From positions 1 through 64,000 of the forward strand of contig CADCCQ010000006.1 in the NCBI GenBank assembly GCA_902799955.1: DNA of 64,000 nucleotides, read 5' to 3'. This DNA comes from an uncultured bacterium. GTDB lineage: Bacteria > Verrucomicrobiota > Kiritimatiellia > RFP12 > UBA1067. Shown here piece after piece: positions 1 to 64,000 of this stretch. Made by a program: the position numbers and the translations under genes. Position 1 is the stretch's first letter. Every line of letters begins with the position of its first letter. The notes under the pieces were generated by a model. The model was not told the DNA's origin. It was given only the letters and a program-made list of their open reading frames with translations, and made no database searches.

Positions 1-286
1 TTGCGCATGCACATAGAAGCAGCGGGTTGAAGGTGGAGTCGAAGCGCTTCTCGGCATTGCGCCACTTGAACCAGTCCTTCCCGTCCCACCGGCCGTCCGG
101 CCGTTCACGATTCCACATGCCGCCCGTCCGTTCGCGATTCAATATGCCGCCTGTCCGTTCGCGAATCCGCGGACGGTATGTGTGCATGTCGAGGTACTTC
201 CCGGCGTATGTCCTTGCCTCGCTGTATGTCCAACCGCAGTGGTAGGCGTACCAGTAGGCCGAATGGGTATAGGTCTTTTTTGCCAT
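1..286 (-). CDS. hypothetical protein, 3' end cut by window edge
   Basis: An open frame runs from an ATG at 286 to the window edge without a stop, giving 95 codons. The product starts MAKKTYTHSAYWYAYHCGW and is rich in Tyr, Trp and His. It then carries three copies of a 9-residue unit (RERTGGILN, RERTGGMWN, RERPDGRWD) encoded by 27-bp DNA repeats at about 100-180. I do not recognise the family. A TATAAT box at 296-301 (minus) lies 9 nt before the ATG with no Shine-Dalgarno, so the mRNA may be nearly leaderless. The promoter placement and repeat structure argue that the gene is real, but the codon evidence is short. Confidence 0.55.
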   Translation of the reverse strand, partial: MAKKTYTHSAYWYAYHCGWTYSEARTYAGKYLDMHTYRPRIRERTGGILNRERTGGMWNRERPDGRWDGKDWFKWRNAEKRFDSTFNPLLLCACA

Positions 287-295
287 GACAGATAT

Positions 296-301
296 ATTAT
301 A
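296..301 (-). promoter_or_regulatory. -10 box (TATAAT) for the CDS starting at 286
   Basis: A perfect TATAAT read on the minus strand sits 9 nt from the ATG at 286. No convincing -35 is seen at 16-18 nt. The predicted start of transcription falls within about 3 nt of the start codon. Confidence 0.5.
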
Positions 302-655
302 CCATAAAATGAGAATTGTATGCGGAAAAATCTTAAGGAAGAAAATCTTCTTCTTTGACTCTTATTTCTATGGTTTAATTGGATGGGTGGTTGTTTCAAC
401 GAGGGTTTAGGGTAGGTGTGGCGCAGGTGCATCTTCCCATGGGGCGCGAATCCCCGCAAGGGGTGGATACGCGCCCGCCGTCTCAAAAGCGCCGCGTGGG
501 AATACACCTGTCACGAAGCGATCAGGTTGGGTGAGCGCAAGATGCACCTACGGCGAAGCCGTCAGGTTCCCCGACGAGCCAAGCGAGGAGCCTTGCGAAG
601 CAAGGTCGCAAGCGCTAGAGTGGTGCCGCAAGGCCCCGTGCGCGGCGAGAGAAAT

Positions 656-705
656 AGTTGTTCTACATGTTGTTTAGGTTGTTTCCAAAAGAACTTATGG
701 GCAAG
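656..705 (+). repeat. dispersed intergenic repeat, copy A
   Basis: AGTTGTTC (656-663) is followed after a 13-nt spacer by a 29-bp block (677-705). The block matches 26 of 29 bases of the reverse complement of 58096-58124. The last bases abut the 3' end of the kinase gene that ends at 709. The copy is antisense to its flanking genes, unlike copy B. Confidence 0.6.
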
Positions 706-708
706 TGG

Positions 709-1821
709 CTACAGCTTCTTCAGCACGCCCCTTATCGAGCGCTCGCGCGCCTCGACGGACTCGCACAGGCGGAACTGCACGCGGGCGCGGTTGAGGTTCT
801 GCTCCGGCTGCGTCGTCTTGAAGTAGACGTTGCCCGCGAGGTAGTCCTGGAAGAACCGCAGGCCTAGCTCGAACGGCAGCAGGCGGATCGCGTCGAAGAG
901 GTGCTCCCTGTCGGCATCCGTCATGAACGCGCCGGCCTCGCGCATGTACCCCTTGCAGAAGGCCGTTGCCAGGTCCTCGTCGAAGACGACCTTCGAGAGG
1001 TTCGTCTCCTCCTCGCCCGCCGGGTTGCAGATGGAGCGCAGCGCGTCGCCGAAGTCGATGTGGATGAGGCCGGGCGAGACGGTGTCGAGGTCGATGACCG
1101 CCGTGCCCTTGCCGGTCACGTCGTCGATCATTATGTTGTTGACCTTCGGGTCGCCGTGGAACATCCTCTTGACTAGCTCCCCGGCCTTCTCCGCCTTCTC
1201 CAGGCAAAGGGCGAAGTCGCGGCGCTCCTCGACGAACTTCGCCAGGCGCTTCGCCTCCATGGAAGCGCCGAGCAGCTCCTTCGCGCCCGCCGTCGCGAGC
1301 GTCGCGTCGTAGGCGGCGAGGTAGCCGCTGGTGATGTGGAAGCCGGGAAGGGGGTCCTTTATCGTCGCCGGGTCCATGTCGCTGATCAGGTAGTGGAAGT
1401 GGCCCAGCGCGGCGCCGCACTCCATCGCGTGCTCCGGGCCCTGCGCAACGTCGAAGGCGTGGGCGGACATTATCCTCGTTATGACGCGCCAGACCTCGCC
1501 GGATTCGTCGACCACGTAGTCCTGCGAGTCCTTCGCCTTGATGATCCTCGGCATCTGCCACACGCGGTCGTCGCGCCCCGCGAGCGCGTCGGCCTCGAGC
1601 TTCTCGTGGCAGTGCTTGGTGACGTTGTGCATGTTCTCCATGATCATTTCGGGGCACGGGAACACCTTGCGGTTCACCTTCTGGAGGATGACCTGCGTCT
1701 CCGTGAAGGTGTTGCGGTATATCGCGAGGAACGTGTCGTTGATGTTGCCGTTGCCGAACGGCTGCAGCGACACGAGCCTTCCCTTGATGTTGAACTTGTT
1801 TACGAGGACGGACAGCTCCAT
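709..1821 (-). CDS. NahK-like phosphotransferase (aminoglycoside-phosphotransferase fold sugar kinase)
   Basis: The 370-aa product belongs to the APH/choline-kinase-fold sugar kinases best known from N-acetylhexosamine 1-kinase (NahK). The N-terminal nucleotide-binding loop reads GNGNINDTF (about residues 23-31). The catalytic loop is HGDPKVNNIM and the metal site is DLDTVSPG. It probably phosphorylates a free sugar or amino sugar at C1 in the cytoplasm, but the substrate cannot be read from sequence. A good Shine-Dalgarno (GTGGAGGTG) precedes the ATG. It lies 28 nt behind the permease-kinase fusion and is probably cotranscribed with it. A paralogue lies at 30238-31278. Confidence 0.85.
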   Translation of the reverse strand: MELSVLVNKFNIKGRLVSLQPFGNGNINDTFLAIYRNTFTETQVILQKVNRKVFPCPEMIMENMHNVTKHCHEKLEADALAGRDDRVWQMPRIIKAKDSQDYVVDESGEVWRVITRIMSAHAFDVAQGPEHAMECGAALGHFHYLISDMDPATIKDPLPGFHITSGYLAAYDATLATAGAKELLGASMEAKRLAKFVEERRDFALCLEKAEKAGELVKRMFHGDPKVNNIMIDDVTGKGTAVIDLDTVSPGLIHIDFGDALRSICNPAGEEETNLSKVVFDEDLATAFCKGYMREAGAFMTDADREHLFDAIRLLPFELGLRFFQDYLAGNVYFKTTQPEQNLNRARVQFRLCESVEARERSIRGVLKKL

Positions 1822-1849
1822 CTTGCACCTCCACTTTGTTGTTTTTCTA

Positions 1850-4819
1850 CTAGGGATTCAGAATTGTCTTCAGCTTGTCTACCGTGATTGGCTTCAGGAG
1901 GATTCCCGAGTAGCCGGGGGACTCCGATTTCTTCAGCATCTCGACGTCGGCGGTGACGATGTGGACAGACAGCCCGGCGAGCCTCTCGTCGCCGCGGATG
2001 GCCTTCACGAGGCCCTCGCCGTCGAGCTTCGGCATCCACATGTCGGTCAGCACGAGGTCGAAGGGCTCTCCCCGCGGGTCTTCGAGCGCCTTCATCGCCT
2101 CCGCGCCGTTGGCGGCCATCACGATGTCGAAGTCGCCGAGCTTCTTGAGCATGGCCTTGAGCACCATCAGGTTCATCTTCTGGTCGTCGACGATGAGAAT
2201 GCGTCTTGCGCGATGTCCTTTGGAGGCAGTCGGCGCCGCCGGTCTTCCTGCAGTCGTCGGAGCTTCCGGCTTCCCCGGAAGTGCCGGGCCTTCCGTGGCT
2301 TCCGGGGTCTCCGTCATTTCAAAGTCTTCCGGGGCCAGTGTGATGCCATGCGGCTCGTCGACTGGCTTTTCGTCGCTTGTCTTCACGCCGGGGATCGTCA
2401 CGGTGAACGTCGAGCCCTTGCCGAGCGTCGAGGCGATGGTCAGCTCTCCGCCCATGGCGGAGGCGAGCTGTGTGCAGATGGCGAGGCCGAGGCCGGTGCC
2501 GCCGTGGCGAGCCAGCTTCGATCGGACCTGCACGTACGGCGAGGCTATCCGCTTCATGTCGCCCTTGCTGATCCCGCATCCGGTGTCCTCGACCTCGATG
2601 CGCAGCGTGCCGGTCTTCGCGTCGGCGCCTGCCCTTGTGAACGACCCGCGCACCTCGACGAATCCGGATTGCGTGAACTTCGCGGCGTTGCCCACGAGGT
2701 TGAACAGTATCTGCCGGATGCGCTGCGGGTCGATCATGAGGACTGGCATCTCGTCGGTGCGCCGGCGGAACTCCAGCGCCGGGTTCTTGTTCGCGATTCG
2801 GAACGCATCCTCCATGCTCGCGAGGAGCTTCACGAAGTCCGTGGGCTCCGGGACGATCTCCATGCGTCCGTCCTCGAGCTTGGAGAAGTCCAGCACGTCG
2901 TTGACGAGGTTCAGCAGGGTCTTGCTGCTTACGAGGATCGAGTCAACTGCCTGTTCGCGGTCGGTCTTCTCCTGGATCCCCATCTTGAGCATTTCAGAGA
3001 AGCCGATGATCGCGTTGAGGGGCGTTCGTATGTCGTGGCTCACGGTGGAGAAGAAGTAGCTCTTCGACCTGCTGGCGCTCTCCTCGGCCTTGAGCTTTTC
3101 GTCGATCAGGCGCTTCTCGCGCCTGCGCAGAATCGAGAAGAGGTTGAGCATTATCGCGAGGGACGCGACGAGCAGGCACAGCTCGATGACGGACTTCAGC
3201 AACATGTCGCGCTCGATGTGCCTCGCCAGCAATGCGTACGTCTCCCTGTCGAACATCTTGCCTACGTATCCGCCGAGGGCTGCCTCGGTCGAGTCGCAGA
3301 GCGTGAGGCGGAACCACATGATCGAGGAGAAGAAGATCACGACGATGACGCCGACCCACACGACGATGGAGCGCCCGAACCATCTGTGCCTGTCAAGCCG
3401 GAAGACGCGCCTGTAGAGGAGGATGCCGAGGATGCACCAGATGGCGAGGAGGAAGTACGACTCCGCCGAGAGGGTGTTGCCGGAGAGGTAGTTGGGCACG
3501 AGCATCAGCAGGCAGAACACCACGGCCATGACGACGCCGCAGACGCCGGAGGCCTTGGCGAGCACGCCCGTCTCGCCCTCGCGCCGGCTGATTTCGTACG
3601 CGGCGGCCGAGACGTAGCCGTAGGCGATGGCGGCGCCGAGGTTCGAGACGTCCACCGGCCACCCGGTGACGGTGCGCCCGAAGAACGGTATCGCGAGCGA
3701 GGCGAGCATCACGAACACTATGGCGTTGGCGGGAGTGCCGTCGCGGTTGATCGCGCCGAACCAGCGAGGGACCATCTTGCCGCGCGACATCGCGCACAGG
3801 AGGCGGCTTGTCGCGACATACGTCGCGAAGATGCCCGTAAGCTGCGCGGCGAGCATCGTCCCGCCGAGGAGCGCCGTCCCGGTCACGCCGAGCGTCCGGC
3901 GCACCGTCGCGAACACGGGCACGGCGTCGGCGCCGACGAGCTCGGGGAGCGCCTTGATGTACTCCTGCCACGTGGAGAACCGCTCCGGCAGGGCGAGCAC
4001 GGGGACCATCGTCAGGAGAATGTACACCAGCGCGGACAGGACGATCGCCGCGATCATCAGCGGCAGCGTGCGCTTTACCGGGAACTTGAACTCCCCCGAC
4101 GAGTGGACCACGGCCTCGAAGCCGACGAACGCCCACGGGATCATCGCGAGGATGCGCAGGATCTGGACCGCCGGGGGCCCGTCGGACGAGAACGCGGGCG
4201 CCATCGAGGCGAGCCCGCCTTGGTGCCTGAAGAGCGCGGCGACGAAGCACGTCGCCACGCCCAGCACCATGACGGCGGCGAGCGCGGTGTGGATGCCGAT
4301 GGCGAGGCGCTTGCCGATGAGGCACAGCACGCCGCACAGCACGATGACGGCCGAGCAGAAGATCGCCTCCCCGAAGTACACGTCGAATCCCACCATCGTG
4401 TAGTGGAAGCCGAACTGCAGCACGTCGCCCAGGACGCAGCGCGTCATGATGACGAGCGCGGTGGAGTTCGCCCACATGATCGCGATGTACGTTATGAACA
4501 GGAACCAGCCGACGAGGAAGCCGTGGTCCGCGCCGAACGCCTTTGTGACGAAACCGTACGCGCCGCCGGGGCCTGGCCTGCGGATGACGAGCCTGTAGTA
4601 GTTCAGGGCGAAGACGGACATCGCGGCCGTGCCGACCATGATGCCGATCAGCGTCCCCAGCGGCCCGGCGTCGGGGAGGAACTGCGTCCCCGGCAGGACG
4701 AACGCGCCCCAGCCCACGGCATAGCCGAAGGCAAGCGCAACCATGGCCACGGGCGACATGTATGCGCCAAGGCCGGTGTTCTGCGAGGCACCGTCTGAAT
4801 TGGGTCTCGTGTCTTTCAT
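1850..4819 (-). CDS. amino-acid permease fused to hybrid histidine kinase (transporter-sensor kinase)
   Basis: The 989-aa product joins two machines. About residues 15-480 form an APC-superfamily amino-acid/polyamine permease with roughly a dozen hydrophobic segments and the family's GWGAFVLPG-type first helix. One or two more membrane segments follow (about 485-570). Then come a HisKA dimerisation domain with H595 in SHDIRTPLN, a HATPase_c domain (NLVGNAAKF, DTGCGIS, GGTGLGL), a Pro/Glu/Thr-rich linker (about 830-870) and a receiver domain with phospho-acceptor D926 in LTDMWMPK. The likely role is to sense or carry a ligand through the permease and signal by phosphorelay, as in the CbrA-type SLC5-kinase fusions; here the transporter part is APC instead. 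No DNA-binding partner lies next to it. Confidence 0.88.
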   Translation of the reverse strand: MKDTRPNSDGASQNTGLGAYMSPVAMVALAFGYAVGWGAFVLPGTQFLPDAGPLGTLIGIMVGTAAMSVFALNYYRLVIRRPGPGGAYGFVTKAFGADHGFLVGWFLFITYIAIMWANSTALVIMTRCVLGDVLQFGFHYTMVGFDVYFGEAIFCSAVIVLCGVLCLIGKRLAIGIHTALAAVMVLGVATCFVAALFRHQGGLASMAPAFSSDGPPAVQILRILAMIPWAFVGFEAVVHSSGEFKFPVKRTLPLMIAAIVLSALVYILLTMVPVLALPERFSTWQEYIKALPELVGADAVPVFATVRRTLGVTGTALLGGTMLAAQLTGIFATYVATSRLLCAMSRGKMVPRWFGAINRDGTPANAIVFVMLASLAIPFFGRTVTGWPVDVSNLGAAIAYGYVSAAAYEISRREGETGVLAKASGVCGVVMAVVFCLLMLVPNYLSGNTLSAESYFLLAIWCILGILLYRRVFRLDRHRWFGRSIVVWVGVIVVIFFSSIMWFRLTLCDSTEAALGGYVGKMFDRETYALLARHIERDMLLKSVIELCLLVASLAIMLNLFSILRRREKRLIDEKLKAEESASRSKSYFFSTVSHDIRTPLNAIIGFSEMLKMGIQEKTDREQAVDSILVSSKTLLNLVNDVLDFSKLEDGRMEIVPEPTDFVKLLASMEDAFRIANKNPALEFRRRTDEMPVLMIDPQRIRQILFNLVGNAAKFTQSGFVEVRGSFTRAGADAKTGTLRIEVEDTGCGISKGDMKRIASPYVQVRSKLARHGGTGLGLAICTQLASAMGGELTIASTLGKGSTFTVTIPGVKTSDEKPVDEPHGITLAPEDFEMTETPEATEGPALPGKPEAPTTAGRPAAPTASKGHRARRILIVDDQKMNLMVLKAMLKKLGDFDIVMAANGAEAMKALEDPRGEPFDLVLTDMWMPKLDGEGLVKAIRGDERLAGLSVHIVTADVEMLKKSESPGYSGILLKPITVDKLKTILNP

Positions 4820-4833
4820 ATCTATTCTCTACT

Positions 4834-4839
4834 ATTATA
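4834..4839 (-). promoter_or_regulatory. -10 box for the permease-kinase fusion
   Basis: TATAAT on the minus strand ends 14 nt before the ATG at 4819. A weak AAGACA lies 17 nt upstream as -35. The predicted leader is about 7 nt and has no Shine-Dalgarno. Confidence 0.55.
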
Positions 4840-4941
4840 TCACAACTAGGCGTTGTTGTCTTGCCTTCATTGCATTTTAACTTCCACCGGAGATTTACGG
4901 AAGTAAACCCGTAGCACACACCACAAACGCCGCTGGGGAGG

Positions 4942-4971
4942 TTGACAAATCATGCGGGAGTGTGTTATAAT
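4942..4971 (+). promoter_or_regulatory. consensus sigma-70-type promoter
   Basis: A perfect TTGACA (4942-4947) and a perfect TATAAT (4966-4971) are separated by 18 nt. This is the best housekeeping promoter in the window. It reads toward the esterase gene at 5285, leaving a 5' leader of roughly 305 nt, or it drives a separate small RNA ending at the hairpin at 5181-5238. Confidence 0.75.
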
Positions 4972-5180
4972 GCCGTCAGTTTCCATCAGGGGACCAATGA
5001 CATTGAAAGGTAAATCGCGAATGACGCCATTGATGAGGCGCGAAGCGACATCGGAAACGACGCCGCGCGTAGCCGCACACAGACGCCCCGTGGCGCGTCC
5101 GCGCATGCCCCCCCCCCACTCATGGCCTGACGGCGCTGGGGCAGCGGGTGCATCGCCCGTTGCACGACATTTCGCGGAAG

Positions 5181-5238
5181 GACTTCGGACTTCTGACATC
5201 GGACTTCGCAAATCGTCCGTTGTCAGAAGTCCGATGTC
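5181..5238 (+). terminator. long leader hairpin, possible terminator or attenuator
   Basis: TCGGACTTCTGACA (5185-5198) pairs perfectly with 5221-5234. The stem extends past one mismatch to GAC/GTC, and an inner stem CGGAC (5200-5204) / GTCCG (5215-5219) closes the loop. It is followed by TTTT, a short U-run. It lies 46 nt before the esterase ATG. It could end a small RNA, act as an attenuator, or only protect the mRNA. Confidence 0.45.
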
Positions 5239-5284
5239 TTTTGTCACACCTTAAACTAACAACAACAGAAAGGAAAACAACAAT

Positions 5285-8200
5285 ATGAGAAAACAAACAT
5301 GGAAAGCCGCAGTCTCGGCGGCGGCGATCTGCGCAGCGGCGGCGTTGCCGTCGTGGGCGGCGACCGTGGCATGGAAGAGCAATGCCCAGGGCTACATGAA
5401 CGTGGCGTCAAACTGGACGGGCGACGCCTTGCCGCAGGACGGCGACACGCTGGACATGAGCATCCTGACGACCCCATCCAACATGTACGTGGGCGACTTC
5501 GGGGACGAGCGCAGGTTCGAGACGATGACATTGTGGCGGACATCCGGCCAGCTGGTGCTGCGGGATGGTACGCTGCGTCTTCAATACCTCACATATTCCT
5601 CCGGCTCGGTTTTCGGGTTGAGTAGTGCCGTCGTTCTGGACGTTTCGGGCAAGATTACGTCAACGGGATCGCGTTTCTTCGCCGGATGCGGCGATGGGAC
5701 CGTCATTGCCGGCGAGATCGAGCATGCTGGTAGTGCGAACGCCGCTTTTTGTAATTCGTCGTCGTCCAGCGGCGGGCTTTTCGTCAAGACGGGCAAGTTC
5801 ACGATTTCCAATTCAGGATATCTGTCGCTTTCGTCGGCAGGCAATAATTCAAGCTATGGTGTGAATTATGTTGTCGGGGCTGGCGGGCTGTCGTTCGGCG
5901 ACGGCGCGACGAGCAGTGCCTTTTACCAGAATTCCAATAAAAACAAGGTGCGCATAGATCCGTCCGCAGACTATACGCTCGCGGTCAATCCCGCGCGTGA
6001 AAGTGCGATGGGGGACAACCTCGCGTTCATGTGCCACGAATCGACGACGTACTTCGGCACGACCGACTACTACGACAACACGCAGCCCCGTACCGTGACG
6101 TTCGCCGGCGGCATCGGCGCGGATAGTACCTCGGGACGCAACGTGATTGTGGATGGAATCGGAACGCTCGTGTTCAACGCCTGCAAGAGCGGCAGCCACG
6201 AGTTCAACGGCGCCTTGACGGTGAAGGACACGGCGACGCTTCTTCTGCTCGACACCGCCGCACCCGGCAAGGGGACGAAGACTTTCGAAGGCGGCACGAC
6301 GTTCAAGGTGGAGCAGACGAGCCCGACGGGAATCGTGACGCTTAAGGGCTCGCTCACGCTCGCGGCGAATTCGACGCTGGAGTTCGTCCTCGCGGCGAAT
6401 GCCACGACGTCGGCGTTGAGGGTCGCAACACTCGCGCTGCCTGCGTCGGGGACGGTCAAGGTGAAGCTTTCGGAGACTGCCTCGGGCAGGTATTCACTTG
6501 TGGAGAATCTGCCAAGCGGCACCACGGCAGACAAGTTCACCGCAGTTTACGACAGCAATGGTGCATCTATTGTGTCCCTTTACGTTGAGGACGACAGGCT
6601 CATAGCCGTAGTATCCAAGAAGGCAATCTGGAAGAGCAATGTCGCGGGCGACATGAGCGATTCCACAAAGTGGGTCGATGATTACGTGCCGCAGGACGGC
6701 GACACGCCGGACCTCCGGGTGATTGCGTCGAGCCAGAAGAACGTCTATATACCCGACTTCGGCGACGAGCGCAGGTTCGAGACGCTTCTGCACAACGGCA
6801 ACGTCATGCTGCGCTCGGCCGACGGTCCCGCGACGAACATGCTGCGACTCGCGTACCTCACCTATTCCGCCGGCACCACCTTCGGCCTCGGCGGAGCCGC
6901 CGGGCTTGATGTCGCGGGGAAGCTGAAGTTCACCGGTCAGGAGAAATGCTTTGGCGGATGTGGCGCGGTAGTCGTCAAGGCAGACGAGTTTGAGCAAGCA
7001 GGACTACCAGCGTTCATTTGCGCCTCCTCCTCTTTTGCCTCACCGCTCGGCGTCACGGTTCGGAAGTTCACGATTTCAGGAAGTACCTTGTATCTGACGA
7101 CCGCCGGTAACAACAACGGATACGGCGTGAAGTATGTCGTGGGATCTGGCGGTTTCACTTTTGCAGATGGATGTAAAGCCTCTGACTACTACGCCGTGAG
7201 ATATGCGACAAACTCAGCGCGCATCGATCCCTCAGCAGACTATTCGATCGGCGTCAACCCGTTGAACGCCAACAATTATTCATTCAGGAACCTCTCGTCC
7301 ACCGTTTATTTTGGCACGACGGACGCCAACGACCACGAGACGCCGCGTACCGTTACGTGCGAGGGAGGCATTGGCGGGGAATCGTCCGATGCCAACGCCA
7401 ATATGTATGTTGACGGGAATGGAACTTTAGTTTTCAACTCGGCGACGGGCACATACCGCTACCCAGGAAAACTCTCTGTGCGGGATACCGCCACACTGCT
7501 TCTGCGCGACACGGCGACGACTGGCATCGGCCCCATGACGTTCAACGCCGGTACGACGTTCAAGGTGGAGCAGACGAGCGCGAACGGAATCGTGGAGCTG
7601 GGAGGCGCACTCACGCTTGCGGCGAATTCGACGCTGGAGTTCGACCTTGCGGAGAATTCCGCCACGTCTGCGTTGAAGGTCGCGAGCCTCACGATGCCCG
7701 CGTCGGGCAAGGTGCGGGTGAAGGCGTCGGGAGTGGGCAGAGGTGCCAGCGTGGTGCTCATCGACAATCTTCCAGCCGGGACGAAGGCAAGTCAGTTTGA
7801 GTTTGTGGGAAAGCCATACGACAATGCGACGCTCGTTGTGTGCAACAACAAGTTGATGGTTGACAGGGCAAAGGGGCTAGTGATCATTATCGCTGGCGGG
7901 AAATCGGCTTCGCCTGCACCCGTCACGGCGAAGATCCTATTCGCGGGCGATTCCACGCTTGACGACTACGGCCGCGTCGTGAATCCGTTTGCAAGCTGGG
8001 GTACGACGCTTGAGGATTTCATGCGCTCCGGCTGCAGCGTGGACAACTATGCCAAGAGCGGCGCATCGACCAAGAGCTTCCGGGCGAACGGATACTGGAG
8101 TTCGCTTTTGGCGGCCATCAGACCGGGGGATTTTGTCGGCATCCAGTTCGGTCACAACGACCAGAAGGCGGGATCGAACTTTGCCGCGCCAGACGGCTTG

Positions 8201-8590
8201 TTCCGCGACAACGTGAGGCAGTTCGTGTCGGAGGTCCGCGCCTTGGGCGGCAAGCCGATCCTGCTTTCGCCCATCGTGCGCGGCACGTTCGACGACGACG
8301 GCAATCTGTACGAAGCGCAGCTCGACAACGGCACTCGCCTTTCTCAATACGCCACGGCGATGCGCGAGCTCAGCGTGGAGTTGGGTACGGACTTCGTGGA
8401 CATGAACGCGCTCACGCACGACCTGCTCGTGGAGCTGGGCAAGGAGGAGTCCGCCAAGCTCTTCGCGGCCTCGGCGGGCAAGAGCGGCGACTACACCCAT
8501 CCAATCCCCGCCGGCGCCGATGCGTTTGCGCGGCTGTTCGTGAAGAACGTGAAGGATCGCGGGCTGGAAGTGGCCGCACTCTTCTCCTAA
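5285..8590 (+). CDS. secreted CE12-like SGNH esterase with two tandem beta-repeat modules
   Basis: The 1101-aa product has a signal peptide ending near ALPSWA (residue about 25). Two tandem modules of about 430 residues follow (roughly 27-450 and 452-870). Each begins W-K-S-N, has PQDGDT and DFGDERRFET, and ends in autotransporter-associated beta-strand-type repeats with TTFKVEQTS and LAANSTLEF. The C-terminal 220 residues are an SGNH hydrolase like rhamnogalacturonan acetylesterases. Its motifs are GDST (S890), GIQFGHNDQK and DYTHP (D1069, H1072). The expected role is removal of acetyl groups from pectin-like glycans outside the cytoplasm. There is no autotransporter barrel or visible sorting motif at the C-terminus. 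AAAGGA precedes the ATG. Confidence 0.85.
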   Translation: MRKQTWKAAVSAAAICAAAALPSWAATVAWKSNAQGYMNVASNWTGDALPQDGDTLDMSILTTPSNMYVGDFGDERRFETMTLWRTSGQLVLRDGTLRLQYLTYSSGSVFGLSSAVVLDVSGKITSTGSRFFAGCGDGTVIAGEIEHAGSANAAFCNSSSSSGGLFVKTGKFTISNSGYLSLSSAGNNSSYGVNYVVGAGGLSFGDGATSSAFYQNSNKNKVRIDPSADYTLAVNPARESAMGDNLAFMCHESTTYFGTTDYYDNTQPRTVTFAGGIGADSTSGRNVIVDGIGTLVFNACKSGSHEFNGALTVKDTATLLLLDTAAPGKGTKTFEGGTTFKVEQTSPTGIVTLKGSLTLAANSTLEFVLAANATTSALRVATLALPASGTVKVKLSETASGRYSLVENLPSGTTADKFTAVYDSNGASIVSLYVEDDRLIAVVSKKAIWKSNVAGDMSDSTKWVDDYVPQDGDTPDLRVIASSQKNVYIPDFGDERRFETLLHNGNVMLRSADGPATNMLRLAYLTYSAGTTFGLGGAAGLDVAGKLKFTGQEKCFGGCGAVVVKADEFEQAGLPAFICASSSFASPLGVTVRKFTISGSTLYLTTAGNNNGYGVKYVVGSGGFTFADGCKASDYYAVRYATNSARIDPSADYSIGVNPLNANNYSFRNLSSTVYFGTTDANDHETPRTVTCEGGIGGESSDANANMYVDGNGTLVFNSATGTYRYPGKLSVRDTATLLLRDTATTGIGPMTFNAGTTFKVEQTSANGIVELGGALTLAANSTLEFDLAENSATSALKVASLTMPASGKVRVKASGVGRGASVVLIDNLPAGTKASQFEFVGKPYDNATLVVCNNKLMVDRAKGLVIIIAGGKSASPAPVTAKILFAGDSTLDDYGRVVNPFASWGTTLEDFMRSGCSVDNYAKSGASTKSFRANGYWSSLLAAIRPGDFVGIQFGHNDQKAGSNFAAPDGLFRDNVRQFVSEVRALGGKPILLSPIVRGTFDDDGNLYEAQLDNGTRLSQYATAMRELSVELGTDFVDMNALTHDLLVELGKEESAKLFAASAGKSGDYTHPIPAGADAFARLFVKNVKDRGLEVAALFS

Positions 8591-8601
8591 ATACAGAAGT
8601 T

Positions 8602-8706
8602 GTTGCAAAACCTCCGTCACATATCTTTTCAACCACGGAATACACTGAATACACAGAAAAAGAGGGACTTATTATTCCGTGTGTTCCGTGTACGTGGTTT
8701 TGCAAC
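8602..8706 (+). mobile_element. MITE-like terminal-inverted-repeat element, copy 1
   Basis: GTTGCAAAACC (8602-8612) is the exact reverse complement of GGTTTTGCAAC (8696-8706). Inside, CCACGGAATACAC faces GTGTGTTCCGTG, so the element folds on itself. A shorter relative with the same ends and the same left arm lies at 19655-19722. No transposase is encoded, so it would have to move in trans. Confidence 0.65.
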
Positions 8707-8971
8707 TAGCACTACAGGTCTGGGCGGCTCGCCCCACCTTTCCGCCGCCAAGACCCAGTTAGTACCGCCGCCAATTTTGGCAAAAGGGATGTTTATTGCC
8801 GCAAACCGTTCACAATGCGGCAGCATGATCTACGCGTTCTGCACGGCTAAAAACAAAAGCGGAATCTAAAACAAAGACAGCGTCAGCAACGCGCTGGCAG
8901 CGCGTTGTCCCAGAGTGGAACTTGCGGGGACAGACCCCAAAAGACCATATAAAATTGATAATGAGATGTTT

Positions 8972-9009
8972 ACAAACTTGGTAATGAAAAGTCCACAAAT
9001 TTGGTAATG
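8972..9009 (+). repeat. direct repeat pair, 23-nt period
   Basis: ACAAACTTGGTAATG (8972-8986) and ACAAATTTGGTAATG (8995-9009) match at 14 of 15 bases, 23 nt apart. The period is close to that of the array 75 bp downstream. Confidence 0.55.
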
Positions 9010-9083
9010 CCTATTGGCGGATGTGGGCGATAGGGGAATTATAGGCTGAAAAAGGTGATGGGTGTGCGGCAGCGCGTGACCAG

Positions 9084-9231
9084 AGGGGGAATTTTGAGCC
9101 ACACGAAGGGGATTTTTGAGCCGCACTAGGGGGAATTTTGAGCCATAGCGAGTGGAATCGGTGACTATAGCGAGTGTAATCGGTGCCTATGCCGAGGGGA
9201 ATTATGAGCCACGGCGAGTGGAACTTTGCGG
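9084..9231 (+). repeat. degenerate 22-bp tandem array, about 6.7 units
   Basis: Units start at 9084, 9107, 9128, 9151, 9173, 9195 and 9217 (partial). The consensus is about AGKGGAATTNTGAGCC followed by AYRSCG. There are no spacers, so it is not a CRISPR. It resembles the repeated transposase-binding ends of IS21-family elements, but no transposase genes are present; this match is from memory and is an inference. Confidence 0.6.
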
Positions 9232-9270
9232 AATTCTTATTTTCCATTCGCGCATTCACTGGCTTTCTGC

Positions 9271-9276
9271 TATAAT
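9271..9276 (+). promoter_or_regulatory. -10 box for the GH5-like gene
   Basis: A perfect TATAAT lies 40 nt before the ATG at 9317. The -35 region is not convincing. The leader carries GGGAAG as a weak Shine-Dalgarno. Confidence 0.5.
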
Positions 9277-9316
9277 ATGGTTAAGGCACATTGTCCGGCA
9301 ATACAGGGAAGACAAA

Positions 9317-10615
9317 ATGAAAACACATACGAGAACTCCATTGATCCTCGCGGTGGCAGTCGGCCTCGCGTCAATCGCGTGCGCGGCGACGCCGGCCTCG
9401 GCGGCGTCAGGCGCCGCGAATGCGGGGCGCAAGCCGGTGGTCGACTGCTCGAAGATACGCGGCGTATGCTACGGCATCCGTCCGGAGGAGACCGTGCGCA
9501 GGGAGCTTGCGTACGGCACGAGGGTCGGGTTGAACACGGTTCGGTTCTGGCTTGGCAGGGGCGCGTACGACAAGCACGGCGACAAGTACATCAAGCAGAT
9601 CGTCGATTTTGTGCGCACGTGCCATTCGTGCGGCTACAAGTCGATGCCGATCCTCTTCAACGGCAACGGGCTCAACCCCAAGAGCATCCAGCCCGAGGCG
9701 TACGCCGCCGCCGACCGCTTCACCGAGGCAATCGTGAAGGCGCTCAAGGACGAGCCGGGGCTTCTCATGTTCGACATGATGAACGAGCCGCTCTGCAACC
9801 CGTGGATATCCAGCGCGACGGGAGCCGTGCGGAAGGTGCGCGCGGAGGCGACCTGGGCGTTCCTCCGCCGCGAGATCGACGTTGCGCGGAAGTTCGCGCC
9901 GGACTGCCTGTTCACCGTTGGCTACACGACGGCGTACGAGATCGAGCAGACGACGGCGGAGAGGCTGGACGTCATCTCCTTCCACGACTACAGCGGCTCG
10001 CGTGCTGCCGGCCGCCACAACTACTCCACGGCGGCGGAGTGGGGGCGCAGGCTCGGCAAGCAGGTGCTCCAGACCGAGACGGGCTGCCTCGCGCGCGCGA
10101 ACTCCTACGAGATGGCGCTGCAGCTCTGCGACGAACACAAGATGGGCTGGATACTATTCAACCTCATCATCGACGGCAGGTGCTTCGACGAGCACGGCAT
10201 CTTCTATCCCGACGGCACGATCCGCGACGCCGGGACGATCGCCGCGATGTTCGGGTGCTACAGGAACCGCGGCGAAAAGTGCGCGGTAGTCCCGCCAAAC
10301 CCCAACCGCGAAGGCAAGGCGGACAGCGCGCTAAAGCTCATCCGAGCCGCACTAAACGACAGCGCCAAGGCATCTACGTTCGCAGACCGAAAGATGGACA
10401 AAAAGCCCCTCCTGGACGCGTGCGAGGTGGCGGCGAACCTCCTCGAGGCGTGCGAGCTTGTTCCGATGTGCGACCTGCCGACGACGAGGATCGCCGCGTT
10501 CAGGAAGGACCCGAAGGCGGACATCTGGGAGATACGCAAGTTCGCCTACTCGCTCGCGATGCGCCTCAAGGAGGCATGTCAGATCGTCGACGACGTGCCG
10601 CGCCGGGCGGACTGA
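9317..10615 (+). CDS. secreted GH5-like (clan GH-A) glycosidase
   Basis: The 432-aa product has a signal peptide (about residues 1-32, with ASAASG near the cleavage site) and a TIM-barrel glycosidase domain. The acid/base is E157 in MMNEP and the nucleophile E254 in QTETG, the usual strand-4 and strand-7 places. The motif FHDYSG before the nucleophile also fits GH5/GH-A enzymes. About 110 residues after the barrel (from about 330) are helical and unassigned. The substrate is not readable; a plant or host beta-glycan is likely given the esterase next door. The start was chosen at 9317, where the signal peptide begins. Confidence 0.8.
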   Translation: MKTHTRTPLILAVAVGLASIACAATPASAASGAANAGRKPVVDCSKIRGVCYGIRPEETVRRELAYGTRVGLNTVRFWLGRGAYDKHGDKYIKQIVDFVRTCHSCGYKSMPILFNGNGLNPKSIQPEAYAAADRFTEAIVKALKDEPGLLMFDMMNEPLCNPWISSATGAVRKVRAEATWAFLRREIDVARKFAPDCLFTVGYTTAYEIEQTTAERLDVISFHDYSGSRAAGRHNYSTAAEWGRRLGKQVLQTETGCLARANSYEMALQLCDEHKMGWILFNLIIDGRCFDEHGIFYPDGTIRDAGTIAAMFGCYRNRGEKCAVVPPNPNREGKADSALKLIRAALNDSAKASTFADRKMDKKPLLDACEVAANLLEACELVPMCDLPTTRIAAFRKDPKADIWEIRKFAYSLAMRLKEACQIVDDVPRRAD

Positions 10616-10686
10616 AGAAAAAATGAAAATTTCTTGTCAGAAATCCGTCCTGGCGGAGAGTAGTTTTTGAAAGGAACAACACGAAC

Positions 10687-13600
10687 ATGAAAAAAACGGT
10701 AGTCGGCGCAGTGATTGCGCTTCTCGCGGCGGGGCTTTTCGCCTCCCTTGTAGTGGTTAAAAACCTGAACGGCAGGATAGCCGAGCTTGAAAGCGCCAGG
10801 GAGACGGCGGCGTCCGCCATCTCGGATGCGCCCCAGGCCGCAAAGCCCGCCGAAGGCGAAGGCAAGGCGCAGGAGGCCAAGCCTGCGCAGGAGGCGGCGA
10901 AGCCGGCCGCGGCGGCGGCGAAACCGGCGGCGAGCCAGGCCGCGGACGACGGCAAGCACGTCAGGTATGTCGTCAAGGACGGCGATGACATCTGCGGCAT
11001 TGCAATAGAGTTTAACGTGTCGCCGAGGCAAATCCGCATGCTCAACGGCCTTACGGAGGACTACCAGCCGAGAGCCGGCGATGTCTTGCTGCTGCCCAAG
11101 GACGGCGAGACCGAAGAGGTCGCCGTGCTGAAGCCGAAGCCGGAGGCGAAGAAGCCGTCCGTCCCGAAGACCGACTACCACGAGATGAAGGTACTCAACT
11201 TCGCGTATGACGGCTCCAGGCACATTGCACTGCGGCTCACCGAGGCGCCCGACATGAACGTCGTCCGCCAGTATGTCACGGTCGAGCCCCTGCAGGAAGG
11301 GTCGCTGACCTTCTCGGCCTCGACCGGATGGGACGAGAATCTCCGCAAGACGATGCCGGTTCTGCAGATCTCCGGCGAATTCGCCTATCGCACCAACGTC
11401 ACCCTCCGCATCAGGAAGGGATTCCCGATCGCGAACCTCCGCAGCTCCGGGAACCTTGTCGCGGAGCCCCTTGCCGAGGAATACGTGCATGTCTTCGAGC
11501 GCGAGAACATTCATCCGCTCGTGACGTTCGACGACGACGGGCGCTATCTCCCGCTGATCGGCGGCGGAAGGCTGTCGCTGGCGAGCATCAACGTGGACGA
11601 GATCAAGGTCGGCGTCGCGAAGATTCCGTCGAAGAACGTCGTCTACGGTCTGGCGCTCGAGGAGGACGCCTACCAGCGGATCTCCGGCAGCAGCTACTAC
11701 AGCGACGGGGACGGCCCGGCGTTCGCCTCGGAGCTCGCGGAGTCGATGGTCTTCAAGACCCTCAAGATGAAAAACCACCTCAACGAATGCGAAGAGGTTA
11801 AGTTCGCGCTGCCGTCCGCCGTCAGCGGGGCGACAAACGGCATCTACCTCGTCAAGCTCGAGGGCAAGGACGCAAAGCCCGTCCGCCGCGTCGTGTGCAT
11901 GACGGACCTCGGTCTGAGCGTCCGCAGCGTCGAGAAGACCCGCCTCGTCTGGGTGACGTCCCTCACGAAGGGGACGCCCGTCGCAGGCGCGAAGATCGAG
12001 ATGTACTCCACCGCGAACATCCTTGTCGCGGAGGGCGTGACGGACACGAACGGCCTGTGCAGGTGCACCATCCCCGAGAACTCGCAGAACGCGTTTGCCG
12101 TCGTGGCTACGACCCCCGACGGCTCCGACAGCTCTTTCATGGCCCTCAGGGACTCCATGCAGATGAGCGAGGGCTACCGCGTCGACGCAATGGGCTATCT
12201 CGACAAGGGCGAAGTCGAGGCGTTCATCACGACCGAGCGCGGCATCTACCGCCACGACGAGAAGATACTGTGCCACGTGCTCGTCCGCAACGGCGACTTC
12301 GCCGCGCCTGCGAAGATGCCGCTCCAGGTGGAGCTGGTGAAGCCCTGGGGCAACGTGTACAGGAAGCTGACGCTCGTGACCGACGAGTTCGGCGCGCTCT
12401 GCACGGAGGACCTGGCAGTCCCGGTGGACCAGCCCAGTGGCGAATGGACGCTGCGCGTCAGGATCCCCGACGGCGACGTGATAGGCCGCCGCGGCGTGAA
12501 GATAGAGGAGTTCGTCCCGCCGCAGATACGCGTCAAGGTTGCGGCGGAGAAGGGCGTGAAGCCCAGCGCGTTCACGTTCCGCGTCTCCGCGGAGCATCTA
12601 TTCGGCGGCCCGGCGAAGGCGCTGATGTGCGAAGGCGCGGTCGTGTTCGAGGACGCTCCCTTCTGCCCGGAGGCGTGGAAGGGCTGGAGCTTCGGCGACG
12701 AGACGCGTTACGTGCACCCCAACTTCACTTCGCTCGACCGGGCGGTCCTTGACGACAAGGGCGCCCACGTGTTTCAGGCGCCGTTCCTCGACGAGACGGG
12801 CCTTCCGGCGATGGCACTGCGCGCCACGGTGCAGGGCACGGTGTTCGAGGACGGCGGCCGGCCGGCGGCGGCGCGCGACAGCGTAATCCTCCACCGCTAT
12901 CCATACTACATCGGCGCGAAGCTCGGGTCGTGGACGCGCCTTCCCGCCGACGGACGCCTGAAGGTCCCCGTCGCGTGCGTCGACCCCTCCGGCGCCAGGC
13001 ACGCCGAGAAGCGGACGTTCACGGCGAAGCTCATCCGCAAGGACCGCGTGAACGTCTACCGCAAGGTCCCCGGGCGCAGCTACGCGTCGTGGGACGTGGA
13101 CATCGTCCAGACCGTCGTCGCCGACAAGATCGCCGTCGAGGTCGCGCCCGGCGCGGACGCCGTGCTCGAGCTGCCCGTCGTAGACTGCGGCGAGTACTTC
13201 CTCTCGATGACGGACGCCGACAGCGACACGACCTTCGGCAGGGAATTCCACGTCACGAACAACAGCAACCTCGCTGACTCCGAGGACCGCGGCCTGTCGA
13301 GGCCGACCTCCATCAGCATCACGCCCGACAAGCCGCGCTACCGCCCCGGCGAGACGCCCGTCCTGAGGATACGCTCCCCGTTTGCGGGCAAGGCGCTCCT
13401 GACGGTGATGCGCGACGACGTGGTGTACGCCGAGCTGCGCGACGTCGCCGCCGGCGCGTCGGAGATACGCCTCAGGCCTGCCGAGCCCGGATGGGCGCCT
13501 GACGTCATCGTCTCCATCATCGCCATCCAGGGCGTCGAGGCCGGCTCCCGCGGCCTGGCCGCCAGGGCGCACGGCGAGGCCGTCGTCTGCGTGAGGAGGC

Positions 13601-15801
13601 CCGAGAACGAGATCGACGTCTCCGTCGCGGCGGCCTGCACGAACCGCGAAGTGACGGTGTCGCTCACCGCGCCCGGCGCCGATCGCGCGCTGGTGACGGT
13701 CGTCGACGAGGGCATCAACATCCTGACGTCGGAGCCGGTCCCCGACCCCGTTGGGCACTTCTTCCGCTCGCGCTGGCAGTGGACGGCGGTCTACGACCTA
13801 TACGAGAGGCTTCTCCCGGTCTATGCCGACGTGATGCTCAAGGCGTCCGGCGTGAAGACCGGCGGCGGCATGGACGCGGAGCTGCTGGACAGGATCAGCC
13901 CCGTGCCGTCGCGGCGCTTCAAGCCGCTCGCCATGTGGCAGAGGGAGGTCGCCGTCCGCGACGGCAAGGCGAGGGTTTCCTTCACGCTGCCCGAGTTCTC
14001 CGGCGAGGTGAGGGTGACGGCCGTCGCGTACTCCGCGAAGGCGACGGGCGCGGCTGCGGTGCAGTGCAAGGCGACCCCCAGGCTCGTCGCGCAGCCCGAC
14101 GCGCCGCGCTTCGCCGCCCCCGGCGACGAAATGGAGGTGACGCTGCCCCTCACCAACCGCGCGGGCGCCGACGGGGAGGTCGAGTACTCGGTCTCCATTG
14201 CCGGTGCCGCGAAGCCGATCGGCAGCGGCAAGGTGAGGCTCGCGAAGGATGACTCCACGGTGCTACGCTTCACGGCCAAGGTGCCCGTCGCGCCGGGCGA
14301 GATGACGATCCTCTACAAGGCGACCGGCTTCGGCGAGGAGCACAAGTTCGAGATCGCCGTGCCGATCCGCCCCGCGACCGCGTGGCGCGAGACGTCCGGC
14401 GTCCACATCCTCAAGCCCGGCAAGTCGTTCACGATCCCGGCCGGCCCGCAGGGCGCGCTGTCGAAGAGCCGCCACTCCGTCACCAACACCCCGCTCGCGG
14501 AGCTGAAGAGCGCGCTTGAATGGCTGGCAGACTACCCGTACGGGTGCCTTGAGCAGACGTCCTCGCGCATCTTCCCGCTGATCACCGCGGGCGGCATCCT
14601 CAACACGCTGGGCTCCGTCGCCGCGCAGAACCGCGCGGAGTACGTCGCGGCCGGCGTGCGCCGCGTCGAGTCGATGATCCGCCAGTCCGGCTTCGTGATG
14701 TGGCCTGACTGCACCTACGCGCCGTGGGACATTGAGGTGTCGCTTTACGCGGCGCACTTCCTGACGGAGGCCGGCAGGGCCGGCGTCTCCCTCAACGGCG
14801 ACGGCGTGAACACGACGCGCAGGCTCCTCTCGCGCTGGGCGATGTCCCCGGACAAATCCGTCTCGGCGTACGCCTGCCACACTCTCGCGCTCGCCGGGAA
14901 GCCGCCCAGGGACAGGATGTTCCGCCTCTACGACGACAGGGCGTCGCTGAACCTCCTCTCCCGCGCCCGGCTCGCCCGCGCCTTCGCGCTCATCGGCGAC
15001 AGGGAGCGCGCCGACGCGCTTCTCGCCGGCGCGGACTCCCCGGCGTCCGTCAAGGAGGCGTCGTTCGCGCTCCTCGCGCTGCTCGCGCTCGACCCCGACG
15101 AGCCGACCGTCCCGGTTCTCGTGAAGTACCTGCTCTCCAACCGCGACAACGCGCTCTACTCATGGGGCACGACGTCCGACAACGCCCACGCCCTGCTGGC
15201 CCTCGGCGAGTACTGGCGCCACCACCCGATCAAGCCCGGCAAGTGCGACGTGAAGGAGGTCGACGGCAACCTGGTCAACGTCGGGGAGGGCGACGCGTTC
15301 GTCACGTGGAAGCGCCTCGACCTGCCGCCACTCGCCGACTGCAAGGACGAGGCGAAGGGCCTCTCCGTGAGGCGCGAGTTCTTCACCGCCGACGGCGCGA
15401 AGTACGACGTCTCCAAGGCCCGCCGCGGCGATTTGGTGATCGTCCGGATAGCCATCGCCTCCGCGGACGACCGCGACATCGCGGACCTCGTGGTGGAGGA
15501 CCTGTTCTCCGGCGCGATGGAGCCCGTCGGCTCCGTGCAGGACGCCTTCGGGTATCCGTGGGTCCAGAAGGCCGAGAAGGACATGCCCGACTGGGTCATG
15601 CGCTATGACGCCAGGGACGACAGGATGCTGGTGTTCTCGAAGAAGTTCCATGCGAGGAAAGGCCGTGAAGTTTACTTCCACTATCCGCTGCGTGTGGTCT
15701 CCGCCGGGTCGTTTGCGCTTCCTCAGGTGGCTGTCGAGGCCATGTACAATCCTGGTCTGCGCGCTCGTTCCGGCGCTGGTCGCGTCGTGGTGGGCGATTG
15801 A
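10687..15801 (+). CDS. bacterial alpha-2-macroglobulin with LysM domain
   Basis: The 1704-aa product begins with a membrane anchor (about residues 5-25). An Ala/Pro/Lys-rich stalk (40-85) and a LysM domain (about 93-137, V-K-D-G-D-D start, LLLP end) follow, then macroglobulin (MG) domains and the thioester region. The thioester motif CLEQ (C1287, Q1290) sits in YPYGCLEQTSS, typical of bacterial alpha-2-macroglobulins. After the thioester domain come the helical toroid and C-terminal MG domains. These proteins trap attacking proteases in the periplasm. It is followed by PBP1C, the usual partner; the two frames overlap by 137 nt. A LysM at the N-terminus is uncommon for the family and would tie it to peptidoglycan. 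Confidence 0.9.
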   Translation: MKKTVVGAVIALLAAGLFASLVVVKNLNGRIAELESARETAASAISDAPQAAKPAEGEGKAQEAKPAQEAAKPAAAAAKPAASQAADDGKHVRYVVKDGDDICGIAIEFNVSPRQIRMLNGLTEDYQPRAGDVLLLPKDGETEEVAVLKPKPEAKKPSVPKTDYHEMKVLNFAYDGSRHIALRLTEAPDMNVVRQYVTVEPLQEGSLTFSASTGWDENLRKTMPVLQISGEFAYRTNVTLRIRKGFPIANLRSSGNLVAEPLAEEYVHVFERENIHPLVTFDDDGRYLPLIGGGRLSLASINVDEIKVGVAKIPSKNVVYGLALEEDAYQRISGSSYYSDGDGPAFASELAESMVFKTLKMKNHLNECEEVKFALPSAVSGATNGIYLVKLEGKDAKPVRRVVCMTDLGLSVRSVEKTRLVWVTSLTKGTPVAGAKIEMYSTANILVAEGVTDTNGLCRCTIPENSQNAFAVVATTPDGSDSSFMALRDSMQMSEGYRVDAMGYLDKGEVEAFITTERGIYRHDEKILCHVLVRNGDFAAPAKMPLQVELVKPWGNVYRKLTLVTDEFGALCTEDLAVPVDQPSGEWTLRVRIPDGDVIGRRGVKIEEFVPPQIRVKVAAEKGVKPSAFTFRVSAEHLFGGPAKALMCEGAVVFEDAPFCPEAWKGWSFGDETRYVHPNFTSLDRAVLDDKGAHVFQAPFLDETGLPAMALRATVQGTVFEDGGRPAAARDSVILHRYPYYIGAKLGSWTRLPADGRLKVPVACVDPSGARHAEKRTFTAKLIRKDRVNVYRKVPGRSYASWDVDIVQTVVADKIAVEVAPGADAVLELPVVDCGEYFLSMTDADSDTTFGREFHVTNNSNLADSEDRGLSRPTSISITPDKPRYRPGETPVLRIRSPFAGKALLTVMRDDVVYAELRDVAAGASEIRLRPAEPGWAPDVIVSIIAIQGVEAGSRGLAARAHGEAVVCVRRPENEIDVSVAAACTNREVTVSLTAPGADRALVTVVDEGINILTSEPVPDPVGHFFRSRWQWTAVYDLYERLLPVYADVMLKASGVKTGGGMDAELLDRISPVPSRRFKPLAMWQREVAVRDGKARVSFTLPEFSGEVRVTAVAYSAKATGAAAVQCKATPRLVAQPDAPRFAAPGDEMEVTLPLTNRAGADGEVEYSVSIAGAAKPIGSGKVRLAKDDSTVLRFTAKVPVAPGEMTILYKATGFGEEHKFEIAVPIRPATAWRETSGVHILKPGKSFTIPAGPQGALSKSRHSVTNTPLAELKSALEWLADYPYGCLEQTSSRIFPLITAGGILNTLGSVAAQNRAEYVAAGVRRVESMIRQSGFVMWPDCTYAPWDIEVSLYAAHFLTEAGRAGVSLNGDGVNTTRRLLSRWAMSPDKSVSAYACHTLALAGKPPRDRMFRLYDDRASLNLLSRARLARAFALIGDRERADALLAGADSPASVKEASFALLALLALDPDEPTVPVLVKYLLSNRDNALYSWGTTSDNAHALLALGEYWRHHPIKPGKCDVKEVDGNLVNVGEGDAFVTWKRLDLPPLADCKDEAKGLSVRREFFTADGAKYDVSKARRGDLVIVRIAIASADDRDIADLVVEDLFSGAMEPVGSVQDAFGYPWVQKAEKDMPDWVMRYDARDDRMLVFSKKFHARKGREVYFHYPLRVVSAGSFALPQVAVEAMYNPGLRARSGAGRVVVGD

Positions 15802-17899
15802 CTGGACTGACGCCGGGGCCGACCGCTACCCCGGCGGGACCGTCCTGCGTGACTCGTCCGGCGAGGTGCTCCGCGTCTCGCTGGGCGAGGGCGACGTCGA
15901 CTGCCGCCCGTACTACCGCGCCAGCCGCGACGACTGGATCGTCAAGGCGCTCGTCGCGTCCGAGGACGGCGAGTTCTTCTCGCACCGCGGCGTAAGGCCG
16001 CTGAGCATGCTCCGCGCGTTCGCGCAGAATGTGTTCAGCGGCCGCCGCGTATCTGGCGCCTCCACAATCACCATGCAGGCGGTGCGCCTCATCGAGCCGC
16101 ACGAGAAGTCGTACGTCGGGAAGTGGGTGGAGGCTTTCCGCGCGATGAAGATGGAGCGCTCGAAGGACAAGCTCTGGATCCTCTCGCAGTACCTGAACCG
16201 CGCACCGTTCGGCTCGAACTTCATCGGCATCGAGGCCGCCGCGAACGGATGGTTCGGGAAGGGCGCGAAGGACCTCGGCATCGGAGAGGCCGCCATGCTG
16301 GCCGGGATGGTCCAGGCCCCGTCGCGCCTGAGACCGGACCGCTGGTACGACCGCGCCATGAGGCGCAGGGACTACGTGCTCGAGAGGATGTTCAAGACGG
16401 GCGCGATAACCGCCGACCAGCTGGAGGGCGCGAGGAGCGTAGTGCCGGTTGTGTGCCGCGCGCCGCGTCCGTTCCGCGCCCCGTTCTACTGCGACTACTA
16501 CATGCGGAGCGTGCTGGGGGTGTCGCCTGCCGACCGCGTCTCGAAGGGCGACGTGAAGACGCCCCTCGACCCGAACGTGCAGGCCACGTGCGAGAGCGTC
16601 GTCGCCGCCGCCGCGAAGGCGGGCGGGTACTCCGTCGCCGCCGTGGTCGAGAGGGTCGACACGGGCGAGGTCGTCGCGCTGGCCGTCAGCGGCGACTACT
16701 TCAGCAGCGACGGCGGACAGGTCAACACCGCCCTCGCCCCTCGCCCCGCCGGCTCCACCCTGAAGCCGTTCCTCGCCGCGAAGGCCATGGACCTCGGCAT
16801 CATCTCCCCCGCGGAGCGCCTCGTCGACGTCCCGATGGTCCGCAAGGGGTACAGGCCTGCGAACTTCGACTCCAAGTGGCGCGGGCTAGTCCCCCTGCGC
16901 GAGGCGCTCGTCCTCTCGCTCAACATCCCGTTCGTACAGCTCGCGGAGCGCGTCGGCGTGGAGAGCTTCGGCTCCACGCTCCGCTCCCTCGGCTTCGCAC
17001 ACATGAAGGCGCCCGACGGCGAATACGGCCTGGGCATGGCGATAGGCAACGTTGAGGTGACGCTCGTCGAGCTGGTCGACGCCTACCGCCGCCTGGCGCT
17101 TTCCGCCGCGACAGGCAGGGGCGACGTCCTCTCCCGCGAGTCGGCGTGGCTCGTCTCGGATATGCTCTCCGGCACCGAGCGGGGGTCCGCGGCGCTGGGG
17201 CACGTGGCGGACGTGAAGGTGCCGCGGTTTGCGTGGAAGACCGGCACAAGCTCCGCGTACCGCGACGCCTGGACCGTCGCCTGGAACCCCGAGTACGTCA
17301 TCGGCGTGTGGTGCGGACACCTCTCCGGAAAGTTCGGCGACAAGTCCGTCGTCGGCGCGAAGGCCGCCGCGCCGCAGGCATGGAAGATCGCGCGGTCGAT
17401 ATACCCTGGCGGAGAGGGGCCGTGGTTCGTCGAGCCGCCGGGCCTCGTCATGCGCAAGACCTGCGTTGTGTCGGGCAGGAACGCCGGGCCGGACTGCCCC
17501 GCGACGGAGGAGACGCCCGCCATCGCCGGGCGCAGCCCGCGCGCCCTCTGCCACGTCCACGTCAGGGACTTCGACGGGAAGCCCGTCGAGCGGCTCGATC
17601 CCGCGCTCGCCGCGTTCATGGGTCGCGTCTCCGCCGCGAAGTCGCTCGCCATCTCGAAGCCGGAGGACGGCTCGGAGTTCCTGATGGTCGCCGGGATGCC
17701 CGCGCAGAAGATCGTGCTGGTGCCGTCGGGCAATCCGGCGGAGGGCAGGCTGTGGTGGTTTGTCGACGGGCGTCTCGTCGGCGAGACTGTCGGCCTTTCG
17801 CATCTCGCCGTCGACATGGCCCTCGGCGAGCACACTGTCGTGTGCTGCACAGCGGAGGGCGTAACAGCCGAGGCGCACTTCACAGTCAAGGAGATGTAG
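15665..17899 (+). CDS. pbpC: penicillin-binding protein 1C (peptidoglycan glycosyltransferase/transpeptidase)
   Basis: The 744-aa product has one N-terminal membrane segment and a GT51 glycosyltransferase domain (catalytic Glu in SEDGEFFSHRG). The transpeptidase domain has SxxK at S364 (GSTLKP), SLN and KTGTS. A C-terminal BiPBP_C domain starts at about 650. It polymerises and crosslinks peptidoglycan in the periplasm. The pairing with alpha-2-macroglobulin is the standard one, thought to repair wall damage after attack. I chose the GTG at 15665 because GAGGAAAGG precedes it; an ATG at 15650 and a GTG at 15692 are alternatives. All start inside the upstream gene. Confidence 0.88.
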   Translation: MKFTSTIRCVWSPPGRLRFLRWLSRPCTILVCALVPALVASWWAIDWTDAGADRYPGGTVLRDSSGEVLRVSLGEGDVDCRPYYRASRDDWIVKALVASEDGEFFSHRGVRPLSMLRAFAQNVFSGRRVSGASTITMQAVRLIEPHEKSYVGKWVEAFRAMKMERSKDKLWILSQYLNRAPFGSNFIGIEAAANGWFGKGAKDLGIGEAAMLAGMVQAPSRLRPDRWYDRAMRRRDYVLERMFKTGAITADQLEGARSVVPVVCRAPRPFRAPFYCDYYMRSVLGVSPADRVSKGDVKTPLDPNVQATCESVVAAAAKAGGYSVAAVVERVDTGEVVALAVSGDYFSSDGGQVNTALAPRPAGSTLKPFLAAKAMDLGIISPAERLVDVPMVRKGYRPANFDSKWRGLVPLREALVLSLNIPFVQLAERVGVESFGSTLRSLGFAHMKAPDGEYGLGMAIGNVEVTLVELVDAYRRLALSAATGRGDVLSRESAWLVSDMLSGTERGSAALGHVADVKVPRFAWKTGTSSAYRDAWTVAWNPEYVIGVWCGHLSGKFGDKSVVGAKAAAPQAWKIARSIYPGGEGPWFVEPPGLVMRKTCVVSGRNAGPDCPATEETPAIAGRSPRALCHVHVRDFDGKPVERLDPALAAFMGRVSAAKSLAISKPEDGSEFLMVAGMPAQKIVLVPSGNPAEGRLWWFVDGRLVGETVGLSHLAVDMALGEHTVVCCTAEGVTAEAHFTVKEM

Positions 17900-17920
17900 G
17901 CATAGACACAAGGAGGAGAG

Positions 17921-19645
17921 ATGGATACAGTCATGGATGGAAAGAAAAGGGAGATAACGGTCACGTCGGTGGTCCTCGGCGTGCTGCTGGCCGTCGTGTT
18001 CGGCGCGGCGAACGCCTACCTCGGGCTCCGCGTGGGGCTCACGGTGTCGGCGAGCGTCCCGGCCGCCGTGATATCGATGGGCGTGATGCGCTTCATGCTG
18101 CGGCGAGACTCGATTCTCGAGAACAACATGGTGCAGACGATCGGCAGCGCGGGCGAGTCGCTTGCCGCAGGCGCGATCTTCACCATGCCGGCGCTCTTCC
18201 TGTGGGCGCAGGAGCGTCCGGCGGAGTTCTCCGCGCCGTCCCTCGTGTCGATTACGGTGATTGCGCTCGCGGGCGGCCTGATGGGCGTTCTTCTGATGGT
18301 GCCGCTCAGGCGTCCGCTGATAGTCGAGGAGGAGAAGACGCTTCTCTATCCCGAGGGGCGCGCGTGCGCCGACGTGCTGAAGGCCGGCGAGGCCGGGGCG
18401 AAGCACGCGAAGACGGTGTTCTTCGGGCTCGGCGCCGGGGCGCTGGTGAAGTTCGTCACAGGGTGGCTCAAGTGGATCCCCGAGGGGTTCCTCTGGCCGA
18501 TCAGGAGCGTGCGCGGCGCGCTTGGACTGGACGTCTCGCCGGCGCTTCTCGGCGTCGGGTACATCGTCGGGCCGAAGGTCGCGTCGCTCCTCCTGGGGGG
18601 CGCGCTCCTCGGCTGGATGGTGCTTCTGCCGGTGATCGCCTCGCATGTGCCGGAGGCGCGGGCGATGTGGGACGCCGGTAACGCGGACGGCGTCTGGAGG
18701 TCCTACGTTCGCTACGTCGGCGCGGGGGCGATCGCGACTGGCGGGCTGTTCTCGCTTCTGCGGTCGATGCCGCTCTTCGTCCGCACTTTCAAGGCGTCGG
18801 CGGGACGGAAGGCGCGAGCGGGCGAAGTGGACGAAGGCGGGCGAGACCTGCCGATGCGCCTCGTGCTGGGCGGCATCCTCTTCGTGGTTGTGTTCATCTG
18901 GGCCGTGCCCGCGGTGCCGGCGGGGTTCCTCGGCGCGGTGCTGATCGCGCTTTTCGGGTTCTTCTTCGCGGCGGTGTCGGCCAGGATGGTCGGGCTGGTG
19001 GGCAGCTCGAACAACCCGATCTCGGGCATGACGATAGCGACGCTCGTCGTGGCGTCGCTCGCCATCAAGGCGTCGGGCGCCGCGGGCGCTGCCGGGATGA
19101 CGGCGGCGATAGCGATAGGCAGCGTAGTGTGCATCGTCGCGGCGATAGCGGGGGACACCGCGCAGGACCTCAAGACGGGGCGCATACTGGGCGCGACACC
19201 CTGGAAGCAGCAGGTTGGCGAGTTCATCGGCGTCGTAGCGTCCGCTCTCGCGATCGGCGGCGTCCTCGTCCTCCTGCACAAGGCGTGGGGTTTCGGCAGC
19301 AAGTCGATCTCCGCGCCGCAGGCAACGTTGATGAAGGTCATCGTGGAGGGCATGATGGGGGACGGCCTGCCGTGGGACCTCCTCGCCTCCGGGGCGGGGC
19401 TTGCGGTGGCGCTGACGCTGCTGCGCGTGCCTGTGATGCCGGTGGCCATCGGCATATACCTCCCGATAGGGCTGAACGTCTCGATCTTCGCCGGCGGCGC
19501 GATAAGGTGGCTCGTCGAACGCCGCCGCGGCGCGGCGGTCTCCGCGTCCGAGGACTCTGGCACGCTCTTCTCCGCCGGTCTTATCGCCGGCGAGGGCCTC
19601 TGCGGAATCCTCCTCGCAATCCTCGCCCTGCTATGTGGCGGCTGA
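17921..19645 (+). CDS. OPT-family oligopeptide transporter
   Basis: The 574-aa product is an integral membrane protein with 14-16 hydrophobic segments. It shows the OPT signatures NAYLGLRVGLTVSAS near the N-terminus and SSNNPISGMTIATL in the middle, and it ends in a hydrophobic segment. The family imports small peptides or metal-chelator complexes by proton symport. It starts 21 nt after pbpC with AAGGAGGAG before the ATG, so it is probably in the same operon. Peptide uptake would suit recycling after wall or protease damage, but this is inference. Confidence 0.87.
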   Translation: MDTVMDGKKREITVTSVVLGVLLAVVFGAANAYLGLRVGLTVSASVPAAVISMGVMRFMLRRDSILENNMVQTIGSAGESLAAGAIFTMPALFLWAQERPAEFSAPSLVSITVIALAGGLMGVLLMVPLRRPLIVEEEKTLLYPEGRACADVLKAGEAGAKHAKTVFFGLGAGALVKFVTGWLKWIPEGFLWPIRSVRGALGLDVSPALLGVGYIVGPKVASLLLGGALLGWMVLLPVIASHVPEARAMWDAGNADGVWRSYVRYVGAGAIATGGLFSLLRSMPLFVRTFKASAGRKARAGEVDEGGRDLPMRLVLGGILFVVVFIWAVPAVPAGFLGAVLIALFGFFFAAVSARMVGLVGSSNNPISGMTIATLVVASLAIKASGAAGAAGMTAAIAIGSVVCIVAAIAGDTAQDLKTGRILGATPWKQQVGEFIGVVASALAIGGVLVLLHKAWGFGSKSISAPQATLMKVIVEGMMGDGLPWDLLASGAGLAVALTLLRVPVMPVAIGIYLPIGLNVSIFAGGAIRWLVERRRGAAVSASEDSGTLFSAGLIAGEGLCGILLAILALLCGG

Positions 19646-19654
19646 TATGCATGC

Positions 19655-19722
19655 TGCAAAACCTCCGGCACATATCTTTTTAGACCACGGAATACACAGA
19701 ATACACGGAAAGTGGTTTTGCA
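19655..19722 (+). mobile_element. MITE-like terminal-inverted-repeat element, copy 2 (short)
   Basis: TGCAAAACC (19655-19663) is the reverse complement of GGTTTTGCA (19714-19722). The left arm and the GGAATACAC repeats match copy 1 at 8602-8706, but the inner right arm is missing. It lies 9 nt behind the OPT stop codon and could also form the 3' end of that mRNA. Confidence 0.6.
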
Positions 19723-19793
19723 ATCATATTCGCCGACATGTTGTGAGCAGCCATTTTTTTAATTTCGGGAATGACTGCGAGGCGAGGAAGTGA

Positions 19794-19799
19794 TATAAT
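19794..19799 (+). promoter_or_regulatory. -10 box of gltX, leaderless arrangement
   Basis: A perfect TATAAT ends 9 nt before the gltX ATG; ATGACT lies 17 nt upstream as a possible -35. No Shine-Dalgarno fits between. Transcription should start within about 3 nt of the start codon. Confidence 0.6.
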
Positions 19800-19808
19800 A
19801 TTGCCACT

Positions 19809-21152
19809 ATGTCAGAGATAAGAGTTCGATTCGCCCCGTCGCCGACGGGGAAGGTGCACATCGGCAACATCCGTGCCGCCATCTACAACTGGCTCTTCGC
19901 CCGCCACACGGGCGGAAAGTTCCTGCTGCGCGTCGAGGACACCGACCTCGAGCGCTCCACGCCAGAGGCCATAGCCGTCCTCTTCGACTGCATGAAGTGG
20001 CTCGGCCTCGACTGGGACGAGGAGGTCTTCTACCAGACGAAGAACGTGAAGCGCCACCTCGAGGTCGTCGACCAGCTGCTTGCGAGCGGACACGCCTACA
20101 AGGTCGAGAAGACCTCGCGCGACGGCAAGACCGGCGTCGTCACGATGTTCAGGATGCCCAAGGAGGGCGTCATAGAGTTCGACGACATCGTGAAGGGCCA
20201 CATGGCGAAGAAGGCCGAGGACATCCAGGACTTTGCGATCGTCCGCTCCGACGGCTCGCCGATCTTCCACATCGCGAACGTAGTCGACGACATCGACCAG
20301 CGCGTCACGCACATCATCCGCGGCGACGACCACGTGGAGAACACGTTCAAGCACATCTGCATCTTCCGCGCCCTCGGCGCGCCGGTGCCGAAGTACGGGC
20401 ACCTCTCGATGATCGTCAACCAGCAGGGCAAGCCCTACTCCAAGCGCGACGGCGCGGCGTTCGTCGGCGAGTACCGCGAGCAGGGGTACCTGCCCGAGGC
20501 GCTCTTCAACTACCTTCTGCTCCTCGGGTGGAACCCCGGCGACGACCGCGAGGTGCTCACTCGCGAGGAGATGGTGCAGCTCTTCGAGCTCGAGAAGGTT
20601 CACGTGACGGCGGCGATGTTCGACCCGAAGAAGCTCGCGTGGATGAACGGGGAGTACATCAAGAGGATACCTAGCGAAGACTTTGTCAAAGAGGTTAAAA
20701 CGCGAGTGGCTGGGTTAGAAGCTCTAGAGACTCTAGATAAGCTAGAAAGCTCGCACGACGATGCCTGGTGGCAGTATCTCGCCTCGCAGCTCCAGCCGCG
20801 CACGAAGTTCCTGAACGACATCCCCGCGATGGTGCGCTGCTTTGTCTCCGACGACTTCCCGTTCGACGAGAAGGCCGTCGAGAAGCGGCTGAAAAAGCCC
20901 GGCGTGAAGGCGTTGCTCCTCGATCTGGTCGAGCGCTTCTCGAAGGTGGGCGACTGGTCCGCCCCTGCGCTCGAGGCGGTCGTGAAGGAGCTTTCGCAGG
21001 GCAACGGCATGGGTCCGTGGGTGCATCCGATCCGCGTCGCGGTCTCCGGCCGCGGCGAGGGGATAGGGCTCTTCGAGATGCTCCAGCTCCTCGGACGCGA
21101 CACGACGCTCGCCCGCCTCCGCCACGCGGCGGAGACCCTGGCGATGGAGTGA
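19809..21152 (+). CDS. gltX: glutamyl-tRNA synthetase
   Basis: The 447-aa product charges tRNA-Glu. The class I HIGH-type motif is in FAPSPTGKVHIGN (residues 8-20) and the KMSKS-type motif is YSKRDGAA (about 213). The anticodon-binding domain is at the C-terminus. It is a little shorter than most bacterial GluRS. A low-GC segment at about 20680-20758, just after the conserved MNGEYIKRI, uses codons rare in the rest of the gene (TTA, CTA three times) and contains short repeats of CTAGA. It looks like a small simple-sequence insertion in a surface loop. Whether it charges tRNA-Gln as well cannot be told. Confidence 0.95.
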   Translation: MSEIRVRFAPSPTGKVHIGNIRAAIYNWLFARHTGGKFLLRVEDTDLERSTPEAIAVLFDCMKWLGLDWDEEVFYQTKNVKRHLEVVDQLLASGHAYKVEKTSRDGKTGVVTMFRMPKEGVIEFDDIVKGHMAKKAEDIQDFAIVRSDGSPIFHIANVVDDIDQRVTHIIRGDDHVENTFKHICIFRALGAPVPKYGHLSMIVNQQGKPYSKRDGAAFVGEYREQGYLPEALFNYLLLLGWNPGDDREVLTREEMVQLFELEKVHVTAAMFDPKKLAWMNGEYIKRIPSEDFVKEVKTRVAGLEALETLDKLESSHDDAWWQYLASQLQPRTKFLNDIPAMVRCFVSDDFPFDEKAVEKRLKKPGVKALLLDLVERFSKVGDWSAPALEAVVKELSQGNGMGPWVHPIRVAVSGRGEGIGLFEMLQLLGRDTTLARLRHAAETLAME

Positions 21153-21242
21153 ACTGGCGGACTTGAAGTCGGAAACCATTTCGGCAACGTCGCCATGCCG
21201 TGATCCAATGTCGGCCGTGTACGTGACAGGGGGAAGCCCCGC

Positions 21243-22115
21243 ATGACCTGGACGACGTGGATTCTCGTGAGCGCGGTGTTCCTCGCGCTCTACGACGTCG
21301 CGAAGAAGGCGAGCGTCCGCGACAACGCCGTGCTGCCTGTCCTGCTGATCTCGTCGATCACCGGGACGTTTGTCTACGCGGCGGTGCTTGCGGCGGCCGG
21401 TGGGCTCGCCTCCGCCGTGCGCCTAACGCCCCCGCAGGCCGCCGTTGTCGCGATAAAAAGCGTCATAGTCGGGACATCCTGGCTATTCACGTTCTGCGCA
21501 TTGAGGACGCTCCCCGTCACCATCGCGACGCCGATAAGGGCGTCCGCCCCGGCGCTCGTGTTCATCGCGGCGTTCTTCCTCTACGGCGAACGGCCTGGCG
21601 TCGTGCAGGGGCTCGGCATGGCGCTTGTCTTCGCGGGGTACTGGGCGTTCGCTTGGGCGGGGCGCGGGGAGGGGATAGACTTCTTCCGGTGCCGCGCAGT
21701 CTGGCTGGCGATCGGCGGCATGGCGATGAGCGCGGCCTCCGGCATCTGGGACAAGTTCGTCCTGCAGAGGTGCGCAATCCCGGTGGAGACCGTGCAGCTC
21801 TGGTTCCAGGCGGGAATTGTCGTGCTGTACGCGCTCTTCCTCCTCGCCGGGCGGGCGGCGCGGCACGGTGGGGCGCGATTCGAGTGGCGGTGGACGATCC
21901 CGCTGACGGGGACGCTGCTCCTCGCGTCGGACTGGCTCTACTTCCACGGGCTCGCCCTGCCGGGGGTCTCCGTCGCGGCGGTGTCTCTCCTGCGCCGGTT
22001 CTCGGTCGTCCTGACATTCGTAATGGGGGCGATTTTCTTCCACGAGCGCAACCTCCGCCGCAAAGGAATAGCCCTCGCCGCCATCCTGGCCGGGGTGGTT
22101 CTGATCTGTCTTTAG
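21243..22115 (+). CDS. EamA/DMT-superfamily transporter
   Basis: The 290-aa product has about ten hydrophobic segments arranged as two five-helix repeats, the layout of EamA transporters. Recognisable stretches are SVIVGTSWLFTFCALRTLP in the first half and SLLRRFSVVLTFVMGAIFF in the second. The ligand is unknown; amino acids, sugars or nucleotides are all possible in this superfamily. It stands alone, 90 nt after gltX. Confidence 0.78.
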   Translation: MTWTTWILVSAVFLALYDVAKKASVRDNAVLPVLLISSITGTFVYAAVLAAAGGLASAVRLTPPQAAVVAIKSVIVGTSWLFTFCALRTLPVTIATPIRASAPALVFIAAFFLYGERPGVVQGLGMALVFAGYWAFAWAGRGEGIDFFRCRAVWLAIGGMAMSAASGIWDKFVLQRCAIPVETVQLWFQAGIVVLYALFLLAGRAARHGGARFEWRWTIPLTGTLLLASDWLYFHGLALPGVSVAAVSLLRRFSVVLTFVMGAIFFHERNLRRKGIALAAILAGVVLICL

Positions 22116-22148
22116 CCCCCCTCCCGTTTTCGTTTATCTATTTTCTGC

Positions 22149-22177
22149 TTGCTTTCGTCGGCGGTTTTTGATATACT
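22149..22177 (+). promoter_or_regulatory. promoter of rpsP-rplS
   Basis: TTGCTT (22149-22154) and TATACT (22172-22177) are 17 nt apart. The leader to the rpsP ATG is about 33 nt and contains AAGGGAG. Confidence 0.65.
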
Positions 22178-22216
22178 ACCCGCCAAAATGTTCACCGCAA
22201 GGGAGATAAAGACAAC

Positions 22217-22510
22217 ATGGTAAAGATAAGAATGCGCCGCACGGGGTGCAAGAACCACGCCGCCTACCGCATCGTCGCGGCAGACGAGCGTAGCCCGCGC
22301 GACGGCAAGTTCCTGGAGATCCTCGGCTGGTACGACACCCAGCTCAAGGACGACAACTTCAAGCTCGACGTCGAGCGCGTAGACTACTGGCTGTCGAAGG
22401 GCGCCAAGCCCTCCACGACCGTCGCCTCGCTCATCCGTCGCGCCAAGAACCCCGCCCTCAAGCCCCACCACGCCCGCAAGGCGAAGAAGGCCGAGGAAAA
22501 GAAGGCCTAA
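22217..22510 (+). CDS. rpsP: 30S ribosomal protein S16
   Basis: The 97-aa product is S16, starting MVKIRMRRTGCKNHAAYRIV with the family's R-x-G-x-K-x2-P/A-x-YRIV pattern and GWYDTQ. It is followed after 11 nt by rplS. In most bacteria rimM and trmD stand between these two genes; here they are absent. Confidence 0.95.
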   Translation: MVKIRMRRTGCKNHAAYRIVAADERSPRDGKFLEILGWYDTQLKDDNFKLDVERVDYWLSKGAKPSTTVASLIRRAKNPALKPHHARKAKKAEEKKA

Positions 22511-22521
22511 GGAGGTAGACA

Positions 22522-22920
22522 ATGGGCATCAAGATTCTGGACAAGATCAACGCCGAGCAGACGGCGAAGTTCGCGGAGAAGAAATTCCCCGAGTTTCGCG
22601 CAGGCGACATAGTCCGCGTCTCCATCAAGATCAAGGAAGGCGACAAGTTCCGCATCCAGGACTTCGAGGGCAAGGTCCTCGCTGTCGACAACGGCCGCGG
22701 GAACGTTTCCGGGAACTTCACGGTGTCGAGCGACCGCTATGGCGTCCGCGTCGAGAAGCTCTTCCCGTTCCACAGCCCCTGGATCCAGGCGATCAAGGTC
22801 GTCAAGAAGGGGAACGTCCGCAAGGGCGACAAGCCGAAGGGCAGGGGAGTGCGCGCGAAGCTCTACACCGAGCGCACGTTCTGCTCGCACAAGGCCGTTC
22901 GCAAGCTGGTCAAGAAATAA
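22522..22920 (+). CDS. rplS: 50S ribosomal protein L19
   Basis: The 132-aa product is L19, with FRAGDIVRVSIKIKEGDKFRIQDFEG and the conserved GVRVEKLFPFHSPWIQ region (split here by length only). AAGGAGG precedes the ATG. A small hairpin GCGGGA/TCCCGC follows at about 22934-22949, but it lacks a U-run. Confidence 0.94.
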   Translation: MGIKILDKINAEQTAKFAEKKFPEFRAGDIVRVSIKIKEGDKFRIQDFEGKVLAVDNGRGNVSGNFTVSSDRYGVRVEKLFPFHSPWIQAIKVVKKGNVRKGDKPKGRGVRAKLYTERTFCSHKAVRKLVKK

Positions 22921-23040
22921 TAGGCCCCTGCGGGATCTCTTCCCGCGGTGGATGGACGATGGCGGGCAATGGCCGGCGAGGCCGTTGTCCGCCGCGTCTG
23001 CATAGTGGCGGGGGGCGCCGCGATACGGAGGCAGAAGCGC

Positions 23041-23814
23041 ATGAGAGACAACTTCAGGCGGGTGGTGGTGAAAGTCGGCACGCACGCGATCGCGAACAGG
23101 TCCGGGCGGCCTGACCGCGCCGCGCTCAGGCGGATCGTCGAGGGGCTGTGCAGCCTGCGCGACGCCGGGTGCGAGGTGGTGTTCGTCTCGTCCGGCGCGG
23201 TCGCCGCCGGCGTCGAGGCGCTGGGCCTCCCGGCGCGCCCCACGGCGATCAGCGACGTCCAGATGTGCGCCGCCGTCGGGCAGGCCAGGTTCATCTGCGA
23301 ATACGAGAGGCTCTTCGCCGAGCGCGGCGTGAAGATCGGACAGGTCCTCCTGACCCACGCCGACTTCGAGGGGCGCCGCAGCAGTGGCAACGTCAGGAAC
23401 TCCCTCGACCACCTCGTCAAGGCCGGCATCGTGCCGGTAGTCAACGAGAACGACGTCGTATCCGACGACGAGATCAGGGGGAACGCCTTCGGCGACAACG
23501 ACTGGCTCAGCTTCCTCATCGCGAAACTGATAAAGGCCGATGCGCTCGTCCTGCTCACCACCGTCGACGGGCTCCTCGACTCGAATGGGCGGCGCATCCC
23601 GGAGGTCGTCGACCTCCGCGGCGTGGCGCGCCTCGTCCGCGCCGGGGAGAAAGGGCGGCTCTCCAAGGGCGGCATGGACTCCAAGCTCAAGGCGGTGAAG
23701 GCCGCCGTCGCCGCCGGAATAGACACTTTCATCGCCAACGGACGCCGCGCCGTGCTTCCGCAGCTCGCCGCAGGCCGCGCCGTCGGGACCTATTTCCCCG
23801 GCAGCGCGCTCTGA
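23041..23814 (+). CDS. proB: glutamate 5-kinase, short form without PUA domain
   Basis: The 257-aa product is an amino-acid kinase that makes gamma-glutamyl phosphate for proline synthesis. It has VVVKVGTHAIAN at the start, SSGAVAAGV, NENDVVSDDEI, FGDNDWLS and GGMDSKLKAVKAAVAAGI. The usual C-terminal PUA domain of about 100 residues is missing. The ATG at 23041 has GGAGG upstream; longer starts add an unconserved stretch. ProA is not adjacent. Confidence 0.88.
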   Translation: MRDNFRRVVVKVGTHAIANRSGRPDRAALRRIVEGLCSLRDAGCEVVFVSSGAVAAGVEALGLPARPTAISDVQMCAAVGQARFICEYERLFAERGVKIGQVLLTHADFEGRRSSGNVRNSLDHLVKAGIVPVVNENDVVSDDEIRGNAFGDNDWLSFLIAKLIKADALVLLTTVDGLLDSNGRRIPEVVDLRGVARLVRAGEKGRLSKGGMDSKLKAVKAAVAAGIDTFIANGRRAVLPQLAAGRAVGTYFPGSAL

Positions 23815-23842
23815 CCCGCCCTGTCTGCGCGGCCGGGCAAGG

Positions 23843-24847
23843 TCATGTGAAGTCTATCGCGTAGCCCTGCCCGAGATAGGTGGCGGAGCATACGTACTGG
23901 ATGGCGGTCGGCGAGAAGCGCTCCTCCCAGAACGCGTGGCAGTGCCCGCAGAGTATCGCCTTCAGCAGGGGCTGCGCCTTCAGGTACTTTATGAACTCCA
24001 TCGTCGGGGCGTCGGCGCGCTGCTGGACGCGCCTGTCGCGCCATTCCTGGTCGGCCGGGAGCTTCCGCCCGCGCCAGGTCTTGATCAGCTCGTCGGGTAC
24101 GCCCGTCTCGTACGAGCAGACGCCGCCCGTCTTCTTCAGCTCCGACGCGTAGTGCTTCGGCGTGTAAAGGGGCACGTGGCACATGAACACGATGGGCAGG
24201 CCCTTGGCGACCTCCTTCTCCATGAGCGCGAGCTGCTCCTCGGTGAAGTTGTAGTACACGTCGTCGGCGGCGACGAAGTTCACGCCGTTCACGACGCGGG
24301 AGGCGAACTTGAGGTCGTTGGGGAAGTGCGCCGAGACCCGGGCGAAGCTGTCCGCCTTGTACGCGGGGTCCTCCTTCGCCTCGCCGACGTACTTGGAGAA
24401 CTCGTGGTTGCCGGACGACACGAACCAGTCGGCGGAGCCGAAGTAGCGCTCGACGAGGTTGAGGTTCGCGTTGGAGACGAAGTCGATCATGTCGCCGGTG
24501 TGGAGGAGGAGCGCGTTGTCGGCGCGCGCCGCCGCGATCCCCTCCGCGAGGTAGTGCTCGCCGTACGCCAAGTGCGGGTAGCGCCTGGAGGCAAGCTCCA
24601 GCTTGCGCTCGTCCTTTTCGGTGGCGTCGGCGCGGATGATGTGGGTGTCCGAGAGATGCACTGCCTTGAAGGGGCGCTCCGCGCCTGCCGCGATCTTCAG
24701 CCGCCGCAGTTCAAGCGGCCTGAAGCCGCGCAGCTTCCTTGCCGGCGCCGCGGCGCCCGCCGCGCCAGCCTGCGACTTTGGCGCGGCGCCAAGCCCCGCC
24801 GCCAGCATCATTCCCGCGCCTGCCACTAGAAATTCCCTTCTGTTCAT
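23843..24847 (-). CDS. exported metallophosphoesterase
   Basis: The 334-aa product begins MNRREFLVAGAGMM, a Tat-like signal with twin arginines, and would be exported. The calcineurin-type metal sites are all there in order: LSDTHI, GDMID, SGNHE, MCHVPL and GHCHAF. The substrate is unknown; phosphate monoesters or diesters outside the cytoplasm are likely. It stands alone with its own strong promoter (24888-24916). Confidence 0.85.
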   Translation of the reverse strand: MNRREFLVAGAGMMLAAGLGAAPKSQAGAAGAAAPARKLRGFRPLELRRLKIAAGAERPFKAVHLSDTHIIRADATEKDERKLELASRRYPHLAYGEHYLAEGIAAARADNALLLHTGDMIDFVSNANLNLVERYFGSADWFVSSGNHEFSKYVGEAKEDPAYKADSFARVSAHFPNDLKFASRVVNGVNFVAADDVYYNFTEEQLALMEKEVAKGLPIVFMCHVPLYTPKHYASELKKTGGVCSYETGVPDELIKTWRGRKLPADQEWRDRRVQQRADAPTMEFIKYLKAQPLLKAILCGHCHAFWEERFSPTAIQYVCSATYLGQGYAIDFT

Positions 24848-24887
24848 CCTTGCGATCCTTTCTGTTGCGTTGTCCAACTTGACTATG

Positions 24888-24916
24888 ATTTTACCATCAT
24901 GCGCCGCCGTTGTCAA
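24888..24916 (-). promoter_or_regulatory. promoter of the metallophosphoesterase gene
   Basis: On the minus strand TTGACA (24911-24916) and TAAAAT (24888-24893) are exactly 17 nt apart. The divergent promoter of the cupin gene begins about 48 nt away. Confidence 0.72.
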
Positions 24917-24963
24917 TTGTTCTGTTGCGCAACGAGCCTCTTCCGTTTATCGCCTTTTTCTGT

Positions 24964-24969
24964 TATAAT
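24964..24969 (+). promoter_or_regulatory. -10 box of the cupin gene
   Basis: A perfect TATAAT lies 90 nt before the ATG at 25060, without a clear -35. The start codon has AAGGAGG in the proper place. Confidence 0.5.
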
Positions 24970-25059
24970 CATTGCTGACGAAAGGCTAATGGCGGAAAAC
25001 GGCATGAGTGCGGGTTCGCGCGCGCCGTTCGGCTGCCAAAAAACCAAGGAGGATGCTAA

Positions 25060-25413
25060 ATGGAACTTGAGATTCTCGACTATGACGGCGAAGGGTATCG
25101 CCGGCTGGTGGACGGCCCGAAGTGGACGCTCGCCGTCATCAACTACGCGCCGCGCTTCGACCCGGCGAACTTCACCAGGCTGGAACGCCATCTCCTCACC
25201 GACGAGACGTTTGTGCTGCTGTCGGGCGACGCGACGCTCGTGGTGGGCGAGGCCGCCGAGCGCGTGCCGCTCGAGCCGCTCAAGTTCTACAACGTGAAAG
25301 CCGGCGAATGGCACCACGTGTTTGTCAGTCCCGGTTCGCGTGTCCTTGTCGCCGAGAACTCCGACACCGGCGCGGCGAACACGGAATACATGGATTTGCA
25401 TTTTGCAGTCTGA
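25060..25413 (+). CDS. small cupin-like protein
   Basis: The 117-aa product has the length and beta-rich pattern of a single-domain cupin. The segment ending in VKAGEWHHVFVSPGSRVLVAEN resembles cupin motif 2 with a His pair. No enzyme function can be named. AAGGAGGATGCTAA sets the ATG. Confidence 0.65.
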   Translation: MELEILDYDGEGYRRLVDGPKWTLAVINYAPRFDPANFTRLERHLLTDETFVLLSGDATLVVGEAAERVPLEPLKFYNVKAGEWHHVFVSPGSRVLVAENSDTGAANTEYMDLHFAV

Positions 25414-25431
25414 AAGCGTTTCTGCTATAAT
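25403..25431 (+). promoter_or_regulatory. promoter of the rRNA uracil methyltransferase gene
   Basis: TTGCAG (25403-25408) and TATAAT (25426-25431) are 17 nt apart. The -35 lies inside the 3' end of the cupin gene. Confidence 0.6.
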
Positions 25432-25455
25432 AGTTGCAGGTATAGGAGGGAATTC

Positions 25456-26685
25456 ATGACTTCATCGATATACATAGCGAAGACCGTATATGGCGGCGAC
25501 GGGATAGGCCGGCTCGGCGATGGGCGGGTCGTGTTCGTGCCGGGGGCGTTTGCCGGCGAGCACGTCAAGGCGGAGATATTCGAGGAGAAGCGCCACTTCG
25601 CAAGGGCGCGGCTCGTGACGGTCGAGGACCCGTCGCCCGAACGGCGCTCGCTGGAGCCGCCGCCCCAGCCGGGCATGGTCTACCACGCATTGTCGGCCAA
25701 GGGCGAATGCGACGCGAAGTCGTCGCAGCTCGCGGAGTTCTTCGAGCGGGCGAGGATCGCCCTGCCCGGCGGCGGCGTCTCGGCGAAGCCGGTCGCAGGC
25801 GGCGGCGAGGAGGACATGCTCCACTACCGTAACAAGGTCACCTACCACTTCGCGAAGCGCGGGGATGGATGGGCGCTTGGCTACCTCGCCGAGCCGGCGC
25901 ACGAGGTCGTGGACCTCGCCGAGGACGTCCTCGCGAGGCCGGAGATAAACGCGGCGATGGGCGAGGTGCGGCGCAGCACATTCGCGCTTCTCTCGCAGGG
26001 CTCCCCGGAGGTGCGCAGGTCCGTCGAGCGCAAGGAGACGGTGACTGTCCGCTGGACGGCCCGGTCTGGCGTGAGGTGGTGGCTTGGCGACGCGCCGGCG
26101 GACGTCGTCCTGCGCGAAAGCGCCATGGGGCGTCCGTTCGAGGTCCCCGCAGGGGGGTTCTGGCAGATCAACCACGCCGTCGGCGAGGCGCTGGTGAAGT
26201 CCGTCGTCGCCCGCTGCACGGCGGACGCCGGCGCGGCGGCCGACATCCTAGACCTCTACTGCGGCGTTGGTGTGCTCGGGATTTCGTGCGCGGTTGCCGC
26301 GCGCGGGCACGGCACTGTGCGGCTCGCCGGCGTCGAGAGCGGACGCGAGGCCGTGGACTTCGCGCAGCGGAACGCGGCAACGAACGGCGTCGCGGCGAAC
26401 TTCACCGCGAACCGCGTCGGGGGATGCTTTCGTCGGCTGAAGGTCGGACCCGAGACGACGATCATAGTTGATCCGCCGCGAGGGGGGATGGAGAAGGGCG
26501 TCGCCCAGTGGCTCGCCGGGTGCGGCGCTCGCCGGATCCTCTACGTGAGCTGCGACCCGGCGACGATGACGAGGGACCTTAGGGTCATCACCGGCGCCTA
26601 CGACGTCGAGTCGGTCGAGTGGTTCAACATGTTCCCCAGGACGGCCCGCTTCGAGACCCTCGTCTCCCTCCGCAGGCGCACATGA
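25456..26685 (+). CDS. RlmD/TrmA-family 23S rRNA (uracil-5-)-methyltransferase
   Basis: The 409-aa product starts with a TRAM-like RNA-binding domain (residues 1-60). It then has a class I SAM methyltransferase with LDLYCGVGVLGI and VDPPRGGMEKG, and the catalytic Cys in YVSCDPATMTRDL. The iron-sulfur cluster cysteines seen in RlmD (C-x5-C-x2-C before the catalytic part) are not visible. It could be RlmD, RlmC or a relative; the exact uridine is unknown. AGGAGG precedes the ATG. Confidence 0.85.
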   Translation: MTSSIYIAKTVYGGDGIGRLGDGRVVFVPGAFAGEHVKAEIFEEKRHFARARLVTVEDPSPERRSLEPPPQPGMVYHALSAKGECDAKSSQLAEFFERARIALPGGGVSAKPVAGGGEEDMLHYRNKVTYHFAKRGDGWALGYLAEPAHEVVDLAEDVLARPEINAAMGEVRRSTFALLSQGSPEVRRSVERKETVTVRWTARSGVRWWLGDAPADVVLRESAMGRPFEVPAGGFWQINHAVGEALVKSVVARCTADAGAAADILDLYCGVGVLGISCAVAARGHGTVRLAGVESGREAVDFAQRNAATNGVAANFTANRVGGCFRRLKVGPETTIIVDPPRGGMEKGVAQWLAGCGARRILYVSCDPATMTRDLRVITGAYDVESVEWFNMFPRTARFETLVSLRRRT

Positions 26686-26700
26686 GGTGATTCCGCCATA

Positions 26701-26744
26701 ATGAAACCCTTGTGGGGACACTCCCCGCAAGGTGCTTCATTTTT
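26701..26744 (+). terminator. Rho-independent terminator after the rRNA methyltransferase gene
   Basis: CTTGTGGGGA and TCCCCGCAAG form a long GC-rich stem around a CAC loop, extended by ATGAA/TTCAT arms, and are followed by TTTTT. The stem core matches the REP-like GGGGACAG-CCCC motif seen elsewhere in the window. Confidence 0.75.
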
Positions 26745-26793
26745 CGGCTGCGATGTGGTAAAATACTATCTCCAACCCATAACCAACAAAAAC

Positions 26794-28095
26794 ATGACTC
26801 AACTAGAATCAGCAAAGAACGGCATCGCAACGCCGGAGATGAAGGCCGTCGCATCTGCGGAGGGCATCGCGCTCGACTCGCTCGTATCTGCCATCGCGGA
26901 CGGCACCGCCGTGATTCCCTTCAACCCTTCGCACCGCAGCTGCTCCCCCGTCGGCGTCGGACGCATGATGACCACCAAGGTCAACGCCAACCTCGGACGC
27001 AGCGTGACGCATTCCGGGAAGGGCGACGAACTTGAGAAGCTCGACGTCGCAGTGAAGGCGGGCGCCGACTTCGTGATGGACCTTTCCGTCGGCGAGGACG
27101 TGAAGTCCATCCGCCAGGGAATGCTCGACGCCTCTGCGAAGCCCCTCGGCACCGTGCCGGTCTACGAGACGATTTCCCGGCTGAAGGGCGACGTCCCGCA
27201 CATGGATCCCTCGCTTCTCCTCGACGTCATCCGCGAGCAGGCGGAGCAGGGCGTCGACTTCATGACGCTCCACGCGGGGCTTCTCCTGCGGGACATCCCG
27301 AGGGCGATGGGCCGGAAGATGGGGATCGTCAGCCGCGGCGGTTCGATCATGGCGGAGTGGATGATGGAGAACCGCGCGGAGAACCCGCTCTACGAGCGCT
27401 GGGACGAGGTGATGGAGATCCTCGCGAAGCACGACGTAACCGTGTCGCTTGGCGACGGGATGCGGCCGGGCTGCCTCGCCGACGCCTCCGACGCCGCGCA
27501 GTTCTCGGAGCTGGACGTCCTCGGCGAGCTTGTCGAGCGCTGCCGCAGGCGCGGCGTCCAGGTTATGGTGGAGGGGCCGGGGCACGTCCCGTTCAGCCAG
27601 ATCCAGATGAACATGGAGCGCGAGCAGAAGGTGTGCGCAGGCGCACCGTTCTATGTGCTGGGGCCGGTCGTCACGGACATTGCGCCGGGCTACGACCACA
27701 TCGTCAGCTCCATCGGCGCGACGGCCGCCGCGACCTACGGCGCGTCGCTGCTCTGCTACGTCACGCCCGCGGAGCACCTCGGGCTCCCCGACGCGAAGGA
27801 GGTCCACGAGGGCGTTATCGCGTACCGCATCGCGGCGCACGCCGGCGACGTGGCGCGCGGTCTCCCCGGCGCGCGCGACCGCGACGACGCGATGTCCGAC
27901 GCCCGCACGGCGTTCGACTGGGACAGGCAGTTCTCGCTTGCGCTCGACCCCGCCCATGCGCGCGAGCGCTGGCTCAGGACGCGCGCGAACGCCGACGAGG
28001 CGCATTCCGACGACCACTGCTCGATGTGCGGCAAGGAGTTCTGCGCCGTGCGCACCTCCCGCCGCATCCGCGAGCTGATGTCCAGGATGGCGTGA
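26794..28095 (+). CDS. thiC: phosphomethylpyrimidine synthase
   Basis: The 433-aa product is a radical-SAM-like enzyme that turns AIR into HMP phosphate for thiamine synthesis. Conserved stretches include NANLGRS, DFMTLHAG, VEGPGHVP, VLGPVVTDIAPGYDHI and YVTPAEHLGLP. The cluster motif CSMCGKEFC is near the C-terminus. It has the short form without the N-terminal extension. I chose the ATG at 26794; an in-frame ATG at 26701 lies inside the terminator hairpin. TAAAAT at 26759-26764 may be its -10. No TPP riboswitch is visible upstream, which is unusual for thiC. Confidence 0.93.
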   Translation: MTQLESAKNGIATPEMKAVASAEGIALDSLVSAIADGTAVIPFNPSHRSCSPVGVGRMMTTKVNANLGRSVTHSGKGDELEKLDVAVKAGADFVMDLSVGEDVKSIRQGMLDASAKPLGTVPVYETISRLKGDVPHMDPSLLLDVIREQAEQGVDFMTLHAGLLLRDIPRAMGRKMGIVSRGGSIMAEWMMENRAENPLYERWDEVMEILAKHDVTVSLGDGMRPGCLADASDAAQFSELDVLGELVERCRRRGVQVMVEGPGHVPFSQIQMNMEREQKVCAGAPFYVLGPVVTDIAPGYDHIVSSIGATAAATYGASLLCYVTPAEHLGLPDAKEVHEGVIAYRIAAHAGDVARGLPGARDRDDAMSDARTAFDWDRQFSLALDPAHARERWLRTRANADEAHSDDHCSMCGKEFCAVRTSRRIRELMSRMA

Positions 28096-28133
28096 CCCGT
28101 CATTCGCCGCTTCACTCTTCGCGCGTTTTGTGA

Positions 28134-28139
28134 TATACT
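28134..28139 (+). promoter_or_regulatory. -10 box of asd
   Basis: TATACT lies 38 nt before the asd ATG, with a weak TTCACT 17 nt upstream. The leader carries the palindrome GGGGGA-AG-TCCCCC (28152-28165) just before AAGGAG. Confidence 0.5.
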
Positions 28140-28177
28140 ACCAATTTCACGGGGGAAGTCCCCCCAAGGAGCGATAA

Positions 28178-29188
28178 ATGAAGAAATACAATGTCGGCCT
28201 GGTCGGCGTGGGCGCCGTGGGCGCGGAGATGATAAAGGTCCTCAGGGAGCGCCAGTTCCCGTGCGGGAAGGTGCAGGTGTTCGCGTCGCGCGAACGCGAC
28301 GAGGTGATTGACGGCGAGACGTACCACGTCCTGAAGGCGGACGAGGGGTCGTTCGCCGGCTTCGACATCGTCCTTTTCGCCGGCAAGACGGACGTGGCGC
28401 TGCAGCTGAAGGACGCCGTGGTGAAGGCCGGCGCGAAGATGATCGACAACTCCCGCGCGTTCCGCCAGGACCCCGACGTGCCGCTCGTCGTGCCGCAGGT
28501 GAACGCCGAGGACCTCGACTGGAACAAAGGCGTCATCGCGAACCCCAACTGCACGACGGCGATCATGCTCGAGGCGGTCGCCCCGCTCCACAAGGCGAAG
28601 GGGCTGAAGAGGCTCATCGCGTCGACGTACCAGGCGGCGTCCGGCGCGGGCGCGCCCGGCCTCGCCGAGCTCGAGGCGCAGATCCGCGAGTACGCCGAGG
28701 GCCGCCCGCTCACCGTCAGCGCGTTCCAGCACCAGCTCACCTACAACCTCATACCGCACATCGACAAGTTCGACCAGACGAACTGGTACACGCTCGAGGA
28801 GCTCAAGATGCGCAACGAGGCGCGGAAGATGCTCCACCTCCCCGACCTGCGCCTCAGCTGCACGTGCGTGAGGGTGCCGATCGCGAGGGCGCACTCCGAG
28901 TCGCTGAACCTCGAGTTCGAGAACCCGATAACCCCGGACGAGGCGCGCGAGATCCTCTCCAAGGCCGAGGGCGTGAGGGTCGTGGACGACCCGCTCAACA
29001 ACGTCTACCCGATGCCGCTGGACGCCACCGGCAAGTACGACGTGCTGGCCGGTCGCATCCGCAGCGACATCTCCCGCGACGACGGGAAGGGTCTGGAGAT
29101 GTTCGTCTCGGGCGACCAGCTGCTGAGGGGCGCGGCGCTGAACGCCGTGGAGATCGCCGAGCACCTCGTGAAGCGCGGCCTCGTGTGA
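28178..29188 (+). CDS. asd: aspartate-semialdehyde dehydrogenase
   Basis: The 336-aa product makes aspartate semialdehyde for the lysine/diaminopimelate, threonine and methionine routes. The NADP-binding GVGAVGAEM is at the start and the catalytic cysteine is C125 in NPNCTT. The acceptor loop (FQHQLTYNLIPHIDKF) and the SCTCVRVPIARAHSE region are typical. AAGGAG precedes the ATG. It has its own promoter and seems to be a single gene. Confidence 0.94.
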   Translation: MKKYNVGLVGVGAVGAEMIKVLRERQFPCGKVQVFASRERDEVIDGETYHVLKADEGSFAGFDIVLFAGKTDVALQLKDAVVKAGAKMIDNSRAFRQDPDVPLVVPQVNAEDLDWNKGVIANPNCTTAIMLEAVAPLHKAKGLKRLIASTYQAASGAGAPGLAELEAQIREYAEGRPLTVSAFQHQLTYNLIPHIDKFDQTNWYTLEELKMRNEARKMLHLPDLRLSCTCVRVPIARAHSESLNLEFENPITPDEAREILSKAEGVRVVDDPLNNVYPMPLDATGKYDVLAGRIRSDISRDDGKGLEMFVSGDQLLRGAALNAVEIAEHLVKRGLV

Positions 29189-29207
29189 CGCGCCGCGCGC
29201 GCCGCAC

Positions 29208-29237
29208 TTGACGGTGCTGTGCGCAATGGTGTATAAT
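29208..29237 (+). promoter_or_regulatory. promoter of the amino-sugar cassette
   Basis: TTGACG (29208-29213) and TATAAT (29232-29237) are 18 nt apart. The leader to the GTG at 29301 is about 57 nt and ends in AAGGAGGGA. Confidence 0.7.
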
Positions 29238-29300
29238 AACAGTCTACATTCATTTGGCACAAGTCAACAACAACACCAAGAAGGAAAGAAGGAGGGACAA

Positions 29301-30218
29301 GTGAGCGAAGTGAAGCCTACGTTGGTCGTGCTGGCCGCGGGAATGGGATCCAGGTACGGCGGGCTGAAGCAGGTGGACCCTGTGGGCCCGTCCGGCGAGG
29401 CCATACTCGACTATTCCGTGTTCGACGCGAAGCGCGCCGGGTTCGGCAAGGTCGTGTTCATCATCCGCAAGGACTTCGAGGACGTGTTCCGCGAGAAGGT
29501 CGGCGCGAAGTACGAGAACGTCATGGAGGTCGCGTACGCGTTCCAGGACCTGAACGACCTCCCCGCGCCGTACACCGTCCCGGCCGGGCGCACGAAGCCG
29601 TGGGGCACCGCGCACGCGATCCGCTCCGCGCGCGACGTCGTCGACGCGCCGTTCGCCGCGATCAACGCCGACGACTTCTACGGCCGCGACGCGTTCGCGA
29701 GGCTCGGCGAGTTCCTCGCGGCGCCCGCGCCCGCCGACGGCCGCCGCCACTTCGCGATGGTCGGCTACAACCTCGCGCTCACGCTCTCCGAGCACGGCTC
29801 CGTCGCGCGCGGCGTCTGCACGATCGACGGCAGCGGCTACCTCACCGACGTCAAGGAGATGACGAAGCTCGTGCGCGCCGGCGACGTCGCCGAGAACCGC
29901 GAGGACGAGGCGAACCCCGTGAAGGTCCCCCTCGACGCGCGCGTCTCCATGAACCTCTGGGGCTTCACGCCCGCGCTCTTCGCCGAGCTCGAGGCGCGCT
30001 TCCCGAGGTGGCTCGCCGAGAACGGCGCCAAGGAGAAGAGCGAGTGGTACATCCCGTTCGTCGTGGACGAGATGATCAAGGAGGGCGTCGCGGACGCGAA
30101 GGTCCTCCCCACCGAGTCGTCGTGGTTCGGCGTCACGTACCGCGAGGACAAGCCGCTCGTCGTCTCCGCGATCCAGTCGCTCGTCGACGCGGGCGAGTAC
30201 CCGTCGAAGCTTTTCTAG
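29301..30218 (+). CDS. sugar-1-phosphate nucleotidyltransferase
   Basis: The 305-aa product is a GT-A-fold nucleotidyltransferase. The signature loop is LAAGMGSRYGGLKQVDPVGPSGE and the metal site is INADDFYG. Together with the NahK-like kinase 20 nt downstream it would turn a free hexosamine into a nucleotide sugar by way of the 1-phosphate. The GTG start was chosen for the strong AAGGAGG before it; longer starts extend into the promoter. The nucleotide (UTP or other) is not known. Confidence 0.85.
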   Translation: MSEVKPTLVVLAAGMGSRYGGLKQVDPVGPSGEAILDYSVFDAKRAGFGKVVFIIRKDFEDVFREKVGAKYENVMEVAYAFQDLNDLPAPYTVPAGRTKPWGTAHAIRSARDVVDAPFAAINADDFYGRDAFARLGEFLAAPAPADGRRHFAMVGYNLALTLSEHGSVARGVCTIDGSGYLTDVKEMTKLVRAGDVAENREDEANPVKVPLDARVSMNLWGFTPALFAELEARFPRWLAENGAKEKSEWYIPFVVDEMIKEGVADAKVLPTESSWFGVTYREDKPLVVSAIQSLVDAGEYPSKLF

Positions 30219-30237
30219 AACAGGAGGGAACGCAGAA

Positions 30238-31278
30238 ATGTCCAACCGCACATACACACAGGAGGAGCTCCGCTCCACGCTCGCCGCGATGGGCGTGGCG
30301 GACGCGACGTCCGTCGAGCGCTACGGCTCCGGGCACATCAACGACACGTTCAAGGTGGAGACGGCCGCGGGCCCGCGCTTCATCCTCCAGCGCGTGACCG
30401 ACGCGTTCGACAAGGACGTCCTGAAGGAGAACATAATCCGCGTCACGGACCACCTCAAGAACAAGGGCGTGAAGACGCTCGAGGTCGTCGCCTACGAGAA
30501 CCCCTGGCGCATCTACAAGTTCCTCGAGGGGTACGAGTCGGTGGACGTCATATCCGAGCCGTCGCAGGCCGAGCTCGCGGCGGGCGCGTTCGCGGCGTTC
30601 CAGAACGCGCTGGCGGACATGCCGCCGCCGCCGCTGAGGGCGGTGATCCCGCGCTTCCACGACACGGTCGACCGCCTGCGCCTCCTCGACGAGGCCGCGG
30701 CGGCCGACGTCAAGGGGCGCAGGGCGTCCGTCGCGAAGGAGCTCGCGTTCGTCGACGCGCACCGCGCCGAGGCCGGGAAGGTGCTCGCGCTCATGGCGTC
30801 CGGCGACATCCCCGAGCGCATCACGCACAACGACACGAAGATCAACAACGTGATGATGGCGTCCGACGGCTCGAACGTCGTGATCGACCTCGACACGACC
30901 ATGCCCGGCTCGGCGCTCTACGACTTCGGCGACATGGTGCGCACCTCGACCGCGGCGGCGGCAGAGGACGAGAAGGACCTCTCGAAGGTCTACTCGAAGA
31001 AGGAGTACTTCGAGGCTCTTGTGCGCGGCTACCTCGCGGGGGCGAAGTTCCTCAACGAGGCGGAGCTCGAGAACCTCGCGTTCTCCGGTCGGCTCATCAC
31101 GTTCACGATCGGCATACGCTTCCTCACCGACTACCTCGCCGGCGACACGTACTTCCACACCGCCTACCCGGACCACAACCTCGTGCGCTGCCACACGCAG
31201 TTCAAGATGGTCGAGTCCATGGAGGCGCAGAGCGCGGAGTACGAGCGCATCGTGCGCGAGGCCGCGAAGGGGATGTGA
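30238..31278 (+). CDS. NahK-like N-acetylhexosamine 1-kinase
   Basis: The 346-aa product is a second APH-fold sugar kinase, with YGSGHINDTF at residues 28-37, the catalytic loop THNDTKINNVM and DLDTTMPGS. Its place between a nucleotidyltransferase and nagB supports an amino-sugar substrate such as GlcNAc or GalNAc. GGAGG precedes the ATG. It is only moderately similar to the paralogue at 709-1821, mainly at these motifs and in the YLAG-YF segment near the C-terminus. Confidence 0.87.
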   Translation: MSNRTYTQEELRSTLAAMGVADATSVERYGSGHINDTFKVETAAGPRFILQRVTDAFDKDVLKENIIRVTDHLKNKGVKTLEVVAYENPWRIYKFLEGYESVDVISEPSQAELAAGAFAAFQNALADMPPPPLRAVIPRFHDTVDRLRLLDEAAAADVKGRRASVAKELAFVDAHRAEAGKVLALMASGDIPERITHNDTKINNVMMASDGSNVVIDLDTTMPGSALYDFGDMVRTSTAAAAEDEKDLSKVYSKKEYFEALVRGYLAGAKFLNEAELENLAFSGRLITFTIGIRFLTDYLAGDTYFHTAYPDHNLVRCHTQFKMVESMEAQSAEYERIVREAAKGM

Positions 31279-31352
31279 GGCCCTTTGGGAATCTTCGGAA
31301 CAAGACAGGCAACAAAAACAAAAATAGAACAAGGAAAGGCAGGAACAAAGAG

Positions 31353-32132
31353 ATGGAAATCGTAGTGTGCAAGACGAAGGAGGAGGCCAGCCGCAAGGCG
31401 GCGGCGATGATCACGGCGGCGGTGCAGAAGAACCCCAGGACGGTTCTCGGGCTCGCGACGGGCTCCACGCCGGTGTTGATGTACACCGAGATGGCGAAGG
31501 CCGTCAAGGCCAAGAAGGTCTCGTACAAGCAGGTGAAGAGCTGGAACCTCGACGAGTACGTCGGCCTCGCGGGGACGCACGACCAGAGCTACCGCTACTT
31601 CATGAACAAGAACCTGTTCGAGAAGATCGACATCAAGATCTCGAACACGCACGTTCTGAACGGCCTCGCGAAGGACTTCGCGAAGGAGTGCGCGTCGTAC
31701 GAGGCGGCGATCAAGAAGGCGGGCGGAATCGACATCCAGGTCCTCGGCATCGGCTCCGACGGGCACATCGCGTTCAACGAGCCGGGCACCTCGCTCTCGA
31801 GCCGCACGAGCGTCGTCTACCTCACGCCCTCGACGATCAAGGACAACGCCAGGCTCTTCTTCAAGGGCAAGGAGGCGGAGGTCCCGACCCGCGCCCTGTC
31901 GATGGGCGTCGGCACGATCTGCGAGGCGAAGAAGATCATCCTGCTCGCTTTCGGCAAGGGCAAGGCCGACGCGGTGAAGGGCATGGTCGAAGGCGGCGTG
32001 TCGCAGTTCTGCACGGCGTCCGCCCTCCAGCTCCACAAGGACGCGTGGGTGTTCTGCGACGAGGAGGCCGCCTCCAAGCTGAAGCTGAAGAAGTACTACG
32101 CCTGGCGCAGCGAGACGATCCTCGGCGCCTGA
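31353..32132 (+). CDS. nagB: glucosamine-6-phosphate deaminase
   Basis: The 259-aa product converts glucosamine 6-phosphate to fructose 6-phosphate and ammonia. Motifs are [12 protein letters not shown], the catalytic loop [23 protein letters not shown], and [13 protein letters not shown]. It completes a small amino-sugar set with the kinase and nucleotidyltransferase upstream; NagA is not in the window. I chose the ATG at 31353, where conservation begins; the 74 nt before it are A-rich. Confidence 0.93.
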
Positions 32133-32163
32133 GCCAGGGAGCTTTTCTGAAAGGAGAGACGAC

Positions 32164-32298
32164 ATGAGATACGTATGCACTGTCTGCGGACACGTCTACG
32201 ACCCGGCCGACAACGGCGGCGTGGAGTTCGCCGACCTCCCGGACGACTGGACGTGCCCGGTCTGCGGAGTGGGCAAGGACCAGTTCCAGCCGGAGTGA
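32164..32298 (+). CDS. rubredoxin
   Basis: The 44-aa product has two C-x2-C knuckles, [10 protein letters not shown] near the N-terminus and [11 protein letters not shown] near the C-terminus, with DLPDDW between. It is a one-iron electron carrier, common in anaerobes for handling oxygen and peroxide. AAAGGAGAGAC precedes the ATG, 31 nt after nagB. The next gene begins 13 nt later. Confidence 0.93.
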
Positions 32299-32311
32299 GG
32301 CGGACCGGCCC

Positions 32312-33052
32312 GTGAACCGCATCCTCCTCGAGCACGACGAGATCGCCGCCGACGGCGTGGCCGAGTTCGGCGGCGTCCGGGCCTGGCACGTGGCGAACGT
32401 GCTGGGCGGCGAGAGGGGGATGCCGCTGAAGACGGGCGAGGTCGACGGACTCGTCGGCACGGGCGAGATCCTCGAGGTGCGCCAGGACCCGGACGGCGGC
32501 GAATACCGCGTCTCCGTCAGGGTCCGCCACGACGAGGAGCCGCCGAAGCCGTGGTTCGACCTCGTCCTCGCGCCTCCGAGGCCGAGGGTGATGAAGCGGC
32601 TCCTGCCGCAGCTCGCCGCCATGGGCGTCGGGCGGATCGTCCTCGTCGGGGCGAAGAAGGTGGAGAAGGACTTCTGGGGGGCGACGCTCCTCAGGGAGGA
32701 GAACTGGAGGCCCCTGTTCGTCGAAGGGCTGATGCAATGCGGCGCGACGGCGATGCCGGGGCTTGAGACAAGGCGGAACTTCCGCCGGTTCCTCGCGGAG
32801 GAGCTGGACGGGATGTTTCCGGACACCGACAGGGCGGTGGCGCATCCGCATACGGACGGGCGCGCCGCGTACGGCGGCCGCGACGGGCGGCGGCTCCTGC
32901 TGGCCATCGGGCCGGAAGGCGGCTGGACCGACGACGAGCTGGCCCTGATGGAGGAGAGGGGATTTCGGCGGTATTCGCTGGGTAGGCGCATACTGCGGAC
33001 GGACACCGCGACAATCGCGGCGATCGCAAAATTGAACATGGAGGAAACATGA
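32312..33052 (+). CDS. rsmE: 16S rRNA (uracil1498-N3)-methyltransferase
   Basis: The 246-aa product is a SPOUT methyltransferase with the N-terminal PUA-like domain (HVANVLGG, LKTGEVDGL). The knotted SAM site is AIGPEGGWTDDELALMEERGF and LGRRILRTDTA. It methylates U1498 of 16S rRNA. The stop codon overlaps the ATG of the next gene by 4 nt. Confidence 0.93.
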   Translation: MNRILLEHDEIAADGVAEFGGVRAWHVANVLGGERGMPLKTGEVDGLVGTGEILEVRQDPDGGEYRVSVRVRHDEEPPKPWFDLVLAPPRPRVMKRLLPQLAAMGVGRIVLVGAKKVEKDFWGATLLREENWRPLFVEGLMQCGATAMPGLETRRNFRRFLAEELDGMFPDTDRAVAHPHTDGRAAYGGRDGRRLLLAIGPEGGWTDDELALMEERGFRRYSLGRRILRTDTATIAAIAKLNMEET

Positions 33053-34278
33053 AATACAGAGGAATTCTCGCGGCCGTCGCGGTCGCGGTGTTGGGGGCGT
33101 CCGTCGCATACGGCGCCGAGGCAAGGAACGCGGGCACGACATTCGCGCGCGACGCGCTGAAGCCGTGGATCGAGAGTGGCGAGCTGCCGGGATGCGTCTC
33201 GGTGTTCTACAACAACGGGGTGCAGGAGGTCGCGTGCCTCGGCTACGCCGACGTCGCGGCCAAGCGCCCGATCACGCTCGACGACGTGTACATGCAGTGT
33301 TCGCAGACGAAGGGCTTCTGCGGCGTGACAGTCGCCAAGCTCGTCGAGGAGGGCAGGCTCAACCTGGACGACCCCGTCTCCAAGTACCTCCCCGAGTTCA
33401 AGACGCTCTGGATCGCCAAGGACAACAAGGACGGCACCAGGACGCTCGTCAGGGCCAAGAACGTCCTCACGGTCCGCATGTGCCTCAACCACACCGGCGG
33501 CTTCCCGTTCGAGATCCCCGCGAAGCAGGGCAACATCCCCGGCGGCGGATGGTCCGGCGGAATGCCCCTGAGGGCGGTCGCGGCAACAGCCGCCGCGCAA
33601 CCGATCCTCTTTGAGCCCGGTACGCAGACAAAGTACTCCAACACCGGCATCGACATCGGCGCGGCGGTAGTCCAGGCCGTCACCGGCATGAAGTGGGAGG
33701 ACTACCTCAAGAAGACCGTCCTCGACCCGCTCGGCATGAAGGACTCCACGTTCTGGCCGACCGACGAGCAGCTTAAGAGGCAGGTCGAGATGTACGCCTG
33801 CCAGAAGGGCAGGCCGGCGAAGTATGTGCTGCAGAACCCGATGCAGCAGCGCCCATACAACGACTCCCACGTCTTTGCGTCCGCCGGCGCGGGGCTCTGG
33901 ACCACGGCGCGCGACCAGCTCAAGTTCTACAAGATGCTCATGAACCTCGGCGTCGGCGAGAACGGCGTTCGCATCCTCAAGGAGGAGACGGTGAAGTCGA
34001 TCCTCGCGGTCTCTACCCGCCCGAAGGGCCTTGGCGGATATTCGCTCGGCCTCTCCGCGCCCGAGACGGACGGCGACGAACAGTGGTTCGGCCACGGCGG
34101 CGCGTGGGGCACAAACTGCATGGTCAACTGGCACAAGAGGCAGCTCAAGCTCTGGGCGGTGCAGCTCAACGGCAATCCGCGCCCCTGGGACAGGGCCAAG
34201 GACAACGCCGCCAACACGTTCTTCAAGACGAAGATCGACAGCGCCGGCGTCGACGCGTACACGGGCCGCGTGAAGTAG
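33049..34278 (+). CDS. exported beta-lactamase-family serine hydrolase
   Basis: The 409-aa product has a signal peptide (about residues 1-24). The class C beta-lactamase fold shows SQTK (S-x-x-K), YSNTG (Y-x-N) and a HGGAWG in the KTG place. Members include esterases, DD-peptidases and unrelated lactonases, so the substrate is open. It is translationally coupled to rsmE by an ATGA overlap. Confidence 0.85.
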   Translation: MKYRGILAAVAVAVLGASVAYGAEARNAGTTFARDALKPWIESGELPGCVSVFYNNGVQEVACLGYADVAAKRPITLDDVYMQCSQTKGFCGVTVAKLVEEGRLNLDDPVSKYLPEFKTLWIAKDNKDGTRTLVRAKNVLTVRMCLNHTGGFPFEIPAKQGNIPGGGWSGGMPLRAVAATAAAQPILFEPGTQTKYSNTGIDIGAAVVQAVTGMKWEDYLKKTVLDPLGMKDSTFWPTDEQLKRQVEMYACQKGRPAKYVLQNPMQQRPYNDSHVFASAGAGLWTTARDQLKFYKMLMNLGVGENGVRILKEETVKSILAVSTRPKGLGGYSLGLSAPETDGDEQWFGHGGAWGTNCMVNWHKRQLKLWAVQLNGNPRPWDRAKDNAANTFFKTKIDSAGVDAYTGRVK

Positions 34279-34312
34279 CAGCCGGCCCGCCGGCAAGGAA
34301 GGAAGAATCGCG

Positions 34313-35317
34313 ATGTTGACCTGGATGGACAGCCTCAGGGGGCGCTCTCTGATGCGCCTTGCATCTTTCACGGACGAGGAGATGATGAGCCTCGTGGACC
34401 TCGCCGCGCAGCTGAAGGCGCGGCGACGCGCCGGCGTCAGAGGCGACCTGCTGCGCCGCCGCAACATAGCGCTCATATTCGAGAAGAGCTCCACCAGGAC
34501 GCGCAACTCGTCCATCATCGCCGCCCGCGACGAGGGCGGCGGCGCGGAGTACCTCACGCGCCCGGACATCCACTTCGGGAAGAAGGAGAGTGTCAAGGAC
34601 ACCGCGCGCGTCCTGGGGCGCATCTACGACGGCATCCTCTTCAGGGGCTTCTCGCAGCAGACCTGCGAGGAGCTCGCGAAGTGGTCCGGCGTCCCCGTCT
34701 GGAACGGGCTCACCGACGACTACCACCCGACGCAGATCCTCGCCGACCTGCTGACGGTCAAGGAGACCTTCGGCTCGCTCGACGACTGCACCGTCGCCTA
34801 CGTCGGCGACGGCAGGAACAACGTCGCCAACTCCCTGATGATGGGGTGCGCCAAGGCCGGCGTCAGGTACGTCTGCTGCACTCCGAAGGCGCTGTGGCCC
34901 GACGAGGCCGTCCTGGCGGAGGCCGAGGCGGTCGCCGCGAGGAACGGCGTGGACATACGCGTCTTCGACGACCCGGTCAAGGGCGTCAGGGGCGCGAACG
35001 TCCTCTACACCGACGTCTGGGTCTCGATGGGCGAGGAGGCTAAGACCGCCGAGCGCATCGCGATGCTCCGCCCATACCAGATCAACATGGACCTCATGCG
35101 CGCGACGGGCAACATGGATGGGCGCCTCATGTTCCTCCACTGCCTGCCCGCCTTCCACGACTTCAACACCGAGGTCACGAAGGAGTCCGGCGCGCTTGAG
35201 GTGACGGACGAGGTGTTCGAGTCGAAGTACTCCAAGGTGTTCGACGAGTCCGAGAACCGGATGCACACCATCAAGGCGCTCTTCGTCTCGGCCCTCTGCG
35301 ACCGCGCCTCCCTGTAG
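34313..35317 (+). CDS. argF: ornithine carbamoyltransferase
   Basis: The 334-aa product has the carbamoyl-phosphate site SSTRTR, the HPTQ motif in DDYHPTQILAD, YVGDGRNNVANS and the ornithine-site FLHCLPAFHD. It makes citrulline in arginine synthesis, or works in reverse in arginine breakdown; the length and HCLP loop fit both. No other arg genes are adjacent. GGAAGGAAG precedes the ATG. Confidence 0.93.
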   Translation: MLTWMDSLRGRSLMRLASFTDEEMMSLVDLAAQLKARRRAGVRGDLLRRRNIALIFEKSSTRTRNSSIIAARDEGGGAEYLTRPDIHFGKKESVKDTARVLGRIYDGILFRGFSQQTCEELAKWSGVPVWNGLTDDYHPTQILADLLTVKETFGSLDDCTVAYVGDGRNNVANSLMMGCAKAGVRYVCCTPKALWPDEAVLAEAEAVAARNGVDIRVFDDPVKGVRGANVLYTDVWVSMGEEAKTAERIAMLRPYQINMDLMRATGNMDGRLMFLHCLPAFHDFNTEVTKESGALEVTDEVFESKYSKVFDESENRMHTIKALFVSALCDRASL

Positions 35318-35341
35318 GGGAGGCCGCGGCGCCTGCCGTCG

Positions 35342-35686
35342 CTATCTTTTTGCGGAGAACGTCGCCGACGCGGCGTCAAGGAACGGGACGGCGCCGCGCT
35401 TCGACACCTTCGCGGCCGCCTCGACGACGTGCGGCTCCGCGACGCACGTCGTGGCGACGAGGAACGCCGCCCTCTCGAGCATCCTGCACCTCGCGTCCTC
35501 GAGCGTCTTGCGCACCTTCGCCGCAAGCGCCGCGTAGTCGACGGTGTCCGCGAGCGAGTCGCTGTGCGCCGCCGCGTCGTCTATCTCCAGCCTGATGTCG
35601 ACAATCAGCCTCTGCGCCTTCGTGCGCTCCTCGGGGAGGTCGCCGATTATGCAGTCGACAGCAAGCGATTCCAGTTCCAGCGTCAT
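35342..35686 (-). CDS. folB: dihydroneopterin aldolase
   Basis: The 114-aa product fits FolB in length and pattern. It has ERTKAQRLIVDIRL, the family's SDSLADTVDY, an MLERAAFLVA helix and a V-S-K-R-G-A-V-P end. It cleaves dihydroneopterin in folate synthesis. It lies 17 nt after hrpB with AAAGGAGAGA before the ATG. It ends 24 nt from argF, which converges on it. Confidence 0.85.
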   Translation of the reverse strand: MTLELESLAVDCIIGDLPEERTKAQRLIVDIRLEIDDAAAHSDSLADTVDYAALAAKVRKTLEDARCRMLERAAFLVATTCVAEPHVVEAAAKVSKRGAVPFLDAASATFSAKR

Positions 35687-35703
35687 TTCCGTCTCTCCTT
35701 TCG

Positions 35704-38181
35704 TCAGCCGTTCGCCGGCCTCGTGCGCCTCGTCGCCGTCGCGGTGAACGGGTCCTCTGGCCAGTAGTGCTTCGGGTATCTCCCCCGCATGTCCTTGCGG
35801 ACGATCTGGTAGCCTTCCCTCCAGAAGCCCGCGAGGTCCTTCGTGATCTGTATCGGCCTGTGCGCGGGCGAGAGGAGCGTCATCACCACGCTGACGCGCC
35901 CGCCGGCGACCTTCGGCGTCTCCATCATGCCGAAGCACTCCTGCAGCCGCGCCTCGCAGGTCGGCTCGTCGCCCTCGTAGTGGATGAGGAGATGGCTGCC
36001 GCTCGGCACCTCCATGCGCACCGGCGCGAGGCGGTCGAGCTCGCGCCTGTCGTGCCCGGCCTCGGCGAGGATGAACGCCATCACCTGCGAGAGGTCGACC
36101 CTCTCCAGGTCGCGCCACTTCGACATGCCGCCGACGAAGCCGGGGAGCGCGGCGAGGATCGCCGCGTCGTCGATTGCCGGCCACGCCTGGCCTTCGCCGC
36201 CATCGAGGGTCCTGTGCAGGAAGTTGACCCTGGCGCGGAGCTGGAGCGTCTCCTTCGTCCAGCACGGGAGGTTGTCCACGCCTTTCTGCCGCACGCCCTC
36301 GACGAGACATTTCGCAACCTCGTCTTCGCGTCCCTGCGTCGCCGCGCCCGACGCCTTCTCGTCAAGCGTCATCTGCCCTATCCGCCGCCGCGTCGCGCAC
36401 TTGACGCGCTCTTCACGCCGGTCCCATTCGCACAGCGGCTCCTCGACGATCCTGTCGGCGAAGAGCTCCTCGATTTCCTCGCGCTCGATCGGACACGCGA
36501 GGAACACCTTCGCGTCGCCGGGGCGGTCGTCGAGTTCGCAGCATACGATGAACGGGGACTTTGCGAGGGCGTCCGTCTGGTCGAGCGAGGCGCCTCGCCC
36601 CGAGGTCATCCTGAACGTGCCGTTGCCGCGGTTCTTTGCGACGCGGTCCGGGTAGGCGAGGGCTAGGAGGGATCCTTCGGAAGGGTTTGAGTTTTTGGGT
36701 GTTTGGGTGGTTGAGTTGGGGGAGGGGAGCCGTGAGATGGACGAGGCGAAGCGTCTTGCGAGCTGCAGGACGCGTTTGGAGTATGGTCTATTCGGCGTCT
36801 CCTGCACCTCGTCGCAGATCTTCCTGATGTCGGTCTCGCGCGACTTGCCGCGCTCCTCCGCGACGGCCGCGAGGAGCGCGGCAGTCTCCACGGCGCGTGC
36901 GCCGTGCGCGACCGCGCCGAGCGCCATGTTCGCGAGGCGGGGGTGCATGGCGAGGCGTGCCATCGCCTCGCCCTTAGGCGTGATCCTGCCGTCGGCGCCG
37001 ATCGCGCCGATCTCCTTCAGGAGTCCCGACGCCTGGTCCCACGCGCTCGCTGGGGGCGGCGTCATCCACGGCAGGTCGTCGCGCCGCAGCGCGCCCCACG
37101 ACGCGCAGGCGAGGACGACGGACGCCAGGTCCGCGTCGAGGATCTCCGGCGTCGCCTTGCGCGGACGCGCCGCGTTGCCGCCTTCGTCCCAGAGCCTGTA
37201 GCAGACGCCGGGCGCGACGCGCCCTGCGCGCCCGCGGCGCTGTTCGGCGCGGTCCAGAGAAAGCGGCAGCGTCACGAGGGCGCTCATGCCCGTCCCCGGG
37301 GAGAAGCGCGGCACGCGCATGAGCCCCGAGTCCACCACGCACGTGATCCCGGGGATCGTCACCGACGTCTCCGCGATGGATGTGGAGAGGATCACCTTGC
37401 GCCTTGGCGACGGCGCGAAAATCTTGTCCTGCTCCTCCTTCGGAAGGCTTCCGTAGAGCGGGAGGACGTCCACCGCCGACGCGACGCCGCGCAGAGCGCC
37501 GTCCGCGAGCGCCTCCTGCGCGCGGCGTATCTCGCCCTCGCCAGGGAGGAAGCAGAGCACGTCGCCTTTCGTCTCCTTCAGCGCGCGCGCGACGGCGGCG
37601 GGCATCGCCATGCCGCCGAGGTACTTCGTCTCGACGGGGAACATCCGGCCCTGAGCCTCGATGACGTCCGCGTCGCCGAGGCGCGCGGCCGTCTCGCCCG
37701 CGTCGAGGGTGGCGGACATGACGAGGATCCTCAGGTCCTCGCGGAAGGCGCGGCGCGTCTCGAGCGCAAGCGCGAAGGCGAGGTCGCACGCGAGGGAGCG
37801 CTCGTGGAACTCGTCGAACACGACGAGGCCCGTGCCGGAGAGCTCGGGGTCGGAGAGGATCCGCTCCGCGAGCAGCCCCTCGGTGACGATCTCCAGCCGC
37901 GTGGCGGGGCCAGTCTTCCGCTCGAGGCGGACCTGGTAGCCGACGAGCCCGCCGAGCTCCGTGCCGAGGCGCCCTGCGATGTATGCGGCGCAGCTCCTCG
38001 CCGCGAGGCGGCGGGGCTCGAGCATGACGATCTTCCTGCCCGCGAGCCAGGGCTCGTCGAGCAGGGCGGGCGGTATGCACGTCGTCTTGCCGCTTCCCGG
38101 CGGCGCGGTCAGCACGACCGTGCGGTTGCGGGCGAGCGAGCGGCGTATGTCGTCGATCTTCTCCTCTGCTGGAAATCTCAT
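35704..38181 (-). CDS. hrpB: ATP-dependent RNA helicase HrpB
   Basis: The 825-aa product is a DEAH-type helicase. It has Walker A (PPGSGKTT, about residue 28), DEFHERS in place of DEAH, SATLD, and ILSTSIAETSVTIPG and QRRGRAGR of the second RecA domain. The HA2 and HrpB C-terminal regions follow. A stretch at about 36671-36740 (product SRLPSPNSTTQTPKNSNPSE) is poor in complexity, has unusual codons, and interrupts the conserved run into LLALAYPDRV; it looks like an insertion. I chose the ATG at 38181, where conservation begins; an upstream ATG at 38232 is possible. Confidence 0.9.
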   Translation of the reverse strand: MRFPAEEKIDDIRRSLARNRTVVLTAPPGSGKTTCIPPALLDEPWLAGRKIVMLEPRRLAARSCAAYIAGRLGTELGGLVGYQVRLERKTGPATRLEIVTEGLLAERILSDPELSGTGLVVFDEFHERSLACDLAFALALETRRAFREDLRILVMSATLDAGETAARLGDADVIEAQGRMFPVETKYLGGMAMPAAVARALKETKGDVLCFLPGEGEIRRAQEALADGALRGVASAVDVLPLYGSLPKEEQDKIFAPSPRRKVILSTSIAETSVTIPGITCVVDSGLMRVPRFSPGTGMSALVTLPLSLDRAEQRRGRAGRVAPGVCYRLWDEGGNAARPRKATPEILDADLASVVLACASWGALRRDDLPWMTPPPASAWDQASGLLKEIGAIGADGRITPKGEAMARLAMHPRLANMALGAVAHGARAVETAALLAAVAEERGKSRETDIRKICDEVQETPNRPYSKRVLQLARRFASSISRLPSPNSTTQTPKNSNPSEGSLLALAYPDRVAKNRGNGTFRMTSGRGASLDQTDALAKSPFIVCCELDDRPGDAKVFLACPIEREEIEELFADRIVEEPLCEWDRREERVKCATRRRIGQMTLDEKASGAATQGREDEVAKCLVEGVRQKGVDNLPCWTKETLQLRARVNFLHRTLDGGEGQAWPAIDDAAILAALPGFVGGMSKWRDLERVDLSQVMAFILAEAGHDRRELDRLAPVRMEVPSGSHLLIHYEGDEPTCEARLQECFGMMETPKVAGGRVSVVMTLLSPAHRPIQITKDLAGFWREGYQIVRKDMRGRYPKHYWPEDPFTATATRRTRPANG

Positions 38182-38188
38182 CCCGCCT

Positions 38189-38217
38189 ATTTTCTCACAT
38201 CCCGCCAAGATTTTCAA
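38189..38217 (-). promoter_or_regulatory. promoter of hrpB-folB
   Basis: On the minus strand TTGAAA (38212-38217) and GAAAAT (38189-38194) are 17 nt apart. The -10 ends 7 nt before the ATG at 38181, so the mRNA would be near-leaderless if this start is right. Confidence 0.45.
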
Positions 38218-38231
38218 GGATGAAATTTTCA

Positions 38232-38261
38232 TTTACATTTCGCCCTCGTTTGTGCTATAAT
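38232..38261 (+). promoter_or_regulatory. promoter of the pseudopilin operon
   Basis: TTTACA (38232-38237) and TATAAT (38256-38261) are 18 nt apart. The leader to the gspF-like ATG is about 60 nt and has no good Shine-Dalgarno. Confidence 0.6.
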
Positions 38262-38326
38262 CTAGTCAAACAACAGAGGGGCGTTGGTGTGCCGCGCAGG
38301 GGCGCGGACGCAAGACGCATAGAAAA

Positions 38327-39664
38327 ATGGCGATATTTCAGTTCAAGGCAAAAGACGCATCGGGCGCGGAGACGCTCGGACAGATAGAGGCGGGGGACCG
38401 CAACGAGGCCATCGCCGCCATCAGGGCGCAGGGCTTCTTCCCGACCGCGGTCGGCGAGGTGAAGTCCGCCTCGGCGTCCTCGGGCGGCGCGGCGAAGCGC
38501 GGCGGGGCGAAGAAGCCCGCCAAGGGTCCGGCGCCCGCCGCGCCCAAGAAGAAGGGCAAGGGCCTTCACGCCGAGATACGGCTGCCCAAGTTCCTTCGCG
38601 GCAAGGTGAAGACGAAGGTCCTCACGCAGTTCACGCGCCAGCTCGCGACCCTGGTCAACGCCGGCCTTCCGCTGATGCGCGGCATCGACGTCCTCAAGCG
38701 CCAGATGAAGGACCCGCAGATGCAGGAGGCGCTCGACGGCATCTCCGAGCAGATCGCGTCCGGCGGCACGTTCTCCGAGGCGCTGACGGCGTTCCCGAAG
38801 ATATTCGACAACCTCTACGTCAACATGGTGAAGGCCGGCGAGGCGGGCGGCGTGCTCGAAGTCGTGCTCTCGCGCCTTGCCGAGTTCGCGGAGAAGTCCG
38901 AGAAGATCAAGAACAAGGTGAAGGGTGCGATGATCTACCCGATCGTCGTCCTCGTCGCGGCCGTCGGCATCACGGCGTTCCTGCTCATAACGGTGATCCC
39001 GAAGTTCCAGCAGGTGTTCCAGGACATGATGGGCGGCGCGGAGCTGCCCGCCGTGACGCAGTTCGTCATCGACATGTCCCAGTACGTCCAGCACAACGGC
39101 CTGACGATCTTCGCGGTGGTCGTCGCGTTCGTCGCGCTGAAGAAGATCGTAGGCAAGACGTCGAAGGGCGCGTACTTCTTCGACGTGCTGTCGCTGCGGA
39201 TGCCCGTGACCGGCACGCTTGTGCAGAGGACGGCGATCTCGCGCCTGACGCGCACGCTGGGCACGCTGCTCTCCTCGGGCGTCCCGATCCTGCAGTCGCT
39301 CGTGATCGTGCGCGACACGACGGGCAACCGCGTCGTCTCCAAGGCCATCCAGGACGTCCACGACGCCGTGAAGGAAGGCGAGGGCATGACGCAGCCTCTG
39401 TCGCAGTGCTGGGTGTTCCCGCCGATGGTCGTCTCGATGGTCGAGGTCGGCGAGGAGACGGGTGCGCTCGCTGAGATGCTCACGCGCGTCGCGGACACGT
39501 ACGACGACGAGGTTGACAACGCCGTCGCCGGCATGACGGCGGCGATCGAGCCGGCGCTCATCATATTCCTGGCCGGCATCGTCGGAACGATCGTCGTCGC
39601 GATGTTCCTGCCGATGATCAGGATCATCTCCTCCGTGTCCGGAGGCACGGGCGGGGGGATGTGA
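38327..39664 (+). CDS. type II secretion / type IV pilus inner-membrane platform protein (GspF/PilC family)
   Basis: The 445-aa product has the F-domain repeats (FTRQLATLVNAGLPLMRGI and the second copy RTLGTLLSSGVPILQSL) and three hydrophobic segments. A basic Ala/Lys-rich linker (about 45-80) follows the N-terminal FKAKDASGAE part. It forms the platform on which pseudopilins assemble. It opens the operon of pseudopilins. The ATPase (GspE) and secretin (GspD) are not in the window. Confidence 0.92.
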   Translation: MAIFQFKAKDASGAETLGQIEAGDRNEAIAAIRAQGFFPTAVGEVKSASASSGGAAKRGGAKKPAKGPAPAAPKKKGKGLHAEIRLPKFLRGKVKTKVLTQFTRQLATLVNAGLPLMRGIDVLKRQMKDPQMQEALDGISEQIASGGTFSEALTAFPKIFDNLYVNMVKAGEAGGVLEVVLSRLAEFAEKSEKIKNKVKGAMIYPIVVLVAAVGITAFLLITVIPKFQQVFQDMMGGAELPAVTQFVIDMSQYVQHNGLTIFAVVVAFVALKKIVGKTSKGAYFFDVLSLRMPVTGTLVQRTAISRLTRTLGTLLSSGVPILQSLVIVRDTTGNRVVSKAIQDVHDAVKEGEGMTQPLSQCWVFPPMVVSMVEVGEETGALAEMLTRVADTYDDEVDNAVAGMTAAIEPALIIFLAGIVGTIVVAMFLPMIRIISSVSGGTGGGM

Positions 39665-39690
39665 CCCTGGGAACGGGAGGCAAGACCAAG

Positions 39691-40839
39691 ATGAAGAAGG
39701 CGTTCACACTGATCGAGCTGCTGATCGTGGTTGCCGTGCTGGTGACCCTGATGGGCCTCATGTTCAAGCTCGGCGCCGTGGGGGGCGACTCCTACCGGCG
39801 CACGCGGACCATCACGCGCATGCAGAAGCTCGAGAACTGCCTCTCCGGCTACAACGCCGCGTTCGGAAGCTACCCCCCCGTGAAGCTGCACGCGTCCAGG
39901 AACATCAACTCCAGGATCGACAACTACGGGCACGGAATGCAGACGGGGGAGAGCGGCGAGCCGAACTGGAACGACGAGGGCCTTGCGTGGGACCAGGTGC
40001 AGGCCGCGTGCCTCGCGCAGCCCGTCGCCTGCCGCTTCCCGTTCCCGGACGGCCCGTACAACGAGCTCATAAGGGGGATCTCCACGGAGATGAAGCGCCG
40101 CGCCGGACAGTCGGGCAACGAGCACTACAGGAAGTACTGGGGCAACGAGAGGATAAAAAAGAAGCTGGAGGCTGGCTTCGAGAGCGTGAACATGAACGCC
40201 GGCGGCCTCGACCACGACGCCGTCGACTGGGGCAACCTCCAGCTCTTCCAGTTCGGCGTGATGAGCTACATCCTGCCGCGCTACCTCGTGATGATGAACG
40301 GCAACTCCCAGTTCTACGGCAACTTCAGGCAGTGGACCGTCAACAACGAGATGCCGAGCGACCCCTACACTGGCAGGCCCATCGGCGAGTGGGCGCAGCT
40401 GCGCAACCTAGTCGTGTCGGACAACATGTCCGACCTCGCCAAGGTCGCGAACATCCCGTCGCAGTCCGTCTGCGCGCGTTGGATGCCGAACCTCGCCGGC
40501 GCCTGCAGGGCGAACCACAACTACAAGCTCTTCGGTGTCAGCCTGAGGGACGACACCCAGGGCGGAAACCTGAGCGTGGAGAACCCGTGGATCGAGGTGT
40601 TCTCCGCGACGGGCGGCAACTCGCAGCAGTACGTCCTCGACGAGGTCACCATGGTCGACGGGTGGCTCAACCCGTTCTACTACTATTCGCCAGCCCCGTA
40701 CCAGCGCTACATACTCTGGAGCGGAGGCCCGAACGGGAAGACGTTCCCGCCGTGGGTGTCTCGCGACAGCCTCGGGTCGAAGGCGAAGTCGACGGTCGGC
40801 TCGTGGACGCACGACGACATAGTTCACATGAGCAACTAG
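39691..40839 (+). CDS. large pseudopilin with prepilin leader
   Basis: The 382-aa product starts MKKAFTLIELLIVV, a class-III prepilin signal with Ala instead of the usual Gly before the cleaved bond and with Glu at mature position 5. The rest is a long soluble domain with many Asn, Tyr and Trp and no family I recognise. I chose the ATG at 39691, not a GTG at 39661, because the leader must start there. The stop is followed by a repeat-bearing gap of 136 nt. Confidence 0.85.
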   Translation: MKKAFTLIELLIVVAVLVTLMGLMFKLGAVGGDSYRRTRTITRMQKLENCLSGYNAAFGSYPPVKLHASRNINSRIDNYGHGMQTGESGEPNWNDEGLAWDQVQAACLAQPVACRFPFPDGPYNELIRGISTEMKRRAGQSGNEHYRKYWGNERIKKKLEAGFESVNMNAGGLDHDAVDWGNLQLFQFGVMSYILPRYLVMMNGNSQFYGNFRQWTVNNEMPSDPYTGRPIGEWAQLRNLVVSDNMSDLAKVANIPSQSVCARWMPNLAGACRANHNYKLFGVSLRDDTQGGNLSVENPWIEVFSATGGNSQQYVLDEVTMVDGWLNPFYYYSPAPYQRYILWSGGPNGKTFPPWVSRDSLGSKAKSTVGSWTHDDIVHMSN

Positions 40840-40975
40840 GGAGGAGGCTGGAATATTATGGAATTATGTAATTGTGCAATTTCTCAACAGCCAATGCGGG
40901 ATTGTCTTCGCCTCCCTAATGACAATGGTCATTTGCGGGTGATGAAACCATATTCAAAGAAAGGCAGGATCTGAC
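40840..40975 (+). repeat. intergenic gap with AATT-palindrome repeats
   Basis: GGAATTATGTAATTGTG and CAATT words (about 40858-40882) form overlapping small palindromes (AATTA-TG-TAATT, AATTG-TG-CAATT). AGGGAGG (40839-40845) and CCTCCCT (40911-40917) flank them as an inverted repeat. The same words recur at 47817-47850 and 50030-50068. Confidence 0.55.
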
Positions 40976-41611
40976 ATGAAGAATGCGAGAAGGGGATTCA
41001 CGCTGGCCGAGATTCTTGTTGTGATTGCCATCCTGGGCGTCCTGATGGCGGTCCTCGTGTCGTCGTTCGGCGGGGCCACGAAGAAGGCCCAGAAGCAGAA
41101 GTGCAGCGAGCTGGTGAGCGAGGTGGCGACGATGCTCACCGCGATGTACGACACGATGTCCGGCGACAGGGAGGGCATCTGGCCCCCGGGGCTGCTCAGG
41201 AACAGCAACACGGAGCAGGGGCTCGACGAGAACGCCGGGTACTTCCTCGCGACGAGGGGCATGAGCCTTTCGTACGACGGCAACTCGAAGAAGCTCTCCG
41301 GCAACGACCGGTTCGGCATCGTCACCCCCTGGGCGATCGACGCCATAAAGAAGGTGAAGAACAACAGGGCCAGCCGGAGCACCCCGGTGCCGAGCGGCGG
41401 GACGGTCGAGAGCCACCGCCTCAGGTATGCGCTCTGCAGCGACGACGGCTACGTCGAGGGCGCCAACGTCGGCGGCGAGTCGATCAACATCAACGTCAAG
41501 GCGGCGGTGTGGTGCGGCGGCGCGGACGGCAAGATCGAGCCGTATTCGCAGGGTCGCAGGGGCGACGACGTCTACAGCTGGGACCACGGCAAGGTGAGAA
41601 CAGGAAAGTAG
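40976..41611 (+). CDS. pseudopilin (GspG-like leader)
   Basis: The 211-aa product begins MKNARRGFTLAEILVVIAIL, with Gly before the cleavage site and Glu5. The helix is followed by a soluble domain with no recognised fold. AAAGGCAGGA precedes the ATG. Confidence 0.87.
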   Translation: MKNARRGFTLAEILVVIAILGVLMAVLVSSFGGATKKAQKQKCSELVSEVATMLTAMYDTMSGDREGIWPPGLLRNSNTEQGLDENAGYFLATRGMSLSYDGNSKKLSGNDRFGIVTPWAIDAIKKVKNNRASRSTPVPSGGTVESHRLRYALCSDDGYVEGANVGGESININVKAAVWCGGADGKIEPYSQGRRGDDVYSWDHGKVRTGK

Positions 41612-41618
41612 TGACCCG

Positions 41619-42200
41619 ATGAGAAAGGCGTTCACCATACTGGAGCTGATGGCCGTAGTGGCCATAATGGGCATCCTCCTCGGCATTGTCGTGGCGGCTG
41701 CCGCCAACTCCATCAGGCTCACGCGTACCCACAAGACGAACGCGATACGCGCGGTCGTCCAGCAGGGCATGGAGACATACCATTCCCAGAAGGACAAGTG
41801 GCCGGGCACGCTCGGGGACGTTGTCGGCAACGGGGACGGCCCGGTGAGCAAGACCAACACCGAGGGGTTTGACGGCTCCTGGAACCACGACATCTACATA
41901 ATGGACTCCCCGGAAGAGGTAAAGGGCACGATAAGGGAGGTCGTGAGGGAATGCGTCTCGCAAAACAACCCGATGATGGACATCTCGGGGCTCTTCGTCT
42001 CGCGTGACCGCGGCGAGAAGAACGGGCATGGAAGGGGGTATGACTTCTGGGAGGCCGTCAGGGGCAGCGAGCGCACCCAGAAGAAGATGACCGTCGCGGA
42101 GATGTACTACGGCTACCCGGAGTCCAGCCATGGGTATTTCAGGAGTTTCCGTCTGTACTATTCGGTGCCGACCGATTCGGTGGAGGTGAGGACGAGGTGA
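41619..42200 (+). CDS. pseudopilin (GspG-like)
   Basis: The 193-aa product begins MRKAFTILELMAVVAIMGIL, with Ala before the cleavage site and Glu5. The segment after the helix (TNAIRAVVQQGMETYHSQKD, then W-P-G-T-L) resembles major-pseudopilin GspG. The stop overlaps the next gene's GTG by 4 nt. Confidence 0.87.
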   Translation: MRKAFTILELMAVVAIMGILLGIVVAAAANSIRLTRTHKTNAIRAVVQQGMETYHSQKDKWPGTLGDVVGNGDGPVSKTNTEGFDGSWNHDIYIMDSPEEVKGTIREVVRECVSQNNPMMDISGLFVSRDRGEKNGHGRGYDFWEAVRGSERTQKKMTVAEMYYGYPESSHGYFRSFRLYYSVPTDSVEVRTR

Positions 42201-43072
42201 AAAGAAAAGCGTTTACACTGCTGGAGCTCCTCGTCGTCATGGGCATCATGGGCATGATGGCGGTGATGTCCGTCGGCGGCTACCGCGCCATGAGGCGCGG
42301 AATGCAGGAGAAGGCCGTGATGACAAACGTCAACCAGTTCATCCGCGCGGCGTACCAGCGCGCGCAGATCGACAGGCAGCCGGTCGCGGTCTACTTCTGG
42401 AACGAGACGCTCCGCGTCTCGTCCGACGACGCGGGCAACGTGGACGTCGTCGTCGGCAAGGCCGTGGCCGTCAGGCGCTCGGGCAGGATCTCGGGCGTGC
42501 AGGGCGTGTATCTCATAGACGAGTTCGGCGATCTCAGGTTCAGCCGCCTGATAAGCGAGGACGACGAGGAGGACGTGAACGAGGCGTCCAAGTCCGGCGG
42601 CGGCATGTACCTCTACCGGCTGAACGGCGACGAGGGCAATGTACGGGAATCCCGCTCCCGCATATCCGAGACTACCACTGCGAAGCCGTTCACCGGCGAA
42701 CCTCTGCTCGCGTGGTCAGGGAACGGAACCCAGGAGAACGCGGCGCTGAAGTCCGTCGAGATAGAGGCGTTCGCATACGAGGTCCTCGACGGGAGCCAGG
42801 GTAAGTGGAGCGCCGGCGACGCTTACGGGTTTGAGTTCGCCGACATCACGCTGCCTCACGGCTACCTCTTTGGGCAGAAGTATTCGAGGAGCCTCTCGAA
42901 GCCGATAGACGGCGAGACGATGATCCGGTTCAACCCGGCCGGCGAGGGAGGCAGCAGCGGCGCCGGCGGCGACCGCATAACCATCTACAGCTTCGCGGCG
43001 GGCTCCGGAGGGGGAATCACGACGAAGCAGGTGGGCACTTCCACGAGCCCCAAGGAAAGGCAGGGCAGCTGA
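42197..43072 (+). CDS. minor pseudopilin, GspH-like
   Basis: The 291-aa product begins VKRKAFTLLELLVVMGIMGM with GTG start, Ala before the cleavage site and Glu5. The next part (FIRAAYQRAQIDRQPVAVYF, then a beta-rich region) is the GspH/FimT pattern, but the protein is about twice the usual size. Its GTGA overlap couples it to the gene before. Confidence 0.82.
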   Translation: MKRKAFTLLELLVVMGIMGMMAVMSVGGYRAMRRGMQEKAVMTNVNQFIRAAYQRAQIDRQPVAVYFWNETLRVSSDDAGNVDVVVGKAVAVRRSGRISGVQGVYLIDEFGDLRFSRLISEDDEEDVNEASKSGGGMYLYRLNGDEGNVRESRSRISETTTAKPFTGEPLLAWSGNGTQENAALKSVEIEAFAYEVLDGSQGKWSAGDAYGFEFADITLPHGYLFGQKYSRSLSKPIDGETMIRFNPAGEGGSSGAGGDRITIYSFAAGSGGGITTKQVGTSTSPKERQGS

Positions 43073-43074
43073 CT

Positions 43075-43593
43075 ATGAGAAAGGCTTTTACACTGATGGA
43101 GGTCAACCTCGCCATAATGATCATGGCGGGCGGTATCCTTTCCGTCCTCGGTCTCTACTCGCTTGGCTACCGCGAGAACCGCCAGAGCCGCGAGGACGTC
43201 GCGGCGGCCGCGTACGCGGACTCCGTCATAAGCCCGCTGGTGATGGCGCTTTCCGACCCGAAGGTGAAGTGGTCGAAATTCAAGGACCTCCCCGACTACC
43301 CGAACAGCAGCGGCTGGGGGTATTTCCTGAACGCGCGCACCGGGCAGGTCGAGAAGAACCCCGACTCGGAGGCCAAGAAGGCGTTCAAGTCCGTCATCGA
43401 CAAGGTGGGCTCGGAGGTGAGCTCGTCGTGGCCGACATCCCCGGACAGGGACCTCAAGGCCGGCCTCGTCATACTCCACGACCAGAACTCCCCGGTCGTG
43501 AGGATAGCCTTCCGGGCGACGAGGAACGTCTCCGAGCTGCTTTCAATGCCGCTGTTCTACACCGAGGTAATGTTCCAGGGGGTGCCCGAATGA
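43075..43593 (+). CDS. minor pseudopilin, GspI-like
   Basis: The 172-aa product begins MRKAFTLMEVNLAIMIMAGG, the GspI-like leader, with Ala before the cleavage site and Glu5. The order H-I-J-G-K of this and the neighbouring genes supports the assignment. The stop overlaps the next ATG. Confidence 0.82.
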   Translation: MRKAFTLMEVNLAIMIMAGGILSVLGLYSLGYRENRQSREDVAAAAYADSVISPLVMALSDPKVKWSKFKDLPDYPNSSGWGYFLNARTGQVEKNPDSEAKKAFKSVIDKVGSEVSSSWPTSPDRDLKAGLVILHDQNSPVVRIAFRATRNVSELLSMPLFYTEVMFQGVPE

Positions 43594-44075
43594 TGAAAAG
43601 GGGCTTTACCATAATCGAGGTGCTGGTCGCGAGCCTCCTGCTGGGGATGCTCGTCTCCATCCTGACCATGATGTTCAACCAGTCGTCGATCGCCTGGCGC
43701 ACCGGCGTCGCCGCCGTGGAGGACCTCGACGAAGTCCGCATCAACATCGCCAACCTGCGTGACGAGGCGGACAATGCATACGTCTGGAACAACCAGGAGC
43801 GCAGGATCATCGGCCTCTGGGACGCCAGCGGAGACCTCCGTGAGCGCGCCTGGAACGTCGACGGCGAGTCGGGCGTGTTCTCGTCGGGATCCATGCTGAA
43901 CGGCGAGATAGGCAGCGACACCCTGAAGCTCAAGGACCTGAAGCAGCAGTCGGTCGGCGGTGGCCGGGGGACGGGCGGCGTCAAGACGTACACCGTGAAC
44001 GTGAAGAGCGCAGGGCCCGACAGGGAGTTCAACACGTTCGACGACATTTGGAGCTATCCCGATGAAATCAACTAG
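43590..44075 (+). CDS. minor pseudopilin, GspJ-like
   Basis: The 161-aa product begins MMKRGFTIIEVLVASLLLGM, with Gly before the cleavage site and Glu5. The pattern after the helix (V-E-D-L-D-E-V-R-I-N-I-A-N-L-R-D-E) fits GspJ. The ATG overlaps the upstream stop, and its own 3' end overlaps the next gene by 14 nt. Confidence 0.82.
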   Translation: MMKRGFTIIEVLVASLLLGMLVSILTMMFNQSSIAWRTGVAAVEDLDEVRINIANLRDEADNAYVWNNQERRIIGLWDASGDLRERAWNVDGESGVFSSGSMLNGEIGSDTLKLKDLKQQSVGGGRGTGGVKTYTVNVKSAGPDREFNTFDDIWSYPDEIN

Positions 44076-44520
44076 AAAAGGCTTTACGCTCGTTGAGATA
44101 ATGGTGGTGCTGGTGATAATATCAGTGCTCATGGCGGCGTTCACCTCGTCCGTCGCCGGCGCGCGCAAGCGCGCCAACATCTCCAAGGCGACAAGCGAGG
44201 TGAAGGTCGTCTCGCAGGCAATCCTCGCGTATGAGCAGTTCGGGAAGGACATGCCTTCTTGCAAGGACGCCGACGCGGACGAGAACTCCCTCGGATTCCT
44301 GATCGGCGAAGGCGGGTCCGCCGACTCCGGCGGCAAGATACCCCCGCTTCTCATGGCGTCGCTCAGGAGCGGCGGCAAGATGCTCGACCCGTGGAACACC
44401 CCGTACAAGATCTCGATCAAGGCAGGCGAGACGCTGAAGCTCACGAAGACGATGTCGAACGTCAAGACTGGTTACTTCCTGCCGAACTTCTACCGCCTTT
44501 CAGAGGAGGAGCGCAAATGA
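44062..44520 (+). CDS. GspG-like major pseudopilin
   Basis: The 152-aa product begins MKSTRKGFTLVEIMVVLVII, with Gly before the cleavage site and Glu5. The Asp-Pro-Trp-Asn-Thr-Pro-Tyr motif at about residue 113 is typical of GspG. It is the best candidate for the main pseudopilus subunit here. Confidence 0.87.
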   Translation: MKSTRKGFTLVEIMVVLVIISVLMAAFTSSVAGARKRANISKATSEVKVVSQAILAYEQFGKDMPSCKDADADENSLGFLIGEGGSADSGGKIPPLLMASLRSGGKMLDPWNTPYKISIKAGETLKLTKTMSNVKTGYFLPNFYRLSEEERK

Positions 44521-47500
44521 GAAATCCCTCTTCCAGGCGCGGCAGCGCGCTTCTCATAGTCCTCGGCATGTTGTCGTTCATGATCGTCTCGGCGGTCGGC
44601 TTCGCCACGTACATGCGCTATTCGCGCATGCCGTCCAGCTTCCTCCGCCGGTCAAACTCGTCGCGCCTTATCGTGAAGGCCGCCGTGGCGGAGGCGATGG
44701 AGCAGATCGACAAGGCCGTCTGTAACAACTACCACCCGAACATCGGCTTCAAGTACGTCGACGACGGCCGCCAGCCCGGCTCGTACTCCGGCGGCGACAT
44801 GAACAACGTGCTCTGGAACGGGAGCTCCAGCTATCCAAACCTTCACAACGTCTGGCGGCACCGCGTCTTCATGAAGTCCGCGAAGCCTGACGTACTGAAC
44901 AGGACGACGACGGACTCATCCACGGTCACGCCCCTCTGCCTTGAGGCCCTCGCCTACATCCCGCCGCCGCTCATCAACGATGTGCGCTTCTACTCCCGCA
45001 TCACCCCCACCGCCAAGTGGCAGCCGTTCGGGTTCGACGTCGGCCGCTATTCGTTCGTGGCCGTCGACGTCTCCGACTACTTCGACCTGAACCGGATTCT
45101 GGCGGACGCCCCGCGTGCGTCCTCCGCCACTCGGCGTGTCACGCTGTCGTACCTTTTCGAGGAGAACGGACACAAGACCCCGCCGTCCTCCGTCTCCGAG
45201 TGGGATAGCTTCATGGACAAGTTCCGCAAGTACGACGAGAAGACGGGGGCACTGGAGTTCAACGGCAAGTACCCGCTCATATCCGTCGCCGACTTCAACC
45301 TCGCGCTCGGGAATCACGGTGGCGTGTGGAAGGGCAACTTCTCCAGCCCGTTCTGCGACTACATCAGCGGCAGGACGGAAAGTCTCTACCCCGGCAACAA
45401 GTCCATCGCCGGAAACTACAAGTCGCTCCAGGGCGGCACGCTTGACGCGTATCTCGAGAGGTTCCGCCGCATGACGTTCGTCACGGACAGCCTTCTGCCG
45501 GTCGACCTCACCGAGGCCGAGGAGTCGTCGGGCGGCGGCCGCAACCAGCAGCAGGCACGGGTGCAGAACCGTTTCCCGCTTTCAGACCCCAAGAACCAGC
45601 CGTTCAAGATGTCCGACCTTAAGAACAAGGGCGGACGGTCGATGGATCTCGCAACGCTGATCAGGGGCGCCAACTCCGCCTTTGGACACCTCGACGACAA
45701 GCTCAAGAGGGGAGTTCTCAGCCTCTCCACACTAGGCTGCACCATCCTCTACGACTACCTCGACGAGGATCATATCCCCGTCTCGCTCGCCGTGCCCACC
45801 TTCGAGCGGACGCCCATGATCTGCGGCATAGAGCCGAAGTTCGAGAATTCTCAGTTCAGGATCCAGAAGACGATGATCCCCGCTGGCGAAAACGACGTCG
45901 ATACAAAATCTGAGAACGAAACCTCCCGCATCGTGCGCAAGACCGTGCGCTACACCCTCGACCCCAGGATCGTCGAGGGCTTCATGGGCGGCACGCTCAA
46001 CACGCTAGTCGTGTTCCCGTTCAGCCACAAGGACGAGGACGACGGGCAGTTTGCCCTGGACGGCCGCTTCGCCCTATTCTTCTCAAGCGACAAGATGTCC
46101 CTTAGGACCAGCCCGAGCGATATCCTGCACCTCGAGGAAGGGGACATCGAGGAGAAGCCGCTCATGGACAACGGCCTCATCAACGCGAAGCTCGACAACC
46201 TGAACATCTCGAACATAAAGACAACGTTCGTCGACAACAAGAGGCAGGAGGACGCGCTCCAGCTCCACAAGATGAGGTTGCAGAGGGGAAGCGCCGCAGG
46301 TCAGGCCCTGGCTATGGGCGGCAACGCGCTCCTCGAGGTCACATACGAGTGGGAGCAGACGAAGTCCGGCGGAAACGCCGGCGGAATGATCGCAAACCAG
46401 GGATGGGCGCCGGAGTGGAAGGACCTGGACAAGAACAAGGCAGACTATATCGTCGAGGCGAAGTGCTTCCCGATCGTAGACGCGGGCGGCAAGCTAGACC
46501 AGGATCTTGCCAACTTCAACAACCTCAAGGGCGTAATAACCGGCGGCGGCAAGGAGATAACGATGAACGCAGGCGCGTGGCTTCGCATAAAGGACTCCTC
46601 CGCGAACGGCAAGGTCGTGGACATGGTGCCCGCCTGCATCCTCGACGACAAGAACCAGAATGGATTCGGGATGGACGACGCCACGGGCGCTGTGCTGCTC
46701 GAGAGGCTGGGCGCGGCGTATCCGCTCATGCGCTTCGACACCGGCATCTCGTTCACGCTGTCTATCAACGCGCTCGACTCGATCGCCGACAAGCCGCAGC
46801 CCGTCACGATAAGCCCTGCTGCCGCCATGGTCGCCGACCCGAGGTACAACTACGCCCCGGAACACTGGTTCCAGGTCGCGGCAGGCATCGACAAGAACAC
46901 CTGGCTCACCAACAACAAGGTCGGCGACGGCGACCGCGACGGCGACATCTCGATGGCGACAAGCGACGCTGGATATCTGCAGAGCAAATACGAGTTCGCC
47001 CACATTCCCCGCCTCACCGGACTTTTGGACTCCGGCGACGGCAACAGGGACAACGACATGACAGGCAACCTGAAGTGCCCCTCCGTCGCATACGGCGGAA
47101 AGTCGCTTCCCGACAGCTTCGGCGCGACCGCAAACCAAGAGTTCATGTGGCGTACCTACGACCCGACGGACATCGACGAGCAGGCATTCGAGAAGCTGCC
47201 CTGGACGAGCGAGGACACCGGCTTCAAGGTGAACCCGTACACCGACTCCATGAACATCATGATGGCGGCGTTCGCCAACACGCCGATAGACTGGAAGCGG
47301 TCTTCGACGAACCACACGTTCGGCACCGTGAAGTACGCCGAGATGAAGGCCGCCAACTTCAACAGGGACTACGCCTTCAACCAGTATTCGAAGGACACCA
47401 AGATCTCCTGGGAGTTCCTTGAGACCGCCGCATCCAGGTTCTACAACAGCGTCCGCGACCGCGCCGGCGAGAACAAGGACTGGGTGGAGGCGTGGCAGCA

Positions 47501-47816
47501 GCTGGACTGGAGTTACCATAAGGACAGGTTCCTCGGCATCGACCTCGACGCAGACACAGACAACCTCTTCGCCGCCGACCGCAAGTTCCTCTACGGGTAC
47601 TGGCGCGAGTGCTTCGCCGCCAAGCAGCAGCTCTTCCTGATCTTCGCCAGGGCGGAGCCGATGATGATGGGCGGCGGCGCGGCGGGGCAGATACCGCCGC
47701 AGCTCGGCGCAAGGGCCGTGGCCCTCGTATGGCGCGATCCTACGGCCACTCCGGACATCGGAGGCAAGTACGTGCCCCATCAGATGAGGGTGTTGTTCTA
47801 TAGGCAGTTTGAATAA
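44517..47816 (+). CDS. giant GspK-like minor pseudopilin
   Basis: The 1099-aa product begins MRNPSSRRGSALLIVLGMLS, with Gly before the cleavage site but no Glu at mature position 5. That absence and the place after H-I-J-G mark GspK, the tip subunit. GspK is normally about 300-350 aa, so this one is about three times as long. The soluble part is rich in Asp, Asn and Trp. It has repeated Asp-rich stretches such as GDGDRDGDIS and LDSGDGNRDND that look like calcium-binding loops; GspK binds calcium in other bacteria. GAGGAG precedes the ATG. The stop is followed by a repeat-bearing gap. Confidence 0.8.
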   Translation: MRNPSSRRGSALLIVLGMLSFMIVSAVGFATYMRYSRMPSSFLRRSNSSRLIVKAAVAEAMEQIDKAVCNNYHPNIGFKYVDDGRQPGSYSGGDMNNVLWNGSSSYPNLHNVWRHRVFMKSAKPDVLNRTTTDSSTVTPLCLEALAYIPPPLINDVRFYSRITPTAKWQPFGFDVGRYSFVAVDVSDYFDLNRILADAPRASSATRRVTLSYLFEENGHKTPPSSVSEWDSFMDKFRKYDEKTGALEFNGKYPLISVADFNLALGNHGGVWKGNFSSPFCDYISGRTESLYPGNKSIAGNYKSLQGGTLDAYLERFRRMTFVTDSLLPVDLTEAEESSGGGRNQQQARVQNRFPLSDPKNQPFKMSDLKNKGGRSMDLATLIRGANSAFGHLDDKLKRGVLSLSTLGCTILYDYLDEDHIPVSLAVPTFERTPMICGIEPKFENSQFRIQKTMIPAGENDVDTKSENETSRIVRKTVRYTLDPRIVEGFMGGTLNTLVVFPFSHKDEDDGQFALDGRFALFFSSDKMSLRTSPSDILHLEEGDIEEKPLMDNGLINAKLDNLNISNIKTTFVDNKRQEDALQLHKMRLQRGSAAGQALAMGGNALLEVTYEWEQTKSGGNAGGMIANQGWAPEWKDLDKNKADYIVEAKCFPIVDAGGKLDQDLANFNNLKGVITGGGKEITMNAGAWLRIKDSSANGKVVDMVPACILDDKNQNGFGMDDATGAVLLERLGAAYPLMRFDTGISFTLSINALDSIADKPQPVTISPAAAMVADPRYNYAPEHWFQVAAGIDKNTWLTNNKVGDGDRDGDISMATSDAGYLQSKYEFAHIPRLTGLLDSGDGNRDNDMTGNLKCPSVAYGGKSLPDSFGATANQEFMWRTYDPTDIDEQAFEKLPWTSEDTGFKVNPYTDSMNIMMAAFANTPIDWKRSSTNHTFGTVKYAEMKAANFNRDYAFNQYSKDTKISWEFLETAASRFYNSVRDRAGENKDWVEAWQQLDWSYHKDRFLGIDLDADTDNLFAADRKFLYGYWRECFAAKQQLFLIFARAEPMMMGGGAAGQIPPQLGARAVALVWRDPTATPDIGGKYVPHQMRVLFYRQFE

Positions 47817-47926
47817 TTGTGGAATTATGTAATTGTGGAATTATGCAATTTGCCATTAACCATTGGAGATGTATATTTCAACAATGACATAATAACGAAG
47901 TCGTACAAAAGAAAGGTAAGATATAC
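47817..47926 (+). repeat. intergenic gap with AATT-palindrome repeats
   Basis: Two copies of GGAATTATG(T/C)AATTNTG (about 47820-47850) follow the GspK-like stop. The unit is the same as in the gaps at 40840 and 50028. The next gene's Shine-Dalgarno (AAAGGTAAG) ends the gap. Confidence 0.55.
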
Positions 47927-48835
47927 ATGAAAATGAAAAGGGGTTTTACGCTAGTCGAGTTGATTGTCGTAATTGCCATCATCATCGCCCTCATGGGGGC
48001 ACTTGTCGTGAATTTCATGGGCGGCACGGAGTCTGCCCGGAACGCGCAGTGCATGGCGAACATGAAGCAGCTTGCCCAGGGCGTGCAGTCGTACGGCAGG
48101 GACACGCACTGGTATCCGATGGCAGGGTCGCTCGAACGCATGGCCATTGACGAGACGAGCGGCATCGGCAAGGGCGTCAAGGGGCGGTACAACGAGCTGA
48201 AGGGATGGATCAGCTGGAACTCGCACGGCACATACAAGTCCGCGCCGCGATCCCACGTCGCGAACGCCGGATGGTTCATCTCCGCCTACAACCAGGACGA
48301 GACGACTCGCGAATACTGCATCACCAACGGCGTGTTGTGGGGCCATGTGAACAAGACCCGCAAATGCTACACGTGCCCCAACCACCTGAAGAAGATGAAG
48401 TCGAGCGAGCAGCCCAACTGGAGCTACGTGATGAACAGTGTGTTCGGCTGGGATACCTCTATCGGCAGCGACTATTTCTCAGAGTTCTACTGTGGCGAAC
48501 GCGAGTTCGGAACCCTCGCCAGGATCGACAAGATGCTCCTCTTCGCGGAGCTCCCCTGGGAGGACTTCTTCGACGGGGTGCAGCCCGACTACTCCAGCGC
48601 TTCTGGGATCAAGAACGACTGTACCCTCCAGTACACGGAAGGGGAGTACATCGGCTTCAACCACAAGCAGGGCAACAACATCTACGCCCACGTCGTGTTC
48701 GCGGACGGCCACACGGACAAGATTCGCGCCCCGAAGAACGGCCTGAGGGTCGACGCCCTGAAGAAGCTCACCGAGTACCTCTGCGAGGGCAAGGACTACA
48801 CGTACAACGGCTCAAGCTACTCGGAGGCGAAGTAG
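47927..48835 (+). CDS. DUF1559-like pseudopilin with H-X9-DG-type motif
   Basis: The 302-aa product begins MKMKRGFTLVELIVVIAIII, with Gly before the cleavage site and Glu5. Near the C-terminus IYAHVVFADGHTDKI resembles the H-X9-DG region of prepilins widespread in planctomycetes and lentisphaerae. Two Cys pairs (for example CYTCPNHLK) could bind metal. It closes the pseudopilin row. Confidence 0.83.
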   Translation: MKMKRGFTLVELIVVIAIIIALMGALVVNFMGGTESARNAQCMANMKQLAQGVQSYGRDTHWYPMAGSLERMAIDETSGIGKGVKGRYNELKGWISWNSHGTYKSAPRSHVANAGWFISAYNQDETTREYCITNGVLWGHVNKTRKCYTCPNHLKKMKSSEQPNWSYVMNSVFGWDTSIGSDYFSEFYCGEREFGTLARIDKMLLFAELPWEDFFDGVQPDYSSASGIKNDCTLQYTEGEYIGFNHKQGNNIYAHVVFADGHTDKIRAPKNGLRVDALKKLTEYLCEGKDYTYNGSSYSEAK

Positions 48836-49431
48836 TGATCAAGGTCCTTGTCGTCGACGACCATCCCATGGTCCGCGAGGGCCTTGAGGCGATGTTCGCT
48901 AGCGAGGGCGGGTTCGACGTAGTGGGGCTCGCCGCAAACGGGGAGGAGGCCATCGCGCTGGCCGGGAAGACAAGCCCCGACGTCGTGCTGAGCGACGTGA
49001 GGATGCCGAAGATGGACGGCTTCACGATGCTGTCGCACATGCTGAAGGTCGCCCCGTCCGCTCGCGTCATCCTCCTTGCCGGGATGCCGCTCCGCGAGGA
49101 GGAGGCGCGCGCCGAGGCCGAAGGCGCGGCGGGCTACCTCCCGAAGGACGTCGACCAGGACCGCCTTTCCGAGGCGATAAAGATCGCCGCCGCCGGCGGG
49201 GCGTTCGTCCGCGAGCAGTTCCAGTCCACTCCGTCGCTTCTCACAGTCCGGGAGATGGACGTCCTGCGCCTGCTGGCGCAGGGCAAGCAGCGCGACCAGA
49301 TCGCCGCCGCGCTCGGCATCGGCGCGGAGTCCGTAAAAACCCACCTGAAGGGAATCATGAACAAGCTCGCCTGCCCCAACGCGACGTCCGCCGTCGGCAG
49401 GGCGTACGAGCTGGGGATCCTCCGCGCATGA
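48835..49431 (+). CDS. NarL/FixJ-type response regulator
   Basis: The 198-aa product has a receiver domain with phospho-acceptor D54 in LSDVRMPKMDG and YLPKD. A GerE/LuxR helix-turn-helix follows (LTVREMDVLRLLAQGKQRDQIAAALGI region, split at its middle). The GTG start overlaps the stop of the pseudopilin before it (TAGTG). No partner kinase is adjacent. It could control the secretion operon, which it ends, but this is inference. Confidence 0.88.
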   Translation: MIKVLVVDDHPMVREGLEAMFASEGGFDVVGLAANGEEAIALAGKTSPDVVLSDVRMPKMDGFTMLSHMLKVAPSARVILLAGMPLREEEARAEAEGAAGYLPKDVDQDRLSEAIKIAAAGGAFVREQFQSTPSLLTVREMDVLRLLAQGKQRDQIAAALGIGAESVKTHLKGIMNKLACPNATSAVGRAYELGILRA

Positions 49432-50027
49432 AGACAAAGCCTCTTTTCATAGTGATGTCCGCGCCAAGCGGCTGCGGCAAGTCCACACTGATAGACATGC
49501 TCCTCCAGGAGTACCACGACATCGTCTACTCCATCAGCTGCACGACGCGCGCGCCGCGCGGCGACGAGGAGGACGGACTGGACTACCACTTCCTCTCCAA
49601 GGAGCGGTTCGAGGAGCTGATCGGCGAGGACGCCTTCCTTGAGTACGCCAACGTACACGACAACTACTACGGCACTCTCCGCGCCCCGATCGAGGAGGTT
49701 CTCTCCGAGGGCAGCTCGATGATCCTCGACATCGACGTGCAGGGCGCGGCGAAGGTCAGGGAGCGCGTCAGGGCCCTGCCGAACACCGACCCGCTGAAGA
49801 TTGGCTATGTCGACATCTTCGTCATGCCGCCGTCGATGGACGAGCTACGCGCTCGCCTTGAGGGGCGCGGCACCGACTCCAGGGAGTCCATCGAGCGCCG
49901 CCTTGCGAACGCCGAGGGGGAGATTGCCCGCGCCGGGGAGTATATGTACAAGGTGGTCAACGACGACCTTGCCATCGCCTACAAGCGCCTCTGCGACCTC
50001 ATCGACGCCCTGTCGGGGCGGATGTAG
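49428..50027 (+). CDS. gmk: guanylate kinase
   Basis: The 199-aa product phosphorylates GMP to GDP. The P-loop is SAPSGCGKST (residues 11-20), followed by SCTTRAPRGDEEDGLDYHF, the GMP-site YGTLRAPIE and LDIDVQGA. It overlaps the regulator gene by 4 nt, a housekeeping gene riding on the pseudopilin operon. Confidence 0.95.
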   Translation: MKTKPLFIVMSAPSGCGKSTLIDMLLQEYHDIVYSISCTTRAPRGDEEDGLDYHFLSKERFEELIGEDAFLEYANVHDNYYGTLRAPIEEVLSEGSSMILDIDVQGAAKVRERVRALPNTDPLKIGYVDIFVMPPSMDELRARLEGRGTDSRESIERRLANAEGEIARAGEYMYKVVNDDLAIAYKRLCDLIDALSGRM

Positions 50028-50145
50028 AAAATGTAATTGTGTAATTATGTAATTGTGTAATTGTGGAATAGCGGGATTTTACATTTATACCTTCCATTTT
50101 ACATTTTACACTTTACATTTTACACTTTACACTTTACACTCGTTC
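50028..50145 (+). repeat. intergenic simple-sequence repeats
   Basis: Positions 50030-50068 hold five (A/T)GTAATT words. Positions 50090-50140 hold repeats of TTTACA(T/C)TTTACACT. The minus-strand stop codon of the next gene (50134-50136) is made by this repeat. Confidence 0.55.
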
Positions 50146-51285
50146 CCACACGTTCCCTGCCGCATTGGACTTCAGGGCGGCCTCGACGAACCGCATTGTC
50201 CTTACGCCTTCGCGGGGGCCGGGGAAGTCGTGGGGCTGGCGATCCTGCACCGACGCGCAGAACTCGTCGTAGATGTTGGCGAACGCCTCGATGAAGCCCT
50301 CGTGGTGTCCGGCCGGGATCCTCGACGCCCTGTTGCACGCCTCCGACTCCTCGGCGATGTATGGCGCCTTGCGCTTGTACGTCTTCTCCGGACCGAAGGG
50401 ATATTTCACTGAGAGGTAGTTCGGCGCCTCCTGGTTCCAGAAGAGCGACGCCTTGTCTCCATAGACCCGCAGGCGCACGCCGTTCTCCTCGCCCGTCGCG
50501 ATCTTCGATATGACGATTGACGCCTTTGGGACAACTGCGGGGACTGTCCCCGCGGAATTGGCGGGCTTGAGGCGCATCAGCACCGAGGCGTCGTCGTCAA
50601 GGGCGTTGCCTGGCGCGTAGGATGAAAGGTCTGCGAGGATCATGTCCGTCTCCAGCCCCGTCACGTACTCGACGAGATGGAATGCGTGAACCCCGATGTC
50701 CGCCACGACGCAGCTTCTCCCGGACCTCGCCGGATTCATCTTCCAGGCGTTGCGCTTGTCTAGCGGCTTGGTGAAGTCGATCTTCCTGAAGCTGCCCTGC
50801 TGGTATTCGAGGACGACCTTGCATATCGTGCCGAGCTCTCCCTTTGCGGCCAGGTCGCGGGCGAGCTTCACCATCGGGAACCCGGAGTAGGTGAACGGGA
50901 TGGCGAGGAAGCGTCCGTTCTCGGCGGAGATTCGGGAAAGTTCCTCGGCCTCGTCCAGTGAAAGCGAAAGTGGCTTTTCGCAGACGACATCCATTCCGGA
51001 CTCAAGCGCGGCTTTGGCGATTTCGTAGTGCGAGTCGTTGGGCGTGACGACGGAAAGGAAGTCTATCTTGCCGCGCTCGGCCTCGATGAGGGACCTCCAG
51101 TCTGGGTAGACGCGCTCCGGCGCGACGGCGCACTTCGCGCCTGTCGCGGCATTGGCTGAAGGGTCTCGGGAGAAGCATCCGGCAACGAGGTCCGCCAGGT
51201 CGTCCATGCGCACCGCCATGCGGTGGATGGGCCCGATGAAAGATCCGGCAGCGCCGCCGACCATTGCATATTGGAGTCGTTTCAT
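50134..51285 (-). CDS. Gfo/Idh/MocA-family oxidoreductase
   Basis: The 383-aa product has the NAD-binding N-terminus (YAMVGGAAGSFIG) and CEKPLSLSLDEAEEL (the EKP motif). The C-terminal domain is of the GFO_IDH_MocA_C2 type with IATGEENGVRLRVYGDKASL. It probably oxidises or epimerises a sugar or inositol; the substrate is unknown. The palindrome GCGGGGACTGTCCCCGC at 50537-50553 lies inside the frame. It encodes part of ANSAGTVPAVVP, which looks like an insertion before IVISKIATGEEN. The start is at 51285, where conservation begins. Confidence 0.85.
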   Translation of the reverse strand: MKRLQYAMVGGAAGSFIGPIHRMAVRMDDLADLVAGCFSRDPSANAATGAKCAVAPERVYPDWRSLIEAERGKIDFLSVVTPNDSHYEIAKAALESGMDVVCEKPLSLSLDEAEELSRISAENGRFLAIPFTYSGFPMVKLARDLAAKGELGTICKVVLEYQQGSFRKIDFTKPLDKRNAWKMNPARSGRSCVVADIGVHAFHLVEYVTGLETDMILADLSSYAPGNALDDDASVLMRLKPANSAGTVPAVVPKASIVISKIATGEENGVRLRVYGDKASLFWNQEAPNYLSVKYPFGPEKTYKRKAPYIAEESEACNRASRIPAGHHEGFIEAFANIYDEFCASVQDRQPHDFPGPREGVRTMRFVEAALKSNAAGNVWERV

Positions 51286-51294
51286 CTCACGCCC

Positions 51295-51331
51295 GTTCCC
51301 CATTCCCCGTTCCCCATTCCCCTACTTCCCC
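51295..51331 (-). repeat. TTCCCC simple repeat
   Basis: Five TTCCCC units, separated by CA, CG or a few bases, span the gap between two minus-strand genes and include the stop codon of the upstream gene (51322-51324). Confidence 0.5.
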
Positions 51332-52221
51332 AGCAGGCTCGACCATTGGCGCTTTTCTTTTTCGGCCTTCTTGCGCTCCTCGATCATCCTGTACCCGATT
51401 CTGTTGCGGAACAGGTCCTGGACGAGCTGCGCCGGAAGGAATCCGAAGCCCGACGACGCGACGGCCGACGCGAATGCATCGTACGAGTTGTAGCGCTGCA
51501 TTAGCGGGGGGATCCGGTCGATGAACGACTGCGCGACGGAGGCGTTGCCGGAGATCGTGGAGTACCCCGACCCGAAGCAGAAGTATCCGCCCATGCGCAG
51601 CGTCTTGTCGATGCGGGTGCGGGCGTTGTTTATCTTTTCGAGGTACAGACGCGTCTTCTCGTTGTGCACGAACTCTCCGTCGAACGAATACGTCGTGATG
51701 ACCGTCGGCTGTTTTGGCCTGGGGGCGACCGGGCGGCGGACGACGCGTTTCTTTGTCGTTGTCTTCTTCTTGGGCGTCGGGTTGTCGTTGAAGAGGTCGT
51801 CGAGGTTGGAGGCGATGTCTCCGGTTGCCTCTTCCGTCTCCTCCTCCGCGGGCTCCTCCGGCGGCGGCTCGGGCGCGGCGGCTGGCGCGGGCGTTGGGTC
51901 GCCGGGGATCACAGTCTTCTCAGCCTTCACTCCCGCCTGGGTCTTGATGAACTCGTTCCAGGGGATCAGCTCGCGCGTCACCTGGATACCGTTGATTCTG
52001 ATCACGGTGCCCTGGCGCTCCACCTTGTACGGCGGCGGGATGTACCTGCCGTTGACGAACACGTATCCGGCGCTGAACGGGCGCCCAACCGTCGCCTTGA
52101 GCTCCTTCAGCGCCGCTGCCGGCGGCCTGGGGAACTCCCCGGCCGTCGCCGCCACGGGGTCGGCCATGAGAACCGACGTCGCGCACAGCGCCGCCGCCAA
52201 CGCTCCATGAAATCTGTTCAT
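51322..52221 (-). CDS. secreted protein of unknown function
   Basis: The 299-aa product has a signal peptide (about residues 1-25). An N-terminal part about 80 residues long contains VNGRYIPPPYKVERQGTVI. A Pro/Glu/Ala-rich linker and a Lys/Thr-rich stretch (TPKKKTTTKKRVVRRP) follow, then a C-terminal domain with FCFGSGYSTISG and many basic residues. I do not recognise the family. The mix of linker and basic stretch suggests a protein reaching across the periplasm. GGAGG precedes the ATG. Confidence 0.7.
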   Translation of the reverse strand: MNRFHGALAAALCATSVLMADPVAATAGEFPRPPAAALKELKATVGRPFSAGYVFVNGRYIPPPYKVERQGTVIRINGIQVTRELIPWNEFIKTQAGVKAEKTVIPGDPTPAPAAAPEPPPEEPAEEETEEATGDIASNLDDLFNDNPTPKKKTTTKKRVVRRPVAPRPKQPTVITTYSFDGEFVHNEKTRLYLEKINNARTRIDKTLRMGGYFCFGSGYSTISGNASVAQSFIDRIPPLMQRYNSYDAFASAVASSGFGFLPAQLVQDLFRNRIGYRMIEERKKAEKEKRQWSSLLGK

Positions 52222-52401
52222 CTTCAAACCTCCTTGTGCCTTCAAGACTCCGTCCTTCAGAGAAAGATCCCGCATTGCCGTAGCACAGAACCTCCAGAAC
52301 CCGTCGTTCCAAATCGGGACCTTGCGGCCCCATATCAAAATGTCGGTCGAAGAAATATCTGCTCAATCCGCGTGCAACACAGGACCCATGCCGTTGAAAG
52401 G

Positions 52402-54849
52402 TCAGCTCTCCCTCACTTCGATTCCGCCGGTCGCCTTGAGGGCGTCGACGACTCTGCGGAACGCCTGCCCGACCTCCTCGTCGGTCAGCGTCTTCTCCGG
52501 GGAGCGGAACTCGAGCGAGTACGCAAGCGACCTCGCGGCCTCCGCGGCCCCCTTTGGCTTGAATATGTCGAATAGCGACACCTTCGTCAGGATCTTACCG
52601 CCGTTCTTCCTTATGACGTTCTCGATGTCCGCGTTCTTGACGCCCTGCGAGGCTACGATCGCGACGTCGCGGCGCACCAGCGGGAACTGCGGAACGGGCG
52701 ACACGCGGCCCGTCGCGCCGACGTTCTTCAGGAAGGGCTTGAGCTCGACTTCGCACAGCGCCATCTGCGTCGAGAGGCGGTATGGGTGGCGGAGCTTCGC
52801 TGAGACCGCGCCGAGGATGCCGACGTCGCGTCCGTTGACCTTCACCGTCAGGGCGGCGCCTGGCGTGAACGCGGGGTGCTCCGCCGGCGTGAACTCGACG
52901 CGCCCGACGTGCAGGCGGCGCACAAGCTCCTCGACGACGCCCTTCATCCACAGCACGGCGTCCTCCTCGGTCACCGCCTGGCGGCGGCGCAGGGACTCGC
53001 GTCCGACCGGTCCGAAGAAGCCGAGCGAAAGGCGTTCCGCCTCCGCCGGTCCCTTCTCCCCGTTCGAGAACACCTTGCCCATCTCGAAGAGAAGGGCGCT
53101 CTCGGCCTGCCGCGAGGCGTTGCGTCCGAGCGAACCCAGCATCTGCGGCAGAAGCGAATCGCGCATCACGCCGTATTCGACGGATACGGGGTCGGGGATC
53201 ACGAGCCGCGACGCGGCGTTGCGCTTGTCGAAGTCGTCAAGCTCCCTCTGCGAGAGGAACGAGTAGTGCATCGCCTCGGTGAAGCCGAGCGCGAGGCACG
53301 TCTCGCGGATCTTCGCCTTGGCCTTGAAGGGGGCCTCGGAGAGAGACGAGACGGACGGCGCGGACGGCATGGAGTCCGGGATGTTGTCGAGCCCGTAGAT
53401 CCTCGCGACCTCCTCGACGAGGTCGGCCTCCAGCGTGAGGTCGTATCTCCAGGAGGGGATTCCGAACGCGATGGACTCCACGCCCGCGAAGAGAGTCGTC
53501 CCCGCCGGCGTGCGCGGTTCTAGGCCGAGCGCCTTCAGGATGAACACCATCGCGTCGTTGCCGACGGGGATGCCGATGAGGCGCCTGGCGCGCTCGAAGT
53601 TCAGCGTGACGTCGGCGTTGAGCGGCGTCGGCCTGCTGTCGACGTCGACGACGCCCCTTGCGACCTTTGCGTTGCCGAGACGCTGCAGGAGATGCGCGGC
53701 ACGGCGGCTCGCGAAGTCGGCGAGGTCCTTGTCGACGCCGCGTATGTAGCGGTAGCTCGACTCCGAGGCGAGGCCGAGCTTCGTCGCGGTCGCCTTCGTG
53801 GATGTGGGCTCGAAGAGCGCGGACTCCAGCAGCACGGTCTTCGTGCCCTCGGCGATCTCGCTCTCCTCGCCGCCCATGATGCCGGCCACGGCGTTGGGCC
53901 GCTCCGAGTCGCAGATCATGAGCATCGTCGGGTCGAGCTTCCTGTCGACGCCGTCGAGCGTCTTCATCGTCTCGCCCTCGCGGGCGCATCTGACGACTAT
54001 GCGGCGGTCCTTCAGCTTCGTGTGGTCGAACGCGTGCATGGGCTGCCCGAGCTCGAGCATCACGTAGTTCGTGACGTCGACGACGAGCCCCAGCGACCTC
54101 ATGCCGCAGAGCTCGAGCCTCTTCGCCATCCAGTCGGGCGACGGACCGTCCTCGACGGACGTCACGACGCGGGCGGTGTACCTCGGGCACTTCTCGGTGT
54201 CCTCGACGGAGACGGAGACTTCGCTCGCGACGTCGACGTCGCACTCCACGAAGCTGACGTCGGGCTTCTTCACCTCGCGATGGAGAATCGCGCCGAACTC
54301 GCGCGCGAGGCCGATGACGGAAAGGGCGTCCGGGCGGTTCCAGGTGACCTCGACCTCGAAGACGGTCTCCGGCTTCTCGCCGGGCAGGACGTCGCGGAGG
54401 AACGCGCCCGTGGGCGTCTCCGCCGGGAACTCCATGATTCCGTCGTGGTTGCCGCCGGGCAGGTTCAGCTCGGCGGACGAACAGCACATGCCGAAGGAGT
54501 CGACGCCCCTCATGCGGCCTTTCTTGATCTTGAACCCGCCGTTGGGGATGACCGCGCCGATCTTGGAGAACGCGGTCTTCATGCCGGCGCGCGCGTTGGG
54601 CGCGCCGCAGACTACCTGCAGAGTCTCCGTGCCGTCGTTCACCTTGCAGATGTGGAGGTGGTCCGAGTCGGGATGCGGCTCGCATTCGACGATTTCCGCG
54701 ACGACGAAGTGGTCGTCGAGCGGCTGTTCGCCGACGGTCTCGATCGCCTCGACCTGCAGGCCCGCGCGGGTGAGCTTCTCGGCGAGCTCCTTCGGGTCTA
54801 TGTCGTCGATCTTTACGTATTCGTTAAGCCAACTGAGGGGCAGCTTCAT
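52402..54849 (-). CDS. pheT: phenylalanyl-tRNA synthetase beta subunit
   Basis: The 815-aa product has the EMAP-like tRNA-binding domain (residues 40-155; HPDSDHLHICKV), the B5 and B3/B4 domains (FEVEVTWNRPDALS, NYVMLELGQPMHAFD), the core (WRYDLTLEADLVEEVARIYG) and the C-terminal anticodon-binding domain (PQFPLVRRDVAIV). It works with PheS, which is not in the window. The ATG at 54849 (MKLPLSWLNEYV) is certain from conservation. It lies 26 nt inside the end of the gene before it. Confidence 0.96.
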   Translation of the reverse strand: MKLPLSWLNEYVKIDDIDPKELAEKLTRAGLQVEAIETVGEQPLDDHFVVAEIVECEPHPDSDHLHICKVNDGTETLQVVCGAPNARAGMKTAFSKIGAVIPNGGFKIKKGRMRGVDSFGMCCSSAELNLPGGNHDGIMEFPAETPTGAFLRDVLPGEKPETVFEVEVTWNRPDALSVIGLAREFGAILHREVKKPDVSFVECDVDVASEVSVSVEDTEKCPRYTARVVTSVEDGPSPDWMAKRLELCGMRSLGLVVDVTNYVMLELGQPMHAFDHTKLKDRRIVVRCAREGETMKTLDGVDRKLDPTMLMICDSERPNAVAGIMGGEESEIAEGTKTVLLESALFEPTSTKATATKLGLASESSYRYIRGVDKDLADFASRRAAHLLQRLGNAKVARGVVDVDSRPTPLNADVTLNFERARRLIGIPVGNDAMVFILKALGLEPRTPAGTTLFAGVESIAFGIPSWRYDLTLEADLVEEVARIYGLDNIPDSMPSAPSVSSLSEAPFKAKAKIRETCLALGFTEAMHYSFLSQRELDDFDKRNAASRLVIPDPVSVEYGVMRDSLLPQMLGSLGRNASRQAESALLFEMGKVFSNGEKGPAEAERLSLGFFGPVGRESLRRRQAVTEEDAVLWMKGVVEELVRRLHVGRVEFTPAEHPAFTPGAALTVKVNGRDVGILGAVSAKLRHPYRLSTQMALCEVELKPFLKNVGATGRVSPVPQFPLVRRDVAIVASQGVKNADIENVIRKNGGKILTKVSLFDIFKPKGAAEAARSLAYSLEFRSPEKTLTDEEVGQAFRRVVDALKATGGIEVRES

Positions 54850-56566
54850 CTTTCTTCTCTTCTTCTTTCGGTTCTTCTGTAGGTGGTTCCTGCGGGGCTG
54901 GATTCTCCGGCGCGGGCTCAGCGGCAGGAGGCGGCTCGGCGGCGGGCTCAGTAGCTGGTTGCTCGGCCGGGGCCTGTGCTTCGGCTGGTTGCTCGGCGCC
55001 CGCAGCATCCGGAATTTCCGGATTGTCCGGAATATCCGGTTTTTCCGGGGCTACCGGGCTTTCCGGTTTTTCGGGCTCAGCTGGGGCTGGCGCTTCAGCG
55101 GTCGGTTCGGCTGGAGCCTGCGCTTCGGCTGGTGGCTGCGCCTCGACCGGCGGCGGCTCTGCGGCGGCCTTCGCTTCCTCGGCGGGCTTCGCCTCTGGCT
55201 TGCGGTTCTTGCGCCACTGCGGACCGTACTTCGGAAACTTCTCCACTGCCGAGTACACGCCGTTGGTGAATGCAACTACATGCCCCGTAGAGGCGAGCCA
55301 TGCGAGCTGCTTCTCGGCGTCGCTGTCGGCGGCGAGCTCGGCCTTCGTCGAGCAGGGGTTTGCGGCGACCTTCGCGGCGACCGCGGCGAGCTCGGGGATC
55401 GCGTGCGCGGCGTCGAACTCCTTCAGCTCTACGCCGGTGACGAACTCCTGTCCGTGCGCGTCGTTCACCCTGAAGAAGTGGATCTTGCGATGGTGGAACG
55501 CGCCGCGCAGCGCGAAGCACATCGCGTACGGCGAGCGCCGCTCGGCTTCGAGCGCGTCGCCCGCGACCATCTTTATCGCGGGTGGGCACTTCATTGCGAC
55601 GTCGGCCGTCAGCGACAGGCTCTTGGGGGTGTCGAGCATCGACGGCATGAAGGTGCGCCGGAACTCGGCCTCTGCCTGCTCGCGCGTAAGCGTCGGGGCG
55701 CCTTCGCCCGCGCCCTTCGCGGTGAACACCGTCTTCTTCGTCGCGCCCTTGCGCCATTCCTCGATGGCCTCGGCGTCGCGCACCATCTCGATGTGCGAGC
55801 GGTACTCCGACTCCGACATCGACGGATACCTGGTGCGGATCATCTCGCGCACGGTCGCGTTGAACTCGTGGATGTTGGGCGGCCCGAGCAGCACGCCGGA
55901 GAGTCCGCACTTCGCGACGCAGTTGAAGTTGCCCTTCGGCGGCTCGCACTCGATCTCCTTCGCGTCGAAGTAGTCGGAGAGGTGCGCCGTCACGGTGTGT
56001 GCCGCGACCTCGGCCTCGTCCGCGGACGCGAAGCCGCACGCCTTGCACTGGTGGAACCGGCGCGGCTCGGCGCGGCCGTCGGGCTGCTGCGGATTCCTGG
56101 GAGTGATCTTCAGGAGGACGGACGACGGGTTGTCGAGCAGGAAGTACGCGAGGTCCTTGAGCTTGTAGGCGTGGTAGTCCTGCTGCAGCTTGCGCATGAT
56201 CGTCCCGAGGGCCTTCGTCTCTGGGAGTATCTTCACGTCGGCGTCAAGCGGACGCGGCCTGTCGAACGAACGCTGCGACCTGTCAAACGGGCGCGGCCTG
56301 TCGCGGTCGAACGGGCGTCCGCCGCCGCCGGGTTTCTGTCCGTTCGCGCCTTGCCTGGGCGGCCTGCCGTCGCGCGGCGCCTGCGGCCGACGGTCGTCGG
56401 GTGCGCGTCCGCCGCCGCCTCCGCGCCGGTCGGCGAACGGCTTGCGTTCGCCGGACTCGCGTACAGGTGTTGTCTTGCCGACTACCACCCCGGCGTCCTT
56501 CTTCGCCCATGCGGGCGTGAAGTCTATCGATCCGAGGTCCAGAATCTGATTTGCTTCGTTGTCCAT
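54824..56566 (-). CDS. unrecognised protein with basic RPFDR repeats and a C2H2-finger-like motif
   Basis: The 580-aa product has four parts. An Arg/Gly/Pro-rich region (about 30-105) repeats RPFDR and looks able to bind RNA. A globular part (110-420) holds a C-x2-C-x12-H-x4-H motif at C174, C177, H190 and H195, the spacing of a C2H2 zinc finger. A Pro/Ala/Glu-rich tail (about 455-560) follows, with EKPE and PAEP repeats encoded by TTTCCGG words. An acidic Lys/Glu end overlaps pheT by 26 nt. The function is unknown. A TATAAT at 56575-56580 ends 8 nt before the ATG, so the mRNA is probably leaderless; a GTG at 56569 is the other possible start. Confidence 0.75.
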   Translation of the reverse strand: MDNEANQILDLGSIDFTPAWAKKDAGVVVGKTTPVRESGERKPFADRRGGGGGRAPDDRRPQAPRDGRPPRQGANGQKPGGGGRPFDRDRPRPFDRSQRSFDRPRPLDADVKILPETKALGTIMRKLQQDYHAYKLKDLAYFLLDNPSSVLLKITPRNPQQPDGRAEPRRFHQCKACGFASADEAEVAAHTVTAHLSDYFDAKEIECEPPKGNFNCVAKCGLSGVLLGPPNIHEFNATVREMIRTRYPSMSESEYRSHIEMVRDAEAIEEWRKGATKKTVFTAKGAGEGAPTLTREQAEAEFRRTFMPSMLDTPKSLSLTADVAMKCPPAIKMVAGDALEAERRSPYAMCFALRGAFHHRKIHFFRVNDAHGQEFVTGVELKEFDAAHAIPELAAVAAKVAANPCSTKAELAADSDAEKQLAWLASTGHVVAFTNGVYSAVEKFPKYGPQWRKNRKPEAKPAEEAKAAAEPPPVEAQPPAEAQAPAEPTAEAPAPAEPEKPESPVAPEKPDIPDNPEIPDAAGAEQPAEAQAPAEQPATEPAAEPPPAAEPAPENPAPQEPPTEEPKEEEKKDEAAPQLA

Positions 56567-56574
56567 CACGGCAT

Positions 56575-56580
56575 ATTATA
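56575..56580 (-). promoter_or_regulatory. -10 box of the finger-protein/pheT unit, leaderless arrangement
   Basis: TATAAT on the minus strand ends 8 nt before the ATG at 56566. No Shine-Dalgarno fits. Confidence 0.58.
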
Positions 56581-56647
56581 TCACAAAACGCGCGTATAGT
56601 GTAGAGTATATGGCGCAGAATTGCACGGCGCGGAGGCCTGCGGCGGG

Positions 56648-58069
56648 TCACCACCCCGCGAGGCGCGGGAGGTGCAGGCGGGCGTTGGCCGCATCGCTGT
56701 CGGCGAAGCGCCGCGCCTTGGCGTCCCACGTGAGCAGCCTGCCGGGGTCGAACAGCGCGGCGACGCCCGTGAGCGAGCACTGCGTCATCGAGCCCGCGTA
56801 GGCAAAGTCGCTTCCCACTTTCGGGCCGCCCTTGACCGCCGCGATGAATTCGTTGTACGGCTTGGTGTCCGGGCTCTTCCCCGGCACGCGCGGATACTTC
56901 TGCTTTGGGCATCCGCCCTCGACGCGGAGCTTCGCGAGGGTCGTGTCGGGCAGCATCCGCAGGTAGTTCGCGCCGTGGTGCCCGTACTCGATCACGCCGC
57001 GCGTGCCGTAGACGAATGCGCCGTTCGTCATGTTGTCGCGGGTCTTGCGCGCCTTTGCGGAGTTGAACGGGGGGAACATGTCGCGCTCGCCCTTCCACTG
57101 CGTTGGCATCGGTACGTCCTTGCAGGCGTCGCCGTCGAACCACACGAGCTTGAACGGCTTCCCGTCGCGCTTGACGTATTCGAACGTCGTCTTGACGCCG
57201 TCGGGGAACGTGAGGCCGTGTCGCTCCGGCGTCCACGGGCCGACTACCTCCGCCTTGACGGTCTTCGGAAGCCCGAGGCCGAACGTCCAGAAGAGCGGAT
57301 CCATCAAATGGCAGCTCCAGTCGCCGAGCGTGTTCGTGCCGTACATCGTCCAGAAGCGCCATGCGCCCGGCAGGAACTTCGGGAAGTACGGGCGGTGCGG
57401 GACGGGTCCCTGCCACTGCTCCCAATTGAGCTCCTTGGGGACTTCCCACTTTTTCTTCATGTTGTCCAGCTCATTCATGAACGAGTACTTCGCCGGGCAC
57501 CAGACGTGCGCCTCGGTCACCTCTCCGATCAGCCCCGCCTCGACCCATTCGCGGAAGTCGCGGATCGTGTCGTAGGCGTGGCCCTGGTTCATGGCCTGCG
57601 TGACGAGGTTAGGATGCCTGTTCGCCTCGGCGAGCATGGCGTCCATCTCGTGGAAGCTCTGGGCGAGGGGCTTCTCGCACTGAATGTGCTTGCCGCGCTT
57701 CAGGCACTCGATCGCCATTGTCGCGTGCCAGTGGTCGGGGACGCCGATCATCACGGCGTCGATGTCCTTGTCGTGCCTGTCGAGCATTTCCCTGTAGAAC
57801 GTGTAGAAGGGGGCTTTTGGATGCCTCTTGCGCTGGTGCTGGCAGCGGCGCGTGTCAACGTCGCAGAGCGCGACGATTCTCGCGCCGGCGTGTTCGAGCC
57901 CGTCGATGTCGGCGGATGCGCGTCCGCCCGCGCCGATGGCCGCCACGTTCACCGTCTCGCTCGGGGGCGTCGCGCCGCTGCCCGCGACGAGGCGGCGCGG
58001 GAGGATCATGAACGAGGCCGCGCCTCCTGCGGCCTTGAGGAATTCCCTTCTTTTCATCTTCATCTTCAT
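56648..58069 (-). CDS. Tat-exported Gfo/Idh/MocA-family oxidoreductase
   Basis: The 473-aa product has a Tat signal (KRREFLKAAGGAASFMI), so the folded, cofactor-loaded enzyme is exported. The nucleotide-binding AAIGAGGRASAD and the GVPDHWH and CEKPLAQS motifs follow. The C-terminal domain (WGQ/EQWQGPVPHRPYFPKF region) is the usual one of planctomycete-type secreted members, often acting on glycosides. AAGGAGCAACAGCA precedes the first of three Met codons; 58069 was chosen for that spacing. A repeat copy (58096-58133) lies 27 nt upstream. Confidence 0.87.
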   Translation of the reverse strand: MKMKMKRREFLKAAGGAASFMILPRRLVAGSGATPPSETVNVAAIGAGGRASADIDGLEHAGARIVALCDVDTRRCQHQRKRHPKAPFYTFYREMLDRHDKDIDAVMIGVPDHWHATMAIECLKRGKHIQCEKPLAQSFHEMDAMLAEANRHPNLVTQAMNQGHAYDTIRDFREWVEAGLIGEVTEAHVWCPAKYSFMNELDNMKKKWEVPKELNWEQWQGPVPHRPYFPKFLPGAWRFWTMYGTNTLGDWSCHLMDPLFWTFGLGLPKTVKAEVVGPWTPERHGLTFPDGVKTTFEYVKRDGKPFKLVWFDGDACKDVPMPTQWKGERDMFPPFNSAKARKTRDNMTNGAFVYGTRGVIEYGHHGANYLRMLPDTTLAKLRVEGGCPKQKYPRVPGKSPDTKPYNEFIAAVKGGPKVGSDFAYAGSMTQCSLTGVAALFDPGRLLTWDAKARRFADSDAANARLHLPRLAGW

Positions 58070-58317
58070 TGCTGTTGCTCCTTTTTGCTTTCTGTCTTGC
58101 CTATAAGTTCTTCTAGAAACAACCGGAACAACTTTTTTCTCGCGCCGCGTAACCACGAGGCGCTCTTGAAAGTGGGCGCGATTGCGCCCGGATGGCAAGA
58201 GTTGTTGTATCAGTTGTCATAGTTGTTTCCTCTTCATCGAAACTTATCCTCATTTACATTCCCGCGTACAGCGCGGGCGGCGGGTTTCATATATTCCCTT
58301 TCTGTTTGCTGACAGCG
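58070..58317. other. intergenic region with dispersed repeat
   Basis: It holds repeat copy B, a hairpin GGGCGC-GATT-GCGCCC (58177-58192, approximate) and GTTGT-rich simple sequence (about 58199-58231). No gene is seen. Confidence 0.5.
58096..58133 (-). repeat. dispersed intergenic repeat, copy B
   Basis: On the minus strand AGTTGTTC (58126-58133) and a 29-bp block (58096-58124) match copy A at 656-705, without the 13-nt spacer of copy A. The upstream GC-rich hairpins are similar in style, not in sequence. Confidence 0.6.
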
Positions 58318-58956
58318 CTACCGGAAGCCGAGGAGCTTGTGCAGCTGCACCGAGAGCGACCAGCCGTCAAGCTCGGACATCACTGCCTTCGCGGTCGCGA
58401 AGTCCATTTCCCCGTCGCGCTCGCATGGCGACACGTAGTAGTCCGTCGCGGCGATGCGGCCTCTCACCCAGCGGCAGAACTGCGCGACGTGCTCGGACGA
58501 CGCGACGACGCGCACCTCGTCGGCGCGCGCCAGCGCGAGCGACTCCGGGAACTCGGCCTTCGGGGAACACGCAACGTAGTCCGTGAACTGGAGCCACTCC
58601 GCGTCGCGCGTCCCGTTCGTCTCGACGGCGATCCAGTATCCGCGCCGCTTCAGCGCGGCGACCAGCTCCGGCATGGCGTCCACAAGCGTCGGCTCGCCGC
58701 CGGTGAGGACGACGCTCTTCGGCCTGTACTGCCCGATCTCGGCGACGAGGTCGTCGAGCGACGCCGAGAAGCGCCGCTTCACGTCGGTGTCGCACCATGG
58801 GCAGCTGAGGTTGCATCCGGCGAAGCGCACGAACACGCAGGGGCGGCCGGTGTTGCGTCCTTCGCCCTGAAGCGACTCGAACACCTCGACGAGATCGTAC
58901 GAGGGCGATTGCGGAATCGCGGAGTCATGAGGTTGCGGGATGGCGGAACTGTTCAT
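58318..58956 (-). CDS. queE: 7-carboxy-7-deazaguanine synthase
   Basis: The 212-aa product is a radical SAM enzyme of queuosine/deazaguanine synthesis. The cluster motif is C-x3-C-x2-C at C48, C52 and C55 (GCNLSCPWCDT). FESLQGEGRNTGRPCVFVRF precedes it and VVLTGGEPTL follows, as in QueE. The first 18 residues (SAIPQPHD-SAIPQSP) come from a DNA repeat and are not conserved; the true start could be later. The end (LSVQLHKLLGFR) is typical. QueC, D and F are not in the window. Confidence 0.92.
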   Translation of the reverse strand: MNSSAIPQPHDSAIPQSPSYDLVEVFESLQGEGRNTGRPCVFVRFAGCNLSCPWCDTDVKRRFSASLDDLVAEIGQYRPKSVVLTGGEPTLVDAMPELVAALKRRGYWIAVETNGTRDAEWLQFTDYVACSPKAEFPESLALARADEVRVVASSEHVAQFCRWVRGRIAATDYYVSPCERDGEMDFATAKAVMSELDGWSLSVQLHKLLGFR

Positions 58957-59003
58957 TGTCTGAGGTGTCGATTCATGGATCGTGTTGTGGTCTTGTACTG
59001 TAC

Positions 59004-59009
59004 ATTATA
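59004..59009 (-). promoter_or_regulatory. -10 box of queE
   Basis: TATAAT on the minus strand lies 47 nt before the ATG at 58956; no convincing -35. It is divergent from the MFS promoter. Confidence 0.5.
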
Positions 59010-59044
59010 CCAAAATTTGTGTTTTATGTTTTCGCCTTTTTTGG

Positions 59045-59050
59045 TAGAAT
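59045..59050 (+). promoter_or_regulatory. -10 box of the MFS gene, leaderless arrangement
   Basis: TAGAAT ends 7 nt before the GTG at 59058. There is no Shine-Dalgarno. Confidence 0.45.
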
Positions 59051-59057
59051 ATTCACT

Positions 59058-60446
59058 GTGAAGATTGAAACTCAAAAAAGCATACGCTATCTCCTCGCCC
59101 TCGCAGGGCTGGGAGGGTTCCTGTATGGCGTGGACTTCGGCGTGATCGCCGCGGCCGAGCCGTACATGAAGGCGATGGACATCTACAAGGACAAGGGCGC
59201 ATACGTGAGCCTCGTCGTCGGCGCGGTGATGCTGGGCGGGCTCATATCGTCAATCACCGCGGGCTTCCTCTGCGAGCTGTTCGGGCGCAAGAGGATGATC
59301 GTCGCCTCCGCGGCGATGTTCCTTGCCGCGATACCGGTGGTGTGCCTGTCGCTCACTTCGTTCCCCGTCCTCATGGCGGGACGCATCCTCCAGGGAATGA
59401 GCGCCGGGTACATGGCCGTTGTGATGCCAATGTACCTTGCGGAGACGCTGCCCGCCGACATCCGCGGACGCGGCACTGGCGTGTTCCAGTTCTGCCTGGG
59501 GCTCGGGCTTGTCGTCGCCGCAGGGGCGGGGTGCCTCGTCGCAACGCGGTATGGAGCGTCCGACACTGCCGACGCGGCGGGCCGCGTCGCCGCGTGGGGC
59601 GCGAACTTCTGGTGGACCATGCTGCCTGTCGCGGTGCTGTTCTTCGGAAGTCTCAGGCTGCCGGAAAGCCCGGTGTGGCTGGAGAAGAGTGCAAAGCGTA
59701 AAGTTGAAAGTGTAAAGTTGGAGAAGGATGACTCCTCCACTCCCAACTCCTCCACTCTCGACTCTTTGCTTTCGCGGCGTTACGTTATTCCGTTTCTGCT
59801 CGCGTGCCTCGTACTCACCTTCAACAAGACGACGGGCATGAGCTCTTTCACGAGCTATCTCGTGACGATTCTGCACAGCGCCGGGTTCGAGGGGATATTC
59901 GCCAACTGGGGGCAGCTCGCGGTGAAGCTCACGAACATGCTCGTCACCATCGCCGCCGCCGCGCTCGTTGACCGCAAGGGCAGGACGTGGCTCCTCAAGG
60001 TTGGCACGGGCGGCATGACGATCGGCCTCGCGGCGATAGGCTCGGTGTTCCTCGCGATAGAGCGCTTCGGCGTTCATGCCAACAACTTCACCGGACTCCT
60101 CACGCTTTTCGCGTTCTTCTTCATGCAGGTCTTCTACGCGCTGGGGCCGGGGCTCTGTGTGTGGCTCGTCCTCTCCGAGCTGATGCCGAAGCGCATTCGC
60201 GCGAACGGCATGGCCATCGCGCTGTTCATGAACCAGCTCGTCGCCTGCGGGCTTGCCTCTACGCTCCATCCGTGGCAGGAGGCCTGGGGCTGGAGCTCGA
60301 TGTTCTTCTTCTTCGCCGTGAACGGCGTTTTGTATTTCATCACGGCCCTCTTCATCCCCGAGACGAAAGGCAAGTCGCTGGATGAGCTGGAGCACCTTTT
60401 CGACAAGGGACACGCGACACGCGACACGGCTTCCGCTAACAACTAA
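59058..60446 (+). CDS. MFS sugar transporter (sugar porter family)
   Basis: The 462-aa product has 12 hydrophobic segments and the sugar-porter signatures GRKRM in the first inner loop, GRILQGMSAGYMAVVMPMYLAE (split by length), LPESPVWL before the central loop, and PETKGKSLDELE at the end. It imports a sugar with protons or sodium. The central loop carries an inserted simple-sequence segment (about 59695-59770; KRKVESVKLEKDDSSTPNSS). The GTG at 59058 was chosen because it follows the -10 directly; other starts upstream add unconserved sequence. The last five codons and the stop come from a DNA repeat. Confidence 0.9.
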   Translation: MKIETQKSIRYLLALAGLGGFLYGVDFGVIAAAEPYMKAMDIYKDKGAYVSLVVGAVMLGGLISSITAGFLCELFGRKRMIVASAAMFLAAIPVVCLSLTSFPVLMAGRILQGMSAGYMAVVMPMYLAETLPADIRGRGTGVFQFCLGLGLVVAAGAGCLVATRYGASDTADAAGRVAAWGANFWWTMLPVAVLFFGSLRLPESPVWLEKSAKRKVESVKLEKDDSSTPNSSTLDSLLSRRYVIPFLLACLVLTFNKTTGMSSFTSYLVTILHSAGFEGIFANWGQLAVKLTNMLVTIAAAALVDRKGRTWLLKVGTGGMTIGLAAIGSVFLAIERFGVHANNFTGLLTLFAFFFMQVFYALGPGLCVWLVLSELMPKRIRANGMAIALFMNQLVACGLASTLHPWQEAWGWSSMFFFFAVNGVLYFITALFIPETKGKSLDELEHLFDKGHATRDTASANN

Positions 60447-60548
60447 CGACTGATGACTAACCACTAACCACAACCCACTAACAACTAACAGCAACCCCAA
60501 CCCCAACAACTAACAGCTAAAAGCTCTATGCTCTAAGCTAACCCTAAC
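60436..60548 (+). repeat. simple-sequence repeat of CTAACAACTAAC type
   Basis: About a dozen degenerate CTAAC/CCAAC words fill the gap after the MFS gene and supply its stop codon. The next gene starts 2 nt after them with no Shine-Dalgarno. Confidence 0.55.
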
Positions 60549-60549
60549 T

Positions 60550-61578
60550 ATGATAACACAAACATCCATAAGCTACTACGGCCTCAACTACGTCGAGCAC
60601 GCGGAGGCCGACTTCAAGGAAATGAAGGCGCACGGAGTCACCCAGGTGATCCTCGCCGTCACGGAGTTCGACTTCGACTTCTGGAGGCCGAACATCCCCA
60701 AGATCGTCGACAAGGCGCACGAGCTCGGCCTCCGCGTCCTCATCGACCCGTGGGGCAACGGCAAGTACTTCGGCGGCGAGCAGGTCTCGAAGTTCCTCCA
60801 GGACAACGTCGAGAACCGCCAGGTCTCCGCGTTGACGGGCGAGCGGCTTCCCTACGCCTGCTTCAACACGAACAGCTACCGCGACTACTTCAAGAACTTC
60901 TGCGTCACGCTCGCCCGCGAGGCGAAGCCTGACGGCTTCTTCTGGGACGAGCCGCACTACGCGTTCCCGAAGGGCATCGCCTCCATCACCGGCGGCGTCG
61001 CCGACGACTGGACGTGCTACTGCCCCGTCTGCCGCAAGCGCTTCGAGGACTACTACGGCTACCCGATGCCAAAGTACATGACGAACGACGTCAAGCAGTT
61101 CCGCTGGCGCGAGGCGCTCGTAGTGCTTTCCGACACCTCGAAGGCGCTCAAGGAGATCGACCCGAAGCTCGAGATCACGTGCTGCGTCCACGCCACGCAG
61201 AACGGCTACTACGTCTCCGAGTACCGCGGCTACGACAACTGGGACATGGTTGGCGCGTGCCCGTACTTCGACGTGTTCTCGACGACGATCATCAACTGGG
61301 CGCTCCCCGAGGACTTCTTCCTCGACATCACGCGCCGCACCGTCGCCATCGCGAAGAAGTACGGCAAGCTGTCCGAGCGCTGGTTCATGGGCTACTACAA
61401 GCAGCCCAAGGACTGGGCGCAGGTGGCGAAGTGGGTCGACCTCGCCGCGGCGGAGGGCGTGGACCGCATCGCCGCCTGGACGTACCGCGGCGGCTACGGC
61501 ACCGTCGTCGGCGCGCCCGACGCGCTCAAGCTCTGGGACACCATCGGCGAGAGCTACAGGCGAGTGATCAACAAGTGA
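60550..61578 (+). CDS. unrecognised TIM-barrel-like protein, possible glycoside-active enzyme
   Basis: The 342-aa product looks like a (beta/alpha)8 barrel: FKEMKAHGVTQVILAVTEFD, HELGLRVLIDPWGNG, PDGFFWDEPHYAFP and WFMGYYKQPKDW are strand-loop patterns with acidic ends. A Cys knuckle CYCPVCRKRFEDYYG sits in the middle. Similar barrels occur among glycoside hydrolase-like proteins, but I cannot name the family. The stop overlaps the GTG of a SIS-domain gene, and a sugar transporter lies upstream, so a sugar substrate is likely. The ATG has no Shine-Dalgarno. Confidence 0.72.
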   Translation: MITQTSISYYGLNYVEHAEADFKEMKAHGVTQVILAVTEFDFDFWRPNIPKIVDKAHELGLRVLIDPWGNGKYFGGEQVSKFLQDNVENRQVSALTGERLPYACFNTNSYRDYFKNFCVTLAREAKPDGFFWDEPHYAFPKGIASITGGVADDWTCYCPVCRKRFEDYYGYPMPKYMTNDVKQFRWREALVVLSDTSKALKEIDPKLEITCCVHATQNGYYVSEYRGYDNWDMVGACPYFDVFSTTIINWALPEDFFLDITRRTVAIAKKYGKLSERWFMGYYKQPKDWAQVAKWVDLAAAEGVDRIAAWTYRGGYGTVVGAPDALKLWDTIGESYRRVINK

Positions 61579-62276
61579 GCGAATACCTCGAGCGGATCAC
61601 CGGCCTCCTGGCGCGCATCGAGCGCGAGGAGTCCGCCGCGCTCGCCGCCGCGTCGGATGCCGTCGCGGACGTCATCTGCCGCGACGGGCTCGTCCACATC
61701 TTCGGCTGCGGACACTCCCATCTCGCCGCGCTCGACACGTTCTACCGCGCCGGCGGGCTGGCGTGCGTCTCGCCGGTTCTCGACGAGGACCTCATGCTCC
61801 ACGACGGCGCGGCGAAGTCGAGCCGCATGGAGAAGACGCCGGGAATCGCGCCGGAGGTGTTCCGCCGCCACGGAGCGAAGCCCGGCGACCTCTTCGTCGT
61901 GGTGTCCGCGAGCGGCAAGAACGCCGCGCCCGTCGAGATGCTGCGCTCGGCGAAGGCGGCGGGCGTGCGCACCGTCGCCGTCGCGTCGTCCGCCTACAGG
62001 GCGCACGGCGGGGTGCTGCTCGACGAGGCGGACATCCCAATCGACTGCAAGGTGCCGCATGGCGACGCCGTCGTCGAGGTCGGCGACGCGAAGATGGGCG
62101 GGCTTTCGACATACGCCTCGCTGTTCATCGTGAACACCATTCTCATAGAGGGCGCCAGGAAGGCCCTAGCCCGCGGCGTCACGCCGCCGGTCTACGTCAG
62201 CGGCAACGTCGAGGGCGGAACAGCGAGGAACGTCGCCCTGGAGGAGCGCTACTTCGGCCGCGTGAAGCGGCTGTAG
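61575..62276 (+). CDS. SIS-domain protein (UPF0309-like)
   Basis: The 233-aa product has a sugar isomerase (SIS) domain: HIFGCGHSHLAALDTFYRAGG, VVVSASGKNAAPVEMLRSAK and VYVSGNVEGGTARN. The long N-terminal helix fits UPF0309 members, thought to act on phosphosugars such as N-acetylmuramate or GlcNAc derivatives. The GTG overlaps the upstream stop (GTGA), so the two products are made together. Confidence 0.83.
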   Translation: MSEYLERITGLLARIEREESAALAAASDAVADVICRDGLVHIFGCGHSHLAALDTFYRAGGLACVSPVLDEDLMLHDGAAKSSRMEKTPGIAPEVFRRHGAKPGDLFVVVSASGKNAAPVEMLRSAKAAGVRTVAVASSAYRAHGGVLLDEADIPIDCKVPHGDAVVEVGDAKMGGLSTYASLFIVNTILIEGARKALARGVTPPVYVSGNVEGGTARNVALEERYFGRVKRL

Positions 62277-62303
62277 AGGCAACGGACATAGAGGACAAAG
62301 ACA

Positions 62304-63311
62304 ATGAAAAAAGCACTGATAACAGGCATCACGGGCCAGGACGGCTCATATCTCGCGGAACTTCTGCTTTCCAAGGGATACGAAGTCCATGGACTCATCC
62401 GCCGCGCATCGACCTTCAACACGGAGCGCATAGACCACCTCTACCAGGATCCGCACATCAACGGCGTGAGGCTTTTCCTTCACTACGGCGATCTTGCGGA
62501 CAGCTCGAACCTCATCAAGCTTGTCTACGAGATTCAGCCCGACGAGATATACAACCTCGCCGCGCAGAGCCACGTGCGCGTCTCCTTCGACTCACCGGAG
62601 TTCACCGGGGACGTTGACGCGCTCGGCACGATGCGCCTCCTCGAGGCGATTCACCTAACCGGGCGCGACAGGCTCACGAAGTTCTACCAGGCCTCCACCT
62701 CGGAGCTCTTCGGACTCGTCCAGGAGGTTCCGCAGAAGGAGACGACGCCTTTCTATCCGCGCAGTCCGTATGCCGTCGCGAAGCTCTACGCGTACTGGGC
62801 GGTGAGGAACTACCGTGAGGCGTACGGGATCTTCGCATCCAACGGGATCCTCTTCAACCACGAATCCCCGCGTAGGGGCGAGACGTTCGTGACGCGCAAG
62901 ATCACGCGGGCGGTGGGGCGCATAAAAATGGGGCTGCAGGACAAGCTCTACATGGGCAACATCAACTCGCTGCGCGACTGGGGCTTCGCGGGCGACTATG
63001 TCGAGGGGATGTGGAGGATACTCCAGCACGAGAGGCCGGACGAGTTCGTCCTCGCGACAGGGGAGATGCACTCCGTAAAGGAGTTCCTCGAAGCCGCGTT
63101 CTCGCGTGTCGGACTTGACTGGGAGAAGTACGTCGAATGCGACAAGCGGTATCTCCGCCCCACCGAAGTCGACCAGCTGCTTGGCGACGCCACCAAGGCC
63201 CGCACGGTTCTCGGATGGGAGCCGAAGGTCAAGTTCGACGAGCTTGTGAAGATGATGGTCGATGCAGATCTCAAGCTCGCCGAAAAAGAACTCAAGATCA
63301 GGGATGCGTGA
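62304..63311 (+). CDS. gmd: GDP-mannose 4,6-dehydratase
   Basis: The 335-aa product is an SDR enzyme that makes GDP-4-keto-6-deoxy-mannose. It has [29 protein letters not shown], the active site [10 protein letters not shown] and [10 protein letters not shown] (Y-x3-K), and [19 protein letters not shown]. Fcl follows with a 1-nt overlap, giving the usual route to GDP-L-fucose for surface glycans. Confidence 0.96.
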
Positions 63312-64000
63312 TGAACAGGGAAGCGAAGATCTTTGTCGCGGGACACCGTGGCATGGTGGGCGGGGCCGTGTGCCGGGCCCTATCCAAGGCTGGTTTCGGG
63401 AATGTCGTTGTTCGCGCGCACTCCGAACTTGATCTCCTCGACACCGCAGCCGTCCGCTCGTTCTACGAGTCGGAGAAGCCCGACGTCGCCGTGATTGCCG
63501 CGGCGCGCGTTGGCGGCATAGGCGCGAACTCCGCCGCGAACGCGCTCTTCCTCTACGAGAACGAGATGATCGCGCTCAACACCGTGTGGGAGGCGTACAA
63601 GGCCGGCGTGAAGCGCCTGCTGTTCCTCGGCTCCACCTGCATCTACCCGCGCATGGCCCCGCAGCCGATCCCGGAGGACGCGCTTCTCACAGGCGCGCTT
63701 GAGAAGACAAACGAAGGGTATGCGCTTGCTAAGATCTCCGGGCTCAAGCTCTGCGAATTCCTGCGGCGCGACTGCGGCGTCACGTATCATTCTCTCATGC
63801 CGACGAACCTGTATGGCACGGGTGACAACTACGACGTCGTTGGCGGACACGTTCTGCCGACGATGATCCGGAAATTCGAGATCGCCCGTGTGAACAACGA
63901 CAGGGAAGTCGTGCTGTGGGGGACGGGCGCGCCTCTTCGCGAGTTCCTGCATGTCGACGACCTGGCGGCGGCGTGTCTTTTCGTGCTGAACATGGAGAAT
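63311..64000 (+). CDS. fcl: GDP-L-fucose synthase, 3' end cut by window edge
   Basis: The 230 codons present begin [20 protein letters not shown] and have [29 protein letters not shown], and the Y-x3-K site in [16 protein letters not shown], then YGTGDNYD and [10 protein letters not shown]. It is a bifunctional epimerase/reductase that finishes GDP-L-fucose. The ATG shares its first base with the gmd stop. About 80-90 residues are expected beyond the window. Confidence 0.95.

Follow-up and report, generated by a model that had tools for sequence, protein, structure and literature searches.

An APC permease fused to a hybrid histidine kinase in Kiritimatiellia, a probable transceptor kinase linked to surface polysaccharide genes

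A single frame of 989 amino acids (1850..4819, minus strand, ATG start) joining an APC permease to a hybrid histidine kinase was identified in the window, the 64,000-nucleotide stretch of DNA of an uncultured Kiritimatiellia bacterium analysed here. The fusion protein probably works as an APC-type transceptor kinase, which would feed a partner switch similar to HptB-HsbR-HsbA controlling surface polysaccharide.

The domain content of the protein was analysed with Pfam, and all four matches exceeded the curated gathering cut-offs. On the minus strand, AA_permease_2 covers residues 24-466 (3422..4750; E 2e-20, 73.4 bits against a cut-off of 27), HisKA/DHp residues 586-651 (2867..3064; E 5e-20), HATPase_c residues 697-810 (2390..2731; E 6.5e-26) and Response_reg residues 874-987 (1859..2200; E 5e-17). 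The phospho-acceptor H595 (3035..3037, minus strand), N711, D745, G747, G749, the G774/G776/G778 motif and D879 are invariant across the 44 aligned fusions, and the N, G1 and G2 boxes are intact. The receiver phospho-acceptor D926 (2042..2044, minus strand) and K976 are present in all 43 ungapped sequences reaching those positions. The HisKA, HATPase_c and receiver domains with their H, N, G1, G2, D and K residues identify a hybrid histidine kinase, and as judged from the alignment its kinase part has all the residues needed for activity. The permease profile score together with a predicted LeuT fold of 12 TM helices places the N-terminal part in the APC permease family. A preliminary description had proposed a complete APC permease, HisKA (H595), HATPase_c and receiver (D926) in one frame, and the Pfam and alignment results bear this out. 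A promoter-like AAGACA-17-TATAAT sequence (4834..4862, minus strand; consensus match only) lies 5' of the gene. On the opposite strand a perfect sigma-70 consensus, TTGACA-18-TATAAT with TG ahead (4942-4971), was observed about 310 bases 5' of a divergent gene at 5285.

The structure was modelled with AlphaFold2 from the family alignment (pLDDT 84.7). The permease model superposed on AdiC over 422 residues with Z 43.0 and rmsd 2.9; the two share 17% identity and recognisable TM1 and TM6 motifs, and the fusion differs from AdiC by the added TM13-TM14 and kinase. The model, hydropathy and conservation delimited a coupling unit at residues 476-585 (3065..3394, minus strand) made of TM13, a variable loop, TM14 and a signal helix. 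Hydrophobic segments were found by hydropathy at 485-503 and 540-558. Between TM12 and the DHp the model has just two helices, 486-516 and 525-612, the latter running unbroken through TM14, the signal helix and H595; neither Pfam nor the model revealed a STAC, HAMP or PAS domain between permease and kinase. TM14 is followed by the stretch RRREKR, which agrees with a cytoplasmic kinase. TM13 carries the motif FFSSxxWxR with W502 invariant and R504 in 43 of 44 fusions, and FFS/TxxxWxR-like motifs occur also in Bacillota fusions, even where the kinase is otherwise divergent or degenerate. TM1, TM3, TM6 and TM10 contribute to the substrate site of AdiC-type APC transporters. In the fusion alignment these helices showed conservation of 0.69-0.77 against a permease average of 0.61, and the periplasmic TM13-TM14 loop is poorly conserved (mean 0.31).

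The distribution of the fusion was searched in the window's own phylum and in Bacillota. The permease-kinase joint is uninterrupted in the window and the same one-frame joint was found in loci from other public genomes, amounting to 46 non-redundant proteins by ORF analysis. Since the joint recurs in tens of independently assembled genomes of two phyla, an assembly chimera of two genes can be ruled out, and the sequencing error at the joint against which the preliminary description had advised a check finds no support. Its suggestion to look for the same fusion in related genomes was fruitful: 20 of 58 close relatives carry it (the own genome counted, with three copies), and within the phylum it extends to seven families or more (f1, f4, f6, f15, f42, f48 and f54). 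Rumen and sheep omasum are the sources of several relatives. Across Bacillota the fusion is rare (3 of 398 sampled genomes, judged by frame length); in one order hits to a Bacillota fusion with E <= 1e-60 were obtained in 105 of 189 genomes, with frames of about 830-1060 amino acids in most matches, permease and kinase confirmed by Pfam on examples, and a receiver in five of the six proteins scanned. Among the best-scoring 5000 of 72,556 plasmid records, none covers 80% of the fusion protein.

The evolution of the permease part was then examined with trees. The 49 fused domains grouped apart from standalone relatives with support of 100/99, and in an enlarged tree all 56 fused permeases of both phyla fell on one side of a branch with SH-aLRT 99. 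In this enlarged quick tree sequences from the two phyla are intermixed, a pattern suggestive of horizontal transfer. Residue 235 is glutamate in 49 of 49 fused permeases scored and aspartate in 91% of the standalone relatives. Compared with the window fusion, the proteins of L016/L017 retain 60-61% identity in the permease and 48-49% in the linker against only 32-33% in the kinase, and the range for L016/L017 and L046b/L047b together is 52-61% for the permease against only 32-38% for the kinase. As the permease stays similar while the kinase diverges, the permease with TM13-TM14 moves as one sensory unit, kinase modules having been swapped just behind the linker. A split version was found in genome G037, where the permease, the hybrid kinase and a PP2C-type protein are encoded by three adjacent genes in this order; the permease branches as the sister of the fused clade, and the third gene matches the REC-PP2C-HATPase regulator described below from its residue 45 onward. 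Read together as sequence comparisons, the clade, the split version and the swaps show that the joint has been selected and say nothing on what is sensed.

The genes around the fusions point to the output. A fusion paralog of the own genome (C4, 34-37 kb) lies within a Wzx/Wzy-type exopolysaccharide cluster holding genes for a flippase, Wzy, export, WecG, a sugar-transferase, a hybrid kinase with SBP_bac_3, a STAS protein, a REC-SpoIIE-HATPase_c_2 regulator and an Hpt protein, the last 64 bp from the regulator gene. Clusters similar by sequence likeness, in which Hpt, REC-PP2C-HATPase regulator and STAS genes are likewise linked to a fusion, were found in G012 and G032. Of the 20 fusion genomes 18 possess the regulator, compared with 4 of the 38 without a fusion (Fisher 2.5e-9), and the co-occurrence holds inside the genus (Fisher 3e-5), both values ignoring shared ancestry; no REC-PP2C regulator was detected in the fusion genomes G004 and G034. 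Nine genomes have fusion and regulator within 13 kb of each other, with Hpt 64-145 bp from the regulator. In the congener G034 a 59%-identical homologue of the window protein's own subclade is followed directly by an Hpt gene, an order that ties this subclade homologue directly to an Hpt. A longer-tailed fusion (L047:11351-14881) has an Hpt domain behind the receiver in the same chain, which is consistent with the proposed relay, and L046:5084-8431 is of similar length. Other fusions adjoin genes for GT4 glycosyltransferases, a Stealth protein, polysaccharide export and Wzy, or a beta-barrel protein. The window copy itself lies outside the polysaccharide cluster. The Hpt of C4 is the single one detected by profile search in the own genome, which is 92% complete, and the real partner of the window fusion could also be an Hpt that has diverged beyond the reach of the profile or is encoded on missing contigs. 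Bacillota fusions adjoin other genes such as REC-CheB, and the output of the fusion therefore probably differs between lineages.

Two further neighbours were noted. The hybrid kinase beside the fusion paralog (L042:13103-16207, at 39-42 kb of C4 in G000) has an SBP_bac_3-like sensor region, so a single Hpt may receive input from two sensors of different kinds. Genes for a conserved, predicted secreted beta-barrel outer-membrane protein (C2; L009:6107-6985, L010:10943-11800, L046:2719-3546 and others) occur near fusions in seven genomes, directly behind them in five; the product gave a weak MipA match and porin-like folds at low TM score. As a core part of the system C2 was rejected, being clade-specific.

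The proposed mechanism follows the order of these parts. The LeuT-fold permease would bind a small amino-acid- or amine-like solute, with transport either kept or lost, and its conformational change would be passed to TM13 and TM14. TM14, continuing as one helix into the DHp, would set the autophosphorylation of H595, from which phosphate would move to D926 of the receiver, then to the stand-alone Hpt and on to the REC-PP2C-HATPase regulator. By partner switching, as in HptB-HsbR-HsbA, the regulator would act on the STAS protein, and this step would control the genes of surface polysaccharide synthesis. In the biofilm control of Pseudomonas aeruginosa, HptB acts on HsbR, which has HsbA as its partner (PMC6482189), a system in which likewise several hybrid kinases converge on one Hpt, a regulator combining REC, PP2C and kinase/anti-sigma domains, and an anti-sigma antagonist. 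The regulator found here has the domain order of HsbR. The present system differs in that its sensors include APC-permease and SBP_bac_3 hybrids and its genes lie in an exopolysaccharide cluster. Sequence establishes the domains, catalytic residues, modelled fold, clade and gene linkage, and the steps of the pathway are inferred from them.

The nature of the solute was approached through the standalone Bacillota relatives of the permease. Their genes adjoin those of Xsc (over the cut-off), class III aminotransferases and alanine dehydrogenase, surroundings that make taurine, or some other small amino acid or amine, a conceivable ligand. Taurine was kept merely as a lead, as these relatives share only about 31% identity with the fusion permease and Xsc was absent from all 58 relatives searched. 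That absence, with E235 in place of the standalone aspartate, indicates that the specificity may have shifted in the fusions.

The same observations bear on whether the protein could be an ordinary amino-acid importer whose kinase reports flux in the manner of CbrA, with genes of amino-acid catabolism or uptake rather than polysaccharide as output. CbrA transports histidine (PMC7918813), the TM1 and TM6 motifs are retained in the fusion, and the catabolic surroundings of the standalone relatives fit such a role. However, no catabolic or uptake gene was seen to recur next to the fusions, the recurrent neighbours being Hpt, regulator, glycosyltransferase, export and outer-membrane genes, and Xsc is missing from the 58 relatives; this reading is considered unlikely. 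It could also be argued that the permease now just anchors the protein in the membrane or senses the state of the membrane, keeping its fold and sensing no solute; Ks-Amt5 shows that transport can be lost in a fused transporter (PMC5764959), and the TM13-TM14 loop is poorly conserved. The elevated conservation of TM1, TM3, TM6 and TM10 would be needless in an inert anchor, rendering this explanation quite improbable.

A third possibility starts from the gene next to the fusion. An N-acetylhexosamine 1-kinase-like protein of 370 amino acids (709..1821, minus strand), which aligned over residues 7-367 with solved N-acetylhexosamine 1-kinases at E 6e-48, is encoded 28 nt 3' of the fusion stop on the same strand with a good ribosome-binding site, and nothing else lies close to the window fusion. 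An operon is plausible and co-transcription likely, and the preliminary description was right about the kind of protein and reasonable about the operon; it had further hinted that amine or amino-acid sensing is tied to sugar phosphorylation. The nahK gene is a core gene of the genus, kept at 80-91% identity in nearly all congeners with or without the fusion, the region upstream of it differs among the five relatives inspected, and its adjacency to the fusion was observed in the own genome only. A general link is therefore not supported, and despite the close spacing one functional unit joining amino-acid or amine sensing to HexNAc phosphorylation has very little probability. A second, distant homologue of the NahK/APH family (35% identity) was noted at 30502-31248 on the plus strand. 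The transceptor kinase acting on surface polysaccharide is retained as the preferred, probable reading.

Transporter-kinase fusions described in the literature are the SLC5-STAC kinases and Ks-Amt5 (PMC7918813, PMC5764959). CbrA and CrbS (MxtR) resemble the window protein in having a LeuT-fold transporter N-terminal to a histidine kinase, CrbS/MxtR being likewise hybrid, and the APC superfamily includes SSS as well as APC transporters (PMC7918813). The fusion differs from them by its APC-family AA_permease_2 domain, the lack of STAC and PAS, and the direct coupling of TM13-TM14 into the DHp. Residues 24-469 matched only AA_permease and AA_permease_2, no SSS family at E <= 0.01 being found by Pfam, and in place of a four-helix STAC bundle the model has two helices with no Pfam domain between transporter and kinase; the distinction from the sodium/solute symporter (CbrA) type drawn in the preliminary description is thereby confirmed. 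In Ks-Amt5, too, the transporter leads straight into the kinase with no HAMP, PAS or STAC in between (PMC5764959), but this protein has a trimeric, ammonium-specific Amt fold and ends at the kinase, a separate protein serving as its response regulator. No Amt domain was found in the fusion by Pfam. The earlier reservation that such fusions might be already common and described holds in its first half, as seen in the Bacillota order; a description of an APC permease-histidine kinase protein was not found in the open-access literature searched, which leaves most subscription papers outside, and these genes may already carry a name from automatic annotation. The fusion thus appears to be undescribed.

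Additional permease fusions were observed in Bacillota. L088, L089 and L115 hold tandem pairs of APC-kinase fusions of about 830 amino acids without receiver, with a CheB-type gene upstream in L088 and L089. Because one partner (L088 393-2909, L089 4503-6935) lost residues of the N and G2 boxes and kept the H-box histidine, its sequence suggests heteromeric kinases with a pseudokinase half. In Eubacterium sp. MSJ-13 (L096:4752-6854) an APC permease is joined to a cytidylate-kinase-like domain (PF13189).

The transporter-kinase fusions known so far are few, and the APC-family class recurs in the Verrucomicrobiota/Kiritimatiellota group and is common in one order of Bacillota. Whether it forms a separate transceptor class is slightly on the doubtful side of even; in such a class an APC permease would have become a receptor by gaining TM13-TM14, a form common to two phyla, with interchangeable kinases and a partner-switch relay setting surface polysaccharide by an amino-acid or amine signal. 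The split, fused, kinase-swapped and half-degenerate versions offer a natural system for how a LeuT-fold transporter signals, and the proposed relay provides a testable path from nutrient sensing to coat synthesis in mostly uncultured bacteria.
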